Shown here one piece after another: positions 1-64,000 of a DNA stretch of 64,000 bases. The notes under the pieces are model-generated. The model did no database searches and was not told the DNA's origin. It saw only the letters and a program-made list of their open reading frames with translations. The first letter of the stretch is position 1. The number at the start of each line of letters is the position of its first letter. The translations under genes and the position numbers were made by a program. The DNA is taken from NCBI RefSeq assembly GCF_000702945.1, contig NZ_JNLE01000003.1, forward strand, positions 1,535,501 through 1,599,500. The letters run 5' to 3'. The stretch comes from Clostridium sp. KNHs205. Its GTDB lineage: Bacteria; Bacillota; Clostridia; Lachnospirales; Lachnospiraceae.

Positions 1-1
1 C

Positions 2-379
2 TTTGGATACTGTGAGAATTTAAAGGAGGCAGTGGTGGCTGGATCTGTGAAATCTATGGATTCTTATATATTTACGGATTGCCCTAAGCTTGAAAAGGTA
101 ACTCTGCAAAAGGGAATTCCTTTAGTTCCGGCCAGAATGTTTGTAAACTGTAAAAGTCTGAAATCTCTTGAGATTCCAAACAGTGTCTGGTTAATTGAAT
201 TTCAGGTGTTTATGGGATGTGAAGCATTAAAAAAAGTAACAATCCCCTCCAGTGTGACGTTTATCTACAACTACACCTTTAGTGGAAGTAATGACAAGCT
301 GGTTATCTACTGCACACCTGGTTCGACAATTGATAAATATGCGAAGGAAAATAAGATAAAGACTAAAAAGATTTCTTAG
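2..379 (+). CDS. BspA-like leucine-rich-repeat protein, C-terminal part (5' end outside window)
   Basis: The frame is open from the left edge, so this is the 3' end of a longer gene. The translation shows consecutive BspA/LRR_5-type repeats with the pattern 'F..C..L..V.I...V..I....F..C..L..V.IP': segments begin FGYCENLKEAVV, FTDCPKLEKVTL, FVNCKSLKSLEIP and FMGCEALKKVTIP. It ends with the usual capping strand, YCTPGSTIDKYAKENKI, which closes many BspA-like proteins. Such proteins are normally secreted or surface-attached and bind host or polymer surfaces; secretion cannot be judged here because the N-terminus is missing. No downstream gene is co-directional within 1 kb, and no clear terminator follows directly. 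Confidence 0.85.
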   Translation, partial: FGYCENLKEAVVAGSVKSMDSYIFTDCPKLEKVTLQKGIPLVPARMFVNCKSLKSLEIPNSVWLIEFQVFMGCEALKKVTIPSSVTFIYNYTFSGSNDKLVIYCTPGSTIDKYAKENKIKTKKIS

Positions 380-611
380 GATATAATAGATTTTACGATT
401 AAAACAGATTTGATTATCATCTGATAAAGGATGCAACTAATTAGTATATTTTCTGTTTCATTGCAGGACTATGTGTAGTAAATCAGGAACGATATTATTT
501 GACTTTTAAATGCCATCAAGGATAGTTATTATACTATTTTTAAATTACAATTTGATGCAAATGAACTATCTAATAGCACTGTAATTTATAAAGTAATAGT
601 AAAAAATTTAT

Positions 612-766
612 ACTTGCATATAAGTTGCGTATATACAAAATATATGTTAAAATATCATTTGTGCCATAAATCGTGTAAATCCTGAAACCCTTGAAAATAT
701 TAGGTTTTCAGAAAAACACAACCCCCATGACGCCTTTGCCACGGGGGTTGCATTAAAAAGGGGAGG
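612..766. repeat. Left copy of ~155-bp direct repeat flanking the ATPase/HNH island
   Basis: This copy matches 5251-5407 in order and spacing. The shared parts are a doubled TTGCGTATA motif, a TTGCGT-17-TAAAAT promoter-like pair, GTGCCATAAA exactly 49 bp after the repeat start in both copies, a stem-loop with different sequence but preserved pairing, and a 55-bp block (712-766 versus 5353-5407) that is identical. That block contains the hairpin AACCCCC...GGGGGTT. On the minus strand the hairpin is followed by GTGTTTTT, so it can act as a terminator read leftward. The two copies are 4,640 bp apart and enclose the defence-like genes. It may be an attachment-site or element-end sequence; no integrase is present in the window. 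Confidence 0.8.
625..653 (+). promoter_or_regulatory. Promoter-like pair inside left flanking repeat
   Basis: TTGCGT (625-630), a 17-bp spacer and TAAAAT (648-653). The same boxes with the same spacing occur in the right copy. It would drive a short transcript through two stem-loops; no open frame follows. Confidence 0.4.
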
Positions 767-870
767 CTATGCATTTAAGATTTCATAGTGTTCCATCATG
801 TAATATATGGTGCCCCAAGAGGGGATAAACAGGGATTTGAAATTCATCCGGTTTCGTCTTGTGATATCTA

Positions 871-893
871 ACTTGCGTATAAAGTTGCGTATA
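871..893 (+). repeat. Third TTGCGTATA-type doublet
   Basis: ACTTGCGTATAAAGTTGCGT repeats the doublet seen at the start of both flanking repeats (612 and 5251), with one extra base between the halves. Tandem short direct repeats near element ends resemble integrase arm-type binding sites, but this is inference. Confidence 0.45.
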
Positions 894-1028
894 TATTGTT
901 TTTGGTTAATGTAAATAATAATGATATTTCTATGGATAGTAAAAGATATACTTTATAATGTACATACGGAGGATGATTTTAAGGTTGAGGAAATGAAAAA
1001 GATTGCAAACTTATTTTAGCAAAGGAGA

Positions 1029-1060
1029 GCAGTTACTCTGGTTGGGGTAGCTGCTTTTTA
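1029..1060 (+). terminator. Rho-independent terminator
   Basis: The ten-base-pair stem GCAGTTACTC / GGGTAGCTGC (two G-T pairs) has a 6-base loop and is followed by TTTTTA. No complete gene lies directly upstream, so it probably belongs to a deleted or decayed unit of the island. Confidence 0.65.
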
Positions 1061-1078
1061 TTGTATAGCAGTCTTTTA

Positions 1079-1390
1079 ATAAACCACCTGCTATGCAGGT
1101 GTGTCCACAGTCGCTTTAGCTTCAAGTAAAAGCCCCACAGTTATGATAATGTTGTTTATTAACCATGTACTGAATAAAAGAGTTTTACTGATGCGAGCTG
1201 AGAGATTATAGTATTTCAACATCTCAAATAAAAGCTAAAGTGTTAGAACTGCAAAATACTAGAAATAGCTCGTAGAACAGCGAAGCAGGTTTGGCAAAAG
1301 TAGAATCTTTAGACAAGCCTTTAGGCTTTGCAGGTAATAGCCCCTTATAGGGGCAGAGCAAACCACCCGTTCAATGGGTGGTTATGATTA
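1079..1390. mobile_element. Hairpin-bounded non-autonomous element resembling IS200/IS605 ends
   Basis: About 310 bp without coding potential, starting with a hairpin CACCTGC-TAT-GCAGGTG (1085-1101) and ending with hairpins GCCCC-TTATA-GGGGC (1340-1354) and AACCACCC...GGGTGGTT (1361-1383) followed by ATGATTATG. Subterminal palindromes without inverted terminal repeats are typical of IS200/IS605 elements and their non-autonomous derivatives. The structured region before the right hairpin could be a relic of a TnpB guide RNA. No tnpA or tnpB frame is present. Confidence 0.45.
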
Positions 1391-1428
1391 TGTATAGCAT
1401 GAATAGTAAATCTTGAATATATGTAGAA

Positions 1429-1452
1429 ATATGTATACATATGGAGTATAAT
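1429..1452 (+). promoter_or_regulatory. Candidate promoter with overlapping palindrome, ATPase/HNH operon
   Basis: The perfect 14-bp palindrome ATATGTATACATAT (1429-1442) lies immediately upstream of a TATAAT -10 box (1447-1452), about 75 bp before the ATPase start. No good -35 box is visible. The layout suggests repression by a dimeric regulator bound in the promoter; no regulator gene is next to it. Confidence 0.4.
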
Positions 1453-1526
1453 TAATAACATAATTATCTTATCTTTGTGAGGTGTGTTGAAAAAATAAAA
1501 TTCATATTAATAAAAGGATGTGGCAA

Positions 1527-3518
1527 ATGGAACTAATATTTCTTTATATAAATAAATCTATAACAACATTTATAGAAAAGCAGGGATTTAACTTTTCTTC
1601 AAATTATTATTTCTATGTAGAAATTAATGATGGAATATATAGATTAAAACAGAAACTATGTGAAAAAAAAATACCTGATACTTTTTTTGATAAAACGTAT
1701 TGTATAACTAATATAACTGCTATTGTGGGAGAAAATGGTGCAGGAAAAAGTACTTTGTTAAATAATATAGCAAGTTTTCAAGGTAGCGTAAAGGATGGAA
1801 CACATGAGACAGAATATAAAGAACATTTTGCCGAGGAATATGAAAAAGATAAACAGATTGCAATATATAAGGAAGATGGTAGATTAATATGCTATCATAA
1901 TATAGATACCTTTGAAAATACGACAGGTATAGACTGTAGATATTTGTTTCAAGGATCACCAGAATTAATGTATTTAGTACAAAACAATATGGGGTTTGAA
2001 AATATTAGTAAAATAAGTTTAACAAATAGTATGTATACACAAAGAAATAGTGTATCAACGCATGGAAGCATAAGTGAAATCTCTTTAAATGTAAACACCT
2101 TAAATACGTTGAAAAATATGTTTTATAAAAAGAAGTGTAAAAAAGTAGATAGTTGTGCAGGTGGTTATTATGAATATCAAGATATTCTATGTTCATATAA
2201 GAAGGTTACTGATTTTCAGCAAATTGTAGATGTTCTTTATTTAAATTATTTACATGAGAATAAAGCAAATAGCATATTTGCAGACAACTTAAAATCAAGT
2301 TTAGAAATCAAATTTCAATCATTTCAGAAATGTTTGGATGATAAGTTTGGGGATATATTATCAGAGCATAATAAGGAGATAAGTTTGCAACTTCATTATA
2401 AAGCTACAAAAGGCTTATTAGAGAATTTTGATTTTGAATTGTTAAAAAAAGATTTATTTTGTATACCCTATATTAATTTATTATTTGAGTTGATTACTTA
2501 TTGTCGATATGATACCTACGAAGGTAATTCATCAATTAATAATAAGAATGATTTAAAAAGTTATCTAAAAAGATTTATTAATATGCTAAAAGAAAAAGAG
2601 AATGATTATGCTGCATTTTTTTTAGATGCGTTAGACGAGATAGAAGAATATGAAAAATGTTTAGATAATTGTGATATGTTACAATGTCTGCTTCCAATAA
2701 ACGATTTAGCGTATAGAACTTGTAAAAAAATAGAATATAATTCAAAACCATATTTTGATTTTCTAAGGTTAATTTATAAATCCGTTTTTATTCGGAAAAC
2801 ATCGTTTGTTTTGAAGTATATTGAAATTGGGGGTCTTGAACTGGCTTCTGGTGAAAGAGCGCTATTGAATTTCTTTTCATGGTTACATTTGGTGACATTC
2901 TTTAAATACTTAAGTGATGATGTACATGAGAGTTTAAGAGATAATGTTTTATTGCTCATTGATGAAATTGATTTATACTGTCATCCCCTATGGCAGCAAA
3001 AAATATTATACTATTTAATTGAAGAATTAAAGCTACAATTTGTGGGGAAAAAAGTACAGATAATTTTTACAACTCATAGCCCTATTGTATTATCTGACAT
3101 GCCAAAAGGGAATGTCATTTATCTAAAGAAGGAAGAGGCAGTAAATAGGTGCAGAATAGATGAGAAAGATAAGCATAGCGAAACATTTGGAGCAAGTATT
3201 TATAAATTGTTTAATGATGCTTTTTTCCTTGGGAAAAAAGGACAAATAGGGGAATTTGCTAGTTTGAAAATACAAAAGATAATAGATACAATAAAACCGG
3301 TAACTAATAAAGAGGAAGGGATCAAATATCCTCAACTTTCAGAAATTGAAGTCGAACGGTTAGAGAAGGAAATTGCATTGATTGGCGAAACGATAATAAG
3401 AGATAAGCTTTTTACAATGCTATATAAATGCAAATACAGTGGTTTAGGAGTAAAAGAGAAAAAAATAAGAGTATATGAAGAAAAGATAAAAAAGTTGCGT
3501 AATGGAGAAATAGAATGA
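1527..3518 (+). CDS. AAA/ABC-type ATPase, Septu PtuA-like defence protein
   Basis: A 663-residue SMC/ABC-like ATPase of the OLD/PtuA kind. Walker A GENGAGKST lies about 70 residues in, the ABC signature-like LASGERALL near 440, Walker B LLLIDEIDLY near 477 and the H-loop motif TTHSP near 517. A long, weakly conserved helical insert lies between the two halves. I chose the ATG at 1527 because AAAAGGATGT lies 10 bases upstream of it, whereas an ATG at 1518 would touch the ribosome site. The next gene overlaps by ATGA, so the two are translationally coupled. ATPase plus HNH nuclease is the Septu arrangement (PtuA/PtuB); known PtuA proteins sense phage and control the nuclease. The gene is markedly AT-rich compared with the surrounding core genes, which suggests transfer. 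The subtype is uncertain. Confidence 0.8.
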   Translation: MELIFLYINKSITTFIEKQGFNFSSNYYFYVEINDGIYRLKQKLCEKKIPDTFFDKTYCITNITAIVGENGAGKSTLLNNIASFQGSVKDGTHETEYKEHFAEEYEKDKQIAIYKEDGRLICYHNIDTFENTTGIDCRYLFQGSPELMYLVQNNMGFENISKISLTNSMYTQRNSVSTHGSISEISLNVNTLNTLKNMFYKKKCKKVDSCAGGYYEYQDILCSYKKVTDFQQIVDVLYLNYLHENKANSIFADNLKSSLEIKFQSFQKCLDDKFGDILSEHNKEISLQLHYKATKGLLENFDFELLKKDLFCIPYINLLFELITYCRYDTYEGNSSINNKNDLKSYLKRFINMLKEKENDYAAFFLDALDEIEEYEKCLDNCDMLQCLLPINDLAYRTCKKIEYNSKPYFDFLRLIYKSVFIRKTSFVLKYIEIGGLELASGERALLNFFSWLHLVTFFKYLSDDVHESLRDNVLLLIDEIDLYCHPLWQQKILYYLIEELKLQFVGKKVQIIFTTHSPIVLSDMPKGNVIYLKKEEAVNRCRIDEKDKHSETFGASIYKLFNDAFFLGKKGQIGEFASLKIQKIIDTIKPVTNKEEGIKYPQLSEIEVERLEKEIALIGETIIRDKLFTMLYKCKYSGLGVKEKKIRVYEEKIKKLRNGEIE

Positions 3519-4408
3519 TACCAATAAGATTTAGAAACAATGAAACGAAAACAGTAAATTCATTGTATCATACATTACTAAATATTAAATATCGACAGAA
3601 GAAACGCAAAGCATATATTTTTATGATAAAAAATATTAACACGTGGTGCGTAAATAATATCATTTTCAGTGGTCACGCTTACACGTTCCCTGAAATTATT
3701 CAAGCTGACTATGAGACAATAGAAAAAATTGCTCAAATAATTGATGCAGGAAAGAGTTTACCACTCTTGTATAAAAAGTACATAATTGAGTTTCTATATG
3801 CACATAGATTTCCAAGGCGAGAATTTTTGAGCGAGTTAGAAGTTACAGTATGTCCATACTGTAACAGAAATTTTGTAAACTCTGCTAGAAAAAGAACTAT
3901 GTGTGATTTGGATCATTTTTTTGATAAAGATACATATCCAATTTTAGCAGTGTCATTTTATAATATTGTTCCTGTGTGCCACTCATGTAATCATATAAAA
4001 GCAAGCCAAAGAATATCTTATTCCTCACATAATCAGAAGTATAAGACAGATGATTTAGTTACATTTGATTATTATATCAAAGGAATGGATTTTTTAGTGG
4101 ATAAGAAGCAGTTAGGAATTGAAATTGAAACCGCAATGGAATTGGAAGATAACGTTGATATATTAAAACTGCGAGAGGTATATCAGATACATACAGATGT
4201 TGTACAGGAATGTATCAAGAAGGCAATAATATTTGAACCAGAATATTTGAATTTTCTATATTATACTTATGAAGAGTTATTTGAATCAGAAGAAGAACTA
4301 TATAGAATTGTTTATGGAGATTATATTATGGAAGAAGCATATGGAAAAAGACCTTTAGCAAAACTGACTTCTGATATAATAAGTGATTTATTGGAGATAT
4401 ATGAATAA
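3515..4408 (+). CDS. HNH endonuclease, Septu PtuB-like
   Basis: A 297-residue protein with a zinc-stabilised HNH (beta-beta-alpha metal) nuclease core at about residues 112-165: CPYC (113-116), DLDHF (131-135) as the catalytic histidine region, and CHSCN (155-159) closing the zinc site with the conserved asparagine. This matches the HNH partner of Septu and of retron-associated PtuAB modules. No reverse transcriptase or retron RNA was seen nearby. The start overlaps the ATPase stop by four bases. The C-terminal half is helical and acidic without a recognised domain. Expected role: nucleic-acid cleavage when the ATPase is triggered by infection. Composition is AT-rich like the ATPase gene. Confidence 0.8.
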   Translation: MIPIRFRNNETKTVNSLYHTLLNIKYRQKKRKAYIFMIKNINTWCVNNIIFSGHAYTFPEIIQADYETIEKIAQIIDAGKSLPLLYKKYIIEFLYAHRFPRREFLSELEVTVCPYCNRNFVNSARKRTMCDLDHFFDKDTYPILAVSFYNIVPVCHSCNHIKASQRISYSSHNQKYKTDDLVTFDYYIKGMDFLVDKKQLGIEIETAMELEDNVDILKLREVYQIHTDVVQECIKKAIIFEPEYLNFLYYTYEELFESEEELYRIVYGDYIMEEAYGKRPLAKLTSDIISDLLEIYE

Positions 4409-4518
4409 AGATTATAAATAATTATTATCGGTATAAGAATAGATGTAGAACCATTGTAATGGGAAGCTGATGCTGATTTATATTTAGTTTAGTATAACCA
4501 AAAGAGGGAGATAAATTA

Positions 4519-5031
4519 ATGAGGAAAAAAGCAAGTAGTACGGGCAATAGTGATTTGCTATATGAAACAAATATAGTCTTTCCTTTAAAAAAGCCTGAGA
4601 CATATTTTGATAGTCTAGTTAATATAAACGTTAATAATTTAAGAGAATATTACAGTATGGTTAAGTCACATACCAATAAGAGCTTTTGGATAGCGTTAGT
4701 TTTAACTGTTGCAGGTTTTTTTCTTATTATTGGCGGAATATCACTCATATTTTTTGATTTAGTAGATCAAAATATTTCAGTGCTTATTACTATTTCGGGA
4801 GTTATAACTGAATTTATTTCAGCAGCATCCTTTTATCTTTATAATAGCACTGTAAAGCAATTAAAGGAATACTTTGATAGCTTAGTTCATGTACAAAAGG
4901 TATTATTGAGTTTTAAGGTTATAGAAGATGCTAAAGGAACTACGGAAGAAAGCAAAAATATAATGATGAATAAAGCATTGGAGTACATATGGGGGGATAG
5001 ACCTAATTTAAGTACAAATCAGAAAGAATAA
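4519..5031 (+). CDS. Two-helix membrane protein, TRADD-N-associated-domain-like
   Basis: A 170-residue protein with two predicted transmembrane helices at about 56-78 and 87-108. They are preceded by a helix 'YFDSLVNINVNNLREYYSM' and followed by an amphipathic helix containing 'STVKQLKEYFDSL'. This pattern resembles the small 'TRADD-N-associated membrane domain' proteins described from bacterial conflict loci; I recognise it by resemblance only. RBS AGAGGGAG lies 8 bases before the ATG. It sits 110 bp after the HNH gene, same strand, inside the same pair of direct repeats, with the same AT-rich composition. It may be a third component, such as a membrane-acting effector or anchor of the system, or an independent cargo gene. 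Confidence 0.65.
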   Translation: MRKKASSTGNSDLLYETNIVFPLKKPETYFDSLVNINVNNLREYYSMVKSHTNKSFWIALVLTVAGFFLIIGGISLIFFDLVDQNISVLITISGVITEFISAASFYLYNSTVKQLKEYFDSLVHVQKVLLSFKVIEDAKGTTEESKNIMMNKALEYIWGDRPNLSTNQKE

Positions 5032-5048
5032 AACAATAAAGAGAGTAG

Positions 5049-5174
5049 ATAATCGAAAAAATCATTTATGATGTATCTGTGGATAGAAGCACAAATGATA
5101 CTTGTGGAATGGGAGAAGTGATTAATAAAGCCTATAGTGTTTTGATTGAAGCTACTAATAGTAGTATGTTATGA
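5049..5174 (+). pseudogene. Short gene remnant after the membrane protein
   Basis: An open frame of about 41 codons with protein-like composition (includes NDTCGMGEVINKAYSVL) but no ribosome site; the only internal ATG leaves about 20 codons. A stop lies immediately upstream in frame. It looks like an interior or C-terminal scrap of a lost cargo gene. I do not recognise the family. Confidence 0.3.
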
Positions 5175-5250
5175 GTACTATAATAAGATATATTCAAATT
5201 ATACTTGTTATATAAAATCTCGTAATTTGCATCCATCAAAATAAATAAAA

Positions 5251-5407
5251 ACTTGCGTATAAGTTGCGTATAAACTATTTTTATGATAAAATACTCTCTG
5301 TGCCATAAAAGGTTAAAAACGCTGAAAGCCTTGATTCATAAGGCTTCCATAAAAAAACACAACCCCCATGACGCCTTTGCCACGGGGGTTGCATTAAAAA
5401 GGGGAGG
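5251..5407. repeat. Right copy of ~155-bp direct repeat flanking the island
   Basis: Same order as the left copy: TTGCGTATA doublet, TTGCGT (5264-5269)/TAAAAT (5287-5292) with 17-bp spacing, GTGCCATAAA at offset 49, a stem-loop GAAAGCCTT...AAGGCTTCC that replaces a different but also paired stem in the left copy, and the identical 55-bp block 5353-5407 with the AACCCCC/GGGGGTT hairpin. Preserved pairing with changed bases points to RNA-level structure in at least the middle part. Confidence 0.8.
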
Positions 5408-5637
5408 ATAAGTATTTAACTTTTCTTTGGTATTGGCTGCACAGAAAACTGTACAGTCGGTCATCCTTTATGCTGGAGGGGGGATCCAGCGGTTTCAGAT
5501 GGCACCGGTTAATCTAAATCATCGACGAATTAGATTAATTATAGTATGATGCAATATTTCTAAGATTATACATAAATAAAAAATATTATGTAAAAAATCT
5601 ATAGAGAATCAAAAGATGATTAAAGGAAGGTAGAACA

Positions 5638-6141
5638 ATGAGTTTATTAACTGAGTGGAGGGACTTTGCATATGCCCTTGACACAAACCAGAAAGAAGGC
5701 CAGCTGTTTTGGGCTAATTATTTTAATGTAGAGCAGGGAATCTATGAGAAGATTCTTGCAGAGCCCGAAGTTGTTGTAGAAGGAACCGTAGCTGAGCTTG
5801 CAGTAAAATACGGCACTACCATTTCACTTATGACAGGATTCTTAGATGGCATCAACGAGAGCCTTGTGAAAGAAAACCCTATTGAAGAAATGGAAGAGAC
5901 AACAGTTGTAAATCTTGGATTTGATAAAGAGATGCTGTATAAGAACATGGTAGAAGCGAAAGCAGAATGGCTCTATCAACTTCCTGTCTGGGACAGCCTG
6001 TTATCTGAGGAGAAAAGAAAAGAGCTCTATCTTGAGCAGAAGAAATCTAAAACTGTAGTCAAAGAGAAAAAAGTAGGAAGAAACGATCCCTGTACCTGCG
6101 GAAGCGGCAAGAAATACAAATTCTGCTGCGGGAAAGCTTAA
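5638..6141 (+). CDS. SEC-C motif protein
   Basis: A 167-residue protein ending in a SEC-C zinc-binding motif, [16 protein letters not shown], at about residues 150-166. This is the motif found at the SecA C-terminus and in many small proteins, where it binds zinc and may contact ribosomes or SecB-like partners. The N-terminal 140 residues are helical and match no family I know with certainty; similar SEC-C proteins of this size are common in Lachnospiraceae. RBS AAGGAAGG lies 9 bases before the ATG. It stands alone and is followed by a strong terminator. Confidence 0.85.
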
Positions 6142-6194
6142 TATAAGCGGTTTGTAGAATACTAGATAAATAAAAAGTGGTATTTCCACTCTTT

Positions 6195-6227
6195 GTCCAC
6201 GCATTATTGAATGCGTGGACATTTTTA
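6195..6227 (+). terminator. Rho-independent terminator of the SEC-C gene
   Basis: Perfect 11-bp stem GTCCACGCATT / AATGCGTGGAC with loop ATTG, followed by ATTTTTAT. It lies 54 bp after the stop codon. Confidence 0.9.
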
Positions 6228-6263
6228 TGAATAAGTTTTATAAGACAAATATATATAAATACT

Positions 6264-6308
6264 CTCCCCTTAGATAGAATATGAATTCTAACCAGTGGGG
6301 ATTTTTAT
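6264..6308 (+). terminator. Second stem-loop terminator candidate
   Basis: CCCC (6266-6269) pairs with GGGG (6297-6300) around an inner paired segment (GAAT...ATTC), followed by ATTTTTATTTT. It lies between convergent genes and backs up the terminator at 6195. Confidence 0.55.
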
Positions 6309-6373
6309 TTTGTTGTCAAACTAATATCTATTTTACCTGCAAATTCTTAAAGAGAATAAATCTTAATTCTTGA

Positions 6374-7195
6374 TTAATTTTCGTATACGGTTATTGGTAT
6401 AACTATTTTTTCCTTACTGTTCACGGTAGTAATAATAATATCGGCATCCCCTTCTTCTATTGCTGTTATGTACAGAGGAATTTTATAACCATCCCATTCT
6501 CCAAATTCAGCAGATGCAACAGGCTCATAATAACCACGAGAAAGTTTAATGGTACATGATAAGCTTTCTTCGTCATCAGTTTTTAAAGTAATGATAATCT
6601 TAGCTTTATCGCCGACAGACAATTCAAGCTTACTTTTATTGGCTGACAGAGTTTGAGCTTTGACAGTTATTTTACATGTGTATTTTTTCTTATCAACAGT
6701 TGCGGTGATAGTTACAGTGCCTGGTTTTTTTGCTGTTACCTTTCCTTTGGAAGAAACCGTTGCAACCGCCTTGTTGCTGGAAGACCATGTGGGAATTCCC
6801 ATTATACCATTCAATTTCAAAATTGTTGATTTTCCTGCGATAAGAGTCTTTTTACCAGGAAGGCCGAGGGGCTTGCTAACATCATGTTCGTATACAATTA
6901 CTTCCTCTGAGGGTTTTACTGTAATCACCCATAAAGCTGCATTATTACCGTATTTTGCTTTTATTACTACAACACCGACACCTTTTCCTGTAACCAGTCC
7001 TTTGCTTGAGACAGTAGCAATAGATTTGTCACTACTGCTCCAGGTTACTGTTTTCTTTGTGTCAACAGATAATTGCTTCGTCCAGCCTATACACATAGTT
7101 ATAAGTTCATCAGCTTTAGCAGGTATTGACTGGAATGCGCTTATAACTAATATTATAGATAAAATAAAGATATATATTTTCTTTCTGTTCTTCAA
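6374..7195 (-). CDS. Secreted Ig-like (BIG_2) domain protein
   Basis: I place the start at the TTG at 7195. It is preceded by GGAG five bases upstream, directly after the stem-loop GTGTGC...GCACAC, and gives a clean signal peptide (MKNRKKIYIF, hydrophobic core, cleavage after SIPAKA). An ATG at 7252 would place the stem-loop inside the coding region and bury the signal. The mature protein holds two bacterial Ig-like group 2 domains, each with the WSSSxxxxATVSSKGxVT signature (about residues 50-100 and 135-185), then a C-terminal beta-rich region without a clear family. The protein (273 aa) is probably cell-surface or extracellular. Function beyond adhesion or carbohydrate contact cannot be stated. 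Confidence 0.8.
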   Translation of the reverse strand: MKNRKKIYIFILSIILVISAFQSIPAKADELITMCIGWTKQLSVDTKKTVTWSSSDKSIATVSSKGLVTGKGVGVVVIKAKYGNNAALWVITVKPSEEVIVYEHDVSKPLGLPGKKTLIAGKSTILKLNGIMGIPTWSSSNKAVATVSSKGKVTAKKPGTVTITATVDKKKYTCKITVKAQTLSANKSKLELSVGDKAKIIITLKTDDEESLSCTIKLSRGYYEPVASAEFGEWDGYKIPLYITAIEEGDADIIITTVNSKEKIVIPITVYEN

Positions 7196-7200
7196 ATTAA

Positions 7201-7225
7201 CTCCGATCTGTGTGCTTTGGCACAC
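7201..7225 (-). promoter_or_regulatory. Stem-loop/ribosome-site motif before the Ig-like gene
   Basis: Read on the minus strand: GTGTGC-CAAA-GCACAC, then AGATCGGAG and five bases later the TTG start. Same design as at 13054, 20334, 21334, 54119 and 62572. Confidence 0.6.
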
Positions 7226-7436
7226 GTATAATTTATCAGCTATTCCTCCCATGTAATTTTATGTAATATATTATTATATATTGATGTTTTAATGTCAACT
7301 TAAAGTGCCAAATTATACTTCAGCTTCTTTCTGATAAAAATTTATCATATAAGATGACATAATGCCCGTGAAATCCACAGGTAGCTGTAAATAAACAGTG
7401 AAAACAATGACAGAAAATGTAGGCACAGAAAAATTT

Positions 7437-7465
7437 TTGTATGATTTTCAGTAAAATTATAGTAT
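7437..7465 (+). promoter_or_regulatory. Candidate promoter of the chemoreceptor gene
   Basis: TTGTAT (7437-7442), 17-bp spacer, TAGTAT (7460-7465), 31 bp before the ATG. The RBS AAGGGGGAA follows. No flagellar-type sigma box was seen. Confidence 0.4.
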
Positions 7466-7495
7466 GATATAAAAAAATATTAAGGGGGAAATACG

Positions 7496-9160
7496 ATGAG
7501 ATTTTCATTAGGGAGGAAAATCAGGGCTATCATCGTTATCATTGTACTGGTATGCAGTCTTGCATACATGGCTTTATCTTTTTATATGATACAAAGAGCA
7601 GTAACCGTGCAGATGAAAAATGACGGACAGACTCTGATAACAACTATCAAAAGAGAATTGATTAAGAACAATGTAACAGAACTGACAGGAATGCAGGAAA
7701 TATTTAAAGAAATAAAAGAAGCAAGCAATGGAAATATCAGTTATGTTTCTTTATCAGATGCTAATTCCAGTGTATTCTTAACGGATGATAAAATCTTTGG
7801 ACAGACAGGAGAGGTTGACGGAGTATCTTCGGCTACAGTTGGCGGAGACAAAGTGCCACCTGTATCCAAGGAAGAAGTCTCAGGAAATATTCTTAAAATG
7901 CCTGATGGTACAAAAGTCTATAATATTACAACCGGATTTCAATATAACGGTGAGTCAGGTTATCTGAATCTTGGAATATCTCTGGCTACCATGTATGAAG
8001 AGGTTAGGATAGCATTCTTTGATATGGCTGTTATCGGAATTATTATAATGGCAGTATCAGTACTTGTTGCCGTAATACCCACCGGCAAGATTATCAAGCC
8101 GATACTTAGTATGTCAGAGAATTTGAAGCAATACGCAAAAGGTGACTTTAGAAAGCAAACAGAGGTACATAGTAAAGACGAACTTGGTGATATGAGTAAA
8201 GCTCTTGATAATATGAGATTAAACATGGTACAGCTGGTCAGTGGTATAAAGGACAATTCCATACAGGTGCTTGACAGTGTAAGTAGTCTGAATTCAGCTA
8301 TGGAGGAAAGTTCCTTGTCAGCCATGGAAATATCCAAAGTATCGGAAGAACTGACAGCGGGAGCTGCAGATTTGGCAGATAATTCGCAAACAGGCCTTTC
8401 TAAGATGAATTTACTGGCAGACAGTGTCAATTCATTGTATGTAAGTCTTGATGTTATCCAGAGAAGCATAGAGCAGATTAAGACTGCAAGTTTAAACGGG
8501 AACAGATGCCAGAAGGAACTTCATGAGCAGGTTAATGATAACGGTGCTGTCTTTGTTCAAATGAAAGGGACAGTGGATGACCTGGCAGGCAAATTGGGTT
8601 CAATCGTCAATATGACCTCTGTTATCAGAGCAATTGCCGATCAGACGAATTTACTTGCAGTAAATGCAAGAATTGAAAGTGCCAGAGCTGGTGAACAGGG
8701 TAAAGGCTTTGCAGTCGTAGCGCAGGAAATTGCAAAACTTGCAGAACAGACCACTCAATCCATAGAAGGAATCGAAAACTTAAGTAAAGAAGTCGAGGAG
8801 TCCTTTACCAGGACAGTAGAAATTATGGACAGAGGAGTTAGTACCGTAAAGGATACTACCACAGCCTCCAAGGAAGCAGGAGAGGCCTTTGAACTTATTG
8901 AAAAAGCCATACAAGATGTAATTACTCATATTAACAGTGTCGTTATGGATATAAAGAAAGTACATACAGGCAAAGAAGCTGCAATACATCTAATGGAGAA
9001 TATATCATCAGTAGCACAGCAGTCAAGTGCAGCGACAGAAGAGATTGCGTCCTCTCTGGAATGCCAGAATGAGGGTATTGCCAATATAGCACGTTCCGCA
9101 AAACTACTACAGGAAATATCCAAAGAGTTATCCCGTCTGATAGACAAATTCAAATTATAA
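7496..9160 (+). CDS. Methyl-accepting chemotaxis protein
   Basis: A 554-residue transducer. Transmembrane helix 1 spans about 10-31, an extracellular sensor of about 140 residues follows, helix 2 spans about 172-193, then HAMP ([12 protein letters not shown]... to about 248) and a long cytoplasmic coiled coil. The hairpin tip reads [20 protein letters not shown], differing from the usual [19 protein letters not shown] by an alanine-to-arginine and two milder changes; the rest of the tip is standard. It would signal through CheW/CheA. The sensor is short, Cache-like in length, with unknown ligand. No che or flagellar genes are in the window. RBS AAGGGGGAAATACG precedes the ATG. Confidence 0.93.
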
Positions 9161-9165
9161 AATGA

Positions 9166-9196
9166 AAGGGCTGTTTCAACGAATGAAACGGCCCTT
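9166..9196 (+). terminator. Bidirectional terminator between chemoreceptor and XRE gene
   Basis: AAGGGCTGTTTCA pairs with TGAAACGGCCCTT across a 5-base loop. It lies six bases after the chemoreceptor stop and directly beyond the end of the convergent XRE gene; on the minus strand it is followed by TCATTTT. Confidence 0.75.
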
Positions 9197-9200
9197 AATA

Positions 9201-9557
9201 TTATCCATTCAAATCCTGTTTATATTGTTCTTGTTTGTACAAGAGATAATTAACATATTCCAGGACATCTTCTTTTCCCGCCGGAGACAGCAGATTATAT
9301 TTCTTGATAAAGTCCGCAGTTTCATTAACAAAATCTCCATAACCTATACGCAGAGAATTATCGGAAACTCCAAGCATATAGTCACAGGATACCTTGAAAT
9401 AATTGGATAAGGCTATCAGCTTGCTAAATGAGGGCTCATTCCTCTGTGATTCATAATTAGCAATTGCGCTTGATTTGATTCCAATAACACCAGCCAATTC
9501 TCCTTGCGTCAGCTTATGCTTTTGTCTTAAAAATCTTAACCGATCACTAAAATCCAT
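9201..9557 (-). CDS. XRE-family transcriptional regulator
   Basis: A 118-residue protein with an N-terminal helix-turn-helix of the Cro/CI type (residues 5-62: LRFLRQKHKLTQGELAGVIG, then SSAIANYESQRNEPS). A C-terminal helical tail of about 45 residues contains SPAGKEDVLEYVNYLLYK, typical of small regulators with an 'AGKE..EYI..L' dimerisation helix. RBS GGGGGAGCAACAAA precedes the ATG on the minus strand. It has no adjacent co-directional partner. The target is unknown; autoregulation is usual for this family. Confidence 0.88.
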   Translation of the reverse strand: MDFSDRLRFLRQKHKLTQGELAGVIGIKSSAIANYESQRNEPSFSKLIALSNYFKVSCDYMLGVSDNSLRIGYGDFVNETADFIKKYNLLSPAGKEDVLEYVNYLLYKQEQYKQDLNG

Positions 9558-10112
9558 TTTGTTGCTCCCCCTAACTGCATCATTTTATACCCCTTATTAA
9601 TAATAGAATAAAACACAGCCTGAATAATATGCCACGCTTTATAATAAAATTCATACAGGTCAAATATATTAGTTAACAATACAAAAAAATTATATAACTG
9701 TAAAAAGAGTGTGTCAATTCCCAACTTACTCGTTACATGAAGAATATTACATATATTGGGTTTGAATATTATGAAAGGAAAAGTATCCGGATAATACTAA
9801 ATTAATATATTTTAAATACAGTTGCATGATTCTAACAAGAAAGGTAAAAAATATAATGCACTACTCTGCCAGTAACTGTATAATATAGGTAAATTGAATT
9901 TACATAATAACTGACATATACGATGGGCAAACAAGGCCAGACACATAAAAGACTCGCACATAGAAAGGCGGAGTACAGTAATACGGAACAGAGAGGTACT
10001 GATACATCACAAAAAGAACTGTTTTATGAGAACTGCTGAGTACACTGCTGAGTACAAATACAGAAGTATATAAATATACAGATTCATGAAGAGGAAGGGC
10101 AGATAAAAATTT
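9558..10112. other. 555-bp intergenic stretch, nothing firm
   Basis: AT-rich and with no plausible open frame on either strand carrying a ribosome site. It must hold the promoters of the divergent XRE regulator and of the DUF4015 gene, but I could not single out convincing boxes. An immediate repeat, CTGCTGAGTACACTGCTGAGTACA, falls at about 10034-10059. Confidence 0.5.
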
Positions 10113-11639
10113 ATGAGAAAACGCGATATGTATATAAAGCCCGGAAAATATATGGGCATGAGAACGAAAAGAAAAAGAAGGATACCAAGAATTATCATAT
10201 TATCAGTTACCGCAATAACCGCTATTGTATTTATAGCCTTGTGGCAGTTTCGAATCATAGAACCCGGTAATTTTATTTACTCAATCTTAGACAGAGTGAA
10301 ACAACCAAATATAATATCAGAAGACATAAAGGGAGAACAGGATTCTTCGAAAGTGCCGGATGGAACAAAAAAGGAAGGAATAGCAGAGCTTAATGAACAG
10401 AATGAGGTAAAGCAGCACACGGCTTTCAATACAGCCGAACAGGAAACAGCTGAGAATAACTCGGCCACTGATACTGATGAGAACTTTGGGGAAACGAGCG
10501 AAGACTTGGAAAACAGCGCGCAGGAAGCCTCAGTAAACAGCCAGAGACCTCTGACAGAAGATCTTATCAATAAAACCTCAGAGCCTGTACGTGGTATATA
10601 TGTTTCCGGAGCAAGAGCCGGAATCGATGAATATATGCAGGAGTTGACAGCTCTGGCAGAAAATACAGAAGTAAATGCCATGGTAATCGATATTAAGAAT
10701 GATTTTGGTGAAATTACCTATAAGACAGAACTTTCTTTGGCGGTAGATATTGGAGCCGGAACGGGATATATAAAGGATATAAAGAAACTTGTAGAGCAGT
10801 TAAAGGAGAAAGATATTTATCTCATAGCCAGAGTTGTATCCTTTAAAGATCCCTTATTAGCAAAAGAAAGAAAAGATTTGAGCTTACGTGATAAGAACGG
10901 TGTGATATTTAAAGACAAGAACGGGGACAGCTGGGTAAATCCCTATAAACGGGAGGTTTGGGATTATCTTATAGATATCGGAAAAGAAGCCGCTGAAACA
11001 GGCTTTGATGAAATACAATTCGATTATATACGCTTCTCCACAGATCCGGGGATGAAGAACGTTAATTACGGCGCAGAGGCCAGAAATAAGAGCAGGATTG
11101 ATATTATAACGGAATTCACCAAATATGCCTGCGATAATCTGAAACCTCTTGGAGTAAAGGTTTCGGCAGATGTGTACGGAACGATTATCAGAAGTTCTGT
11201 AGATGCAGAAATTGTAGGACAGGACTATGTAGCTATGGCAAAATATCTGGATTTTATTTGTCCTATGATATATCCTTCTCATTATGCAGAGGGCTCCTAT
11301 GGAATTGATTATCCGGATATGAAGCCTTATGATACCATACTGGCAGCATTAAAGGAATCAAAGCTTGTACTGGAAGAAGGAATTAATAATGAAACTGCTG
11401 AAGTAGCAGTGGCTGAAGGAAAAGAAGCCGAGGAAGAAGAAGCCGACATAAAAACAACAGCAAAGGTAAGACCCTGGTTACAGGATTTTACTGCCACCTG
11501 GGTGAAACACCATACAGAATACGGTCAGGAGGAAATAAGGGCACAGATAAAGGCGGTATACGATGCCGGATATACAGAATGGATTCTGTGGAACGGCAGT
11601 AATAATTATACGGAAGCAGCTCTTGATAAGACAGATTAA
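10113..11639 (+). CDS. DUF4015 putative glycoside hydrolase, membrane-anchored
   Basis: A 508-residue protein with a positively charged N-terminus, one transmembrane segment (about 29-49, RIIILSVTAITAIVFIALWQF), a Glu/Asn/Thr-rich linker to about residue 150, then a TIM-barrel-like domain of the DUF4015/GHL type. Marker stretches are GIYVSGARAG, AMVIDIKNDFGEI, DEIQFDYIRFS and SADVYGTI, ending with YTEWILWNGSNNY. The family is found in sporulating and anaerobic Firmicutes and is thought to act on a polysaccharide outside the membrane; activity is unproven. An acidic insert (EGKEAEEEEADIKTTAK) interrupts the barrel near residue 440. The ribosome site before 10113 is weak; the ATGs at 10128 or 10152 are alternatives. 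Confidence 0.82.
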   Translation: MRKRDMYIKPGKYMGMRTKRKRRIPRIIILSVTAITAIVFIALWQFRIIEPGNFIYSILDRVKQPNIISEDIKGEQDSSKVPDGTKKEGIAELNEQNEVKQHTAFNTAEQETAENNSATDTDENFGETSEDLENSAQEASVNSQRPLTEDLINKTSEPVRGIYVSGARAGIDEYMQELTALAENTEVNAMVIDIKNDFGEITYKTELSLAVDIGAGTGYIKDIKKLVEQLKEKDIYLIARVVSFKDPLLAKERKDLSLRDKNGVIFKDKNGDSWVNPYKREVWDYLIDIGKEAAETGFDEIQFDYIRFSTDPGMKNVNYGAEARNKSRIDIITEFTKYACDNLKPLGVKVSADVYGTIIRSSVDAEIVGQDYVAMAKYLDFICPMIYPSHYAEGSYGIDYPDMKPYDTILAALKESKLVLEEGINNETAEVAVAEGKEAEEEEADIKTTAKVRPWLQDFTATWVKHHTEYGQEEIRAQIKAVYDAGYTEWILWNGSNNYTEAALDKTD

Positions 11640-11928
11640 GCCGGTGCTTTTCTGACAAGAATCTTATTAAACTCAGCACCTGCTATTTAAACTGATGTTT
11701 AATTCATGGCTTGGTATGGTATAGTTGCTGTGATAACACACCTCATACCTCTAACTTACCTTAGTGCATATATCAGCCAGGGAAATTATATAAATTTACA
11801 TCTGACTGTACTGGATACATCATTAATTTAGATAAGTAAAAAAGAAACGAAAAAAAATAAAAATATTTTGCAAGATTTTTAAAAGGAAAGTGTATAAGTA
11901 TTGGAGCATGCGAAAGGAGGCTGTTAAC

Positions 11929-12498
11929 TTGAAGGATGAGGCAATAATAAACCTGCTGTCTGAAAAAAATGAACTGGGTTTATTAAAGTTGGCTGAAAAG
12001 TATGAAAAGCTTTTAATCCATATTGCCGGTACAATCCTTGGCGGACGTAATGAAGATATTGAAGAATGTGTGAATGACACTTATATGAAACTATGGAAGC
12101 ATATCGACCGTTATGATATGGAAAAAGCCTCCTTGAAAACTTATTTAAAAGTAATTATCAGAAACACAGCAATAAATAAGCTTCGTGATCTAAGCCGCAG
12201 AGAGGGAATGGAATATAGAGAAGACTTTTCAGATATTGCCCAGTACTACATCGATCAAAGCCAGAATGTAGAAAATCAGGTATTTCGAAAAGAGGATATT
12301 CTCCTTTTAAATGAGATCATAGGAGAACTGGACAAAAAGGACAGGGAGCTTGTACTGCGCAGGTACTATTATCTGCAATCCTCCAAGGACATCGCCGGTG
12401 CTATGAAGATGTCCGTAACAGCAGTGGACAGCAGATTGTCAAGACTACGGAATAAAATGAAGCTTACCTTTGACCAAAAACTAAAAATCAAGGTGTAA
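11929..12498 (+). CDS. ECF-type RNA polymerase sigma factor
   Basis: The start is TTG at 11929: AAAGGAGG (11913-11920) sits eight bases upstream, while the in-frame ATG at 11890 has no ribosome site. The 189-residue product has sigma region 2 (about 12-80, with NEDIEECVNDTYMKLWKHI) and region 4 (about 130-185, with LDKKDRELVLRRYYYLQSSKDIAGAM and a helix-turn-helix SVTAVDSRLSRLRNKMK). No region 3, as expected for ECF factors. The next gene, a small membrane protein, starts 28 bp downstream and is the natural candidate for its anti-sigma partner. Confidence 0.9.
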   Translation: MKDEAIINLLSEKNELGLLKLAEKYEKLLIHIAGTILGGRNEDIEECVNDTYMKLWKHIDRYDMEKASLKTYLKVIIRNTAINKLRDLSRREGMEYREDFSDIAQYYIDQSQNVENQVFRKEDILLLNEIIGELDKKDRELVLRRYYYLQSSKDIAGAMKMSVTAVDSRLSRLRNKMKLTFDQKLKIKV

Positions 12499-12526
12499 AC
12501 CAATACCTTTAGTAGGAGGTAACAGA

Positions 12527-12964
12527 ATGAATGAACAAACGCTGATAAATATGTTAAGTGAACTGGATGCCGGTTCCTTAAAAGAAAATTTTACAGAAAA
12601 AGATTTAAGAAACAAAGATGGAAATGTATTTAAAAGGGCATATTTTTATATAAGATCCTTAAACCGTAAGGATGATTCGGTAAAGGGAAGTATTCTTAAG
12701 GATCATCTGGAAGAGTATACAGAGGCTTCCGGGGAATTTTTTACCGAAAATGATACGGTAGCAGCCATGGAAGCAGAAGAAGAGGAACAGAATGAGCAGC
12801 AAAGAGGCTTTACTATTCATGTCTTTAAGCGCAGCATCAGGAATCTGATCAGAATTATAACAGCCATTATAGCAGCTCTTATTGTTATCATAGGACTGAT
12901 CATTGTCCTTATAAGAAGAAAACATATCTTCAAACTTTTCAAGAAGGTACAGATCAGTTATTAA
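12527..12964 (+). CDS. Single-pass membrane protein, possible anti-sigma partner
   Basis: A 145-residue protein with a cytosolic N-terminal part (1-105, acidic toward residue 80-95), one transmembrane helix at about 107-130 (IITAIIAALIVIIGLIIVLI) and a short basic C-terminal tail. No zinc-binding HxxxCxxC motif of ZAS anti-sigma factors is present. Its position directly after the sigma gene with RBS TAGGAGGTAACAGA suggests a membrane-bound partner, but the sequence alone does not prove this. Confidence 0.65.
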   Translation: MNEQTLINMLSELDAGSLKENFTEKDLRNKDGNVFKRAYFYIRSLNRKDDSVKGSILKDHLEEYTEASGEFFTENDTVAAMEAEEEEQNEQQRGFTIHVFKRSIRNLIRIITAIIAALIVIIGLIIVLIRRKHIFKLFKKVQISY

Positions 12965-13053
12965 CAGTGTATAAGAAATTTAAAATATAGAGTTCAAACT
13001 GCCTGAATAGCAGGAAAATAAAAAGAAAAAATAAATACATCTTTAAGATGTAA

Positions 13054-13078
13054 GTGAGCATTAGCACACAGATAGGAG
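13054..13078 (+). promoter_or_regulatory. Stem-loop/ribosome-site motif before acpP
   Basis: GTGAGC-ATTA-GCACAC forms a stem with one A-A mismatch, followed by AGATAGGAG and, five bases later, the acpP ATG. Same design as the copies before accD and accA in this block. Confidence 0.6.
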
Positions 13079-13083
13079 ATTAT

Positions 13084-13314
13084 ATGTTAGAGAAAATCAA
13101 AGAGATCATAGCAGCACAGCTTGCAGTAGATGCAGGTACTATTACTGAGACATCCACTTTCAAAGAGGATTTAGGAGCAGATTCTCTTGAACTTTTTGAA
13201 TTGATTATGGCAATGGAAGAAGAATATGATATTGAAATACCTTCAGAAGATTTAAATTCGCTGGAATCAGTAGGAGACTTAATAACCTATTTAAAGAATA
13301 AGGGTGTGGAATAA
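13084..13314 (+). CDS. acpP: Acyl carrier protein
   Basis: A 76-residue acidic four-helix protein with the phosphopantetheine attachment motif GADSLELFELIMAMEE (serine at about 36). Carrier of growing acyl chains for the enzymes encoded downstream. I chose the ATG at 13084, five bases after GGAG, over an upstream GTG that would translate the stem-loop. Its TAA overlaps the fabK start (TAATG), so the two are coupled. Confidence 0.95.
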   Translation: MLEKIKEIIAAQLAVDAGTITETSTFKEDLGADSLELFELIMAMEEEYDIEIPSEDLNSLESVGDLITYLKNKGVE

Positions 13315-14264
13315 TGGAAAGTCAGAAAGCATTACACACAGTGATTTGTGATTTGCTTCATATAAAATATCCTATAATACAAGGCGGAATGGCCTGGGTG
13401 GCCGAGCATCATCTGGCAGCTGGCGTTTCTGAGGCTGGAGGGCTTGGAATTATTGCTTCAGCCAGTGCTACTGCCGAAATTGTACGGAATGAAATCAGAA
13501 AATGCAAAGAATTAACAGATAAGCCCTTTGGTGTTAATATCATGCTGCTAAACCCTCATGCACCGGAGATTGCTAAGGTAATCATAGAAGAAAAGGTTCC
13601 GGTAGTAACAACAGGCGCAGGAAATCCTGAGAAGTTCATTAAGGATTGGAAAGCAGCCGGCGTTACCGTAATACCTGTAGTAGCCTCCGTTGCACTGGCC
13701 AAGAGAATGGAGCGAAGTGGTGCAGATGCTTTGATAGCAGAAGGCTGTGAAGCTGGCGGTCATATTGGAGAACTTACCACTATGGCACTGATTCCTCAGA
13801 TTGTAGATGCTGTTTCCATCCCTGTAATCGCAGCAGGAGGTATCGGAGACGGAAGAGGTCTCGCAGCGGTATTTATGCTTGGTGCCAAAGGCGGTCAGGT
13901 CGGAACCAGATTTGTAGTAGCAATGGAATCCATAGTACATGACAATTATAAACAGAGAGTTATCAGTGCGAAGGACATTGATTCTGTGGTAACCGGCCGC
14001 TCAACAGGGCATCCGGTAAGAGCTCTTCGCAACAATATGACCAGAAATTACCTTAAATTGGAACAGGAAGGCAGGAGTTTTGAGGAATTAGAGCTTCTTA
14101 CCCTGGGTTCATTAAGAAAAGCTGTTATGGAAGGGGATATAACCGATGGCTCTGTTATGGCAGGCCAGATAGCAGGTCTTATCTCAAAAGAACAGTCCTG
14201 TAAGGAGATACTGGAGGAAATAACAGTAGAAGCCTGTCAGGTAATCCAAAAAGGATGGGCATAA
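13314..14264 (+). CDS. fabK: Enoyl-ACP reductase II (FMN-dependent)
   Basis: A 316-residue flavoprotein of the FabK/2-nitropropane dioxygenase family catalysing the last reduction of the elongation cycle. Motifs: YPIIQGGMAWVAEHHLAAGV near the N-terminus, ALIAEGCEAGGHIGE with the conserved histidine near residue 145, and the FMN phosphate loop IPVIAAGGIGDGRG followed by LGAKGGQVGTRFV. FabK is the triclosan-insensitive isozyme typical of Clostridia; no FabI or FabL is seen here. It overlaps acpP by one base and is followed by fabD after three bases. Confidence 0.95.
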   Translation: MESQKALHTVICDLLHIKYPIIQGGMAWVAEHHLAAGVSEAGGLGIIASASATAEIVRNEIRKCKELTDKPFGVNIMLLNPHAPEIAKVIIEEKVPVVTTGAGNPEKFIKDWKAAGVTVIPVVASVALAKRMERSGADALIAEGCEAGGHIGELTTMALIPQIVDAVSIPVIAAGGIGDGRGLAAVFMLGAKGGQVGTRFVVAMESIVHDNYKQRVISAKDIDSVVTGRSTGHPVRALRNNMTRNYLKLEQEGRSFEELELLTLGSLRKAVMEGDITDGSVMAGQIAGLISKEQSCKEILEEITVEACQVIQKGWA

Positions 14265-14267
14265 CAT

Positions 14268-15200
14268 ATGGGAAAAACAGCGTTTATTTTCCCAGGTCAA
14301 GGCGCTCAATACGCAGGCATGGGAAAGGATTTTTACGATACTTACAGCACCTCAAAAGAACTTTATGACAAAGCAGAAGAGCTCCTTTCCATGAACATCA
14401 AGGAGCTGTGCTTTGAAGAAAATACAAAATTATCAATTACCAGGTATACGCAGCCGGCAATGGCTGTCACCTGTTTAGCCATTTATGAGGGAGTAAGGGA
14501 ATTGGGGCTGACGCCTGATTACTTTGCAGGTTTAAGCCTGGGAGAATATCCGGCAGTTATAGCTTCAGGTGTCCTATCCTTTGAAGAAGGAATTAAACTG
14601 GTCAAGATCAGAGGAGAGTTAATGGAAACTGCTGTACCGGAAGGTCTAGGCGGTATGGCTGCTGTGCTTGGGCTTGACGGTGAAACCATAGAGAAGGTTC
14701 TGACAGAAGTTGATGGCATAGCAGTAGTCGCTAATTATAATTGTCCGGGACAGATTGTAATTTCGGGAGAGAAAGAAGCGGTAAGTGCTGCTTCCGGGAA
14801 ATTATCGGCAGCAGGAGCAAAAAGAGTTATTCCGCTAAATGTCAGCGGACCCTTTCACTCCCCTATGTTAAAAGGGGCAGGGGATAAGCTTCTTCAAGAA
14901 CTTTACTCCATTACTGTATCAAAGCCTGTAATTCCCTATGTGGCAAATGTAGATGGAAAGCCTGTAACAGAGGCAGAAGGTATCAGAGAGAGTTTATCAA
15001 GACAGGTGTATTCCTCTGTAAGATGGGAAGACAGCGTCAGGACTTTATTGGCAGCAGGGGTGGATCTGTTTGTAGAAATCGGTCCCGGAAAGACTCTGTC
15101 AGCATTCATAAGAAAAATTGACAAGAATGTTTCCGTTATCAATATAGAGAAAACACAGGATCTTGAGAAGCTTAAGGAGGTTATTCATGCTAGAGGGTAA
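14268..15200 (+). CDS. fabD: Malonyl-CoA:ACP transacylase
   Basis: 310 residues; transfers malonyl from CoA to ACP. FPGQGAQYAGMG opens the protein. The nucleophile serine is in AGLSLGEYPAV (about residue 89; many homologues have GHSLGE, this one GLSLGE) and the catalytic histidine in SGPFHSPML (about 199). EIGPGKTLSAF near the C-terminus is the family signature. The fabG start lies inside the last 14 bases. Confidence 0.95.
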   Translation: MGKTAFIFPGQGAQYAGMGKDFYDTYSTSKELYDKAEELLSMNIKELCFEENTKLSITRYTQPAMAVTCLAIYEGVRELGLTPDYFAGLSLGEYPAVIASGVLSFEEGIKLVKIRGELMETAVPEGLGGMAAVLGLDGETIEKVLTEVDGIAVVANYNCPGQIVISGEKEAVSAASGKLSAAGAKRVIPLNVSGPFHSPMLKGAGDKLLQELYSITVSKPVIPYVANVDGKPVTEAEGIRESLSRQVYSSVRWEDSVRTLLAAGVDLFVEIGPGKTLSAFIRKIDKNVSVINIEKTQDLEKLKEVIHARG

Positions 15201-15927
15201 AACAGCATTAGTTACCGGTGGAAGCAGAGGTATCGGTAGAGCAATAGCAGTTGCTCTGGCGAAAAACGGTGCTACTGTTATTATAAATTACTGCGGTTCA
15301 TTAGAGGCTGCAAAGGAAACAGAAGAAATCATTAAAAATAACGGAGGCAGGGCCTATCTGCTTCAGGGGGATGTAGCCAGTTCCTCCGATGTGGAAAGAA
15401 TGTTTGCCTGGATTGCAGAAAACGTGAAAAGACTGGATATCCTGGTAAACAATGCAGGTATCACCAGAGATAATCTTATCCTTAAAATGACGGATGAGGA
15501 ATATAATCAGGTTATTGATACGAATTTAAAAGGCGTATTTTACTGCTTAAAACATGCCTCCCGAATGATGTTAAAACAAAGATACGGAAAGATTGTAAAT
15601 ATCTCCTCTATCTCCGGTATTCACGGTAATCCGGGGCAGGTTAATTACAGTGCAGCAAAAGCCGGTGTAATCGGAATGACCAAAACCCTGGCAAGAGAGC
15701 TGTCCTCCAGGAACATTAACGTAAATGCGATTGCACCAGGGTATATCAATACGGATATGACGGTACATTTAAAAGAGGAAATCAAAGCAAAAGCCCTTGA
15801 AACAATTCCTTTAAAAAGATTCGGTGAAGGAGAGGACATTGCAGAAGCAGTGGTATTTCTGGCATCTGATAAGGCTTCTTATATCACGGGGCAGGTATTG
15901 TCTGTTGACGGTGGTATGGGTATATAG
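15187..15927 (+). CDS. fabG: 3-oxoacyl-ACP reductase
   Basis: A 246-residue short-chain dehydrogenase. The NADP loop TGGSRGIG is at 10-17, NNAG near 88, the catalytic serine in NISSISG near 138 and YSAAK near 151-155. Strong C-terminal SDR features: PGYINTDM and ITGQVLSVDGGM. The start chosen is the ATG after AAGGAGG (15175-15181), inside the end of fabD. It reduces beta-ketoacyl-ACP in the elongation cycle. Confidence 0.95.
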   Translation: MLEGKTALVTGGSRGIGRAIAVALAKNGATVIINYCGSLEAAKETEEIIKNNGGRAYLLQGDVASSSDVERMFAWIAENVKRLDILVNNAGITRDNLILKMTDEEYNQVIDTNLKGVFYCLKHASRMMLKQRYGKIVNISSISGIHGNPGQVNYSAAKAGVIGMTKTLARELSSRNINVNAIAPGYINTDMTVHLKEEIKAKALETIPLKRFGEGEDIAEAVVFLASDKASYITGQVLSVDGGMGI

Positions 15928-15987
15928 AGCTTCGGCACAATTAAGTCATGTTGAGGAAAACATGAAAATAAGGAGACATGAAAATTG

Positions 15988-16010
15988 GTGTGAAATGTAT
16001 GATTTTACAC
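15988..16010 (+). promoter_or_regulatory. Inverted repeat in the fabG-fabF gap
   Basis: GTGTGAAAT-GTATG-ATTTTACAC pairs over nine bases with one G-T pair. It lies in the 129-bp gap before fabF, the longest gap in the first half of the operon apart from the accB leader, and overlaps a 22-codon frame (15962-16030) preceded by GAGGA. It could be an operator or an mRNA processing/attenuation element. Confidence 0.35.
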
Positions 16011-16056
16011 ATGTAACTTGGTACCTGTGATAAAATTTGCAGGTTGTTAGAAAGGC

Positions 16057-17307
16057 ATGGATATGAATATGAAAAAACGAGTAGTAGTTACCGGATTAGG
16101 AGTTATTACACCTATTGGTAATAATATAGAAGATTTTTGGAAAAGTATAAAAGAACAGAAGGTCCCCTTTGCACCGATTACTTACTTTGATACCACAGAA
16201 TATAAGGTAAAGCTGGCTGCACAGATCAACGACTTTAAGCCGGAAGACTATATGGAAGCCAAGACTGCCAAACGTATGGAAAGCTTCTGCCAGTTTGCTG
16301 TAGCTGCAGCCGGTGAAGCTATTAAAAATTCAGGGCTGGACTTAACAAAAGAAGATGTAACCAGAGTCGGTGTTTGCGTAGGTTCTGGTATCGGAAGCCT
16401 CCAGGCAGTTGAAAGAGAGCATTCCAAGCTTGTAGAGAAAGGACCTAAGAGAGTCGCTCCTTTGCTGGTACCCTTAATGATTTCTAATATGGCAGCTGGT
16501 AATGTGGCAATCCAATACGGACTGAAGGGTAAATGCACCAATGTGGTTACGGCTTGTGCAACCGGTACTCATTCCATTGGTGATGCAGTTCGTTATATAC
16601 AGTGTGACGAAGCAGATGTCATGATAGCAGGCGGCACGGAAGCTGCTATAAGCCCTATTGGTGTGGCAGGGTTTTCCGCACTGACAGCCATGACCACTGA
16701 GACAGATCCTAAGAGAGCCTCCATCCCTTTTGATAAGGACAGAAGCGGTTTTGTTATGGGTGAAGGAGCAGGCATCGTAGTACTGGAATCCTATGAACAT
16801 GCGGTGGAGAGAGGAGCAACCATATTGGCTGAAATAGCCGGCTACGGTGCAACCTGTGATGCTTTTCATATTACTTCTCCTTCCGAAGACGGAGAAGGTG
16901 CAGCAAGAGCCATGCTTACAGCTGTAAAAGAAGCAGGAATAGCACCGGAGGAAGTTGATTATGTCAATGCTCACGGAACCAGCACCCACCATAATGATTT
17001 GTTTGAAACCAGATCCATAAAGATGGCCTTTAAAGACCATGCCTATAATCTCCTTGTGAATTCTACCAAGTCAATGACCGGACATTTGCTGGGTGCAGCA
17101 GGAGCTGTAGAGTTCATCGTATGTGTAAAATCCGTTATGGAGAATTATGTTCATGCAACGGTAGGATATGAGAATCCCGACGAGGAACTGGACTTAAATT
17201 ACGTGAAGACTCCTGTAACCGACAGAGTAATAAATTATGCAATCTCCAATTCCCTGGGCTTTGGCGGTCATAACGGAAGCTTACTGGTTAAGAAATTCAC
17301 AGAGTAA
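16057..17307 (+). CDS. fabF: 3-oxoacyl-ACP synthase II
   Basis: A 416-residue thiolase-fold condensing enzyme. The active cysteine is in TACATGTHSIG (about 166) and the two histidines are in NAHGTSTHHND (about 306) and KSMTGHLLGAAGA (about 341), giving the Cys-His-His triad of KAS I/II. ENPD and NSLGFGGHN complete the family signature. It elongates acyl-ACP with malonyl-ACP. Three in-frame ATGs lie close together; 16057 follows GAAAGG best. No KAS III (fabH) gene is in the block, so initiation must be encoded elsewhere. Confidence 0.95.
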   Translation: MDMNMKKRVVVTGLGVITPIGNNIEDFWKSIKEQKVPFAPITYFDTTEYKVKLAAQINDFKPEDYMEAKTAKRMESFCQFAVAAAGEAIKNSGLDLTKEDVTRVGVCVGSGIGSLQAVEREHSKLVEKGPKRVAPLLVPLMISNMAAGNVAIQYGLKGKCTNVVTACATGTHSIGDAVRYIQCDEADVMIAGGTEAAISPIGVAGFSALTAMTTETDPKRASIPFDKDRSGFVMGEGAGIVVLESYEHAVERGATILAEIAGYGATCDAFHITSPSEDGEGAARAMLTAVKEAGIAPEEVDYVNAHGTSTHHNDLFETRSIKMAFKDHAYNLLVNSTKSMTGHLLGAAGAVEFIVCVKSVMENYVHATVGYENPDEELDLNYVKTPVTDRVINYAISNSLGFGGHNGSLLVKKFTE

Positions 17308-17310
17308 TAA

Positions 17311-17390
17311 ATCCTTAAAATAACAAATCCTTAAAATAACAAATCTTTAAAATAACGAATCTTTAAAATAACGAATTTTTGGAGTAACGA
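17311..17390 (+). repeat. Five tandem 16-bp repeats after fabF
   Basis: Units at 17311, 17327, 17343, 17359 and 17375. The first two are identical (ATCCTTAAAATAACAA), the next two identical to each other with two changes, and the fifth has diverged. They begin right after the fabF stop. No spacers, so this is not a CRISPR. Confidence 0.9.
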
Positions 17391-17573
17391 AATTTATATA
17401 AGCGAACTCAATTGCTGCAAGATATCAGGTAAGTCTAAAAGAGGCTTGCACCAGTATTCAAAAGAATACAAGAGTTTCTGGACACCTAAAGGTATAAAAT
17501 ACCAGTGAATAATACATTTTAAACCTATAAGAGCAGCCGGTATATAACTTATGTAAGAAAAGGAGGATTAGAA

Positions 17574-17996
17574 GTGAAACAGGAAGAAATTCTTCAATTA
17601 ATAAAAGCTGTCTCTTCCAGTAATTTAACAGCCTTCCGTTACAAAGACGGAGAGGTGTCACTGGAACTGGAATGCATCCAGAAAGAGGCAGGAGAAGTCC
17701 TGACGAAGGTTATTCATCCGGTAAAGGAGGATAGTGCTTCTGAAACAGAGGAAAACCTGTTAGTTATAAAATCCCCCATGGTGGGTACCTTTTATACGGC
17801 GAAATCCCAGAACAGTGAACCCTATGTTCAAGTAGGCGACAGGGTTAAGAAGGGGCAGGCTGTTGGTATCATTGAAGCCATGAAACTAATGAATGAAATT
17901 GAATCAGAATACGATGGAACCGTTGATAAGATAGTTGCAAATAACAAGGATATGGTGGAATACGGACAGCCGTTGATCTATATCAGACCTCTGTAG
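17574..17996 (+). CDS. accB: Biotin carboxyl carrier protein of acetyl-CoA carboxylase
   Basis: 140 residues starting at GTG, with AAGGAGG ten bases upstream. The C-terminal biotinyl domain (about 63-140) has SPMVGTFY and the biotinylated lysine in EAMKLMNE (about 104), ending in QPLIYIRPL. The N-terminal part has the usual helix and a charged linker. It carries carboxybiotin between AccC and AccDA. A 266-bp gap with tandem repeats and small palindromes (GTATTC-AAAA-GAATAC near 17455) separates it from fabF. Confidence 0.95.
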   Translation: MKQEEILQLIKAVSSSNLTAFRYKDGEVSLELECIQKEAGEVLTKVIHPVKEDSASETEENLLVIKSPMVGTFYTAKSQNSEPYVQVGDRVKKGQAVGIIEAMKLMNEIESEYDGTVDKIVANNKDMVEYGQPLIYIRPL

Positions 17997-18046
17997 GTAT
18001 AAGCTGATTAGGGCCTGATAAGTGCAGGATAGGGAAAGGTTAATAT

Positions 18047-18469
18047 ATGTTGGATATTAATGAAATTAAGAAAATCATACCTCAGAGAAGTCCTTTTTTA
18101 ATGGTAGACAGGATTCTGGAACTAGATCCTGGAAAGCGTGCTGTGGGTAAGAAATGTGTTTCCTACAATGAACCTTATTTTGAAGGTCATTTTCCGGAAG
18201 AACCGGTAATGCCGGGAGTGCTTATCATAGAAGCACTGGCACAGGTTGGTGCGGTAATCTGTCTTTCCATTGAAGAAAATAAGGGTAAGAATGCTTTATT
18301 TGGAGGTATTAATAAAGCGAGGTTTCGCAACAAAGTTTTTCCGGGAGATGTTCTCACAATGGAAGTTGAGCTGATAAAAAGGAAAGGAAATATAGGGATT
18401 GCCACAGCGAAGGCCTTTAACGAAGAGAAGGTATTTGCAGAAGCAGAACTTATTTTTGTCCTCGGCTAG
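18047..18469 (+). CDS. fabZ: 3-hydroxyacyl-ACP dehydratase
   Basis: A 140-residue hot-dog-fold enzyme. The catalytic histidine is in GHFPEEPVMPG (about 46-56) and the glutamate follows in LIIEALAQ. The starting IKKIIPQRSPFLMVDRI is the family N-terminus. It dehydrates beta-hydroxyacyl-ACP. It sits between accB and accC, the standard clostridial order. Confidence 0.95.
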   Translation: MLDINEIKKIIPQRSPFLMVDRILELDPGKRAVGKKCVSYNEPYFEGHFPEEPVMPGVLIIEALAQVGAVICLSIEENKGKNALFGGINKARFRNKVFPGDVLTMEVELIKRKGNIGIATAKAFNEEKVFAEAELIFVLG

Positions 18470-18482
18470 AAAAGAGGGAGCT

Positions 18483-20012
18483 ATGATTAATAAGATACTA
18501 ATTGCCAACAGAGGAGAAATCGCAGTACGAATAATTCGTGCCTGCAGAGAACTTGGAATTGCTTCCGTAGCTATATGCTCGGATATTGATAAGGAAGCCC
18601 TTCATGCCCAATTGGCAGATGAAACCATCTGCATCGGGCCGGTATCCTCAAAAGACAGTTATTTAAAGATGGACAGAATCATAAGCGCAGCCTGTGCAGC
18701 AGGAGCAGATGCCATACATCCGGGTTTTGGATTCCTTTCTGAGAATGCGAGATTTTCTGATCTTTGCAAAAAATGCGGAATTACATTCATTGGTCCCACC
18801 GGTGAGGTCATTGATAAGATGGGAAACAAATCCGAAGCCAGAAAGACTATGATGGAGGCAGGTGTTCCGGTAGTACCGGGAACCAAAGAAGCAGTGGCTT
18901 CCTCCGAGGAAGGTCTTAAGATAGCAAATGAAATCGGTTATCCGGTTATTGTAAAAGCCAGTGCCGGCGGCGGTGGCAAGGGAATGCGTATCGTTCGGGC
19001 GGAAGAAGAATTTGTGAAGCTTTTTGAGACTGCCGGGCAGGAAGCAAAGAATGCCTTTGGCGATGATACCCTGTATATAGAAAAATATATTGAAAGTGCA
19101 AGGCACATTGAATTTCAGATATTAGCAGATAATTACGGCAATGTCATTCATCTGGGAGAAAGGGATTGCTCTCTGCAGAGAAGACATCAGAAACTCATAG
19201 AAGAAGCACCGGCTTATCGTATGCCCCCTGAGATACGGGAAGCAATGGGAGAAGCAGCAGTAAAAGCTGCCAAAGCAGCAGGTTATCAGAATGCCGGGAC
19301 AATTGAATTTATTCTGGATAAAGAGAATAATTTTTATTTTATAGAGATGAATACAAGAATACAGGTGGAACATGGGATTACCGAGCTGGTAACGGGAATT
19401 GACCTGATCAAAGAGCAGATAGGTATTGCAGAAGGTAAGACTTTAAATCTGACACAGGCTGATATAAAAATGAACGGTCACGCCATTGAATGCAGAATTA
19501 ATGCAGAAAACCCTTTAAAAGGTTTCATGCCCTGTCCCGGAACAGTAACCTCCCTTCATTTTCCCGGTGGTAACGGTGTCCGCATTGATTCTGCCCTTTA
19601 TGCCGGGTATAAAATACCGTCAGCATACGACTCTCTTATTGTAAAGCTCATGGTTCATGATACGGACAGAGAGAAGGCAATACGTAAAATGAGAGGTGTA
19701 TTAGGGGAGCTTGTCATTGAAGGGATAATTACCAACCTCGATTTCCAGTATATGCTGATAAATCACGAGGACTTTAAGGATGGTAATACTGACACAGGAT
19801 TTGTGGAAAGACTGTTGATGGAAACCAAGGAAATGCAGAACGACAAAGATAAGCTAAAAGACAAGGATATGTCAAAAGACAAGGAAATGCAAAAAGACAG
19901 GGATATGTCAAAAGACAGGGATATGCAAGAAGACAGGGATATGCAAGAAGACAGGGATATGCAAGAAGACAGGGGAATTCCGGAAGTCAAAGAAATGCCG
20001 GAAGCGATATAA
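18483..20012 (+). CDS. accC: Biotin carboxylase subunit with repetitive C-terminal tail
   Basis: 509 residues, against roughly 450 for the family. The catalytic part is normal: N-terminal KILIANRGEIAVRIIRACRE, ATP-grasp glycine loop KASAGGGGKGMRIV, ERDCSLQRRHQKLIEEAPA, and MNTRIQVEHGITE, where most homologues have HP instead of HG. From about residue 450 the protein continues into an approximately 60-residue tail rich in Met, Lys, Asp, Arg and Glu, encoded by an 18-bp tandem repeat. I start at the ATG 18483 after AAGAGGGAG, matching the family N-terminus. The tail is in frame and intact, so the gene is probably functional; the tail should be flexible and highly charged. Confidence 0.93.
   Translation: MINKILIANRGEIAVRIIRACRELGIASVAICSDIDKEALHAQLADETICIGPVSSKDSYLKMDRIISAACAAGADAIHPGFGFLSENARFSDLCKKCGITFIGPTGEVIDKMGNKSEARKTMMEAGVPVVPGTKEAVASSEEGLKIANEIGYPVIVKASAGGGGKGMRIVRAEEEFVKLFETAGQEAKNAFGDDTLYIEKYIESARHIEFQILADNYGNVIHLGERDCSLQRRHQKLIEEAPAYRMPPEIREAMGEAAVKAAKAAGYQNAGTIEFILDKENNFYFIEMNTRIQVEHGITELVTGIDLIKEQIGIAEGKTLNLTQADIKMNGHAIECRINAENPLKGFMPCPGTVTSLHFPGGNGVRIDSALYAGYKIPSAYDSLIVKLMVHDTDREKAIRKMRGVLGELVIEGIITNLDFQYMLINHEDFKDGNTDTGFVERLLMETKEMQNDKDKLKDKDMSKDKEMQKDRDMSKDRDMQEDRDMQEDRDMQEDRGIPEVKEMPEAI
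19842..19967 (+). repeat. 18-bp tandem repeat coding the AccC tail
   Basis: Seven units starting every 18 bp from 19842, for example GACAGGGATATGCAAGAA, the last three identical and earlier ones diverged. They encode the hexapeptide D-(K/R)-(D/E)-M-(S/Q)-(K/E). Unit identity rises toward the 3' end, which suggests recent expansion there. Confidence 0.93.
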
Positions 20013-20179
20013 GATAGCTGTATCTTATAAATATATAGCTGAACTACTGGATAATTTAATTAATTTACACTCTTTGTTGTAGTGCCATCTGCAGAAGATA
20101 AAGCACACAGTGGGAGTTAGTGTGGTAATTAGAAAGTAATTCCACTTTTGACTGAAGTGCGTCAAGGCGCGAATAGGTG

Positions 20180-20205
20180 TTAGTGTGAGTTACTAAAAGT
20201 ATAAT
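20180..20205 (+). promoter_or_regulatory. Candidate operator/promoter of accDA
   Basis: TTAGTGTGAGTTACTAA (20180-20196) has TTAGT/ACTAA arms over 17 bp and is followed three bases later by TATAAT (20200-20205). The arms and total length resemble FapR lipid-regulator sites (TTAGTA...TACTAA), and the position would block a promoter. The -35 region is weak. No fapR gene is in the window, so the regulator is a guess. Confidence 0.35.
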
Positions 20206-20333
20206 TTGCATCCTATCTGAAGCAGTGCCACATCTGCAGGCAGAGGTGTAATGAAGTGGGAACTAATTTGTATTTTTAGATTTGAACAGAGGTTAGACTG
20301 AAAACAAATGGTTTTTCAGCATCCCGGTTTGTA

Positions 20334-20357
20334 GTGTGCCAGGCACACAGAGGGGAG
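20334..20357 (+). promoter_or_regulatory. Stem-loop/ribosome-site motif before accD
   Basis: GTGTGC-CAG-GCACAC, then AGAGGGGAG and the ATG at 20362. A perfect six-pair stem with a tight loop. Confidence 0.65.
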
Positions 20358-20361
20358 TTCC

Positions 20362-21261
20362 ATGCTTAAGGAAATGTTTAAGAAAAATATATCAGCTGGT
20401 ACGGAGCAAAAACTCCTGAACCAGGGACAGAAAATAAAAGATTCCATCTATGATGCACAGATTCCCGAAGGCCTCTTTGACAAATGCGATAAATGCGGTG
20501 AAATTGTTTATCTGGAGGATGTCATCCAAAATTATTTTATCTGTCCTGTCTGCGGCGGTTATTTCCGTATCAGTCCCAGGGCAAGACTTAGTATGATACT
20601 GGATAAGGGAAGTTTTGAGGAATGGGATGTGAATCTTCCGGTAAGCGATCCTTTGAATTTTCCCGGATATCAGGATAAATTGAATCACCTTCGTATGGCA
20701 ACCGGACTCGAAGATGCAGTAATAACAGGCGAGGGTAACATTGATGGCACAAGGGTCGCAATTGGTGTCATGGCCTCTGCATTTTTGATGGGAAGTATGG
20801 GAGAGACCGTAGGGGAGAAGATTACCCGTCTTGTGGAAAAGGCAACAGAAAGACGGCTTCCGGTAGTATTGTTCTGTTGCTCAGGAGGAGCCAGAATGCA
20901 GGAGGGAATTGTATCCCTGATGCAGATGGCGAAAACGGCACAGGCAATCAAGAAGCATGATGAGGCAGGATTATTATATATACCGGTACTGACAGATCCA
21001 ACCACCGGCGGTGTAATGGCAAGTTTTGCAATGTTAGGTGATATTATACTTGCTGAACCAGGTGCCTTAATTGGATTTGCAGGACCAAGAGTAATTGAAC
21101 AGACCATAGGACAGAAATTGCCTGAAGGTTTTCAGAGTGCTGAATTTTTACTGGAGCACGGTTTTGTTGACAAAGTGGTAAAACGTAATAAGTTAAGACA
21201 GACCTTATCACTATTGGTAAAAAGCCAGGATGCAGGTATAGACAGCAAAACAGATGAATAG
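20362..21261 (+). CDS. accD: Acetyl-CoA carboxylase carboxyltransferase subunit beta
   Basis: 299 residues. The N-terminal Cys4 zinc ribbon is CDKC...CPVC at about 41-63. The crotonase-fold carboxyltransferase domain follows, with [35 protein letters not shown] and [10 protein letters not shown], all standard. It works with AccA to transfer CO2 from biotin to acetyl-CoA. Separated from accC by a 349-bp leader with its own signals, and from accA by 104 bp. Confidence 0.96.
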
Positions 21262-21333
21262 ATTTTGTTATTCAGAATGTGTATAGAGTGCATGTTTCGA
21301 ATATTATTAAGAAATTCCTGTGATAACGAAAAA

Positions 21334-21360
21334 GTGCACGCTAAAGTACACAGATGGGAG
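21334..21360 (+). promoter_or_regulatory. Stem-loop/ribosome-site motif before accA
   Basis: GTGCAC-GCTAAA-GTACAC pairs except for one C-A mismatch, followed by AGATGGGAG and the ATG at 21366. An in-frame ATG at 21354 lies inside this motif and is not the likely start. Confidence 0.6.
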
Positions 21361-21365
21361 GTAAT

Positions 21366-22157
21366 ATGCCGGCAGAATTAACAGCGTGGGAACGTGTTGA
21401 AATAGCAAGAGGAATAAACAGACCTACCAGCCTGGATTTTATAAGCGGTATCTTTAATAAATTTACGGAGCTCCACGGTGACAGACAAGGGAAAGATGAC
21501 GGTGCGGTCATCGGAGGAATTGCTGTGATAGACGGGGAATATGTAACGGTTATCGGTCTTCAGAAGGGCCGTAATCTCAAAGAAAATGCAAGGCGCAATT
21601 ACGGAATGGCTAATCCTTCAGGATACCGTAAAGCCTTAAGACTGATGAAGCAGGCAGAAAAATTTAACAGGCCGGTAATCTGCTTTGTAGATACTCCTGG
21701 AGCCTATCCGGGAATAGAAGCAGAAGAAAGAGGGCAGGGAGAAGCAATAGCCAGAAATCTCTTTGAAATGTCCGGACTTAAGGTACCTGTTCTAAGTATT
21801 ATCATCGGTGAAGGAGGCAGCGGAGGAGCCCTTGCCTTAGCAGTTGCAAATGAAGTATGGATGATGGAGAATGCGATATATTCCATACTATCACCGGAGG
21901 GTTTTGCCTCCATACTATGGAAAGACAGCAGGAAAGCAGCGGAAGCAGCAGAGGTTATGAAGATAACGGCAAAAGATCTCCTGGAGCTTCGCATTATCGA
22001 ACGGATTATTCCGGAAGAAGAGCCTTTAAAATTGGAGAGTTTATGCTGTGTGGCAGATTCCTTAAGGACTGAGATTCTATCCTTTATAGATTCCTATAAA
22101 AAGAAAGACACTGACGAAATAACGCGGCAGCGTTATGAAAGATTTAGAAACATGTAG
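21366..22157 (+). CDS. accA: Acetyl-CoA carboxylase carboxyltransferase subunit alpha
   Basis: 263 residues, crotonase fold. Family features: [65 protein letters not shown] and [10 protein letters not shown]. The ATG at 21366 was chosen because it follows GGGAG by six bases. Last gene of the fatty-acid block; a long stem-loop terminator follows. Confidence 0.96.
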
Positions 22158-22167
22158 CCGCTTATGG

Positions 22168-22237
22168 TGCTGAAGATTGTTAAAAGGGGAAGGAGATATT
22201 TTCTTCCTCCGGAAAACAAGGTCTTCAGCATTTTTTA
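22168..22237 (+). terminator. Terminator of the fatty-acid block
   Basis: TGCTGAAGA (22168-22176) pairs with TCTTCAGCA (22222-22230), with an inner GGAAG/CTTCC stem, then TTTTTT. The 3' arm overlaps the last codons of the convergent AraC gene. Confidence 0.8.
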
Positions 22238-23085
22238 CGGTATTCTCTGGCAGTCATGCCAAAATATCTTTTAAATGCATTGGAAAAATGTTCGGAAGAG
22301 GAATAACCGATATCCAGAGCAATATCAGTAATACGCTTATTCGGATCCAAAAGAAAGATTAATGCGGCAGACATTCTGGCTTCTGTTTTTTTCTGAAGAA
22401 AGGATTTACCGTAGTGTTTCTTTAAGAGGCGTTCTGTCTGTCTTGGACCTAAGCCTAGGAGTTCCGATAAAATATTTAAAGAGAGATTCTTATATTCGTA
22501 TAAGAAGTATTCTTCTATTATAAGGAATTTTCCATAACCCAGATCAAAGGGGATAGTCTTTTCCTGATTCATTGGAATACGTACATAATTTCTGGTCATC
22601 TTAATAATAAGCTGCTGCAAAAGAGTTTCTACCAGTTTGTGGTAACCGTCATATTTTTTCTCCAATTCAAAAAATATTTGCTGCATCAGGGAATGGATAT
22701 TCTGACTGTCCTGGCCAAACCAAAATGTTGTTTCTAAAAAAAGCTGCATGTAATTGTCAGCTTTTTTTTGTTGTTTTCTTTTGCTTAATTTTTCTGTTTT
22801 CAGATATATACAATATTCAAACATGGGATCCTGTGCATCGGGGATTTGCTCATGTTCCACATGAGGGCCTGTAATATACAAAGTGTTGGGTACAATAGGG
22901 TAAAGAACTCCATTGATTTTGACTTTTCCTTTACCGTGGGAAATATAATGAATCTCGTAGCTGTTATCACTATGGCTGTGACAGGGAATGGAACGCAGAA
23001 ATTGCTCGTATACAAAATGAAGAGAGGAAATCCTGTACTGTTCCATGGAAAAAGTAATATTAACGGTATCATAATAGAGCTTCAT
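22225..23085 (-). CDS. AraC-family regulator of the sugar cluster
   Basis: 286 residues. The N-terminal cupin-like sensor domain has HSHSDNSYEIHYISHGKGKV and GPHVEHEQIP, typical for sugar-sensing AraC proteins. The C-terminal pair of helix-turn-helices spans about 190-283, with LSLNILSELLGLGPRQTERL and the second-helix signature ITDIALDIGYSSSEHFSNAF. Start chosen at 23085 because AGAAAGGATACTGT precedes it on the minus strand; an upstream ATG at 23133 has no ribosome site. It is divergent from the FucU-dehydrogenase cluster and is its likely activator. Confidence 0.9.
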   Translation of the reverse strand: MKLYYDTVNITFSMEQYRISSLHFVYEQFLRSIPCHSHSDNSYEIHYISHGKGKVKINGVLYPIVPNTLYITGPHVEHEQIPDAQDPMFEYCIYLKTEKLSKRKQQKKADNYMQLFLETTFWFGQDSQNIHSLMQQIFFELEKKYDGYHKLVETLLQQLIIKMTRNYVRIPMNQEKTIPFDLGYGKFLIIEEYFLYEYKNLSLNILSELLGLGPRQTERLLKKHYGKSFLQKKTEARMSAALIFLLDPNKRITDIALDIGYSSSEHFSNAFKRYFGMTAREYRKKC

Positions 23086-23445
23086 ACAGTATCCTTTCTG
23101 ATCAGAACTAGTGCTCCCTTGTTTAAATTTCACTTAATTCAGGCACCTGTTATTTACGGGATTCTGTGTTATTGTGAATTGTTGTAGTATCACTCCTCAT
23201 TCCTTCTCTTTGCCTCAATGGAAATATCAGGCACATTAGGCGAAATTTATGCAAATCAGTACTGGAATGATGTATCATCTCTATTCTAACGAATAGAAGC
23301 AGGTTAGTCAACAAGTCTATATGCGCTAACACGACATAACCACTTGTGAATTGTCAGGTAAAGACCTTATATAGGCAGGTCGTCTGAGGTAAGATTAAGA
23401 GGTATACAGTTACCATTAAGGGTTTACGAATAAGGAGGAGGTATT
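23086..23445. other. Divergent regulatory region, AraC gene / sugar cluster
   Basis: 360 bp without a gene. A promoter-like pair facing the cluster is at 23344-23372. No clear direct-repeat AraC half-sites stood out by eye. Confidence 0.5.
23344..23372 (+). promoter_or_regulatory. Candidate promoter of the fucU cluster
   Basis: TTGTGA (23344-23349), 17-bp spacer, TTATAT (23367-23372), about 75 bp before the FucU start. The weak -10 fits a promoter needing an activator. Confidence 0.4.
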
Positions 23446-23889
23446 ATGTTAAAAGGCATACCGGCTATTTTATCACCTGAGCTTCTAAAAGTACTTTGTG
23501 AGATGGGGCACAGTGACAGAGTGGTCATAGCAGACGGGAATTTCCCGGCTGAATCTATGGGAAAGAAGGGTATTGTAATACGTTGTGATGGTCACGGTAT
23601 TCCTGAGATTCTGGAAGCAGTGTTAAGCCTGTTTCCACTGGATAGCTATACGGAGCATCCGGTCAAGCTTATGGAGGTTGTACAGGGAGACAGAGTCGAG
23701 ACTCCAATTTGGGATACCTATAAGGAAATACTAAAAAAACATGATACCAGAGGAGACGCAATAATCGAATATACGGAACGTTTCCGGTTCTATGAGGAGG
23801 CTAAAACCGCATATGCAATCATTGCAACGGGAGAAACAGCATTATATGCCAATGTGATGCTGCAAAAAGGTGTAATCTTACCCGAATAA
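23446..23889 (+). CDS. fucU: RbsD/FucU-family sugar mutarotase
   Basis: A 147-residue member of the RbsD/FucU fold. Features: MLKGIPAILSPELLKVLCEMGHSD with the catalytic histidine near residue 22, VIADGNFPAES, and the C-terminal AYAIIATGETALYANVMLQKG that is typical of FucU. It interconverts anomers of a pyranose, L-fucose in characterised FucU proteins. RBS AAGGAGGAGG precedes the ATG. First gene of a four-gene cluster with two dehydrogenases and a lactonase-like enzyme. No fucose isomerase or kinase is present, so an oxidative route is more likely. Confidence 0.88.
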   Translation: MLKGIPAILSPELLKVLCEMGHSDRVVIADGNFPAESMGKKGIVIRCDGHGIPEILEAVLSLFPLDSYTEHPVKLMEVVQGDRVETPIWDTYKEILKKHDTRGDAIIEYTERFRFYEEAKTAYAIIATGETALYANVMLQKGVILPE

Positions 23890-23951
23890 GTAATACGGCC
23901 TTATGATAAAGCAATCAGACTAATTTCATGTTACAGGAGGTAAAGAACTTT

Positions 23952-25157
23952 ATGCTGGTAAAAGCAACATATTTTCAGAACAGTGAAACAGCACCCTTGG
24001 TATATGGTGAAGTGGAGATAAAAAATCCGCCGCGTAAGAGGCTCAGGGGAGAAGAAGAAAAGGAAGGTATTCTGGCCGAACCTGTAATCGTAGGTTTTTG
24101 CGGAACAGATAACGAACTGATGAGAATGGGAAAAGAAGGTCTTCTGAGCAGTAAATTCCCGGAGGGGACCAACAGGCTCATTAATGGCCATGAAGGCGTG
24201 GTGTGGGTACCTTCCCAGGAAAGGTTTGCAATCGTTTTAATCCGTGGCGGGGACAGCTATGATCCCACCCGCTATACGGAAGAGGAAACTTATTTCGAGT
24301 ATGGCTGTGACCAGGCAGACGGATTATTCAGTGACCGGAATTATTTCCATCCGGATATGCTGCTGCCCATACCGGAGGGGTACGTAAGGGATGGTAAGCT
24401 GGACCTTTCCTTTGCAAAGAAAATGGTATTCCCGGATCCTTATGCCTGCATGGTATTCCAGTTGGAAAGAATGGAGGACTTAGGCAGCGCTCATAATTTT
24501 CGGGTAGAAATGGCGCGGAGAAAATGCAGCGAAACAGAAGCCCGAAGCTATGCTGCGGAAGCAATATTTGACAGGACCGTTATATTTGGTCTGGGTACAA
24601 CCGGAATGTTTATTGCCGATTTAATCAGAAGAAATCATAAAAATGCAAAAATTATCTTTGTAGGCCGAAGTGCCGGAGATTCTCAGAAGGTTCAATTTGC
24701 CATAGAACAGGCCGGCGGACTGTATGTACAGAACAACTTTGGCACACCGGAGGAATTAGCGGCTGCCATAATAGCAGCTGCAGGTGGCAGAGCTACCACA
24801 TTTATAGGAGTCAGTGGAAGTGAATTAGAGCATAAGATTGCTTTTGAACATAAAGTGCTGGGTTGTAATGGGGTTTTTAACAGCTTTTCTCTTGGACCAG
24901 AGATTTCTTTTAAAACAATGCCTTTTGGTTTTGAAAATCATCTGATATTCGGCTCTATTAATTTCAGGCAGGATCACATGGAGAAGGCCATTCAGATATT
25001 GGCAGAGAGCAGATATGATGAAATCGTCAGTATCATAGAGAAGGAAGAGTTCACTGCCGATCCCATAAAGGCCTACCGTGAGAAAATTTACAGTAAGGAA
25101 TCTCCCATGAAAACAGCAGTTATTTGGAATGAGAAATATATTGACAAAAACCGTTAG
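23952..25157 (+). CDS. MDR dehydrogenase, glucose/fucose dehydrogenase-like
   Basis: 401 residues, start after AGGAGG (an ATG at 23928 would include the ribosome site). Medium-chain dehydrogenase fold: catalytic-zinc motif VGFCGTDNELM followed by NGHEG, and nucleotide-binding VIFGLGTTGMFIADLI. The layout resembles archaeal-type glucose 1-dehydrogenases. The usual four-cysteine structural zinc lobe is missing; the corresponding region is YDPTRYTEEETYFEYG. The neighbouring mutarotase and lactonase suggest it oxidises an aldose to a lactone. The true sugar is not determined by sequence. Confidence 0.75.
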   Translation: MLVKATYFQNSETAPLVYGEVEIKNPPRKRLRGEEEKEGILAEPVIVGFCGTDNELMRMGKEGLLSSKFPEGTNRLINGHEGVVWVPSQERFAIVLIRGGDSYDPTRYTEEETYFEYGCDQADGLFSDRNYFHPDMLLPIPEGYVRDGKLDLSFAKKMVFPDPYACMVFQLERMEDLGSAHNFRVEMARRKCSETEARSYAAEAIFDRTVIFGLGTTGMFIADLIRRNHKNAKIIFVGRSAGDSQKVQFAIEQAGGLYVQNNFGTPEELAAAIIAAAGGRATTFIGVSGSELEHKIAFEHKVLGCNGVFNSFSLGPEISFKTMPFGFENHLIFGSINFRQDHMEKAIQILAESRYDEIVSIIEKEEFTADPIKAYREKIYSKESPMKTAVIWNEKYIDKNR

Positions 25158-25179
25158 GTCATGAAAGAAAATAAATACT

Positions 25180-25260
25180 GACAAGGAAATAAATATTGAC
25201 AAGGAAATAAATATTGACAAGGAAAATAAATATTAACAGGAAAATAAATACTGACAAGAA
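25180..25260 (+). repeat. Tandem ~18-bp repeats after the MDR dehydrogenase gene
   Basis: GACAAGGAAATAAATATT occurs at 25180 (with ACAAGGAAAT...) and 25198, followed by a 19-bp version at 25216, a diverged one at 25235 and a partial one at 25253. A related string precedes 25180. Non-coding gap of 177 bp. Confidence 0.85.
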
Positions 25261-25334
25261 ATAATTACTCACAGGGAAATACGAGGGAGGAACTTCTGTA
25301 ATATTGCCTACCTAAAAAAGAAAGGACTTAATTT

Positions 25335-26348
25335 ATGAAAACGGTACTGATTTCTGAACCTTATAATATTAAGATTGTTGAAACAAAAAAACCTGAAGCG
25401 AAAGCGGGAGAAGCTCTGCTTAAAATTCTATACTGCGGTATCTGCGGTGCAGATGTTGCAAGCTATACGGGAAATCAGCCCTTTACAACTTATCCCAGAA
25501 TTCCCGGGCATGAATTCAGCGCGGAGATTATAAGCATTCCGGAAAATGATAAAGGACTGAAAGCAGGAGATGTAGTAACGGCTAATCCATATTTTAACTG
25601 TAATAGCTGTTATTCTTGTGAGAGAGGTCTTGTTAACTGCTGTATGGATAACCAGACAATGGGGGTACAACGGGACGGAAGTTTCAGTCAGTTTATCACT
25701 ATGCCGATAGAACGGATTTATCCCGGTAAAGGACTTTCTGCAAAGGAATTAGCCTTAATTGAACCCTTTAGCATTGGTTACCATGCGGTAGCAAGAACTG
25801 CCATAAAACCTACTGACAAGGTTTTGGTAGTTGGTGCCGGACCAATCGGTCTTTTTGCCCTGATATCCGCCAAACTCAAAGGTGCAGAAGTTTATATAGC
25901 AGATATTCTGGATGGCAGGCTTGAGAAAGGGAAGGAATTCGGAGCTGACGGAATCATAAATACGATTACCTCCTCCCTGAAGGAGGAGACGGACAGAATA
26001 ACAAAAGGAGGAGGCTTTGATGTATGCATAGAAGCCTGCGGGCTTTCTGCAACCTTCTTAAATTGCATAGACTGTGCTGCCTTTGGAGGGAGCATCATTT
26101 TAATCGGAAACGGTAAGAAGGAAACCACCTTCCTGCATTCAATCCTTCTAAAAAAGGAATTAAATATCTTTGGCAGCAGGAATTCCTTTGCAGAGGATTT
26201 TATAGAGCTGATTGACATTGTGGCCTCCGGTAAGGTGGATATTATGAAGATGGTAAGCTGTATTTATCCGATAGACCAGGCAGATACAGCCTTTAAAGCA
26301 CTTGCAGAAAATGACGGGTCTCTGGAAAAGGTATTGGTAGAATTATGA
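25335..26348 (+). CDS. Zinc-containing alcohol dehydrogenase (MDR family)
   Basis: 337 residues. Catalytic zinc residues sit in CGICGADVASYTG and PGHEF; the structural zinc cysteines are in NCNSCYSCERGLVNCC (about residues 94-109); the Rossmann loop is VVGAGPIGLFALISAK. It resembles sorbitol, galactitol-phosphate and threonine dehydrogenases. In this cluster it probably oxidises a secondary hydroxyl of a later acid intermediate, by analogy with 2-keto-3-deoxy-L-fuconate dehydrogenase, but other polyols are possible. Its stop overlaps the next start (ATGA). Confidence 0.85.
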   Translation: MKTVLISEPYNIKIVETKKPEAKAGEALLKILYCGICGADVASYTGNQPFTTYPRIPGHEFSAEIISIPENDKGLKAGDVVTANPYFNCNSCYSCERGLVNCCMDNQTMGVQRDGSFSQFITMPIERIYPGKGLSAKELALIEPFSIGYHAVARTAIKPTDKVLVVGAGPIGLFALISAKLKGAEVYIADILDGRLEKGKEFGADGIINTITSSLKEETDRITKGGGFDVCIEACGLSATFLNCIDCAAFGGSIILIGNGKKETTFLHSILLKKELNIFGSRNSFAEDFIELIDIVASGKVDIMKMVSCIYPIDQADTAFKALAENDGSLEKVLVEL

Positions 26349-27217
26349 TAATCGATGCACATGCACACCTTTGGATTAAGCAACAGGGAAATGTCAATGG
26401 TAAGCCTGTTGTGGGCCTCATGGGAGGCCGTAGTGACTTTGGAGGTGAACTACGGCAAATGCTGCCGCCTTATCTGTATGACGGAAGGAATACTGCACAA
26501 GCCTTTTTAGCTAACATGGATTACGCAGGAGTGGGGGGCAGTGTTATAACACAGGAATACATCGATGGAAATCAGGATGAGTATCTCCTTGCGGTAAAGT
26601 CAGACTATCCGGAACGTTTTAAGATTTGTTCTCTTTATGAAGAGAAAGATAACTATGGCGTAAAAGGATTTGATGGTATCAAAATATGTGGGGGACGTTT
26701 AAGCCGCAATTTGTATTCGTGCAGTCCTGTATTTCAAAAAGCGGAAAAAGAAAACCTGTTTATCTCCATTGATCTGGCAGAAGGGAGTTCTCAAGCAAAG
26801 ATTCTGGAGGAATTGGTTCAAAGCTTCCCAAAGCTTAAAATAGCCATCGGACATTTTGGTATGGTTACTGTTAAGGGTTGGGAAGAACAGATAAAGCTTG
26901 CCAGATATCCGAATGTCTATATAGAAAGCGGAGGTATTACCTGGTTGTTCCATAAGGAGTTTTATCCTTATGAATCTGCAGTATATGCTATACTGACAGC
27001 CGGAGAAATCTGCGGTATGGATAAGCTGATGTGGGGGAGTGATTATCCCAGAACCATGACAGCTGTTACCTACCTTATGAGCCTGGACTTTGTGACAAAA
27101 TCCAAATTGCTTACAGAAGAGGATAAAAGAATGTTTCTTGAAACAAATGCAATGAAATTTTATGGTTTCAATGAAATTAAAATGATAGAAAAAGTTAAAA
27201 ATATGGTGGAAGACTAA
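26345..27217 (+). CDS. Amidohydrolase-2 family protein, probable sugar lactonase
   Basis: A 290-residue TIM-barrel metal hydrolase of the Amidohydro_2/COG3618 type. Metal ligands: DAHAHLW at 4-10, the histidine in IAIGHFGMV near residue 170 and the aspartate in MWGSDYPRT near 228. This family includes L-fuconolactonase and L-rhamnono-lactonase as well as decarboxylases. Overlap with the dehydrogenase gene and the mutarotase upstream favour a lactonase. No transporter, dehydratase or aldolase follows. Confidence 0.75.
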   Translation: MIIDAHAHLWIKQQGNVNGKPVVGLMGGRSDFGGELRQMLPPYLYDGRNTAQAFLANMDYAGVGGSVITQEYIDGNQDEYLLAVKSDYPERFKICSLYEEKDNYGVKGFDGIKICGGRLSRNLYSCSPVFQKAEKENLFISIDLAEGSSQAKILEELVQSFPKLKIAIGHFGMVTVKGWEEQIKLARYPNVYIESGGITWLFHKEFYPYESAVYAILTAGEICGMDKLMWGSDYPRTMTAVTYLMSLDFVTKSKLLTEEDKRMFLETNAMKFYGFNEIKMIEKVKNMVED

Positions 27218-27458
27218 AAAAGACAATTATTTCATAAATGCAATGGGACTCCTCGAATAAATTTAATTTCCTGATAAAAATAATTGAAGCTGCAAAAAAA
27301 TTGCCAGCCATAATATTTTATAACTCTTATTCCCAGTATTTTTTACATGTTCTTTTAACATACTAAAATAAAGTGGAGTAGGTAAGTAAATTTTAATATC
27401 TAAACTACTGATTAACGAATGTTCTATAATTCAGGATATTCAGAAAAGAGGTGTTATT

Positions 27459-27671
27459 ATGGACAATAAATTTAATAACCAGATCAATCATATATCAGGA
27501 AAGGTCAAAGAGGTTGCCGGAAAAGCAGTTAACTCAGACCAGATGGAGCTAAAAGGTAAGCTGCAGCAGGTGGGCAGTGATATCAGCCAAAAAGGGGAAG
27601 AAATAAAAGAAAAAGCTGCCGGAAAAGCAAACAAAATCATTGACAAAATAAAAAACGAGAGAGGATGGTAA
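27459..27671 (+). CDS. CsbD-family stress protein
   Basis: A 70-residue charged, helical protein with the CsbD pattern: ISGKVKEVAGKAVN, then LKGKLQQVGSDISQKGEEIKEKA. CsbD-like proteins are induced by general stress in Bacillus; the molecular role is unknown. RBS AAGAGGTG precedes the ATG. The membrane protein that follows starts four bases later and is a typical partner. Confidence 0.85.
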   Translation: MDNKFNNQINHISGKVKEVAGKAVNSDQMELKGKLQQVGSDISQKGEEIKEKAAGKANKIIDKIKNERGW

Positions 27672-27675
27672 TAAG

Positions 27676-27942
27676 ATGCCGGAGATTACTAATATTATTG
27701 TTTGGTTAATTCTTGGAGGTATTTCTGGTTGGATAGCCAGTAAGATTATGAAGAAAGACAGCCAGATGGGTGTCGGTATGAATATCCTTGTAGGTATAGT
27801 GGGTGCATTTATCGGCGGATGGCTGGCAGGTATTTTTGGTTGGGGACCTGCAACAGGCTTAAACATCTGGAGTTTTATCGTATCCGTCGTTGGTGCAGTT
27901 ATACTGCTCTTTATTATCGGATTATTTAAACAGAAGGATTAA
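27676..27942 (+). CDS. GlsB/YeaQ/YmgE-type membrane stress protein
   Basis: 88 residues with three hydrophobic segments and glycine-rich turns: IIVWLILGGISGWIASKIM, then VGAFIGGWLAGIFG and a final helix IVSVVGAVILLFIIGLF. This is the transglycosylase-associated-protein family (PF04226), a small integral membrane protein linked to stress. It is co-transcribed with the CsbD gene. Confidence 0.9.
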   Translation: MPEITNIIVWLILGGISGWIASKIMKKDSQMGVGMNILVGIVGAFIGGWLAGIFGWGPATGLNIWSFIVSVVGAVILLFIIGLFKQKD

Positions 27943-27960
27943 CCTGAATATGTTGGAAAA

Positions 27961-27990
27961 TGAGGCTGTTGCAGAATTGCAGCAGCCTCA
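27961..27990. terminator. Bidirectional stem-loop between GlsB and citrate synthase
   Basis: TGAGGCTGTTGCA / TGCAGCAGCCTCA with a 4-base loop. On the minus strand it is followed by TTTTCC, so it can end the citrate synthase transcript; a second stem AGGAGTTG/CAACTCCT (28034-28068 region) lies between. Confidence 0.6.
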
Positions 27991-28099
27991 ACTTGTAACA
28001 GGGTTTATCAATTTGTTTTACTGCGTAACACCTAAGGAGTTGCTTCAAGCTGCAAATCACAACTCCTGGCAAAAACGGTTCTATGCTTTCACAGGAAGA

Positions 28100-29467
28100 T
28101 CAGGTACGATCTTTCAGTTTAGAATAAGGTTTTACCTTTGCTACATTCTTATAGGCAGGACGAATAATCTTACCTGCATTAATGAGCTCCTCCATTCTGT
28201 GAGCACTCCAGCCGGATATTCTGGCGATAGCAAAGATAGGAGTATATAATTCAAGAGGCAGATCTAACATACTGTATACAAAACCGCTGTAGAAGTCCAC
28301 ATTGGCACTGACACCTTTATATATCTGACGCTCTTTCGCAATTACTTCCGGAGCAAGAGTTTCCACCATATTATAGAGTTTGAACTCTTTGGCACGTCCT
28401 TTTTCAACGGATAATTTTTCAACAAAGCCTTTAAAGATTTCGGCTCTTGGATCAGAAATTGAATATACCGCGTGGCCCATACCATAAATAAGGCCTGATT
28501 TATCAAAGGCATTTTTTTGAAGTAGGGCAGCCAGATACGCACGTACCTCATCTTCGTCATCCCAATCCTTGATGACATTTTTCATATCCTCGAACATTTG
28601 GATAACTTTAATATTGGCACCGCCATGTTTAGGACCTTTTAAAGAGCCCAAAGAAGCTGCCACGGAGGAATAAGTATCCGTACCTGTAGAGGTTACTACA
28701 TGGGTGGTGAAAGTAGAGTTGTTACCGCCGCCGTGTTCTGCATGGAGAACAAGGGCAACATCAAGAATTTTAGCTTCCAGAGGGGTATATTTACTATCAG
28801 GTCTTAATAGATGCAGGATTAATTCGGCAGTTGAAAGATTAGGATCCGGAGTATGTATAACCAGGCTCTGTCCGTCATGGTAATGACTGTAAGCCTGATA
28901 ACCGTAAACGGATAACAAAGGGAATAAGGATATCAGCTGCAGGGATTGCCTTAATACATTAGGCAGTGTAATATCATCCGCCAGATCATCATAGGAATAC
29001 AGCGTCAGGACACTTCTTGCCAATGTATTCATCATATCCTTACTGGGAGCTTTCATAATAATATCTCTTACGAAGGAGGTTGGAAGCGAACGGTATTCAC
29101 CTAATAATACCTTGAAATTCGTCAATTCTTCGACACTTGGGAGCTTGCCGAATAATAGCAGATAGGTAACCTCTTCAAAACCAAAACGATTATCTTCAAT
29201 AAAACCCTGAACGATCTGTTTTACATCGATACCCCTGTAAAAAAGCTGTCCTTCGCAGGGAATGTATTCGGAGTCGACAATTAAGTGGGAACGGACTTCC
29301 GCTATTTCTGTTAGACCGGTTAAAACTCCCGCTCCACTGACATCCCTAAGACCTCTTTTTACCTGGTATTTGGTGTAAAGAGAGGAATCAATCACACTAT
29401 TTTTGGCACAAAGCTCTGATAGCGCCAGAATCTCCGGTGTAATACTGGAAATGTTCATATTACTCAT
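28100..29467 (-). CDS. Citrate synthase
   Basis: 455 residues, citrate/2-methylcitrate synthase fold. Catalytic histidine segment HAEHGGGNNSTFTTHV, then KGPKHGGANIKV, the second histidine in YGMGHAVYSISDPRA, and the aspartate in SANVDFYSG. It condenses oxaloacetate and acetyl-CoA. Slightly longer than the type II enzyme, with an N-terminal extension of about 60 residues as in other Lachnospiraceae. RBS AAAGGAGG precedes the ATG on the minus strand. It stands alone, divergent from mgsA, with no aconitase or isocitrate dehydrogenase beside it; probably glutamate biosynthesis. Confidence 0.93.
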   Translation of the reverse strand: MSNMNISSITPEILALSELCAKNSVIDSSLYTKYQVKRGLRDVSGAGVLTGLTEIAEVRSHLIVDSEYIPCEGQLFYRGIDVKQIVQGFIEDNRFGFEEVTYLLLFGKLPSVEELTNFKVLLGEYRSLPTSFVRDIIMKAPSKDMMNTLARSVLTLYSYDDLADDITLPNVLRQSLQLISLFPLLSVYGYQAYSHYHDGQSLVIHTPDPNLSTAELILHLLRPDSKYTPLEAKILDVALVLHAEHGGGNNSTFTTHVVTSTGTDTYSSVAASLGSLKGPKHGGANIKVIQMFEDMKNVIKDWDDEDEVRAYLAALLQKNAFDKSGLIYGMGHAVYSISDPRAEIFKGFVEKLSVEKGRAKEFKLYNMVETLAPEVIAKERQIYKGVSANVDFYSGFVYSMLDLPLELYTPIFAIARISGWSAHRMEELINAGKIIRPAYKNVAKVKPYSKLKDRT

Positions 29468-29803
29468 AACAGCCTCCTTTGGGGTATATTTTTTGTAATA
29501 CTATGTATTATTTTGCATTTATTAGTATTATTTAATCAAAATTACTTTTCCTGCAAAACGATATAGTATATAGTTTAACATAAAAATGAGCATTCTACAA
29601 GTAATAAGGATAAAAATACAAAAAGAGTGCTTATAATTATACATTTTTCTGTGGGTTTTATATAGTAATAGAATGGAAGGTCCAGGTGCATATTTGCGTT
29701 GCATTTTTCTGGTAAAGCAAGTATGATAGAAGTGTAATAATAAATACTTTACTGGCAAGAATATACATAACAAATAAAGGCTAGAGAAGGAACAGGAGGC
29801 ATA
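29468..29803. other. Divergent promoter region, citrate synthase / mgsA
   Basis: 336 bp, AT-rich, no gene. Paired segments GTAAAG-CA-AGTAT and ATACT-TTAC flank about 20 bp near 29715-29755 and could be an operator for mgsA. I cannot fix promoter boxes with confidence. Confidence 0.45.
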
Positions 29804-30289
29804 ATGTTACTTGATGATTTTATTTATTTTAAAATAGGTAAGAAAAAGCATATTGCATTGATCGCTCATGACGGTAAGAAACAGGAATTGGTGAAATGGG
29901 CAGATAGACATAAGGATATACTAAAGAGTCATTTTTTATGCGGAACCGGTACAACGGCAAGACTTATCTCTGAGCAGACCGGTCTTCCCGTTAAGGGCTA
30001 CAACAGCGGACCTTTAGGAGGTGACCAGCAGATTGGCTCAAGAATCGTAGAGGGAGGAATTGATTTTGTAATCTTTTTATGGGATCCTTTAGAATCTCAG
30101 CCTCATGATCCTGATGTCAAGGCATTATTACGTATTGCTGTGGTTTATGATATTCCCATAGCCAATAATCTGGCAACGGCTGACTTTTTGCTTGCGTCTT
30201 CCCTGATGGAAGAAGAGTACGACAGAAAGGTTGAGAATTTTAATAAAACAATGAAGGAGAGAATTGAAAAATTCTCTGCTCCGCAATAA
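29804..30289 (+). CDS. mgsA: Methylglyoxal synthase
   Basis: 161 residues. Start HIALIAHDGKK, phosphate loop LCGTGTTARLI, catalytic aspartate in SGPLGGDQQIGSRI, and LWDPLESQPHDPDVKALLRI, all diagnostic. It converts dihydroxyacetone phosphate to methylglyoxal, a bypass of lower glycolysis when phosphate is short. RBS AGGAGG precedes the ATG. The D-lactate dehydrogenase gene lies 107 bp downstream, giving a plausible DHAP-to-D-lactate context although no glyoxalase is present. Confidence 0.95.
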   Translation: MLLDDFIYFKIGKKKHIALIAHDGKKQELVKWADRHKDILKSHFLCGTGTTARLISEQTGLPVKGYNSGPLGGDQQIGSRIVEGGIDFVIFLWDPLESQPHDPDVKALLRIAVVYDIPIANNLATADFLLASSLMEEEYDRKVENFNKTMKERIEKFSAPQ

Positions 30290-30396
30290 GTCCGTTAACA
30301 GAAAACATGTTATGGGTTTTGTGATTTTGTATGTATGCTACCTTAGAAATTGGTAACAATGAAACTGTCTGATAATACAGAAAGGCATGGTGCAGA

Positions 30397-31431
30397 ATGA
30401 GCAGAATTTGTTTTTTTGATACAAAGCCCTATGATAAGATTTATTTTGATATGTTTAAGGACAAGTTTGGATTTGAAATTGATTATTTTGAACCGAAGCT
30501 GAATGCAGCTACAGCCATTATGGCAAGAGGTTATGAAGTGGTAGTTGCTTTTGTAAATGATACCATTGATGCAAAGACCATAGATATTCTCTATAATGAA
30601 GGTGTAAGGCTAATAGCAATGAGGTGCGCAGGCTATAACAACATAGACTTTAAAGCGGCTTATAATAAGATTCACGTAGTCAGGGTACCTGCTTATTCAC
30701 CATATGCAGTTGCAGAGCATGCAATGGCACTGCTCCTGACCCTGAACCGTAAGATACACAGAGCCTATAACAGAACCAAAGAGCATAACTTCAGTTTAAA
30801 TGGTCTTACTGGTTTTGATCTGTATGGAAAAACCATGGGAGTCATAGGTACCGGTAAGATTGGCCGTGTATTCATTGATATCTGTAAAGGTTTTGGTATG
30901 AAGGTGCTTGCCTATGATCCATACCCTGTGAAAGATGCAGGTATTAATTATGTGGACTTAGATGAACTATGCAGGGAATCAGATCTGATATCACTCCATT
31001 GCCCTCTTACGAAAGAAACGAAGCATATGATCAATAAAGATACGATACAACAGATGAAGAAAGGTATCTATATTATCAATACTTCAAGAGGTGCCCTTAT
31101 TGATAGCGAAGCTTTACTGAATGCTATTAAGGAAGAGCAGGTTGGCGGAGCAGTTCTGGATGTTTACGAAGAAGAAACGGAGTTCTTCTATGAGGATTTA
31201 TCCGGAGAGATTATAAAAGATGATATCCTTTCAGGGTTGATATCAATGCCAAATGTAATCGTGACCTCCCATCAGGCATTTCTTACCAGGGAAGCACTGA
31301 ATAAAATTGCTGAGATCACCCTTCAGAATATAAAGGATTATTCTGACAATGCAGGTCTTGCAAATGAAATCTGTTATCAGTGTATTAAATTAAATAATTG
31401 TGAGAAAACTGATAAGAACCGATGCTTTTAA
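30397..31431 (+). CDS. D-lactate dehydrogenase (2-hydroxyacid dehydrogenase)
   Basis: 344 residues. Substrate domain with MRCAGYNNIDF and VPAYSPYAVAEHAMALLL, NAD loop MGVIGTGKIGRVF, catalytic arginine in NTSRGALID, glutamate in LDVYEEET and histidine in VTSHQAFLT. The EETEFFYEDLSG segment is typical of fermentative D-LDH (LdhA-like). It reduces pyruvate to D-lactate. Ends CEKTDKNRCF. Confidence 0.93.
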   Translation: MSRICFFDTKPYDKIYFDMFKDKFGFEIDYFEPKLNAATAIMARGYEVVVAFVNDTIDAKTIDILYNEGVRLIAMRCAGYNNIDFKAAYNKIHVVRVPAYSPYAVAEHAMALLLTLNRKIHRAYNRTKEHNFSLNGLTGFDLYGKTMGVIGTGKIGRVFIDICKGFGMKVLAYDPYPVKDAGINYVDLDELCRESDLISLHCPLTKETKHMINKDTIQQMKKGIYIINTSRGALIDSEALLNAIKEEQVGGAVLDVYEEETEFFYEDLSGEIIKDDILSGLISMPNVIVTSHQAFLTREALNKIAEITLQNIKDYSDNAGLANEICYQCIKLNNCEKTDKNRCF

Positions 31432-31433
31432 GG

Positions 31434-31462
31434 TTGTAATCAATTTCATTTTATGCTATAAT
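31434..31462 (+). promoter_or_regulatory. Promoter of the rubredoxin gene
   Basis: TTGTAA (31434-31439), 17-bp spacer, TATAAT (31457-31462). Near-consensus, about 100 bp before the rubredoxin ATG; the leader has no obvious riboswitch. Confidence 0.7.
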
Positions 31463-31564
31463 TTAACTGCTTTATAAGATGTTAGATGAAGGATAATATA
31501 CCATATTATTCTCTGACGAAACAACAGAATAAAGAAAAAATACTACTTTAAGGAGGTGTTTTAC

Positions 31565-31717
31565 ATGAAATACGAATGCCCTTGCGGTTATATTTATGAT
31601 CCAGAGACAGGCGATCCAGATGGCGGTATTGCACCCGGCACAGCATGGGAGGATATACCTGAGGATTGGGTATGCCCAGTTTGCGGATTAAGCAAAGATT
31701 CATTTACACAGATTTAA
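31565..31717 (+). CDS. Rubredoxin with CxC first knuckle
   Basis: A 50-residue iron-sulfur protein preceded by AAGGAGG. The fold markers are all present: [36 protein letters not shown]. The second iron-binding knuckle is the usual CPVCG, but the first reads [10 protein letters not shown], that is C-P-C-G with one residue between the cysteines instead of the usual two (CxxCG). The codons are clear (TGC CCT TGC GGT). Electron carrier for rubrerythrin, desulfoferrodoxin and FprA, all encoded within 4 kb. Confidence 0.9.
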
Positions 31718-31730
31718 TTGAAGTTGACAT

Positions 31731-31772
31731 AAAAAAAGAGCTCATGCTTACTATAAGTGCGTGCTCTTTTTT
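31731..31772 (+). terminator. Terminator after rubredoxin
   Basis: AAAAAAAGAGC...GCTCTTTTTT with an inner CTTA/TAAG pair; symmetrical and followed by T residues. It separates rubredoxin from rubrerythrin. Confidence 0.85.
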
Positions 31773-31863
31773 CGATGTGCATACCAAATCAAATCAATGA
31801 GAAGCGGGAATCAGCTGTTAATTCTGATTCTGCAAGAAACGGAAAGTGGAGGATAAAGCTAAG

Positions 31864-32403
31864 ATGAAAGAGTTAAAAGGCACACAAACAGAAGCTAATT
31901 TAAAGGCAGCTTTTGCGGGAGAATCCGAAGCGAGAAACAAATATACATATTATGCTTCAAAAGCGAAAAAAGAAGGTTATGAGCAGATAGCAGAACTTTT
32001 TCTTGAAACTGCAAATAATGAAAAAGAGCATGCAAAACTATGGTTTAAACTACTTCATGACGGTATGCCGGATACATTAACCAACCTTGCTGATGCTGCC
32101 GCCGGAGAGAATTACGAATGGACCCAGATGTATGACGAATTTGCTAAAGTAGCAAAAGAGGAAGGTTTTGACCAGATTGCAAGGCTGTTTGCAGGTGTTG
32201 CCAAAATCGAAAAAGAACATGAGGAAAGATACAGAAAGCTCTTAAAGAACTTGGAAGAGGGCGTTGTATTCTCCAAAGATGGTGATACTGTTTGGCAATG
32301 CGCTAACTGCGGACATATACACGTTGGAAAGAAAGCACCGGAGAAATGTCCTGTATGTGACCATCCACAGGCATACTTCCGTGTTCTCGCAACAAATTAT
32401 TAA
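31864..32403 (+). CDS. rbr: Rubrerythrin
   Basis: 179 residues; I start at the ATG 31864, with AGTGGAGG upstream, since the earlier GTG contains that ribosome site. The N-terminal four-helix diiron domain has ligand motifs [25 protein letters not shown] and [13 protein letters not shown]. The C-terminal rubredoxin-like domain has CANCGH and CPVCDHP. NADH-linked peroxidase of anaerobes, reduced by rubredoxin. Part of the oxygen-defence set. Confidence 0.95.
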
Positions 32404-32416
32404 TCATATCTGATAG

Positions 32417-32440
32417 GTGCCAAGGGCACGGAAAGGCAGG
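32417..32440 (+). promoter_or_regulatory. Stem-loop before desulfoferrodoxin, variant of the recurring motif
   Basis: GTGCC-AAG-GGCAC, a five-pair stem, followed by GGAAAGGCAGG and the ATG at 32446. The stem resembles the other copies, but the linker AGAnnGGAG is not kept. Confidence 0.4.
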
Positions 32441-32445
32441 ATATT

Positions 32446-32829
32446 ATGAAGAAAGAAGCTAGATTTTATAAATGTAAACATTGCGGAAACATCGTAACAT
32501 TTTTTTACGAGTCTGGAGCACCTTTAACATGCTGCGGAGATAAAATGGATGAGCTGGTTGCCAATACCACAGAAGCAGCTACAGAGAAACACCTTCCGGT
32601 AGTAGAAAAGGATGGCAATACCGTAACTGTCTGTATTGGAAGTGTAGAGCATCCCATGACAGAGGAGCACTACATACAATGGGTATATCTTGAGACCACA
32701 AAAGGTATTCTTGCACGTTTCTTAGAGCCTGGTGAAAAGCCTAAGGCTGTATTTAACCTGACGGATGAAGAACCGGTAGCAGCTTATGAATACTGTAATC
32801 TTCATGGACTCTGGAAAACTGTACTGTAA
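32446..32829 (+). CDS. dfx: Desulfoferrodoxin (superoxide reductase)
   Basis: 127 residues, two iron sites. The N-terminal desulforedoxin-like Cys4 site is FYKCKHCGN...LTCCGDKM. The C-terminal superoxide reductase site uses the histidines in EKHLPVV and SVEHPMTEEHYIQW, and cysteine/histidine in YEYCNLHGLW. It reduces superoxide to peroxide without making oxygen; rubrerythrin can then remove the peroxide. Followed by a very strong terminator. Confidence 0.96.
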   Translation: MKKEARFYKCKHCGNIVTFFYESGAPLTCCGDKMDELVANTTEAATEKHLPVVEKDGNTVTVCIGSVEHPMTEEHYIQWVYLETTKGILARFLEPGEKPKAVFNLTDEEPVAAYEYCNLHGLWKTVL

Positions 32830-32848
32830 GAAGATTTCCAAACAGATA

Positions 32849-32886
32849 ACCGGCCTTTTCGTGGTTTACGAAAAGGCCGGTATTTT
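32849..32886 (+). terminator. Terminator after dfx
   Basis: 14-bp perfect stem ACCGGCCTTTTCGT / ACGAAAAGGCCGGT, loop GGTTT, then ATTTTAT. Confidence 0.93.
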
Positions 32887-32971
32887 ATATAATAAACAGT
32901 AGTATAATGTAAACAGGATTTTACCGGCAGCAGTAAATGCAGGTATAGGGATTCTTAGAAATGAGGTAGCT

Positions 32972-33649
32972 ATGGTAAATGAGCAGGATATAAACTACAT
33001 TACCCACTCCCTGGGATTTTGGGAGGACCTGTCTGAAGGACAAAAAAACCGTTTATTAAACAGTACCGTTCCTGTCAGATATGAAAAGGGAGCAAAAATT
33101 CACAGCGGAAGCAATGACTGTATCGGAATCCTGTTGATTAAAAAGGGAGAGTTAAGGGTCTATATCCTGTCGGAAGAGGGAAAAGAAGTTACATTATTCC
33201 GCTTGAGAGATGATAATATCTGTATATTGTCTGCCTCCTGTATCCTGGAGAACATAACCTTTGATGTGCATATAGATGCGGAAAGTGACAGCGAAGTACT
33301 GCTTGTGGACGCTGCAGCCTATCAGCAGATATGTGTGCAGAATATTTACGCTGACAATTTCACCAACAGACTTATAATTGAAGCTTTCTCAGAAGTTATG
33401 TGGGCTATGGAGCAAATTCTGTTTATGAGCTTTGATAAAAGACTTGCAATCTTCCTCCTGGATGAAGCATCAAGAAGCGGCTCTGATAACATCGAACTGA
33501 CCCATGAACAGATCGCAAAATATATAGGAAGTGCCAGGGAAGTAGTATCCCGTATGATGAAATACTTTGCAGGGGAAGGAATAGTGGAACTCTACCGCGG
33601 AGGAGTTAAGGTCGTTGATAAAAAGAAATTAAGAGAACTGATACCATAG
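32972..33649 (+). CDS. Crp/Fnr-family transcriptional regulator
   Basis: 225 residues. N-terminal cyclic-nucleotide-binding-like beta barrel (about 15-125; ILLIKKGELRVYILSEEGKEVTLFRL), dimerisation helix (about 130-150), and C-terminal winged helix with LTHEQIAKYIGSAREVVSRMM as recognition helix region. No N-terminal FNR cysteine cluster is present; scattered cysteines (CILSASC, about 85-91) could bind metal or heme but do not match a known set. It lies amid oxygen-defence genes and may control them. Confidence 0.9.
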   Translation: MVNEQDINYITHSLGFWEDLSEGQKNRLLNSTVPVRYEKGAKIHSGSNDCIGILLIKKGELRVYILSEEGKEVTLFRLRDDNICILSASCILENITFDVHIDAESDSEVLLVDAAAYQQICVQNIYADNFTNRLIIEAFSEVMWAMEQILFMSFDKRLAIFLLDEASRSGSDNIELTHEQIAKYIGSAREVVSRMMKYFAGEGIVELYRGGVKVVDKKKLRELIP

Positions 33650-33733
33650 GTTTATGAAGGTTTTTCGTAAGGTAGTAAGGTATCACAAATATCAATAATG
33701 TGGCATACAAATAAATAGAGGAATAGCAGGGAC

Positions 33734-33784
33734 AAAAAAAGTAAAATGGTGATATTTATTAATATTCCCATTTTACTTTTTTTC
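33734..33784. terminator. Bidirectional terminator between regulator and glutaredoxin-like gene
   Basis: AAAAAAAGTAAAATGG and CCATTTTACTTTTTTT pair, with an inner ATATT/AATAT stem. Poly-A on one side and poly-T on the other make it work on both strands, as fits convergent genes. Confidence 0.88.
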
Positions 33785-33854
33785 TGCTGAAACCTGTAAA
33801 AAACATCTAAAGTAAATACTCATTGATATATCAATAAAATCTAGAAGCCTTCTT

Positions 33855-34115
33855 TTAAGACAAGGCTTCTGTAAATACTGACTCTACTGAATCTTTCGTT
33901 ACAGCACCTTCATGAATCTTTATGGAATCCACGTAAAAGGTTGGAACATAGTAATAATCATATTGCGTTGCAATATCAGGATGAAGCTCTTCATCAATAT
34001 ACTGTATCTGTATATCTTTGTAAGCTGGATTATCTTGCAGCAGTTCTTCTATAAATCCGCGAGCCCTGAGGCAGTATGGACACCAGCTGGTTTCGAACAT
34101 AATTATGTTTTTCAT
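33855..34115 (-). CDS. Glutaredoxin-like thiol oxidoreductase
   Basis: 86 residues, thioredoxin fold. The redox motif CPYC is at about 12-15 (ETSWCPYCLRARG) and the cis-proline loop VPTFYVD near residue 59. Small glutaredoxins of this kind reduce protein disulfides or carry electrons to reductases. RBS AAGAAGGAA precedes the ATG on the minus strand. It sits between the regulator and the FprA gene, which supports a redox-stress role. Confidence 0.87.
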   Translation of the reverse strand: MKNIIMFETSWCPYCLRARGFIEELLQDNPAYKDIQIQYIDEELHPDIATQYDYYYVPTFYVDSIKIHEGAVTKDSVESVFTEALS

Positions 34116-34337
34116 GGAATTTTCCTTCTTTCGTTGATTTGTTCAAGTAATATATGTATAATTAGTTGTATGCAATTTAATAATATATATACAAACACTA
34201 TAGCACCTTTTAGGTTGAGTGTAAATACGCAGATGCAGTCTGTTCGTGGGACAGTCTTACCAATAAAGAGGTTTTTAGTTGACTATCAGAGAGTTTACGG
34301 CTAAAATGTTTCTAGGAATATTTAAGGAGGACGAAAA

Positions 34338-35561
34338 ATGAAAACAACAGAGATAGCTGCAGGAACCTATCAATTGTCGGTTGATGTGGAAAATATCTTA
34401 TTTGAAGGCTTATGGGATATACCCAAAGGAGTAACTTTAAATTCATATATAATAAAAGGTGAAAAAACAGCCCTAGTAGATGGAGTATGCGGTTGGGATG
34501 GAGTGCCTGAGAATTTATTCTCCCTGTTAAAAGAGCTGGAGATAGACCCTGCTTCCATAAAATATCTCGTAGTAAACCATGTAGAACCTGATCATTCCGG
34601 CTGGATTGAGTCCTTTAAGAAGATAAACAGCGATTTTCAGATTCTTTGCTCCAAAAAAGGAAAAGAACTGCTGACTGCATTTTATGGGCTTACAGATAAT
34701 GTCACTGTAGTAGGTGATAATGATACTTTTGATCTCGGTGAAGGACATGTTCTTCAGTTTGCGGAAATTCCTAATGTACACTGGCCGGATACAATTGGAA
34801 CCTTTGATCAGTTAACAGGTGTATTATTTTCCTGTGATGCTTTTGGTTCCTTTGGTAAATATGAAGGAAGAATTTATGCCGAAGAATTCAGTGAAGCAGA
34901 ATTAAAAGAATATGAGAAGGAGACCATAAGGTATTATTCCAATATTGTATCCTTTTTCTCTCCTCAGGTAAAAACTGCCATAAAGAAAGTTGCCAATCTG
35001 CCTCTTAAGCTGATAGCTCCGGGACATGGACTCTGCTGGAAGAATACAAAAGCAGTTATGGATGCTTATGACGCCTATGCAGATTACCAGAAAGGACCTG
35101 CAAGGGAAGAGATAACCTTTATCTGGGGTTCCATGTACGGTATGACTGAAACTGCAGTTAAGGAGGCCCTAAAGGTTCTGGAAGGGGAGGACATAACGGT
35201 TCATGTTCACAGAGTACCGGAAGATTCCTGGGGTACAGTACTCACCTCTGCCTGGACTTCTACGGGTATTGTACTTGCAATGCCTACCTATGAATTTAAG
35301 ATGTTTCCACCTATGAGTGCAGTCCTTGAAGAGCTTGGAAAGAAGAAGACCTTAAATCGTAAAGCCTTCCGATTTGGTTCCTATGGCTGGTCAGGCGGTG
35401 CGGAGAGAGAGCTTGCAGAAATCAACACCAGACTGAATATGGGCTGGGAGTTCTTAGAGCCTGTTGAGTTTAAGGGAATTCCCGCCAAGGAAGACTTTAA
35501 GAAAATAGAGATACAGCTGAAGGAACTTGTTAAACAGGTGAAGGAAGCTGTAAAAGGTTGA
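34338..35561 (+). CDS. FprA-type flavodiiron protein (oxygen/NO reductase)
   Basis: 407 residues. N-terminal metallo-beta-lactamase-like diiron domain with HVEPDHSGW (about 82-90), FDLGEGHVLQF and the later ligand histidines in VHWPDT and APGHGLCW. C-terminal flavodoxin domain from about residue 255, with FMN loop WGSMYGMTE and FGSYGWSGGA. It reduces O2 to water or NO to N2O using rubredoxin electrons. RBS AAGGAGGACG. Completes the rubredoxin-rubrerythrin-desulfoferrodoxin set. Confidence 0.95.
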   Translation: MKTTEIAAGTYQLSVDVENILFEGLWDIPKGVTLNSYIIKGEKTALVDGVCGWDGVPENLFSLLKELEIDPASIKYLVVNHVEPDHSGWIESFKKINSDFQILCSKKGKELLTAFYGLTDNVTVVGDNDTFDLGEGHVLQFAEIPNVHWPDTIGTFDQLTGVLFSCDAFGSFGKYEGRIYAEEFSEAELKEYEKETIRYYSNIVSFFSPQVKTAIKKVANLPLKLIAPGHGLCWKNTKAVMDAYDAYADYQKGPAREEITFIWGSMYGMTETAVKEALKVLEGEDITVHVHRVPEDSWGTVLTSAWTSTGIVLAMPTYEFKMFPPMSAVLEELGKKKTLNRKAFRFGSYGWSGGAERELAEINTRLNMGWEFLEPVEFKGIPAKEDFKKIEIQLKELVKQVKEAVKG

Positions 35562-35566
35562 TAGAT

Positions 35567-35598
35567 AAAAAAAGGTGCCTAAATGGCATCTTTTTTTG
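35567..35598 (+). terminator. Terminator after fprA-type gene
   Basis: AAAAAAAGGTGCC-TAAAT-GGCATCTTTTTTT; the stem extends through A/T pairs and ends in seven T residues. Confidence 0.9.
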
Positions 35599-35725
35599 TG
35601 TGTGAATGATGTACTTCAATAATTCACACTACTTTCACATAATGAACATACAAATTCTGTATCCTTTCTTTATAAGATTTATCAAACTATCGATATCAAT
35701 AGAAAGGAAATGAGGTATTGTTTGA

Positions 35726-37759
35726 ATGAGAAAGAGACGATTTGCACTTGTACTGTTCCTGGTAATAGCTGTGGCAGTTACTGGTTGCACAAAAGGAAAA
35801 AAGGAGCAGTCTTTGGATAATTCCAAAACGGAAACAGACAGTAACACGACTGAAGGAATCAGTTCAGGCAGTGAATACGCCTCCAAATTATTTGGTAAGG
35901 ATGTTATAACAATTAAGATTACTGCGGATACCGATGACTGGTCCGGTCTTATGGAGAATGCAGAAGCGAAGGAGTATATAGAAGCAGACGTGACCATAGA
36001 TGGGGTTACCTATAAGGATGTTGGTATTAAGACAAAAGGAAATACCTCCCTCTCCCAGGTGGCTGCCACAGACAGTGACCGTTACAGCCTTAAGATTAAC
36101 TTTGACAAGTATGTAGACAATCAGAACTGCTACGGACTTGATAAGCTGGTACTTAATAATATCTTCGGAGATTCCACATATTTGAAGGAATATATGTCTT
36201 ACGAACTCTTTCAGTATATGGAGGTACCAAGTTCCCTGCATACTTTTGCTGATATTTATGTAAATGATGAACATTATGGTTTCTATCTGGCACTGGAGGA
36301 TGTGGATAATAGTTTTTTCGCACGTAATTACGGTGAGGATAATTCGGGTGTAGCCTATAAACCGGAAAGCTTTGAGATGGCAGGAAATGCAGGAATGGGG
36401 AACTTCGGTAATTTCGACCCGGCAAATCTGCCCGCTGAAAATAATGACAATAGTAAGACAGACGGTAAGAACTCAGAGGGTAGTAGTGCAGAAGGAAATG
36501 ACAATACAGCAGCAGCACCCGATACGGGCAATCAGGCTGATGGAAGCAACCCAGTTGGGAACCAGGGACGGGCAAATGCCGGTGGTCCCAATATGGATAT
36601 TACAACACTCTTTGCACTGGCAGATAAAGACGGGAAAGCGGTTGACTGGAATCAGGTGCTAACAGAGGGCTTTAACAGCCAAAGTGTTTCGGAATTGATA
36701 CTAAAAGACGGAACTTCCGTCGCATTTGATTTCCGAGAACTGATGTCAATGGAGCTTTCAAATGTTACTGGATTGAAAGACGACAGCGGCAATCTCCTTG
36801 ACATAAGCAGCTATACCTTAAGTATGAACCAGAACATGCAGCCGGCAGGCGGCGGGCAGAACGGTGCACCGGGCTTTGGAGGCCAGAATGGTGAAGAAGG
36901 CGGAAAAGGCGGTCAAAACGGAGGCAGTCTGGGTGTGGACCTGGTGTATAATGGAGATGATATAACCAATTATACCAATATAACTGACAATGCTCTGACA
37001 AAGGCTGATGATTCGGATTACACCAGATTAATTGCCTCCTTAAAAGGTATCAGTGAAGGGAAGGAGCTGGAAAACTATATTAATGTCGATGAAGTACTTC
37101 GTTATGCGGCAGTCAATGTATTTCTGGTTAATTTAGACAGCTACTTCTCTAATATGGGGCATAATTATGTTCTCTACGAAGATAATGGAATACTAAGCAT
37201 GCTGCCCTGGGATTACAATCTATCCTTTGGTACCTTTAATATGAGTAATTCCTCCGAAGCAGTAAACTATGCCATTGATATGGTATTTAATAATGTTACC
37301 GCTGAAGAAAGACCGATTATTGGACTTTTACTGCAGAATGAAGAATATAAGGAACTGTATCATAAATATCTGGCAGAGCTTGCGGATTATGTTACCTCTG
37401 GCAAATTTGAGGAAAAGGTGGGTCAGCTCACTGCTTCCATTGACAGCTATGTAAAGAATGATACTACATCCTTTGATGGCTATGATGCCTTCAAAGAAGG
37501 AGTAACAGCGTTAAAGACCTTTGCAGAGCTGCGTGGGGAGAGCGTGACCGGCCAGTTAAACGGCAGTATTCCCTCTACACAGGATACCCAGTCTGGAAGC
37601 GATGCATTAGTAAATTCGGATAGCCTTGATTTAAGCAAGCTGGGAGGAATGGAAAACGGAAGAGGCCAGAATGGTTTCCAAGGGGGTATGGGTGGTAATA
37701 ACCAACCCTCAAATGGAGGAAATCAGACAGAACTCTCCGGTGACAGCAGCGGAAACTAA
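35726..37759 (+). CDS. CotH-kinase family lipoprotein
   Basis: 677 residues. Lipoprotein signal with the lipobox VTGC (Cys21). The CotH domain starts near residue 50 (KDVITIKITADTDDWSGLM) and includes GVTYKDVGIKTKGNTSL, YGLDKLVLNNIFGDSTYLKE, GFYLALEDVDNSFF and MLPWDYNLSFG, the last holding predicted metal-binding aspartate. A low-complexity Asn/Gly/Ser insert (about 220-290), a Gly/Gln-rich loop (about 370-400) and a Gly/Asn-rich tail interrupt it. CotH proteins are atypical protein kinases; outside spores, lipoprotein forms occur at cell surfaces and in cellulosomal anaerobes. The substrate here is unknown. Confidence 0.9.
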   Translation: MRKRRFALVLFLVIAVAVTGCTKGKKEQSLDNSKTETDSNTTEGISSGSEYASKLFGKDVITIKITADTDDWSGLMENAEAKEYIEADVTIDGVTYKDVGIKTKGNTSLSQVAATDSDRYSLKINFDKYVDNQNCYGLDKLVLNNIFGDSTYLKEYMSYELFQYMEVPSSLHTFADIYVNDEHYGFYLALEDVDNSFFARNYGEDNSGVAYKPESFEMAGNAGMGNFGNFDPANLPAENNDNSKTDGKNSEGSSAEGNDNTAAAPDTGNQADGSNPVGNQGRANAGGPNMDITTLFALADKDGKAVDWNQVLTEGFNSQSVSELILKDGTSVAFDFRELMSMELSNVTGLKDDSGNLLDISSYTLSMNQNMQPAGGGQNGAPGFGGQNGEEGGKGGQNGGSLGVDLVYNGDDITNYTNITDNALTKADDSDYTRLIASLKGISEGKELENYINVDEVLRYAAVNVFLVNLDSYFSNMGHNYVLYEDNGILSMLPWDYNLSFGTFNMSNSSEAVNYAIDMVFNNVTAEERPIIGLLLQNEEYKELYHKYLAELADYVTSGKFEEKVGQLTASIDSYVKNDTTSFDGYDAFKEGVTALKTFAELRGESVTGQLNGSIPSTQDTQSGSDALVNSDSLDLSKLGGMENGRGQNGFQGGMGGNNQPSNGGNQTELSGDSSGN

Positions 37760-37783
37760 AGTAGGAATAAATTTATTAAATGT

Positions 37784-37842
37784 AAAATCCTAACCTTATA
37801 CCAGCGGTGGTTTACCAGCTGTATAAGATTAGGATTTTTATT
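37784..37842 (+). terminator. Terminator after CotH gene
   Basis: AAAATCCTAACCTTATA...TATAAGATTAGGATTTTT, a long stem with few mismatches and a GC-capped loop, followed by T residues. Confidence 0.88.
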
Positions 37843-38626
37843 ATGTATAACACTTTAATTGTCTGTGTTTAACCTTTAATTCAGATCCTCCCAAGATCTT
37901 TTATGGAGTATTCCTGCCAGATAGAAAGCTCTTTCGCTTTAAGCAAATCTGAAATCGGAAATAAAACTTCTCCCGGATCAGATTGATAGCAAATACTTCT
38001 TCCGATTAAGAAAGAAGCTGCATATTCATACCAACTGTCAAAACCACTGTTTACAACAGCAGGAGTAATTTTGTTCTTTAAGATGTCCCAAGCCAAGCTT
38101 CGTGGCGGGTAATGTAACCTAAATATGGGATTATTTCTACTAACTATATTTAAATACAAACAAATAAAAACGTTTTCTATTAAAATATATAGAAATATAA
38201 GAACATATATTCTGTATTTGATATAATTTATCAAAATAATATATAATGAAATAACGAATATTATAAAAATATAAAAACATTTATAAATATAATATACAAA
38301 TAACACAATTAAAATCGGATAAAACTAAAATAAAAATGTTTTTATATTGCCATCCTGCAAAATCCGTACTATAATCAATCTAGAAACATGGTATTTTAAG
38401 TATCTCAAAGGGATTGTCCGGTAAAGTATGATGCAGTATGAAATATGCAGTATAAAAGATGCAGTATAAAAGATACATTATAAATTATGCAGTATAAAAA
38501 TGTTATCTAGAGGATGCTGCTAAAGGATACAGCTTAGGAAATGCGGATTAAGATAATGCAGCTTAAAATGCAAGGAAAGAAATGCAGATTACCAAGGAAC
38601 ATCCCGGGAAAGGAAAGGATTTATAC
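37843..38626. other. Gap before GH94 gene: AT-rich block and diverged ATGCAG repeats
   Basis: Besides the doubtful minus-strand ORF, 38110-38340 is extremely AT-rich and 38425-38585 contains a degenerate repeat, roughly (A/T)ATGCAGTATAAAAG, in at least four versions. No promoter could be fixed by eye. Confidence 0.5.
37881..38306 (-). CDS. Doubtful ORF, hydrophobic N-terminal half
   Basis: 141 codons. The first 60 residues are almost entirely hydrophobic/AT-rich (possibly two membrane segments, possibly just AT-rich DNA). From RNNPIFRLHYPPRSLAWDIL onward the protein looks like ordinary coding sequence, and the DNA composition changes near 38105. This suggests the C-terminal fragment of an unknown gene whose 5' part was replaced. 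No clear ribosome site. No family recognised. Confidence 0.25.
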   Translation of the reverse strand: MLFVYYIYKCFYIFIIFVISLYIILINYIKYRIYVLIFLYILIENVFICLYLNIVSRNNPIFRLHYPPRSLAWDILKNKITPAVVNSGFDSWYEYAASFLIGRSICYQSDPGEVLFPISDLLKAKELSIWQEYSIKDLGRI

Positions 38627-41600
38627 ATGAAGAATTATTACCTGGATGGAAAGGCTTACGTGCTGGAAGATTATCACAGACTGCCGCCTTTCTCAAGTTT
38701 TCTCCCCGGTCTTGCCGGAATCAAAGGAATTCCAATGTGGGTTTACTATACCAACAGAGGTCAAGGTGTGAACAGCTTTGGAGTACATCATAAAAACAAT
38801 GCGATTATGGAATTCAATCCAGCCAATACAGCTTTTGAAAATACAGCAATTAAGGGATTCCGTACCTTTATCCGTAATAACGGAACAGTTTATGAACCTT
38901 TCTTCTCCAGCGTTACAGAAGCTAAAAGAAAGTTCGTAATCAGGCAGAACAGCTTTGAAATAGAAGAAACATCTGCAGCTTCAGGAATTAAGGTAAAGGT
39001 TACATATTATGTTCTGCCTCTAGAGGATATCGGAGCACTGGTCAGAAAAGTGGAGCTTACCAATCTTTCTGAAGAAGAGAAAGAGCTTGAGATCCTGGAT
39101 GGATTGCCTAAGATTATACCCTTTGGCATGGCAAACAGTGCTTATAAGGAAATGTCCAATCTGTTAAAGAGCTGGTCGGATATCAAAAATATTGAGAATA
39201 ATGTTCCTTTTTACGCAATGAGATCCTCCAGTGATGATTCAGCTGAGGTGGTGGAAGTTGAAGGCGGCTATTATTACCTTACAATTGCAGAAGGTGAGGT
39301 AACCCCTGTTATTTATGATGCAGAAGTGGTCTTTGGATATGATACTACTTTTATGACTCCGGTTCCATTCCTGAAAGAAGGTCTTGGCATTAAAGAAAAG
39401 AGTCAGTGTTTTGCTAATAAAGTGCCCTGTGGTTTTACGCCCCTAAAGACGAAACTCTCCTCCGGTGACAGCTACACCTTCCATACCATGGTGGGTTTTG
39501 CCCAGACAACAGAGCAGATTAATCAGAAACTTGAACTCTTAAAACAAGAGAACTACTTCTCTGAGAAGGAAAGTCTTGCTGCTTTATGCTGTGAGGAATT
39601 AACAAAGGATGTTAAGACAGTGACAGGAGTCCCTCTTTTCGACAGCTACGTAGAGCATTGTTACCTGGATAATTTCTTAAGAGGTGGTTATCCCTTTGTC
39701 TTTGGTGAAGAGGATAAAAAATCAGTCATTCATCTCTTTAGCAGGAAACATGGAGACCCTGAGAGAGATTATAATTTCTTTTCCATAAATGGTGAGTATT
39801 ATTCCCAGGGAAACGGAAATTTCAGAGATGTTAACCAGAACAGAAGAAATGATCTGCTCTTTAATCGTCAGGTAGGAGACTTTAATATAAAGACCTTCTA
39901 CCAGCTGATACAGATAGACGGCTACAATCCGCTGGAGGTAAGACCTTCAACTTTCAAAGTGGCAAAAGATAATATCGTTGAGGCAGAAGTGTTCCTAAAG
40001 GCAGCAGCGCCTGACGACTGGAAGGTTCTGTTTGATATAGCCAATAAGCCTTTTACACCCGGTAAGATAGCCGGTACCTTAAACCGTTATTCCATAAAGC
40101 TTACAATTTCAGAGGATGATTTCTTAGTAAAGCTGCTGGCACTGTGCGATCAGAATATAGAAGCGGGATTTGGCGAAGGATATTGGAGCGATCATTGGGA
40201 CTATAATCTGGATCTTATCGAGAACTACCTTAAGATCTACCCTGATAAGAAGAAAGAGCTTTTATATGGAGATAAGTCCTACCGATATTATGACAGCCCG
40301 GCAAGAGTACTGCCAAGAAGTGAGAAATATGTAATATCAAAGGGTAAGTTAAGGCAATACGGATCGCTTTTACACGATCATGAGAAGGAAAACAAAGAAG
40401 GCTTTCATAAGAACGGAACCAATTGGCTGAAGAATAGGAACGGTGAGTATGTCCAGTCTTCCCTTATGGCTAAACTGATAAATCTGTCACTGGTAAAGTT
40501 TACCATGCTGGATCCGGAAGGTCTGGGGGTTGAGATGGAGGGCGGAAAACCCGGCTGGAATGATGCTATGAACGGGCTTCCCGGTTTATTTGGAAGCGGT
40601 ATGGCAGAGACCCTTGAATTAAAGAGAACCCTGGAATTTGTAGTTAAGGCTTTGCCTCTTGATAAAGCATTTCTCTTACCGGCAGAAGTTTACAGTCTTT
40701 TGATAAAGACCAGGAAGCTGCTGAAAGAGCTTACGGATGGTGCAATTGCACAATTTGAATACTGGGATCTTGTTACCGCTGAGAGGGAGAAATTCCGAGA
40801 TGGCGTAAGATATGGTCTGGACGGAGAAGAAGTACTGGTAAGCAGTGAAGAGGCTGCGGAAATTATAACCGCTTTTCTAAGCAAAGTCAGAGAGGGTATT
40901 GAGAAAGCAAGAGAAATTGGAGATGGAATCATACCGACTTATTTTACTTATCATGCAGATGCTTTTCTTCCTATTACCGATGAAGCAGGAAAGGAAATTA
41001 TCACGCCTTATGGACTACCTGCCGGTAAGGTAAAGAGCTTTGAACGTGTAATGCTGCCTTTCTTCCTGGAAGGACCGGCAAGGTATTTCTCTCAGGTGGA
41101 GTCGGTAGAAGAAGCCCAGGCACTTCATCAGAAGGTAAAGGAAAGCGATCTTTATGATACCAAACTGAAAATGTATAAGACCAGCGTGTCTCTAGAGGAT
41201 ATTTCCATGGAAAACGGAAGAATCAGGGCATTCACTCCCGGCTGGCTGGAAAGAGAAAGTATCTTCCTGCATATGGAGTATAAATATCTATACGGAATGC
41301 AGACAGCGGGACTTTGGGAGAGTTTCTATGAGGAACTGGTCAATACACTCATACCTTTTCTGCCTCCCGAGATGTATGGAAGAAGTATTCTTGAGAATTC
41401 CTCCTTCCTTGCATCCTCTTCCAATCCCAATGAAGAAATCCATGGCAGAGGTTATGTGGCAAGGCTTAGCGGTTCCACCACAGAGCTTATCTCCATGTGG
41501 TCACTGATGTTTATTGGAAATACATTGTTCACCTCTGACGAAGAAGGACTGAAACTTCACCTGGAGCCGAAACTCCCGTCCTGGTTCTTCAACGAGGAGA

Positions 41601-41806
41601 AAGAGGCAGCCTTTACCTTTCTTTCAAATTGTACCATTGTGTATAAGAACGCCACCGGTAAGAACACCTATGGAGAAGACCGGGCTGTAATTTCTCACAT
41701 AATCACAGAAGAAGGCAGGAGAATTGAAGGGAATATTATAAGCGGGGAAATGGCACATGCTGTAAGAGAAGGAAGAATTAAAAAATTAACAGCTTATTTC
41801 AACTGA
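38627..41806 (+). CDS. GH94 family glycoside phosphorylase, beta-1,2-oligoglucan phosphorylase-like
   Basis: 1,059 residues from the ATG at 38627, preceded by AAAGGAAAGGA seven bases upstream; an ATG at 38582 is less well placed. N-terminal signature IPMWVYYTNRGQGVNSFGVH followed by EFNPANTAFENTA, a beta-sandwich domain, and an (alpha/alpha)6 barrel with the catalytic-acid motif GKPGWNDAMNGLPG near residue 640. Cellobiose phosphorylases are about 800 residues; about 1,050-1,110 residues with this N-terminus fits 1,2-beta-oligoglucan phosphorylases. It is intracellular (no signal peptide) and would release glucose 1-phosphate. It is coupled with a GH30 gene 47 bp downstream. The precise linkage is inferred. 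Confidence 0.85.
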   Translation: MKNYYLDGKAYVLEDYHRLPPFSSFLPGLAGIKGIPMWVYYTNRGQGVNSFGVHHKNNAIMEFNPANTAFENTAIKGFRTFIRNNGTVYEPFFSSVTEAKRKFVIRQNSFEIEETSAASGIKVKVTYYVLPLEDIGALVRKVELTNLSEEEKELEILDGLPKIIPFGMANSAYKEMSNLLKSWSDIKNIENNVPFYAMRSSSDDSAEVVEVEGGYYYLTIAEGEVTPVIYDAEVVFGYDTTFMTPVPFLKEGLGIKEKSQCFANKVPCGFTPLKTKLSSGDSYTFHTMVGFAQTTEQINQKLELLKQENYFSEKESLAALCCEELTKDVKTVTGVPLFDSYVEHCYLDNFLRGGYPFVFGEEDKKSVIHLFSRKHGDPERDYNFFSINGEYYSQGNGNFRDVNQNRRNDLLFNRQVGDFNIKTFYQLIQIDGYNPLEVRPSTFKVAKDNIVEAEVFLKAAAPDDWKVLFDIANKPFTPGKIAGTLNRYSIKLTISEDDFLVKLLALCDQNIEAGFGEGYWSDHWDYNLDLIENYLKIYPDKKKELLYGDKSYRYYDSPARVLPRSEKYVISKGKLRQYGSLLHDHEKENKEGFHKNGTNWLKNRNGEYVQSSLMAKLINLSLVKFTMLDPEGLGVEMEGGKPGWNDAMNGLPGLFGSGMAETLELKRTLEFVVKALPLDKAFLLPAEVYSLLIKTRKLLKELTDGAIAQFEYWDLVTAEREKFRDGVRYGLDGEEVLVSSEEAAEIITAFLSKVREGIEKAREIGDGIIPTYFTYHADAFLPITDEAGKEIITPYGLPAGKVKSFERVMLPFFLEGPARYFSQVESVEEAQALHQKVKESDLYDTKLKMYKTSVSLEDISMENGRIRAFTPGWLERESIFLHMEYKYLYGMQTAGLWESFYEELVNTLIPFLPPEMYGRSILENSSFLASSSNPNEEIHGRGYVARLSGSTTELISMWSLMFIGNTLFTSDEEGLKLHLEPKLPSWFFNEEKEAAFTFLSNCTIVYKNATGKNTYGEDRAVISHIITEEGRRIEGNIISGEMAHAVREGRIKKLTAYFN

Positions 41807-41853
41807 TTTAACCATAGCAGATAATAAAAAAGCAGTATACAGGAGGCGCATTT

Positions 41854-43179
41854 ATGGATTTAATTATTACTACATACAAGGACCAGGTAAGAGATACCCA
41901 GGTTCAAAGAATTGACCTTGCCGAAGATAAAGGTGCAGCAATGAATGTTGTCAACCTGTATCCGAATATGGAATACCAGACGTTCCACGGCTTTGGCGGT
42001 GCCATTACGGAAGCAGCGGGTTATTCCTTCTCAAAACTTACGGAGAAGGGCAAAGAAGAAATACTGAAAAAATATTTCAGCAATGAAGGTTTGAGATATC
42101 ATTTTATCCGTACCCATATTGACAGCTGTGATTTCTCTATCAGCAATTATACGGCAATGGAGGATTCCAAGGATAGGGAAATGAATTCCTTCACCTTAAA
42201 GAGGGATGAAGAATATATTCTGCCCTTATTAAGAAAGGCAAGAAGTGCAAAAGGAGAGGATTTTGACCTGATGCTTACCCCCTGGTCCCCTCCGGCATTT
42301 ATGAAGACCAACGAAGACAGAAACAACGGCGGTAAACTAAAGGAAGAGTACCGTGAATTCTGGGCAGAGTATATCTGCCGTTATATAAAGGAGTATGAAG
42401 CTTTGGGATTTCCAGTAAACCGTATAACGGTGCAGAATGAGCCGGATGCGGTACAGACCTGGGATTCCTGTACCTTTAACCCCGCAGAGGAAAAGGAGTT
42501 TTTAAGAGATTACTTATATAAAGCCCTGGAAAGAAACGGGTTAACTCATGTAAAAATCAATATATGGGACCATAATAAGGAAAGAATGTTTGAAAGAGCC
42601 AGAGCTATCATTGATGATGAGACAGATAAGATGATAGATGGGGTAGCCTTCCATTGGTATACCGGAGATCATTTTGAAGCAATTCAACTGACCGGTGAGG
42701 TATACCCCGGAAAAGAACTGCTCTTTACGGAAGGCTGTGTGGAATACAGCAGATTTGACGCAGGCCAGTTAAGAAATGCCCAGATGTATGCTCATGATAT
42801 TATCGGGAACCTGAATGCCGGCATGACGGGTTTTATAGACTGGAATATCCTGCTGGATGAAAAGGGAGGCCCCAATCATGTAAATAATCTGTGTGATGCT
42901 CCCATTATGGTAAATACAGAGGATGGAAGCTATGAAGAAAAGCTTTCTTTCCACTATATCAGACATTTCAGCCATTACATTGACAGAGATGCAAAACGTA
43001 TAGCGCTGACAAAATATACGGATAAACTTGAAATGACTGCCTTAAAGAACCCTGATGGAACAGTTGTTCTTATCGTACTCAACAAGCAGGGGGAGGATAT
43101 GCCCCTTTCTCTGAGAATACAGGGCTTAAATACTGAATTTACAGTACCTGCCGCCTCCATTATTACCGCAGTGATTTAA
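41854..43179 (+). CDS. GH30 family glycoside hydrolase
   Basis: 441 residues, no signal peptide. (beta/alpha)8 barrel starting at TFHGFGGAITEAAGYSFSKL, with the acid/base glutamate in TVQNEPDAVQTWDSC (about 195) and the nucleophile glutamate in LLFTEGCVEYS (about 292), then a C-terminal beta domain (IALTKYTDKLEMTALKNPDG). GH30 enzymes include beta-glucosidases, beta-1,6-glucanases and glucosylceramidases. As an intracellular partner of the GH94 phosphorylase it probably trims imported beta-glucan oligosaccharides. RBS AGGAGG precedes the ATG. Confidence 0.9.
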   Translation: MDLIITTYKDQVRDTQVQRIDLAEDKGAAMNVVNLYPNMEYQTFHGFGGAITEAAGYSFSKLTEKGKEEILKKYFSNEGLRYHFIRTHIDSCDFSISNYTAMEDSKDREMNSFTLKRDEEYILPLLRKARSAKGEDFDLMLTPWSPPAFMKTNEDRNNGGKLKEEYREFWAEYICRYIKEYEALGFPVNRITVQNEPDAVQTWDSCTFNPAEEKEFLRDYLYKALERNGLTHVKINIWDHNKERMFERARAIIDDETDKMIDGVAFHWYTGDHFEAIQLTGEVYPGKELLFTEGCVEYSRFDAGQLRNAQMYAHDIIGNLNAGMTGFIDWNILLDEKGGPNHVNNLCDAPIMVNTEDGSYEEKLSFHYIRHFSHYIDRDAKRIALTKYTDKLEMTALKNPDGTVVLIVLNKQGEDMPLSLRIQGLNTEFTVPAASIITAVI

Positions 43180-43210
43180 CGGATTTAAGAGGAGTCGGCT
43201 CCATATGAAT

Positions 43211-43259
43211 GCAAGTGCTTTTCCTACAGATTTCCCAGAGAAAAGCACTTGCTTTTTTA
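43211..43259 (+). terminator. Terminator after GH30 gene
   Basis: 13-bp perfect stem GCAAGTGCTTTTC / GAAAAGCACTTGC with a 16-base loop and TTTTTT. Confidence 0.92.
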
Positions 43260-43331
43260 TACAGCTTTAAGTTATAATATGCTGGAGAATATTACAACAT
43301 TTGTCGCCTAAAGAAGAATAGGAGCAGCCTT

Positions 43332-44096
43332 ATGTCAGAAATTCAAGGAATCAGGAATCTTTCATATACATCCGGAACATCCGCCACAAGCGAGAAGAAG
43401 GCCTCTTCCGCTGAAAGTTTTTCCTCCTACCTGGGAGAAACGGTGAGTCTGGACGCCATATTCAATGAAGCAGCAGAGAAATACAACGTACCGGTTAACC
43501 TGCTAAAGGCAATCGGTAAGCAGGAATCGAATTTTAAAGCAGATGCGGTATCCAGAAGCGGTGCACAGGGAATTATGCAGTTAATGCCAAGAACCGCAGC
43601 TTACCTGGGAGTTACCGATTCCTTCGACGCCAGACAGAACATCATGGGCGGAGCTAAGTATATAGCAGAAATGCTTGATAAATATGACGGAAACGTTTCA
43701 CTTGCATTGGCAGCATATAATGCCGGCAGCGGAAATGTAGCCAAGTACGGAGGGATACCTCCCTTTGAAGAAACACAGAATTATGTTAAGAAGGTTATGG
43801 GGTATATGCAGCAGGAGGTAGAGGCCGGCGGTAGTGTAACCGTGAAATCAAATGCAGCTGCATATGGTAATTTACCTAATATAGCACAGATAAAGAATAA
43901 TTTAACAGGAATAAATACAGAGGATGTGTCAACCAGTACCGACACATTAGAGGAGCTTTTTTCCTATGATGACTTTTTAAAGTTTTTAGAGATATTTATG
44001 GAAGATGATAAAAACAAAAAGGAAGACGAGAAAGAAAGCTATTTTTCCAAGGCCATCAGCTATAATGCTCCGATTCTGAATTTATTCAATAGTTAG
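43332..44096 (+). CDS. SLT-type lytic transglycosylase
   Basis: 254 residues. Residues about 35-160 form a lysozyme-like SLT domain: NVPVNLLKAIGKQESNFKAD with the catalytic glutamate near 64, SGAQGIMQLMPRTAAYLGV, and ALAAYNAGSGNVAKYGGIPP. The Ser/Thr-rich N-terminus has no signal peptide, so export may be non-classical or through a flagellar route. The charged C-terminus (DDKNKKEDEKES) is family-free. It cleaves peptidoglycan with anhydromuropeptide formation. Confidence 0.92.
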   Translation: MSEIQGIRNLSYTSGTSATSEKKASSAESFSSYLGETVSLDAIFNEAAEKYNVPVNLLKAIGKQESNFKADAVSRSGAQGIMQLMPRTAAYLGVTDSFDARQNIMGGAKYIAEMLDKYDGNVSLALAAYNAGSGNVAKYGGIPPFEETQNYVKKVMGYMQQEVEAGGSVTVKSNAAAYGNLPNIAQIKNNLTGINTEDVSTSTDTLEELFSYDDFLKFLEIFMEDDKNKKEDEKESYFSKAISYNAPILNLFNS

Positions 44097-44102
44097 ACAA
44101 TA

Positions 44103-44155
44103 GTGCCTATTCCTTTTGTTTGCGCTGCAGAAAAAGGAAGTAGGCATTTATTACA
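44103..44155 (+). terminator. Terminator after lytic transglycosylase gene
   Basis: TGCCTA-TTCCTTTT pairs with AAAAGGAA-TAGGCA (one bulge) around a 13-base loop, followed by TTTATTA. Confidence 0.8.
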
Positions 44156-44182
44156 TAATCATAAATGAGAAAGGGTGAATTT

Positions 44183-44686
44183 ATGAAACAAATCGGTGAA
44201 GTTATTCAAGAGATGATAGAGTACTATGCAGGAGATACCAAAAGGATAAGCCATTTTTTAAAAGTATATGCATATGCAAAGACAATTGCAGAATTAGAGG
44301 GGCTGGATAAAGAGGCAAGAGAAATACTTGAAGTTACAGCAGTAGTACATGACATAGGCATCAAAGTAAGTGAGCGTAAATACAACAGCAGTGCAGGGAA
44401 TTATCAGCAGATCGAAGGGCCTCTGGTAGCTGACCCTATGCTTGTGAAGCTGGGATATGACAGAGCTTTTATAAAGAGAGTCTGCTATCTGATAGCGCAT
44501 CATCATACATACCACAATATAACCGAGAAAGACTATCAGATACTGGTGGAAGCTGATTTTTTAGTTAATCTGGAAGAAGATAAGGCCTCTGAGGAAACAA
44601 TTCGCAATGTATACCGAAATATCTTCAGAACGGAAACAGGAAAAACAATCCTGCAGAATGTCTTTAAAATAAAAACTACTGTATAG
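44183..44686 (+). CDS. HD-domain phosphohydrolase
   Basis: 167 residues, start chosen at 44183 after AAAGGGTGAATTT. HD motifs: ISHFLKVYAYAKTIAELEG, AVVHDIGIK (catalytic HD, about 58-66) and HHHTYHN (about 112-118). Small single-domain HD proteins of this type hydrolyse nucleotide or phosphate esters; the substrate is unknown. Monocistronic by layout. Confidence 0.88.
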   Translation: MKQIGEVIQEMIEYYAGDTKRISHFLKVYAYAKTIAELEGLDKEAREILEVTAVVHDIGIKVSERKYNSSAGNYQQIEGPLVADPMLVKLGYDRAFIKRVCYLIAHHHTYHNITEKDYQILVEADFLVNLEEDKASEETIRNVYRNIFRTETGKTILQNVFKIKTTV

Positions 44687-44837
44687 TTGATACCTTAAAA
44701 GTATATATGTTTATGTGAAATATATAACAGGAAAAACTTAAAAGTTCAACTTATCTGAGAGGTGGCTTAAAACTGTAATAAGTTTTCAGACACATCTTAG
44801 GCAGGTTCTTTATAGAATAGGAAATAGGAGGGACATC

Positions 44838-45947
44838 ATGGAATTTCAATTTTATATGCCTACCAGGGTTATCACAGGAGAAGACTGTATCCGAAAGAAC
44901 AAAGATGCTTTCAGAGCATTGGGAACAAAGGCTCTCATTGTTACCGGTGCCAGATCTGCTAAAGCAAACGGTTCTGAGAAGGACGTTACAGAAGCCTTGA
45001 AACTTGCAGACATTGAGTATGTAGTATTTGACAAGGTAATGAGTAATCCTACCATTGCATGTGTTTACGAAGGAGCCGTAGCGGCAAGAAAAGCCGGAGC
45101 CGATTTTGTAATAGCCATCGGTGGAGGTTCACCTATGGATGCCGGTAAAGCAATAGCACTTTTAGCAGCCCAGGACATATCCGAAGATGACCTCTTTAAG
45201 GGGCAGTATGAAAATAAGATTCTTCCTATGGCATTTGTACCTACCACAGCAGGCACCGGTTCAGAAGTTACCCCCTATTCCATACTTACCAACGATAAAG
45301 CCCAGACCAAGACCAGTATTGCAACCCCTCTGCTATTTCCCGCCCTTGCCTTTTTAGATGGCAGATATACCAAAGACCTTGGTATAACGACAACCATAAA
45401 TACAGCAATTGATGCGCTTTCTCATGGCATAGAGGGAATGATTTCTGTGAAAGCAAATCCGGTATCCGATGTTCTTGCAAAGGAAAGTATCCGCCAGATC
45501 GGAGAGTGCTTTAAAGCCTTAAAGGAAGGAAGTCTGACAGCAGCTCACAGAGAGCAGCTTTTGTATGCCTCCATGCTTGCAGGAGTGGTAATTGCCCACA
45601 CCGGAACCACTGCGGTTCATTCAATGGGATATTCCCTTACTTATTTTAAGGATATAGACCATGGAAGAGCCAACGGTCTCTTACTGGCAGAATTTATGAA
45701 ATTTACAGCAGCCGGAAGACCGGATGTAATAGAGAGCATCATAACCGCAATGGGTTATAAAAAACTGGAGGAACTAGAAAAAGACCTGGAGGAACTCTTG
45801 GGTACCAAAGAGGCTATAACGGCAGAAGAAATATCAAAATATTCCTCCATAGCCATAAAGGCTAAAAATATCGGCAATTGCCCCGTTGTACCGGAAGAAA
45901 AGGATCTTATAAAGATATACACAGAATCCTTTGGATTATCCGTATAG
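44838..45947 (+). CDS. Iron-containing alcohol dehydrogenase
   Basis: 369 residues, group III metal-dependent ADH. NAD loop IGGGSPMDAGKAIALL, TTAGTGSEVTPYSILTN, and metal ligands in DALSHGIEGMIS, HTGTTAVHSMGYSLTY and DHGRANGLLL. Similar to butanol, 1,3-propanediol and lactaldehyde dehydrogenases; the physiological substrate cannot be read from sequence. RBS AGGAGGGACATC precedes the ATG. The DUF1284 gene follows within 10 bases and may be co-transcribed. Confidence 0.92.
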   Translation: MEFQFYMPTRVITGEDCIRKNKDAFRALGTKALIVTGARSAKANGSEKDVTEALKLADIEYVVFDKVMSNPTIACVYEGAVAARKAGADFVIAIGGGSPMDAGKAIALLAAQDISEDDLFKGQYENKILPMAFVPTTAGTGSEVTPYSILTNDKAQTKTSIATPLLFPALAFLDGRYTKDLGITTTINTAIDALSHGIEGMISVKANPVSDVLAKESIRQIGECFKALKEGSLTAAHREQLLYASMLAGVVIAHTGTTAVHSMGYSLTYFKDIDHGRANGLLLAEFMKFTAAGRPDVIESIITAMGYKKLEELEKDLEELLGTKEAITAEEISKYSSIAIKAKNIGNCPVVPEEKDLIKIYTESFGLSV

Positions 45948-45957
45948 GCAGCCCGTT

Positions 45958-46350
45958 ATGATTAATCTGCGGCCACATCACGGCATGTGCATCGGACAAT
46001 TTATGGGGAAAGGCTACAGTGAGGAATTCGTAGCCAATATGTATAAAGTAATTGAGGAACTCGATAGCAAGCCCGATGAAGGCATACGGCTTGTATGCTC
46101 GGTAGATGTTATCTGCAGCAGCTGTCCTCACAATGAAGAGGGAAATTGCAGATCAGGGCAGAAAGTGGCAGAGTATGATTCCATGGCTCTTAAACTATGC
46201 GGTCTATCTGATAATGATATTGTGACCTGGCGGGAATTTAAGAAACTGGTCAAAGTTCATATCTTAGAACAAGAGAAGCTGAACCAGGTCTGTCATAATT
46301 GCAGCTGGCTGTCTCTTTGTGAGGAGTGTCAGGGATTTCGCTATATATAG
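45958..46350 (+). CDS. DUF1284 cysteine-rich protein
   Basis: 130 residues from the ATG at 45958; a TTG at 45931 overlapping the upstream gene is an alternative. It begins NLRPHHGMCIGQFMGKGYS, the DUF1284 signature, and has cysteine motifs CSSCPHNEEGNC and CHNCSWLSLCEEC, which may bind an iron-sulfur cluster or zinc. The function of the family is unknown. Ribosome site weak, consistent with coupling to the Fe-ADH gene. Confidence 0.8.
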   Translation: MINLRPHHGMCIGQFMGKGYSEEFVANMYKVIEELDSKPDEGIRLVCSVDVICSSCPHNEEGNCRSGQKVAEYDSMALKLCGLSDNDIVTWREFKKLVKVHILEQEKLNQVCHNCSWLSLCEECQGFRYI

Positions 46351-46538
46351 TACTGATTTTAAATAGGAAAGAACGCAAGAATTGAACTGTACCCCTTGTC
46401 AAGGACATTTAAAAAAAGAAAGGCACCTAATTTTTGGACACTTTCACTTAACTAGTACCTTGATTTTATACACTGTATTGTGGGGAGTATCCACAGTTTT
46501 AGATACAGCCCCTATGATGCCATGGTATTCTATGAAAT

Positions 46539-47555
46539 TTATTGGTTTTTAGTATCTTTTAGTTCTGCTTTGACTCCAAGTTCCTCCGGTTTCTTAGCTA
46601 TAGACGGCAAGGCAGGCACGTTTAAAACATCCAATGGATATTCGCCAGTGGTAACAAATTTGTAAAACTCATTCGGTGCAAGCTTTGCAAGATGCCATTG
46701 ATAGCGCCGATTGTTGTAAAAATCCATGTAGTTATCAATGATGACTTGGACTTCAGCAAACTCGGTGCATTCAATAAGTTTTGCTTTGATGTGATCCTTC
46801 ATATGTCCGAAGAAGCTTTCCTGCGGAGCATTATCCCAACAGTTGCCGCGACGTGACATTGATTGCCGAAGCTTTTTGTCATAAAGGATATTTATAAAAC
46901 TGTGGCTAGTGTAGTGACAACCTTGATCACTGTGGACAATGGTTTCTGCATGTAGTGAAATTCCATGATCATCAACCAGTTTGTTAATTGTTTCAACTAC
47001 GAAATCCACTTCCAGAGAGTCACTCAGCACATAGGAAAGTATCTGCTTGGTGAAAGCATCCAGGATAGTAGATAGATAAGCAAAGGTTCTATTATAGGGG
47101 AGATAGGTTATATCAGTTAACAAAACCATTCTTTGACCATAACATTCGAACTCACGCTGAAGAAGGTTATCTGCGACAGTGCTGGTTTTTAGAGCCTTCG
47201 CTATTCTTTTATAAGGATTAGGGCCACGGTAAGGACAGGAGAGATGAAATTTATCCATCAACCTTCGAATCTTTTTAAGATTCATGATTACCGGCGGATC
47301 CATATGTATTAATGCCATATAGATGCCTCTGGCTCCTTTGGTATAGCCATGCATCTTGTAGGCAAGCAGGATCAGATCGAAATCTTCGTGATCCTTTTGT
47401 TCCTGAAGTTCACGAGTGGGAGCCGCTTTTACCCAGGCATAAAAACCACTCCGCGACACATTTGCTATGGAGCAAAGCTCCTTAACAGAAAGAGAAATAT
47501 TGCTTAGCTGTATCGTACTGTAGATGATTTCGAAAACACAGGAAGAATCGTTCAT
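46539..47555 (-). CDS. IS3-family transposase OrfB (DDE integrase core)
   Basis: 338 residues. N-terminal HTH_21-like region (LSVKELCSIANVSRSGFYAWV and the YGYRRI-like MHGYTKGARGIYMAL), then the RNase H-fold catalytic core with DITYLPYNRTFAYLSTILDA (first D), HSDQGCHYTS (second D) and NAPQESFFGHMKDH (E). The frame is open upstream through the orfA overlap in the -1 frame, so the natural product is probably an OrfAB fusion made by frameshifting at the A8 run. Confidence 0.93.
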   Translation of the reverse strand: MNDSSCVFEIIYSTIQLSNISLSVKELCSIANVSRSGFYAWVKAAPTRELQEQKDHEDFDLILLAYKMHGYTKGARGIYMALIHMDPPVIMNLKKIRRLMDKFHLSCPYRGPNPYKRIAKALKTSTVADNLLQREFECYGQRMVLLTDITYLPYNRTFAYLSTILDAFTKQILSYVLSDSLEVDFVVETINKLVDDHGISLHAETIVHSDQGCHYTSHSFINILYDKKLRQSMSRRGNCWDNAPQESFFGHMKDHIKAKLIECTEFAEVQVIIDNYMDFYNNRRYQWHLAKLAPNEFYKFVTTGEYPLDVLNVPALPSIAKKPEELGVKAELKDTKNQ

Positions 47556-47566
47556 AAGCCAAGCAC

Positions 47567-47983
47567 CTACTTCTTTGTAGTTCTGATTGAGGAAATTTTT
47601 TTTAAAAACTCAACTTCCTGTTTCAGATAATCAACTTCATGCCTGAGCTGCATTAATTCATCTTTTTCAGATGTGGGTTTATCCGATGTCGATGTATTTG
47701 ATTTTATCAATCTGTGAGAAGCGTAACCTTGGTGAAACCCACCGTGCTTTTTGTATTGTTCCTGAATGCGGTTAGCAATGCCCCCTATCCGGTTGCCAAG
47801 GAGTTCAGGATCATAACCATGATCTATTAGAATCTGCCTCGGAAATTCTCCTGCTTGGTATTCAGCGTGGAAGATTTCTTTAAACTTTTTGGTAAAGGAT
47901 AATCGAGTCCTAGTAACGCTGTGAGTATATGGATTCTGACGTAGTAGCTGCATTTGCTCATCGGTAAACTGCTTTCTGCTCAT
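47567..47983 (-). CDS. IS3-family transposase OrfA (DNA-binding)
   Basis: 138 residues, start at 47983 after CAGGAGGAATATC. The N-terminus MSRKQFTDEQMQLLRQNPYT and helix-turn-helix around LSFTKKFKEIFHAEYQAGE match the OrfA protein of a clostridial IS3 subgroup. It ends with a leucine-zipper-like coiled coil (LMQLRHEVDYLKQEVEFLKK), as expected for multimerisation. Confidence 0.9.
   Translation of the reverse strand: MSRKQFTDEQMQLLRQNPYTHSVTRTRLSFTKKFKEIFHAEYQAGEFPRQILIDHGYDPELLGNRIGGIANRIQEQYKKHGGFHQGYASHRLIKSNTSTSDKPTSEKDELMQLRHEVDYLKQEVEFLKKISSIRTTKK
47596..47603 (-). promoter_or_regulatory. A8 slippery run for -1 frameshift OrfA to OrfAB
   Basis: Eight A residues on the coding strand, near the end of orfA (codons TTA AAA AAA ATT). 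A -1 shift continues in KNFLNQNYKEVGAWLMNDSS and enters orfB without a stop. This is the classical IS3 expression mechanism. Confidence 0.75.
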
Positions 47984-48159
47984 GATATTCCTCCTGATCT
48001 GAATTAAGAATACCATGAACAAAAGGATGTGTCCAAGAAAAAGGAAACAATAAATGCACAGTGTCCATAATTAAGGATATATTTAGTAAGGATGTCTGAA
48101 AGACAGGTCTTCACTAAATAAAGTGTCCACGGTTATGGGTACATTATAAATAAAACAGT

Positions 48160-48200
48160 AAATAAAAAAATAAATAAAAAAATAAATAAAAAAATAACTA
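48160..48200 (+). repeat. A-rich 12-bp tandem repeat
   Basis: Three or more units of AAATAAATAAAA-type sequence directly after the IS end. Simple low-complexity repeat without coding value. Confidence 0.7.
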
Positions 48201-48353
48201 AAACAGTACTAAACAACATAATAACTGATATAAAACACAAAATCAAAACTACAAAATTTAAAATAAAGATCAAAAAGAATAAAATCAAAGGATTCAAGTA
48301 TCAAAACCTTATTTCTATATAATTTTTCTACATGATTTTTCTACATGATTTCA

Positions 48354-48566
48354 GGTGAATTGGACAAAGCAGAAAGAACGAATGCGCCTATGGAAAGGTA
48401 TTAGAAGTCCTTTTCTCTGAATATTTTGTGCTATAATGCAAAACAGATTGTCTGAGCGAAGCGAGTTATCTGTTTTACATTATGACAAGCACAAAATACT
48501 CAGAGAATTAGGACTTCTTATACCTTGGAATTGAAGCATGAGTCTTTCTGCTTTGTCCAATTCACC
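48354..48566. repeat. 213-bp fold-back palindrome (MITE-like)
   Basis: The outer arms are a perfect 24-bp inverted repeat: GGTGAATTGGACAAAGCAGA... (48354-48377) against its complement at 48543-48566. Pairing resumes inside: AAGGTATTAGAAGTCC with its near-complement near 48507-48525, ATTTTGTGCT with AGCACAAAAT, and AAAACAGAT with ATCTGTTTT, closing on GAGCGAAGCGAG. The whole forms one long imperfect hairpin. No coding frame. It could be a miniature transposable element or a structured RNA. Confidence 0.88.
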
Positions 48567-48626
48567 GTCCCCTTGTAATACCCCCCCTTTTGCCACCAAC
48601 TCAACAAATTAATAAAAAATTCACAT

Positions 48627-48681
48627 AAGGTGTATCCTAAGGTAAAATGCATAACATTTTCCATAGGATACACCCTTTTTA
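48627..48681 (+). terminator. Stem-loop terminator upstream of the PTS cluster
   Basis: AAGGTGTATCCTA pairs with TAGGATACACC(C)TT across a 24-base loop, followed by TTTTT. It insulates mtlA from upstream transcription. Confidence 0.75.
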
Positions 48682-48766
48682 CATTTATTCCGCATAAAAA
48701 TAACCAAAATACACTGGTTTTCAGCTGTGTCATTATTGATTAGTGACAAAAGGTATTTTTAAAAAG

Positions 48767-48796
48767 TTGATAAATCATCTATCCATACCTTATAAT
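48767..48796 (+). promoter_or_regulatory. Promoter of the hexitol PTS cluster
   Basis: TTGATA (48767-48772), 18-bp spacer, perfect TATAAT (48791-48796), about 87 bp before the mtlA start. The leader could bind MtlR; no clear operator was picked out. Confidence 0.6.
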
Positions 48797-48882
48797 AAAA
48801 TTATCTTAAGAAGAGATTGGCCAATCAGTTCTTAATATGTCATATGTGCTATTCATTATGATTTAAAGAGAGAGGGTATGAT

Positions 48883-50250
48883 ATGAAAGAGAAAATTCAA
48901 AGAGTCGGAAGATATCTAAGCGGCATGGTTATGCCAAATATTGGGGCTTTTATTGCGTGGGGTATAATAACAGCTTTGTTCATTCCAACTGGTTGGCTTC
49001 CCAATGAAAAACTGGCCGAACTAGTAGGGCCTATGTCCACCTACCTGCTGACCCTTCTGATCGCTTATACAGGTGGTAAAACAGTTGCCGGTACAAGAGG
49101 CGGAGTAATGGGTGCCATTGCTACCATGGGTGTTATTGTGGGAGCAGATGTACCTATGTTCCTTGGAGCCATGTTAATGGGTCCTTTAGCAGGATACCTA
49201 ATCAAGAAATTTGATAAATTAATAGGAGACAGGATACCAGCAGGTTTTGAGATGTTGATCAATAACTTCTCAGTAGGTATTTTAGGAGCAATTCTTGCAA
49301 TTATTGGTTACCTGGGAATCAGTCCTATAGTAAGTTCCTTAAACAGTGTAATGGAAGCCGGCGTAGGATTTTTCGTAGATCACGGAATACTTCCATTGGT
49401 AAGTATTTTCATAGAACCTGCCAAGGTACTGTTCTTAAACAATGCAGTAAATCATGGAATCCTGACACCTATGGGTCTGCAGCAGACAGCAGAGACCGGA
49501 AAGTCACTCTTCTTTTTATTAGAAGCAAATCCCGGTCCCGGACTTGGTATTCTCTTGGCTTACTGTCTGGTTGGTAAAGGAAATGCAAAAAGTTCCGCAC
49601 CCGGAGCTATCATTATCCACTTCTTAGGTGGTATACATGAAATCTATTTCCCTTTCATTCTGATGAATCCTATACTGCTCTTATCAGCTATAGCAGGTGG
49701 TGCCAGCGGTATATTAACACTTAATATTTTTGGAGCCGGACTTACGGGTCCTGCTTCACCTGGAAGTATTATTGCAGTTCTTGGTATGACTGCCAAAGAC
49801 AGTTATCTGGGAGTAATACTGTCAGTAATCATAGCTTGTGCAGTTTCCTGCGTAACGGCAGTACCTCTCTTAAAGATTTTTGGTAAAACAGAAGACTTAG
49901 AGGCTGCAAAGGAAATGGTAAGTGAGATGAAGAATGCCTCCAAAGGGCTTGTAGATGTAAAAGCAGCAAAAAATATTTCAAGTATCGTATTTGCCTGTGA
50001 TGCAGGAATGGGATCCAGTGCCATGGGTGCAACCATCCTCCGAAAGAAACTTGCTGCCGCAGGGCTTGGTTCTATTAACGTAGTACACGCTTCCGTATCC
50101 TCCATACCTGAGAATGCCCAGGTGGTAGTAACACATGAAGAATTAAGAGAACGTGCGGCCAGCAGTTGTCCCGGAGCCAGACTGGTCTTAATAAAGAATT
50201 TCTTATCGGCACCGGAATATGACATGCTGGTAAATGAATTAAAGGTCTGA
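48883..50250 (+). CDS. mtlA: PTS mannitol-type transporter subunit IICB
   Basis: 455 residues. The membrane IIC domain (about 1-335) has GMVMPNIGAFIAWGIITALF, the GGIHEIYFPFILMNP loop and multiple helices. The cytosolic IIB domain (about 365-455) has the phosphocysteine motif IVFACDAGMGSSAMGA. It lacks the IIA domain, which is encoded separately by the mtlF-like gene. Close to mannitol permeases; another hexitol is possible because the dehydrogenase of the cluster is not MtlD. Confidence 0.93.
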   Translation: MKEKIQRVGRYLSGMVMPNIGAFIAWGIITALFIPTGWLPNEKLAELVGPMSTYLLTLLIAYTGGKTVAGTRGGVMGAIATMGVIVGADVPMFLGAMLMGPLAGYLIKKFDKLIGDRIPAGFEMLINNFSVGILGAILAIIGYLGISPIVSSLNSVMEAGVGFFVDHGILPLVSIFIEPAKVLFLNNAVNHGILTPMGLQQTAETGKSLFFLLEANPGPGLGILLAYCLVGKGNAKSSAPGAIIIHFLGGIHEIYFPFILMNPILLLSAIAGGASGILTLNIFGAGLTGPASPGSIIAVLGMTAKDSYLGVILSVIIACAVSCVTAVPLLKIFGKTEDLEAAKEMVSEMKNASKGLVDVKAAKNISSIVFACDAGMGSSAMGATILRKKLAAAGLGSINVVHASVSSIPENAQVVVTHEELRERAASSCPGARLVLIKNFLSAPEYDMLVNELKV

Positions 50251-50256
50251 TCATTT

Positions 50257-50315
50257 GACCTCTGCGGAATAGAGGATTGCAGGCACTGCAGGTGTTCTGT
50301 CAACCCTCTGTTCCG
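50257..50315 (+). promoter_or_regulatory. Stem-loop between mtlA and mtlR
   Basis: GCGGAA-T-AGAGG pairs with CCTCT-G-TTCCGC over a 34-base loop that contains a small CTGCAGG-like palindrome. No T-tract. It may lower or process downstream mRNA, giving less MtlR than MtlA. Confidence 0.45.
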
Positions 50316-50350
50316 CGTCTTTAAATTAGTGAAAGAAAGGAGGGAGAGGC

Positions 50351-52444
50351 ATGATGTTATCTCCGCGTCTCATTCAGCTATTTACGATTCTATTAAGAGA
50401 AGAAGGTATCGTATCTGTCAAAAAACTGGCGGAGGATGTAAGGGTAAGCAAGCGTACAGTACAAAGAGAGCTTGATAATACAGAAGTTTTTTTGCGGAAA
50501 TATGGCTTAAGCCTAAGTACAAAGGCCGGTACAGGTATCTGGATGGAGGGCGAGAGAAGCAGTAAGAACAGACTGCTTGAAGAACTGGAGTCAAAGGAAG
50601 TTATTGATTATATTGACAAGGAAAAAAGAAGAAACAGCCTTATATTGGAAGTCTTAAGGGACAGAGAACCCAAGAAACTATATTACTACAGAAATATATT
50701 CGGTGTAAGTGAAGCTACCATAAGTAATGATATGGAAGCGATTGAATACTGGTTTGAAAGATTTGATCTGACATTAATCAGAAAACAGGGGTATGGCGTT
50801 GCTCTGTCAGGCTCTGAGAAGAACTACCGCCTGGCCGTGAAGCGTTTTATTGATGAAAATCCCGATACGGAGGAATTAAGGTTAGCCATAGGGGAAAAGA
50901 AATGGAACGTATTAGGGGAGTATTACGAAAAAGAAAACAAAGGAATGTTTCAATTAATAGATTATAAGATACTTAAAAGGGTTGTCCTATGCCTTGGAAG
51001 TATCAGAGACAGTAAGTTAAATCGCCTGACCAACAGCTCCTATTATTCACTGGTGGTCCATATTACCATAGCTATTCTGAGGATAAAGGATAAGGAATTT
51101 ATCGAAACAGACAACAGGACCATGGATGAATTTCTCTATCATGAAGACTATCAGCTGGCCTGCCTCATCGGAGAATCCCTGGAGAAAGAGTTTGAAATCA
51201 TGATACCGGCAGCAGAAACGGCCTATATACTCCTTCATATCAGTGGAGCCAAGATCCAGTCAGCAGATTATGAGGAAGATAAGGATACGGCCCTCAGGGA
51301 GGAATTGCTGGGATTGATAAACGAAATAACCGATATCTACGACAGCAGTATTTCCTATGAACTAAAGCAAGATGAGGAATTTATCAGAGGATTGTTGGCG
51401 CACTTAAAACCCACCATTATTCGTCTTAAGAATCATCTGAATATTACCAATCCTCTGCTGTCTCAGATACAGGAGGCGTACCCGGAGATTTACACCAAAT
51501 GCCTGAAGGTTGGTGAATTTATTCAGAAGAAATATGGATTTAAGGTGCCTGCAGCTGAAATCGGCTACCTGGCTATGCATTTTGGAGCAGCCGGGGTAAG
51601 GCTTGATGATAGAAGAGAAAGCTTCAGAAAAGTTGATGTGGGAATTATTTGTGCCAGCGGGATTGGTATATCCCGGCTGATGCATTCCAAGCTTAAGAAT
51701 TTCCTGAAGGAAAGAATACAGATTTATACCTATGGAAAAGAAGATTTAACACCCGGTGTTTTAAAGAACCTGGATTTTATTGTTACGAATATCGATCTGG
51801 AGGAAGTGCCGGCAGATGTGATCAAGGTAAGTGCAATGTTAAATGACACAGAGCTTGGAGAAATCGAAGAAAAGGTAAGGGCTTACTCCAAAACCACAAA
51901 GAAAAATGAAGGCAGCAGTGAGTTCTCCAGGCAGCTGGAGCACATCAATATCTGTATTAACCAGATTAAAGGTATCATTAAAGATTTTGGTTTTATGAAG
52001 GTGGATGAACATATTAATTTTGATGAACTTCTGGTAGCGGTCTCTGAAAAACTATCTGCCTTTCAGGTCAACCGGCTTCAGATACAGGAAGATATAAAAA
52101 GAAGAGAAAAAATCTCCTCTCAGATTATACCGGAATACGGCTTTGCCCTGCTGCATTCCAGAACAGGCGGTGTCGTTAAACCGAATTTCTCACTCTGCGT
52201 AACAAAAGACAGAAATGCCTTCCTGGACCCGTACTTTAAAGGTATTAAGGCAGTGATAGTCATGCTCATACCGGAGGATGATCAGGTAGGGATAAACAGT
52301 GACATTATGGGCTGCTTAAGTAGCCAGCTGATTGAGAACAGCGAATTTCTAAAGGTAATGTTTGAAGGAGAGAAAGAAACGGTGAAAGAAAAGGTAGAGA
52401 AGGTATTGAGGCAGTATTTCAAACAGTATCTGGAAACAGTTTAG
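50351..52444 (+). CDS. mtlR: BglG/MtlR-type PTS-controlled transcription activator
   Basis: 697 residues. N-terminal winged helix (about 1-80, VSVKKLAEDVRVSKRTVQREL) and a second HTH (about 90-150, FGVSEATISNDMEAIEYWF), PRD1 (about 190-295), PRD2 (about 305-410), a IIB-Gat-like domain with cysteine in VGIICASGIGISRLM (about 433), and a C-terminal IIA(Fru/Mtl)-like domain with the phospho-histidine in FALLHSRTGG (about 600). Phosphorylation by the PTS tunes its activity. RBS AGGAGGGAGAGGC. Likely activator of the surrounding cluster. Confidence 0.93.
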   Translation: MMLSPRLIQLFTILLREEGIVSVKKLAEDVRVSKRTVQRELDNTEVFLRKYGLSLSTKAGTGIWMEGERSSKNRLLEELESKEVIDYIDKEKRRNSLILEVLRDREPKKLYYYRNIFGVSEATISNDMEAIEYWFERFDLTLIRKQGYGVALSGSEKNYRLAVKRFIDENPDTEELRLAIGEKKWNVLGEYYEKENKGMFQLIDYKILKRVVLCLGSIRDSKLNRLTNSSYYSLVVHITIAILRIKDKEFIETDNRTMDEFLYHEDYQLACLIGESLEKEFEIMIPAAETAYILLHISGAKIQSADYEEDKDTALREELLGLINEITDIYDSSISYELKQDEEFIRGLLAHLKPTIIRLKNHLNITNPLLSQIQEAYPEIYTKCLKVGEFIQKKYGFKVPAAEIGYLAMHFGAAGVRLDDRRESFRKVDVGIICASGIGISRLMHSKLKNFLKERIQIYTYGKEDLTPGVLKNLDFIVTNIDLEEVPADVIKVSAMLNDTELGEIEEKVRAYSKTTKKNEGSSEFSRQLEHINICINQIKGIIKDFGFMKVDEHINFDELLVAVSEKLSAFQVNRLQIQEDIKRREKISSQIIPEYGFALLHSRTGGVVKPNFSLCVTKDRNAFLDPYFKGIKAVIVMLIPEDDQVGINSDIMGCLSSQLIENSEFLKVMFEGEKETVKEKVEKVLRQYFKQYLETV

Positions 52445-52638
52445 CATCATAAAAGAAGACATAAAAATGTCTTCAGGCTATGGTGACAAAGTCAATTTTG
52501 CTTTGATTGAACCACCATATGGCAGCAGTTATAATAAAAGTATGAAAAAAGCAGATCAAGGTTGCTCAAATAATATTGATTATAAGGGTTTGTATAAGCA
52601 GGACATTAAAAACAGGGCATAACAAGAAAGGAATGATT

Positions 52639-53067
52639 ATGGTGGAATTATTACGAAAAGAAAATATTGAAATCAACTGTAAGGCAGCTTCAAAGGAGCA
52701 GGTAATCCGTCATATCGGCAAAAAGCTTTGTGACAGTGGTTATGTTGAAGAGAATTATATAGAGGCTATGCTGCTAAGGGAAAAATCCTTCTCCACGAAC
52801 ATTGGTAACGGAATTGCTCTTCCTCACGGCATAGAAGCGGCCAAAAGTGATATCAAAGCCTCTGGTATTGCCGTAATGGTGTTTCCGGATGGCACTGACT
52901 GGGGCGGAGAATTTGTTAAGATTGTAATTGGAATAGCTGGGGTCGGAGAGGAACATCTTGAAATTCTCTCCAATATCGCAGAAAAGCTGTCGGATATGGA
53001 AAATGTAATCAAGGTCATTAACAGTAAGGAAGATGCAATCTTTCAGATACTTACCGCCAGAGAATAA
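52639..53067 (+). CDS. mtlF: PTS IIA component, mannitol type
   Basis: 142 residues; I start at the ATG 52639, six bases after AGAAAGGA. Type 2 IIA domain (PTS_EIIA_2): ALLREKSFSTNIGNGIALPHG contains the phospho-histidine near residue 64 and VFPDGTDWGG follows. It passes phosphate from HPr to the IIB domain of MtlA. The 194-bp gap upstream contains a short hairpin GAAGACAT-AAA-ATGTCTTC and a TATAAT at about 52532. Confidence 0.92.
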   Translation: MVELLRKENIEINCKAASKEQVIRHIGKKLCDSGYVEENYIEAMLLREKSFSTNIGNGIALPHGIEAAKSDIKASGIAVMVFPDGTDWGGEFVKIVIGIAGVGEEHLEILSNIAEKLSDMENVIKVINSKEDAIFQILTARE

Positions 53068-53151
53068 ATAGTCATGTGAATAGAAAAGGTGCAGCTGTCA
53101 TCATGCAGCTATAATGGCATCATGTCGGAGTAGAGAAAGGAAAAGTATCCT

Positions 53152-54081
53152 ATGATAGTTACAGTAACCATGAATCCGGCTATTGATAAAACAGCAGAAT
53201 TGGAGCAGCTGGAAAAAGGAAGTTTAAACCGGCTGCAAAATTGCCTTTGGGATATTGGAGGCAAAGGAATTAATGTATCCAAAACCATAAAAGCCATGGG
53301 CGGTGAAACCATAGCAACGGGATTTTGCGGTGGCAGCACAGGCAGACAGATAGAAGAGAACCTGACAGAACTTGGTATCAAAAATGATTTTGTACGTATC
53401 GGTAATGAGACCAGAGTGAATTTAAAACTGGTTGAAGGGAGGGGAATCGTAACTGAATTAAACGAACCGGGCCCTATGGTTACAGAGGAAGAATTGATGG
53501 AGTTGTCTGAAAAGCTGCTTCAGTACGCCGGAGAAGATACCTTGTTTGTTTTTGCAGGAAGTATTCCAAGAGGGATTGATAAAGATATCTATCGCACCTT
53601 AATTCCTATGGTGAAAGAGAAGGGGTCAAAGGTTTTTCTGGATGCAGACGGTGAGCTGTTTGCAAGAGGACTTGAAGGAAATCCCGATTACATTAAGCCT
53701 AACAGAAAAGAACTGGAAGAGTATTTTAAGAAGGATTACAGAGCAGGTGAGGAAGAGCTTCTGCTAATGGGAAAGGAATTGTTAGCAAAAGGCAGCAGCC
53801 TGGTAGCAATCTCCTTGGGGCAGTTGGGTGCGCTTTTCTTAACAAAGGACAGAGCAGTAAAGTGTCCGGGACTTAAGGTAAAAGCACATTCTACCGTAGG
53901 AGCCGGAGATGCTATGGTTGCAGCGCTGGTATACAGCCTTCATAAAGGTGATACAGAGGATGAGTGTTTTAGGCTTGCCATGGCTGCCTCCGCAGGAGCA
54001 GTAACCACTCAGGGAACGAAACCGCCTCACAGGGATTTAATAGAAGAACTGAAAGAAAAGGTAGATATCAGGGAGTTATGA
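53152..54081 (+). CDS. PfkB-family sugar-phosphate kinase (1-phosphofructokinase/tagatose-6-P kinase type)
   Basis: 309 residues of the FruK/LacC branch. N-terminus MIVTVTMNPAIDKTAEL, GGKGINVSKTIKAMGG and the ATP/catalytic motif HSTVGAGDAMVAA near residue 245, with aspartate as base. It phosphorylates a ketohexose phosphate to a bisphosphate ready for aldolase cleavage. In this cluster the substrate would be the product of the dehydrogenase encoded next. RBS AAAGGAAAAG precedes the ATG. Confidence 0.9.
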   Translation: MIVTVTMNPAIDKTAELEQLEKGSLNRLQNCLWDIGGKGINVSKTIKAMGGETIATGFCGGSTGRQIEENLTELGIKNDFVRIGNETRVNLKLVEGRGIVTELNEPGPMVTEEELMELSEKLLQYAGEDTLFVFAGSIPRGIDKDIYRTLIPMVKEKGSKVFLDADGELFARGLEGNPDYIKPNRKELEEYFKKDYRAGEEELLLMGKELLAKGSSLVAISLGQLGALFLTKDRAVKCPGLKVKAHSTVGAGDAMVAALVYSLHKGDTEDECFRLAMAASAGAVTTQGTKPPHRDLIEELKEKVDIREL

Positions 54082-54118
54082 TCGATGCTAAAGCCCTTTC
54101 ACGATATCCTGATTTTTA

Positions 54119-54144
54119 GGTGTGCTATAGCACCCAGATAGGAG
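54119..54144 (+). promoter_or_regulatory. Stem-loop/ribosome-site motif before the SorE-like gene
   Basis: GTGC-TATA-GCAC core stem within GGTGTGC...GCACCC, then AGATAGGAG and the ATG at 54150. Same spacing as the acpP copy, with which it shares AGCAC(A/C)CAGATAGGAG. Confidence 0.55.
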
Positions 54145-54149
54145 CGTTT

Positions 54150-55409
54150 ATGAAGTCAAAAGCAGTAAGAATGTATGGAGAAGATGATTTACGCCTGGAG
54201 GAGTTCGAGCTTCCCCAGATAAAAGAGGATGAGATTCTGGTTAAGATAATAAGTGACAGTATCTGTATGTCCACCTATAAGCTGGTAAAACAGGGAAAGA
54301 AACATAAGAGAGCACCTCAGAATATAGATACCAATCCGATTATTATCGGCCACGAATGTGCCGGTATTATTGTAGAGGTAGGAAAGAAGTGGGAAGGTAA
54401 ATATAAGGCAGGAGATAAATTTGCCCTTCAACCGGCCCTTAATTATAAAGGGAAACTGGACTCACCGGGATATTCCTATGAATACTGCGGAGGTGCCTGC
54501 ACCTACTGTATTATGCCCCAGGAAGTAATGGAGCTTGGCTGTTTACTGCCCTATAATGGAGAGAGTTTCTTTGAAGCCTCCTTAGGTGAGCCAATGAGCT
54601 GTATTATTGGCGGTTATCATGCCAATTATCATACAAACAAGCAGAATTATCAGCATGCCATGGGAACCAAAACAGGCGGAAATATCTTAATACTTGGGGG
54701 CTGCGGACCTATGGGACTTGGGGCGGTAAGCTATGGGCTCTATACAGAAAACAAACCCAGACGGATTGTGGTAACAGATATCAGCGAAGCCAGAATAGAA
54801 AATGCAAGACAGATGATATCACCGGAGGAAGCAAAGGAAAAAGGAATAGAGCTTATCTATATGAATACAGCTGTATTGGAAGATCCCGTAAGTGTTCTGA
54901 GAGAGCTTACAGAGGAGCATGGATATGATGATGTATTTGTATATGTACCGAATAAAGCAGTAGTAGAGATGGCGGATGCCCTGCTGGCCTTTGACGGCTG
55001 CATGAACTTCTTTGCAGGCCCTACAAATGGTGATTTTACCTCAAAAATCAATATGTATAATATTCATTATATCAGTACCCACGTTATTGGCACCACCGGC
55101 GGTAATAATGATGACCTGTTAGAAGCCCTTGACCTGGCGGCGAAGGGAGAAATCCGGCCGGCAGTTATGGTGACACACATCGGAGGAATTGATTCCATTG
55201 CAGAGGCAACCTTAAATCTACCCTCCATACCAGGCGGAAAGAAGCTTACCTATACACAGTTTGATATGCCTCTTACTGCTATTGAAGATTTTGAAGCGCT
55301 TGGTAAGAAGGATGAACTGTTCCGCAAACTGGATGAATCCGTGAAAAAACATAAAGGACTCTGGAATGTGGAAGCAGAGAAAATATTATTTGAGCATCAT
55401 GGCATTTAA
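54150..55409 (+). CDS. Zinc-type sugar-phosphate dehydrogenase, L-sorbose-1-phosphate reductase-like
   Basis: 419 residues of the MDR superfamily, from the ATG five bases after GGAG. Zinc-site motifs: ISDSICMSTYKLVKQG with the first ligand cysteine and IIGHECAGII; nucleotide loop ILILGGCGPMGLGAVSYG. The layout and C-terminal GGNNDDLLEALDLAAKGEI resemble SorE L-sorbose-1-phosphate reductases, which relate ketose 1-phosphates to hexitol 6-phosphates. It occupies the position mtlD would have in a mannitol operon. Confidence 0.8.
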   Translation: MKSKAVRMYGEDDLRLEEFELPQIKEDEILVKIISDSICMSTYKLVKQGKKHKRAPQNIDTNPIIIGHECAGIIVEVGKKWEGKYKAGDKFALQPALNYKGKLDSPGYSYEYCGGACTYCIMPQEVMELGCLLPYNGESFFEASLGEPMSCIIGGYHANYHTNKQNYQHAMGTKTGGNILILGGCGPMGLGAVSYGLYTENKPRRIVVTDISEARIENARQMISPEEAKEKGIELIYMNTAVLEDPVSVLRELTEEHGYDDVFVYVPNKAVVEMADALLAFDGCMNFFAGPTNGDFTSKINMYNIHYISTHVIGTTGGNNDDLLEALDLAAKGEIRPAVMVTHIGGIDSIAEATLNLPSIPGGKKLTYTQFDMPLTAIEDFEALGKKDELFRKLDESVKKHKGLWNVEAEKILFEHHGI

Positions 55410-55429
55410 TAGTCTTAAGGAGGTAAATG

Positions 55430-55693
55430 ATGGTTACTCAGACTTTTATCATAAATAATAAAAATGGTCTCCATGCAAGACCTGCAGGTGAACTGGCTAA
55501 AATAGCAAGTTCCTGCCGTTCGGACATTATCCTTAAAATCGGAGAGAAAAAGATTAATCCGAAAAGTATCCTAAATATCATGGCGGCTGCAATACGCTTT
55601 GGCACAGAAATTGAGCTTGAGTGTACCGGCGAAACAGAAACCGAGGACTTAAAACGTCTGGGAGAAGCCATTGAACAAGGTTTAGGTGAGTAA
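55430..55693 (+). CDS. HPr-family phosphocarrier protein
   Basis: 87 residues from the second of two adjacent ATGs, which is six bases after AAGGAGG and puts the phospho-histidine of NGLHARPAG at position 15. The regulatory serine motif is NPKSILNIM at about 46, so HPr kinase control is possible. It lies between the dehydrogenase and enzyme I genes, so this cluster carries its own general PTS components. It may be the only HPr or a dedicated paralogue; the window cannot decide. Confidence 0.9.
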   Translation: MVTQTFIINNKNGLHARPAGELAKIASSCRSDIILKIGEKKINPKSILNIMAAAIRFGTEIELECTGETETEDLKRLGEAIEQGLGE

Positions 55694-55714
55694 TTGTAAA
55701 GAAGGGGGAGCTTT

Positions 55715-57391
55715 ATGAAGGTGCTGAAGGTGAAGCAGCCTGCTTCTGGCGGAATTGCCATGGGAAGGGCATATCTATATCAGCCGCAGGAAAGAAAGAT
55801 AGCAGATTACAGAGTAAGTGCAGAAGACATGAAGAAAGAAATGGAACGATTTGAAGCTGCAGTTGCTAATGCCGCAGAGGAACTTTCTATACTTGCAGGA
55901 GAGAATCCCATATTTGCAGCCCATCTGGAAATGGTAAAGGACGTTACTTTACAGGAGGCAGTAACCGGTAAGATAAAAGAGGATGGTAATAATGCAGAAA
56001 AAGCAGTAGACCTTGCCTGTGAGGAGCTTATCCTTCTCTTTGAAGCCATGGAGGATGCCTACATGAAAGAAAGAGCAGCCGACATAAAGGATATCAGAGA
56101 AAGGCTTTTAGGTCAGTTAACAGGCACAGTAAAGAAAGCTGTCAGCTGTGAGAAGGATTCCATTCTGATTGCACCAGATTTAACACCTTCTGATACTTCT
56201 TCTCTTGACCTTGATAAAATACAGGGGCTGATTACCAGAGACGGAGGGGTCACCAGTCATGTGGCTATACTTGCTAAAAGCCTCTCGCTTCCTGCCCTGG
56301 TGGGAGTAAAGGACATTTTATCAGAGGTGTCAGACGGAGATTATATCATTTTGGATGGGTATAATGGCGAAATCCGAATCAATCCTTCAGAAGAGGAAAA
56401 ACAGAAGTATCATGAGCTTGCCGGGAAACACAAGGAGGCGGAGCAAAAAATAAAGGAAGAGGAGAGCTTTCCCTGTATTACCAAGGATGGAAGAGAACTT
56501 CATCTCTGCGCAAATGTGGGCAATATAGAGGATATTAAAAAGGCTGTCACAAATCAAATCGATGGTATTGGATTATTCAGAAGTGAATTTCTCTATCTTG
56601 GCAGCAGCCATTTTCCTACAGAAGAAGAGCAGTTTGAAGCCTACAGGGAAGCTGCTGTAATCTGCGGAAGGGAAATAACAATAAGAACTCTGGATATCGG
56701 CGGGGATAAGACACTTCCTTACTATCCCATGGACAGAGAGGAGAATCCCTTTCTCGGTTTTAGAGCCATCCGAATATCCCTTCAGGAGAAAGAACTGTTT
56801 AAAACCCAGTTAAGAGCTATCCTTAGAGCAAGCGCTTTCGGTAAAATCAGGATTCTCTTTCCTATGATAATTTCCCTGGAGGAATTAAGGGCAGCGAAGT
56901 CAGTCCTCAGAGAATGCAGGGAGGAATTAAAGGCAGAAGCTATTCTCTATGATGAAGCCATACAGACAGGGGTTATGATTGAGACGCCTGCCAGTGTGCT
57001 CTGTGCTGAAGAATTGGCGAAAGAAGCGGACTTTTTCAGTATCGGCACCAATGATCTGACCCAATATCTGCTGGCAGTGGACAGAGGGAATACTAAAATT
57101 GCTGAGTTATACAATTCCTTTCACCCTGCTGTAATAAGAAGCATAAGACATGTAACAGAAAGTGCACATAAGTATGGAAAGAAAGCAGGTATGTGCGGTG
57201 AATTTGCCGGAAATGAGAAAGCTGCAGAGCTCCTCATAGGACTTGGGCTGGATGAGCTTAGTATGACAGCCTCCCTGATATCCGGTATCAGATACAGATT
57301 AAGAAGAATAGATTATGAGGCAGCAAGAAAACTTGCAGAAGAAGCGGTTAATAAAGCTACAGTTAGCGAAATTATGGAATTATTGCAGTAA
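55715..57391 (+). CDS. ptsI: PTS enzyme I (phosphoenolpyruvate-protein phosphotransferase)
   Basis: 558 residues. N-terminal HPr-binding helical domain, phospho-histidine in GLITRDGGVTSHVAILAKS (about 182), and a C-terminal PEP-binding barrel with GIGLFRSEFLYLG, LDIGGDKTLPYY, NPFLGFRAIRISL, and the catalytic cysteine motif KAGMCGEFAGNEKA. Starts the phosphate relay EI, HPr, IIA, IIB of this cluster. A strong terminator follows. Confidence 0.95.
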   Translation: MKVLKVKQPASGGIAMGRAYLYQPQERKIADYRVSAEDMKKEMERFEAAVANAAEELSILAGENPIFAAHLEMVKDVTLQEAVTGKIKEDGNNAEKAVDLACEELILLFEAMEDAYMKERAADIKDIRERLLGQLTGTVKKAVSCEKDSILIAPDLTPSDTSSLDLDKIQGLITRDGGVTSHVAILAKSLSLPALVGVKDILSEVSDGDYIILDGYNGEIRINPSEEEKQKYHELAGKHKEAEQKIKEEESFPCITKDGRELHLCANVGNIEDIKKAVTNQIDGIGLFRSEFLYLGSSHFPTEEEQFEAYREAAVICGREITIRTLDIGGDKTLPYYPMDREENPFLGFRAIRISLQEKELFKTQLRAILRASAFGKIRILFPMIISLEELRAAKSVLRECREELKAEAILYDEAIQTGVMIETPASVLCAEELAKEADFFSIGTNDLTQYLLAVDRGNTKIAELYNSFHPAVIRSIRHVTESAHKYGKKAGMCGEFAGNEKAAELLIGLGLDELSMTASLISGIRYRLRRIDYEAARKLAEEAVNKATVSEIMELLQ

Positions 57392-57412
57392 TACAGGTGT
57401 GGTGTGATTAAA

Positions 57413-57451
57413 GACCCAGGGGCTCATGAAACAGCCCCTGGGTCACTTTTT
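57413..57451. terminator. Terminator at the end of the PTS cluster
   Basis: GACCCAGGGGCT / AGCCCCTGGGTC with a 7-base loop, then ACTTTTTT. On the minus strand it lies about 10 bases beyond a possible small ORF (57455-57658). Confidence 0.93.
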
Positions 57452-57454
57452 TGA

Positions 57455-57658
57455 TTATTGCTTGCTATCAGGCAGCAGCAGTATTACAATAACAGTAAAA
57501 GTAGAAACAGGTAGAGGGTTGACAGCAAAGAGGGATTTCATCACGATACCCAAAATGGCGTTGAATCCCACAAACCGTACACTCAGATCAGCAAAGCAGT
57601 TTGCAGATGCATCATGGGTGGTCAAGCAGAAAAGAGGTAGCAATGAATCAAAAGGCAA
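57455..57658 (-). pseudogene. Possible small minus-strand frame or C-terminal remnant
   Basis: Up to 67 codons ending in FAVNPLPVSTFTVIVILLLPDSKQ with one hydrophobic helix. The stop codon abuts the bidirectional terminator at 57413-57451. No ribosome site before the TTG start, and it overlaps the start of the lactonase gene on the plus strand. The composition looks protein-like, so it may be the tail of a lost gene. No family recognised. Confidence 0.25.
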
Positions 57659-58674
57659 GAGAATTATTGATAAGCGGATATGGGCCGGTAAATGGAGAAG
57701 CCTCCATGGGACTGTATGAACTATCCGGGGATTTTACAGAGGATAACAGGAGTTTTAGAGCATACAAGTCGAATCCTTCCTTTGCCTGCACCTGGAAGGA
57801 TATGTTATTTACCGTTAGGGAAGAAACTGACAGCGGAAGTATCCTTTGTTATAAAAGAACAGAAGAGGGCTACAGCCTGCAGCATGAACTACAGCTTTCC
57901 GGAGGGGATTTGTGCCACCTGCTCTATGCACCGAAGGAAAGCGTGTTATATTGTTCCTTCTACAGTTCCGGAGATATTGCGGCAGTAAAGGTTCAAGATT
58001 ATCATTTTACAGAGGTTTTGAATCATATCAAACTGCCGGTGAACCAGGAAACAGGACTGTCCCGGGCACACTGCTGTGAAAAGGAACCACAGGGCAGCAG
58101 GCTGTTATTTGCTGCCATAGCCCAGGATAAAATATTTGTATATGATACCGATGAGGGAAGAATTACAGCAGAAAGTCCTCAAACCTTTGTAAACCTTGAT
58201 AAAGGCGCAGGCCCCAGGCACTTGAAATTCCATCCTGTCTTAAATTGCCTCTACGTTATAACAGAGTATTCTAATGAAATCTATGTCTATCTTTATGAAG
58301 AAAAAGACATAGTTCCTCTCTTTACGCTCCTTCAAAAGCTTAGTACCTTAGAGGAACAGTTTGAGGGTGAGAGTTTCGGCTCCAGTCTTGCCATATCCAG
58401 TGACGGCAGGTTCCTTTACGCTGCTAACAGAGGAGCTGACACCATTAGGGTTTATGATATTAATCCTGACGGAACTCTTGCAGTAAAGCAGGATGCTTCG
58501 GTAAAGGGTGAAGTTCCAAGGCATATTGCATTGACAAAGGATGACAGGTACCTGATGATTGCCAATCAGAAATCAGATCAGATAGTAATATATGGCGTTG
58601 AAGAAACGGGTAAATTATTAAATGTAGTAAAACGCATTGATTTTCCCACTCCTTCTTACGTAGAAGAAATCTAG
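57643..58674 (+). CDS. Seven-bladed beta-propeller lactonase (6-phosphogluconolactonase-like)
   Basis: 343 residues from the ATG after AGAGGTAGCA. Repeated beta-propeller blades; diagnostic stretches are GAGPRHLKFHPVLNCLYVITE and SSDGRFLYAANRGADTIRVYDI, then VPRHIALTKDDRYLMIANQ. This is the YbhE/Pgl2-type lactonase family (PF10282). It opens sugar (phosphate) lactones or has related roles. It lies just beyond the PTS cluster terminator, so it is probably a separate unit. Confidence 0.88.
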   Translation: MNQKARELLISGYGPVNGEASMGLYELSGDFTEDNRSFRAYKSNPSFACTWKDMLFTVREETDSGSILCYKRTEEGYSLQHELQLSGGDLCHLLYAPKESVLYCSFYSSGDIAAVKVQDYHFTEVLNHIKLPVNQETGLSRAHCCEKEPQGSRLLFAAIAQDKIFVYDTDEGRITAESPQTFVNLDKGAGPRHLKFHPVLNCLYVITEYSNEIYVYLYEEKDIVPLFTLLQKLSTLEEQFEGESFGSSLAISSDGRFLYAANRGADTIRVYDINPDGTLAVKQDASVKGEVPRHIALTKDDRYLMIANQKSDQIVIYGVEETGKLLNVVKRIDFPTPSYVEEI

Positions 58675-58939
58675 TACCCGGTATATTATTATTTTAAAGA
58701 ATGAAAATTAACTGCCCCAGATCTCAACAGACCTTAGCAAGCCGCCCCGAATACACCACTGAGCTGGGAATCCCAGCGATGTACAAATTACGAATAAGTA
58801 CATCTGAAGCAGGTGCAGAACCCAAGAGAAACGTATAGGCTGCAAGGGACATATGCAGATTTAGAACTAATAATTATTTATAAAAAAGTGTGCCTGTAAC
58901 ACCTGGTTACAGGCAGATATGAAAGGACAGGCAATAAAA
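58675..58939. other. Leader of the nitroreductase gene with stem-loops
   Basis: 265 bp without a gene. CTGGGAATCCCAG (58774-58786 region) is a short palindrome, and GTACAAATTACGAATAAGTAC pairs at its ends. At 58892-58914 a perfect 9-bp stem GCCTGTAAC / GTTACAGGC (5-base loop) is followed by AGATATGAAAGGACAGG, a variant of the recurring stem-loop plus ribosome-site layout. Confidence 0.5.
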
Positions 58940-59521
58940 ATGAGAGAACAGTTTAATGAACTGGTAACGGGAGCAAGAACCGTACGCAGATTTGAAGAAG
59001 AGAAAGAAATTACCCTGGAACAGTTAAAGGCTCTCGCAGATTTAGGCAGACTGTCACCAAGCGGTGCAAATTTACAGCCCTTAAAATATATACTGGTAAG
59101 CAGTAAAGAAAGCAGAGAAAAGGTATTTCCCTGTCTTTCCTGGGCAGGTTACTTAAAGGAATGGGAGGGCCCGGTTAAAGGGGAAAGACCGGGAGGTTAT
59201 ATTATCCTTTTAAGGGATAAGAACATAGCTGGCAAGGCTGGAATGGACGAAGGAATTGCAGCTCAGAGCATCTTTTTGGGTGCCGCTTACCAGGGAATAA
59301 AGGGATGCTTTATCGGCAGTGTGAAACGTGAAATTCTTGCAAAGGAATTGGAGATTTCTGAGGAGTATGAAATATCACTGGTAATTGCTCTTGGTTATCC
59401 CAAAGAAGAAGTAGTGGTAGAAGAAATCCGGGAAGGTAATGTGAAATACTGGAGAGATGAAAAGGGTGTACATCATGTACCTAAAAGGCCTCTTGAGGAA
59501 GTTATTGTAAAATCCTTTTAG
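58940..59521 (+). CDS. Nitroreductase-family flavoprotein
   Basis: 193 residues from ATG 58940; an ATG at 58919 lies between the stem-loop and the AAAGGACAGG ribosome site and is less likely. FMN-binding motifs: ARTVRRFEEEKEI, RLSPSGANLQPLKYI and GIAAQSIFLGAAYQGIKGCF. A shortened nitroreductase of the type that reduces quinones, nitro compounds or related substrates with NAD(P)H. Substrate unknown. No operon partner. Confidence 0.88.
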   Translation: MREQFNELVTGARTVRRFEEEKEITLEQLKALADLGRLSPSGANLQPLKYILVSSKESREKVFPCLSWAGYLKEWEGPVKGERPGGYIILLRDKNIAGKAGMDEGIAAQSIFLGAAYQGIKGCFIGSVKREILAKELEISEEYEISLVIALGYPKEEVVVEEIREGNVKYWRDEKGVHHVPKRPLEEVIVKSF

Positions 59522-59653
59522 TGAGAAAATGATAAATAGAGAAGAATTGGCACAAAGTACAAAAAATGCAAAGAAATGACAAAATAACTTATAAAACTAC
59601 GTTAAAACTGTATCTATATTACTATAGTAATTTGTCGAAATATCATTATAATA

Positions 59654-59696
59654 AAGTTAGTCTTGTTGTAATTTATAACAAGACTGACTTTTTTTA
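59654..59696 (+). terminator. Terminator after nitroreductase gene
   Basis: AAGTTAGTCTTGTT / AACAAGACTGACTT, 14 pairs with one G-T, followed by TTTTTATTTA; about 130 bp after the stop. Confidence 0.88.
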
Positions 59697-59781
59697 TTTA
59701 TGGAATATGCGTCCTGTCAGGAGGCAGTTTAAGGCAGTGTCAGGCTTCACTGTGATAGAAAGATAGAAAGAGGGATGACAA

Positions 59782-61278
59782 ATGAAGAATACAGATAAGA
59801 AGGTTTTTGATCTAAAGAAAATGCATCGGATAAACCTGATCATTACAGTTGCACTTGTTACACTGATTGTTGGTCAGATACTGATTTATCGCGGTATAGG
59901 GGAAAATATTAAGTTTCTCTTCATTGGTATTGGAATTATCGGAGTTGCTTGTATTAACTATCTCCTGCGTATTAATGATTACGTTAAAGGTTTTATATTT
60001 GCCTTTCTCCCCGCACTGGTAATGTTTGCTTTGTTTTTTCTGGACAAATATGCGTTGAATAAGCATTATATCATATTAATAACCATAATGATGGCTGCTA
60101 TTTACTTTAAGAAGGAACTGCTGCTCACCTTTTGGGTATTTATCAATATCGGAATGTTCGTATCATTTTATTTTAAACCGGAAACAGTAATGGGTGACGA
60201 TTTAAGATTACCTACTTTTCTTATAGTAATGACTTCAATGAATGCAATACTTTTACTGCTCTTTCTTCTGACAAAATGGGGCAGAATTCTTATTGATGCT
60301 TCTGCAAAAAAGGAAGAAGATGCACTTACTCTGTTAAAGGAACTTGAAAATACCTGTACTTCTCTGGAAGAGGGAGTAGCTACCCTTGACCATAATATAA
60401 CAGGCTTCACTGTAAATACCGGAACAATCAATGAATCCAGTGACCGTATTGTAGATACAGTAAAACAGATGGCACAATCCATACAGGAAGAGGCTTTAAG
60501 CGTCAGTAATATGAAATCAACCATGGATCGTTCGCTTCATGAAATAGACAATGCAGTATCAGTATCTCAGGAGGTGGTATCAAAGACTGAAAGAATGAAC
60601 CGCAAGGTTAAGGATAGTCATGATAACATCAGCCAGGCAACGGATTATGCAATAAAAGTAAATGAAGTTATGGGAACTACCACAGAAACAGTATCAGACT
60701 TAAGAAATAATCTTGAAGTTGTAAATTCTCTGCTGGAGGGGATTAAACAAATTGCGGGACAGACCAATATGTTGGCTTTGAATGCAGCAATTGAATCAGC
60801 AAGAGCAGGAGAACAAGGTAAGGGATTTGCTGTAGTTGCAGATGAGATTAGAAAACTTGCGGAAGAGAGTTCAAAGATAGCCGGAAATATTTCAGAAGTA
60901 ACCAAATCCCTGTCTGATAAAGCAAAAGATGCAGATGAGAAATCCTTAGAGGGAGGAGAAGCAGCAGGGAGGATACAAATGCTTCTTAAAGGTGTGAATG
61001 AAAGCTTTCAGGAGTTCATGGAAGATTATAGCCTTTCCAATAAAACCCTGGGTGACAATATGGAGCTGATCGGCAAAGCAGCAGACAATTTCCTGGAGGT
61101 TCAGAGGGAGATAGATAAGGTGGCAGAAAGGGCAGAGGATAATACAGCCTCAGCAGAAGAAATACTGGCAACCCTTGAGAATGAGAACAGCCTGATCACC
61201 CAGATGAATTCATCTGTTATTGATCTTAATAACCTGAGCGCTGATATGAAAGTGCTTATAAATTCAAGAAATAAATAA
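59782..61278 (+). CDS. Chemoreceptor with polytopic membrane sensor
   Basis: 498 residues. The first about 175 residues contain roughly six hydrophobic helices with very short loops, and no periplasmic domain. A cytosolic methyl-accepting signalling domain follows without HAMP, with the standard tip [20 protein letters not shown] followed by [16 protein letters not shown]. Such receptors sense signals within or through the membrane, such as energy state. RBS AGAGGGATGACAA precedes the ATG. Different in architecture from the receptor at 7496. Confidence 0.92.
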
Positions 61279-61390
61279 GATTTAGGCTTAAATAACCATT
61301 GGTAGATATAAGCAGTTAAGAATACAGGTCTGATTACAGTTTTGTGTAAACTCTTTTACAAGTTTCACGGAATTTAAAAGGGTCTTAAGA

Positions 61391-61444
61391 ATGCATACAT
61401 AACTGATGCATACATAACTGATGCATACATAACTGATGCATACA
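61391..61444 (+). repeat. 15-bp tandem repeat
   Basis: ATGCATACATAACTG three times (61391, 61406, 61421) plus a nine-base partial copy. Units are identical, which indicates recent expansion. No spacers, hence not a CRISPR. Confidence 0.92.
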
Positions 61445-61520
61445 GTAAGAAAAGGCTGTAGCAAATAAATGAAAAGCGGTAAGAAACTCTTAACCTTCCT
61501 GTAAGGTACTGCCTGATAAA

Positions 61521-61585
61521 CATGAAGCCGGCTTCAATGCTAAAAGCAAAATTTGAGCGTTTTAGCATATAAAGCCGGCTTTATG
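61521..61585. terminator. Large stem-loop between convergent genes
   Basis: CATGAAGCCGGCTTCAATGC pairs with GCATATAAAGCCGGCTTTATG, extended inward by TAAAA/TTTTA around a 14-base loop. Very stable but followed by only a weak T-run (TCTTTC), so it may stop or protect transcripts from either side. Confidence 0.6.
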
Positions 61586-61679
61586 TCTTTCAATCGGTGT
61601 GTAAAGACACGCAAAGAAGCTTCTTACCGCAATACTGTTTAAAATGCAACAGCCTCTTCTGGATATAAAGGTTTTGGAA

Positions 61680-62291
61680 TTACACTAAATGACCGGTTTC
61701 GTTAAAACTCTTAAGAACGGGGTATCCGCCGTCTCTGAATATGATTTTTGTTATGGCGGTGTTATCCACGTAAAAGTGATGGTACATGGTCATTTTCCAT
61801 TCAAAAAGTCCTATTAGGGCAGCTTTTATGATGCCGCCATGGGCAACAATAAGGATTCTTTTTCCTGAATGTTTTCCTGCAATTTCTCTTATGGTGGCAG
61901 CAGCTCTGTTGCTTGCATTTAAGATAGAAAGGTCGCCGCCTACAAAAGCACCTTCTGCTTCATCACTTCTCCATTTAGACATTTCCTCAGGATATTTATG
62001 TTCAATCTCTTCCAGGGTAAGCCCCTCAAAGATTCCAAAATTAATTTCTCTGATTCCTTCACAGGGCAATACAGTTAAACCGGTATCCCTGCACAAAATT
62101 TCAGCAGTTTCTACTGCTCTTACAAGAGGACTTGCATAGACTGCATCAAAATCAACAGCTATAAGATTCTTTAAGGCCTTCGCCTGATTTCTTCCTTCCT
62201 CACTTAGTTCTATATCGGTACTCCCCTGGAATTTCCCTAATTTGTTCCACTCAGTCTCTCCGTGTCTTACCAGCCAGATTTCCGTATTCAT
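61680..62291 (-). CDS. Histidine phosphatase (phosphoglycerate mutase-like)
   Basis: 203 residues. The phospho-histidine motif LVRHGETEWN is at 7-16, then QGSTDIELSEEGRNQA, glutamate in GIREINFGIFEGLTLEEIE, and the second histidine in LIVAHGGIIKAAL (near residue 152). Members include alpha-ribazole phosphatase, broad phosphatases and cofactor-dependent mutases; which one is not decided by sequence. RBS AAGAGGTAACT on the minus strand. Confidence 0.9.
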   Translation of the reverse strand: MNTEIWLVRHGETEWNKLGKFQGSTDIELSEEGRNQAKALKNLIAVDFDAVYASPLVRAVETAEILCRDTGLTVLPCEGIREINFGIFEGLTLEEIEHKYPEEMSKWRSDEAEGAFVGGDLSILNASNRAAATIREIAGKHSGKRILIVAHGGIIKAALIGLFEWKMTMYHHFYVDNTAITKIIFRDGGYPVLKSFNETGHLV

Positions 62292-62475
62292 AGTTACCTC
62301 TTTTCTGATTATTATCCTGTAAGCATCCTGTCAAGTATAACATAAAAACACTTTTAAAAGCAAATACTGCAACGCATTTTACACGGCGGTATGAAGGATA
62401 ACTTTAAAATGGCCGATGAGATTGGCATATAATTATACATTCATAGGTTTAAAGTGAGTATTTTTCAAACTAAGA

Positions 62476-62504
62476 TTGCAGGGTAAAATTGGCTATGCTA
62501 CAAT
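62476..62504 (+). promoter_or_regulatory. Promoter of the sensor kinase gene
   Basis: TTGCAG (62476-62481), 17-bp spacer, TACAAT (62499-62504). Good agreement with a vegetative promoter. Confidence 0.65.
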
Positions 62505-62571
62505 AAAAGTATGATATTGTACAGGAGGAAAGAGTGAACGGGGAATCCTTTCACTCCCCCTGATTTTGTAA

Positions 62572-62596
62572 GTGTGCCAAGGCACACAGACGGGAG
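62572..62596 (+). promoter_or_regulatory. Stem-loop/ribosome-site motif before the sensor kinase
   Basis: GTGTGC-CAAG-GCACAC, then AGACGGGAG and, six bases later, the ATG at 62603. The stem is identical to that before accD and the Ig-like gene. Confidence 0.65.
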
Positions 62597-62602
62597 CCAG
62601 AT

Positions 62603-64000
62603 ATGATACTGCCCATTAATAAGAAAGGTACGCCCATATCCTTAAAGAGAGCACTTTTATTGGTGACAGTCATATGTTTCACTGTCCCGGTCATAGTATT
62701 TATGGTATTTATATTCTCCTATTACAGAAATAATATAATTCGAAAAACAGAAACTCTTATGGCGGAAAGTTTAAAGAATTACACCTCTTTCCACAGTCAG
62801 AAGCTAAATGAAGCAATCGAGAGTTCCAAGAAAATATCTTATGACCTTGTACTGGAAAAGGCCTGGAGAAAGCTGGAGGCTGGCGAAATATCAGAAGCTG
62901 GATTTTATAAAGAGGTTATTGGAAATCTCAAAAGCAAATACATAAATGATAACCGGTTCTTAATGTCGGTGTTCTATCTTAGTGAGGATACTGACAGGCT
63001 CTATTATACTACCAGAGAGCAGAGCAGTTATATACAGATATACAACAGGGAAGTGAAGCATTTTGCGGAGGATATTACAAGAGACAACAATTCTGATGCC
63101 CATGTTAAAATCATCAATGGCAGGATCTATATCATACGCAACCTCTACACGACCAGGAATTACACGAAGTTTGGAACACTGGTGGTGGAGCTTAATAAAG
63201 ATAAGCTCTTTGATGGTATTAATATCAATAAGGACTATGACCTGGGATTCTTTGTTGACAATGCCGGTGAGATGATTGTTTATAACAGCGGTTTTAAAGA
63301 AACAGGAGAGAAGGAACTCTTAAAGACTCTTAGGGGAAAGTTCGCAGCGAAGAACAACCGAAAGATGCTTCAGGTTGAGGATAAGACCTACCAGGGAGTA
63401 TTGTATCAGCAGAAATTTGATGATTATTATTATGGTGCGGTGCTAATAGCCAATAAGGAGGTGCTTTTTAGCGAAATACGTGCCTTAAATAATCTGGTAC
63501 TTTTTAATATTCTTATAATAGTACCGGTATTTATCTATATGTTTTATTTTATTTCTCACAATATTACAAAGCCCATGGAACGTATGGTTAAGGCTGCTAA
63601 GAAAATAGAAGGAGGAGAATTTGGCTGGCAGGTTAAGGGGGAAACCATGCCGAATCAGGAGTTTACCTACCTTTCCGATGGCTTTAACAAGATGTCCTCT
63701 GAGGTGAAATACCTCTTTGACTATGCCTATAAAGAACAGCTTGCGAGAAAGGAGGCAAAGATACTGGCCCTGCAATCCCAGATTAATCCTCATTTCCTGA
63801 ACAATACCTTGGAAATGATGAATTGGCAGGCCAGATTATCAGGGGACGAGGCGGTATCCAAAATGATAGAGGCCCTGGCGGTACTGCTGAATCAGAGTAT
63901 GGGAAGAGAAAACCGGAAGCTCACGACTCTGGCTGAAGAATTAAAGGGAGCAGATGCTTATATTTACATCACAGCCATGCGGTTTGGTGACCGGATACGT
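62603..64000 (+). CDS. YesM/LytS-type sensor histidine kinase, N-terminal part (runs off window)
   Basis: 466 codons without a stop to the window edge. Transmembrane helix 1 at about 18-40, a large extracellular sensor (about 41-290), helix 2 at about 294-315 (NLVLFNILIIVPVFIYMFYF), a HAMP region (ITKPMERMVKAAKKIEGGEF), then the His_kinase domain with LQSQINPHFLNNTLEMM containing the phosphorylated histidine near residue 396. The ATP-binding domain is cut off. Such kinases usually pair with an AraC-type response regulator and control carbohydrate ABC transporters; both would lie to the right. Confidence 0.92.
   Translation, partial: MILPINKKGTPISLKRALLLVTVICFTVPVIVFMVFIFSYYRNNIIRKTETLMAESLKNYTSFHSQKLNEAIESSKKISYDLVLEKAWRKLEAGEISEAGFYKEVIGNLKSKYINDNRFLMSVFYLSEDTDRLYYTTREQSSYIQIYNREVKHFAEDITRDNNSDAHVKIINGRIYIIRNLYTTRNYTKFGTLVVELNKDKLFDGININKDYDLGFFVDNAGEMIVYNSGFKETGEKELLKTLRGKFAAKNNRKMLQVEDKTYQGVLYQQKFDDYYYGAVLIANKEVLFSEIRALNNLVLFNILIIVPVFIYMFYFISHNITKPMERMVKAAKKIEGGEFGWQVKGETMPNQEFTYLSDGFNKMSSEVKYLFDYAYKEQLARKEAKILALQSQINPHFLNNTLEMMNWQARLSGDEAVSKMIEALAVLLNQSMGRENRKLTTLAEELKGADAYIYITAMRFGDRIR

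Follow-up and report, generated by a model that had tools for sequence, protein, structure and literature searches.

A Septu-like ATPase and HNH nuclease pair in Clostridium sp. KNHs205 is followed by a membrane protein gene that is probably an accessory or passenger

We analysed a 64,000 nucleotide stretch of DNA from Clostridium sp. KNHs205 (Lachnospiraceae; contig NZ_JNLE01000003.1), called the window below. Close to its left end are three genes, named A, B and C here. Genes A and B are likely to be an anti-phage module of the Septu-like (PtuA/PtuB) type, corresponding to PADLOC candidate PDC-M62, and C to be a co-arrival on the same cassette that the pair does not need. Sequence families, motifs, the modelled fold of B, gene order and the absence of C from the other loci encoding B that were examined all support this reading.

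Results

Genes A and B encode a PtuA-like ATPase and a PtuB-like HNH nuclease

Gene A (1527..3518, plus strand) encodes a 663-residue ABC-type ATPase, identified as PtuA-like (PADLOC PDC-M62A) by PADLOC, by sequence matches in the PDB and by its motifs. Note that the open reading frame caller places the start 9 bases earlier, at 1518. We set it at 1527, since the alignment shows relatives starting with the residue that this codon specifies; among them, M1 is invariant, and E2 and L3 are nearly so. The protein carries a Walker A motif (GENGAGKST), a signature (LASGER) and a Walker B motif (LLLIDE), as the PtuA-type ABC ATPase of Septu does, together with the motif TTHSP. In 12 aligned sequences, the window's included, there is no variation at residues G68, N70, G71, G73, K74, G442, E443, D479, E480, S518 and P519, and almost none at H517. 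In PADLOC, the protein matched PDC-M62A at 2.5e-86, over residues 1-639, compared with 4e-23 for PtuA. It also matches PtuA chains in the PDB by sequence.

Gene B (3515..4408, plus strand) overlaps gene A by ATGA. It encodes a 297-residue HNH nuclease, which PADLOC, invariant residues and a structure model identify as PtuB-like (PADLOC PDC-M62B). The motifs are CPYC, DLDHF and CHSCN, and an alignment of 40 sequences shows no change at residues C113, C116, H134, N150, C155, C158 and N159. The PADLOC match to PDC-M62B (1.3e-51, residues 19-292) again far exceeds that to PtuB (1e-8). Hence, both proteins match PDC-M62 models over nearly their full length. The structure model of B (pLDDT 93.5) has a fold matching the small chains of Septu and retron complexes, with sequence identity of 11-15% in the structure comparison; these chains were taken to be PtuB from their length and the entry titles. 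B therefore has the PtuB-type HNH fold, and the catalytic HNH residues, of a Septu nuclease. The preliminary description, made from the letters of the DNA, had listed three genes at this place, with the Walker A, LASGER and Walker B motifs of A and the three motifs of B, and had called the ATPase/HNH pair Septu-like. Both statements hold: the genes are there, all on one strand, the core residues of the motifs are conserved in all or almost all aligned relatives, and PADLOC, the PDB sequence matches and the fold of B agree on the pair. The genes and their motifs are no chance finding.

Some figures count against a Septu-like assignment. Both proteins have much stronger matches in PDC-M62 than in PtuA or PtuB, and both fall far below the NCBIfam cut-offs (70 bits against 500 for PtuA, an equivalog whose title specifies the retron Ec78 form, and 17.1 bits against 150 for PtuB). 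The low sequence identity in the fold comparison of B also counts against it. Compared with Septu, including the PtuAB proteins of retrons Ec78 and Ec83, the pair shares an ABC-type ATPase and HNH nuclease encoded by overlapping genes, the fold match of B and the sequence match of A. The differences are weaker sequence scores, longer proteins (456-552 residues for PtuA and 205-258 for PtuB there) and the lack of a reverse transcriptase-sized reading frame beside A and B. On the plus strand, between 380 and 5637, no open reading frame of at least 60 codons was found besides A, B and C; the minus strand has only frames of 60-80 codons. Similarly, Rfam gave no match in window positions 1-7000 up to an E-value of 1. 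A type I-A retron, with reverse transcriptase and msr-msd, was rejected from these reading frame sizes and the Rfam result. PDC-M62 gives the best full-length matches and has the same adjacent genes. It differs in that gene C follows here, while the PADLOC matches name only PDC-M62A and PDC-M62B.

Gene C lies in the same low G+C, repeat-bounded cassette

Gene C (4519..5031, plus strand) encodes a 170-residue, two-helix membrane protein of family PF20712 (CyanoTRADDas_TM). From the domain match and the context counts below, it is probably an accessory or passenger gene. Its likeness to TRADD-N-associated membrane proteins, noted in the preliminary description, was borne out: the two-helix domain matches PF20712 at E = 4.8e-17 and 62.3 bits, where the curated cut-off is 24.3. 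Conversely, no TRADD-N partner was seen among the reading frames beside C. The PF20712 relatives found have 155-416 residues; C is shorter than most and lacks their N-terminal extension. A SLATT-type 2TM effector was ruled out (SLATT_6, 12.6 bits against a cut-off of 27.1), and the PADLOC 2TM Effector model matched with an E-value of 0.014. Our literature search found no paper on CyanoTRADDas or PF20712; TRADD-N conflict systems are covered in passages of PMC7159879 and PMC8195603.

The G+C fractions of A (0.273), B (0.290) and C (0.292) compare with a mean of 0.404 for the 44 window reading frames of at least 150 codons, A, B and C included. The three genes sit between two copies of a direct repeat of about 190 bp, at 601..789 and 5240..5430 (plus strand), which share an identical stretch of 55 bp (712-766 and 5353-5407). 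Given the common low G+C, and the position between two repeat copies, A, B and C probably arrived together as one piece. A probable transposase remnant, recognised by eye just upstream of gene A and inside the cassette (1070..1390, plus strand), is matched at other places in the genome by two short, incomplete copies; it resembles the end of an IS200/IS605 element.

The right repeat copy has counterparts in eight congeners, upstream of a gene that, from its C-terminal motif, we presume to be SEC-C-like. In one genome (G014, locus L041), matches to the left end (91%) and right side (93%) of the window flank different cargo. Repeat copies are found near both ends of that locus (4138-4326 and 11416-11469), the left one being a short degenerate piece. 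Since different cargo is flanked by the repeats in G014, the variable region looks like an insertion hotspot. By eye, the G014 cargo includes a gene for a large surface protein and two-component-like genes.

Gene C does not recur with A and B

The preliminary description took the membrane protein to be a third component, making a variant layout, and proposed counting how often its gene follows the pair in other genomes. We assembled 107 loci encoding B, with 103 distinct B sequences: 11 Lachnospiraceae regions, 80 named-genome loci (the best 80 of 297 relatives) and 16 from viral contigs, some near-identical. An A-like ATPase gene adjoins B in 103 of the 107 (92 in the order A-B and 11 in the order B-A), so that adjacency, seen here as the ATGA overlap, is usual for the pair as for Septu. 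The reversed order, HNH gene first, occurs in some loci of Paenibacillus and Streptococcus; L087, L101, L104 and L110 are among the reversed loci. Note that, in these 11 loci, the stretch directly downstream of B is A itself.

A C-family profile, built from C and 23 reading frames of 22 loci, recovers C in the window at 9.7e-50. The same profile found no C-family reading frame in any of the 107 B loci, each searched whole and up to an E-value of 1; at least 1.5 kb lies beyond B in 101 of them. Likewise, none of 24 C-family loci has a homologue of B, and the A profile gives weak matches in three (L073, L194 and L079). Even where an intact pair is closest to ours, at 57-62% identity in B, C is lacking (among the best 80 of 297 named-genome relatives). 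One B locus (L144) gave a weak C-like match about 5 kb from B (E-value 7e-4), which was absent with the fuller profile up to an E-value of 1. No other common third gene emerged: on reading their sequences, the seven reading frames adjoining B in Lachnospiraceae regions look mutually unlike. We therefore reject C as a general third component, and with it a three-gene Septu variant defined by a recurring membrane gene. In the sample examined, unrelated cargo accompanied the membrane gene no less often than this pair did, the outcome that the preliminary description had named as speaking against its own proposal.

It is unlikely, then, that C is a functional third component of a rare Septu variant, a membrane effector or anchor that would couple activation of the A-B nuclease to membrane damage. 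The local arrangement favours such a role: C is on the same strand, 110 bp after B, intact and preceded by a ribosome-binding-site-like stretch (by eye), and it shares the low G+C and the repeat-bounded cassette of A and B. Because C is intact, on the same strand and downstream, it may work with A and B in this host. Its taking part is thus possible; the counts of 0/107 and 0/24, which argue against it, mean that recurrence gives it no support.

Relatives of C occur in mixed contexts

The search for relatives of C covered overlapping sets of 397 genomes from the family, 15 from the genus, 398 from the phylum and 344 from the order. We read 24 C-family loci. Two of them are weak (L194 and L195; 25.6 and 24.5 bits against the cut-off of 24.3) and fail the C-family profile at 1e-3, and were kept. 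These two were among five fetched from a scan with 10 other matches, the 5 below the cut-off being left out. A scan that matched 11 other genomes included L075 and L076; these were judged by eye to be membrane or solute-binding proteins without relation to C and were dropped, despite phmmer values of 4.7e-6 and 1.9e-5. The weak match in G890 was also left out, and two further matches were genomes already included. No match to C was found in viral contigs (close relatives only), plasmids or phages. Of the neighbouring proteins, 27 (one itself a C relative) were searched against families and part of them also with PADLOC.

Several relatives, the one near an NB-ARC gene included, stand beside defence-like genes, which favours a functional role for C. 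An SduA-like gene lies about 65 bp from the relative in L067, and a PDC-S06-like ATPase gene about 240 bp away in L073. In L077, the relative (35% over 144 aligned residues) adjoins a unit of two genes, one of them for an NsnA-like GmrSD_N protein; L192 has GmrSD_N about 2.6 kb away. Other relatives are fused to TIR domains (L066 and L069). Against such a role with A and B, the closest relative found (L209, 46% identical over 134 residues) is upstream of a gene for a protein with an NB-ARC match (1.1e-5), a 71-codon reading frame lying between. Furthermore, four congeners have a C relative, and in three of them (L078-L080) shared neighbours show, by eye, no defence look. Counting instead against the passenger reading, a generic ABC-type ATPase gene is within about 250 bp of the C relative in two loci (L073 and L194).

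The TIR fusions to the PF20712 membrane domain are at 5029-6279 in L066 and 5564-6766 in L069. A ThsB-like TIR gene is also present near the fusion in L069.

These mixed contexts fit a widespread membrane module that would be partly linked to defence. That PF20712 two-helix proteins are plug-in modules, adding a membrane-damaging or anchoring step to nuclease- or NTPase-based defence systems (Septu-like here, through C; SduA-like, NsnA/GmrSD-like, NB-ARC and TIR in relatives), is a speculative extension that we rate as improbable.

The A-B pair is patchily distributed

Of the 397 family genomes, 15 have a match, and several of these matches are weak or partial. Of the 14 genomes other than our own, 10 contributed the 11 regions examined; G048, G052, G148 and G313 (weak) were left out, as were weak second places, as separate loci, in G000, G377, G181 and G186. 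Relatives of B were also found in 27 plasmid records and 1 phage record, all below 60% identity. That A and B are instead a non-defence HNH/ATPase pair, acting for example on plasmids or in DNA repair, would suit the standing of PDC-M62 as a candidate defence type, with a name that the literature search traced to one paper, a genome survey, but is very improbable given the fold match of B, the PtuA matches of A, the patchy distribution, the viral-contig loci and the 203 duplicate PADLOC calls of Septu and PDC-M62 that a passage of PMC11811056 gives for the Bacillus cereus group.

A structured element adjoins the cassette

A strongly conserved structured element lies at window positions 5293-5546, upstream of or near the gene we presume to be SEC-C-like, and the direct repeats at 601-789 and 5240-5430 are copies of it that bound the variable region. 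A promoter-like sequence (TTGCGT-17-TAAAAT) occurs beside it, at 5264. Copies are present in loci L041-L049 and L212-L221. In one hairpin, changes on both sides that keep pairing are seen at 6 pairs, in 3-4 of 9 sequences. A 35-base core, with 3 mismatches allowed, was found in 11 of 299 Lachnospiraceae genomes, our own included; the backward-pattern control gave 0 among the matches listed. Rfam has no match overlapping the element; in L214, Clostridiales-1 RNA matched elsewhere. The minus strand folds better (z of -6.7 compared with -3.4). Because the SEC-C-like gene lies on the opposite strand in L215, and none was seen in L214, the element may be a separate small RNA. It may also be a more novel object than the gene cassette.

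Discussion

We favour the reading of A and B as a Septu-like module, with C as a passenger. If the pair resembles the solved Septu and retron PtuAB complexes, A would bind ATP and serve as a scaffold on which the HNH nuclease B is carried and kept inactive until infection. Infection would then release B to cut nucleic acid, either phage DNA or host tRNA, and this cutting would stop phage growth. Assembly, trigger, target and any anti-phage activity of A and B are thus all drawn from related systems. In published work, Septu EcB88 depends on the Walker motifs of PtuA and the HNH motif of PtuB, and it cuts host tRNA-Tyr on infection (PMC13096335); tRNA-Tyr is depleted by Retron-Eco7 PtuAB, whereas DNA is the reported target of Septu in E. 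coli ATCC25922 (PMC11555353). Similarly, a section on Ec83 has infection freeing PtuAB from the retron complex (PMC12948488). C would belong to a membrane family whose genes move between different settings, some of them defensive and some not. It would have come in with A and B, on one AT-rich cassette bounded by the two repeat copies, without being a needed part of the A-B machine. Note that Septu type II, in a passage of the PADLOC paper, has a reverse transcriptase rather than a membrane protein (PMC8565338).

On structural grounds, namely the fold of the HNH protein, our analysis groups the candidate defence type PDC-M62 with Septu. It also urges caution: adjoining a defence pair is not enough to make a membrane gene a new component. 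If C does act with A and B, nuclease-based immunity would be linked to a membrane family with some members fused to TIR domains and another that neighbours an NB-ARC protein.
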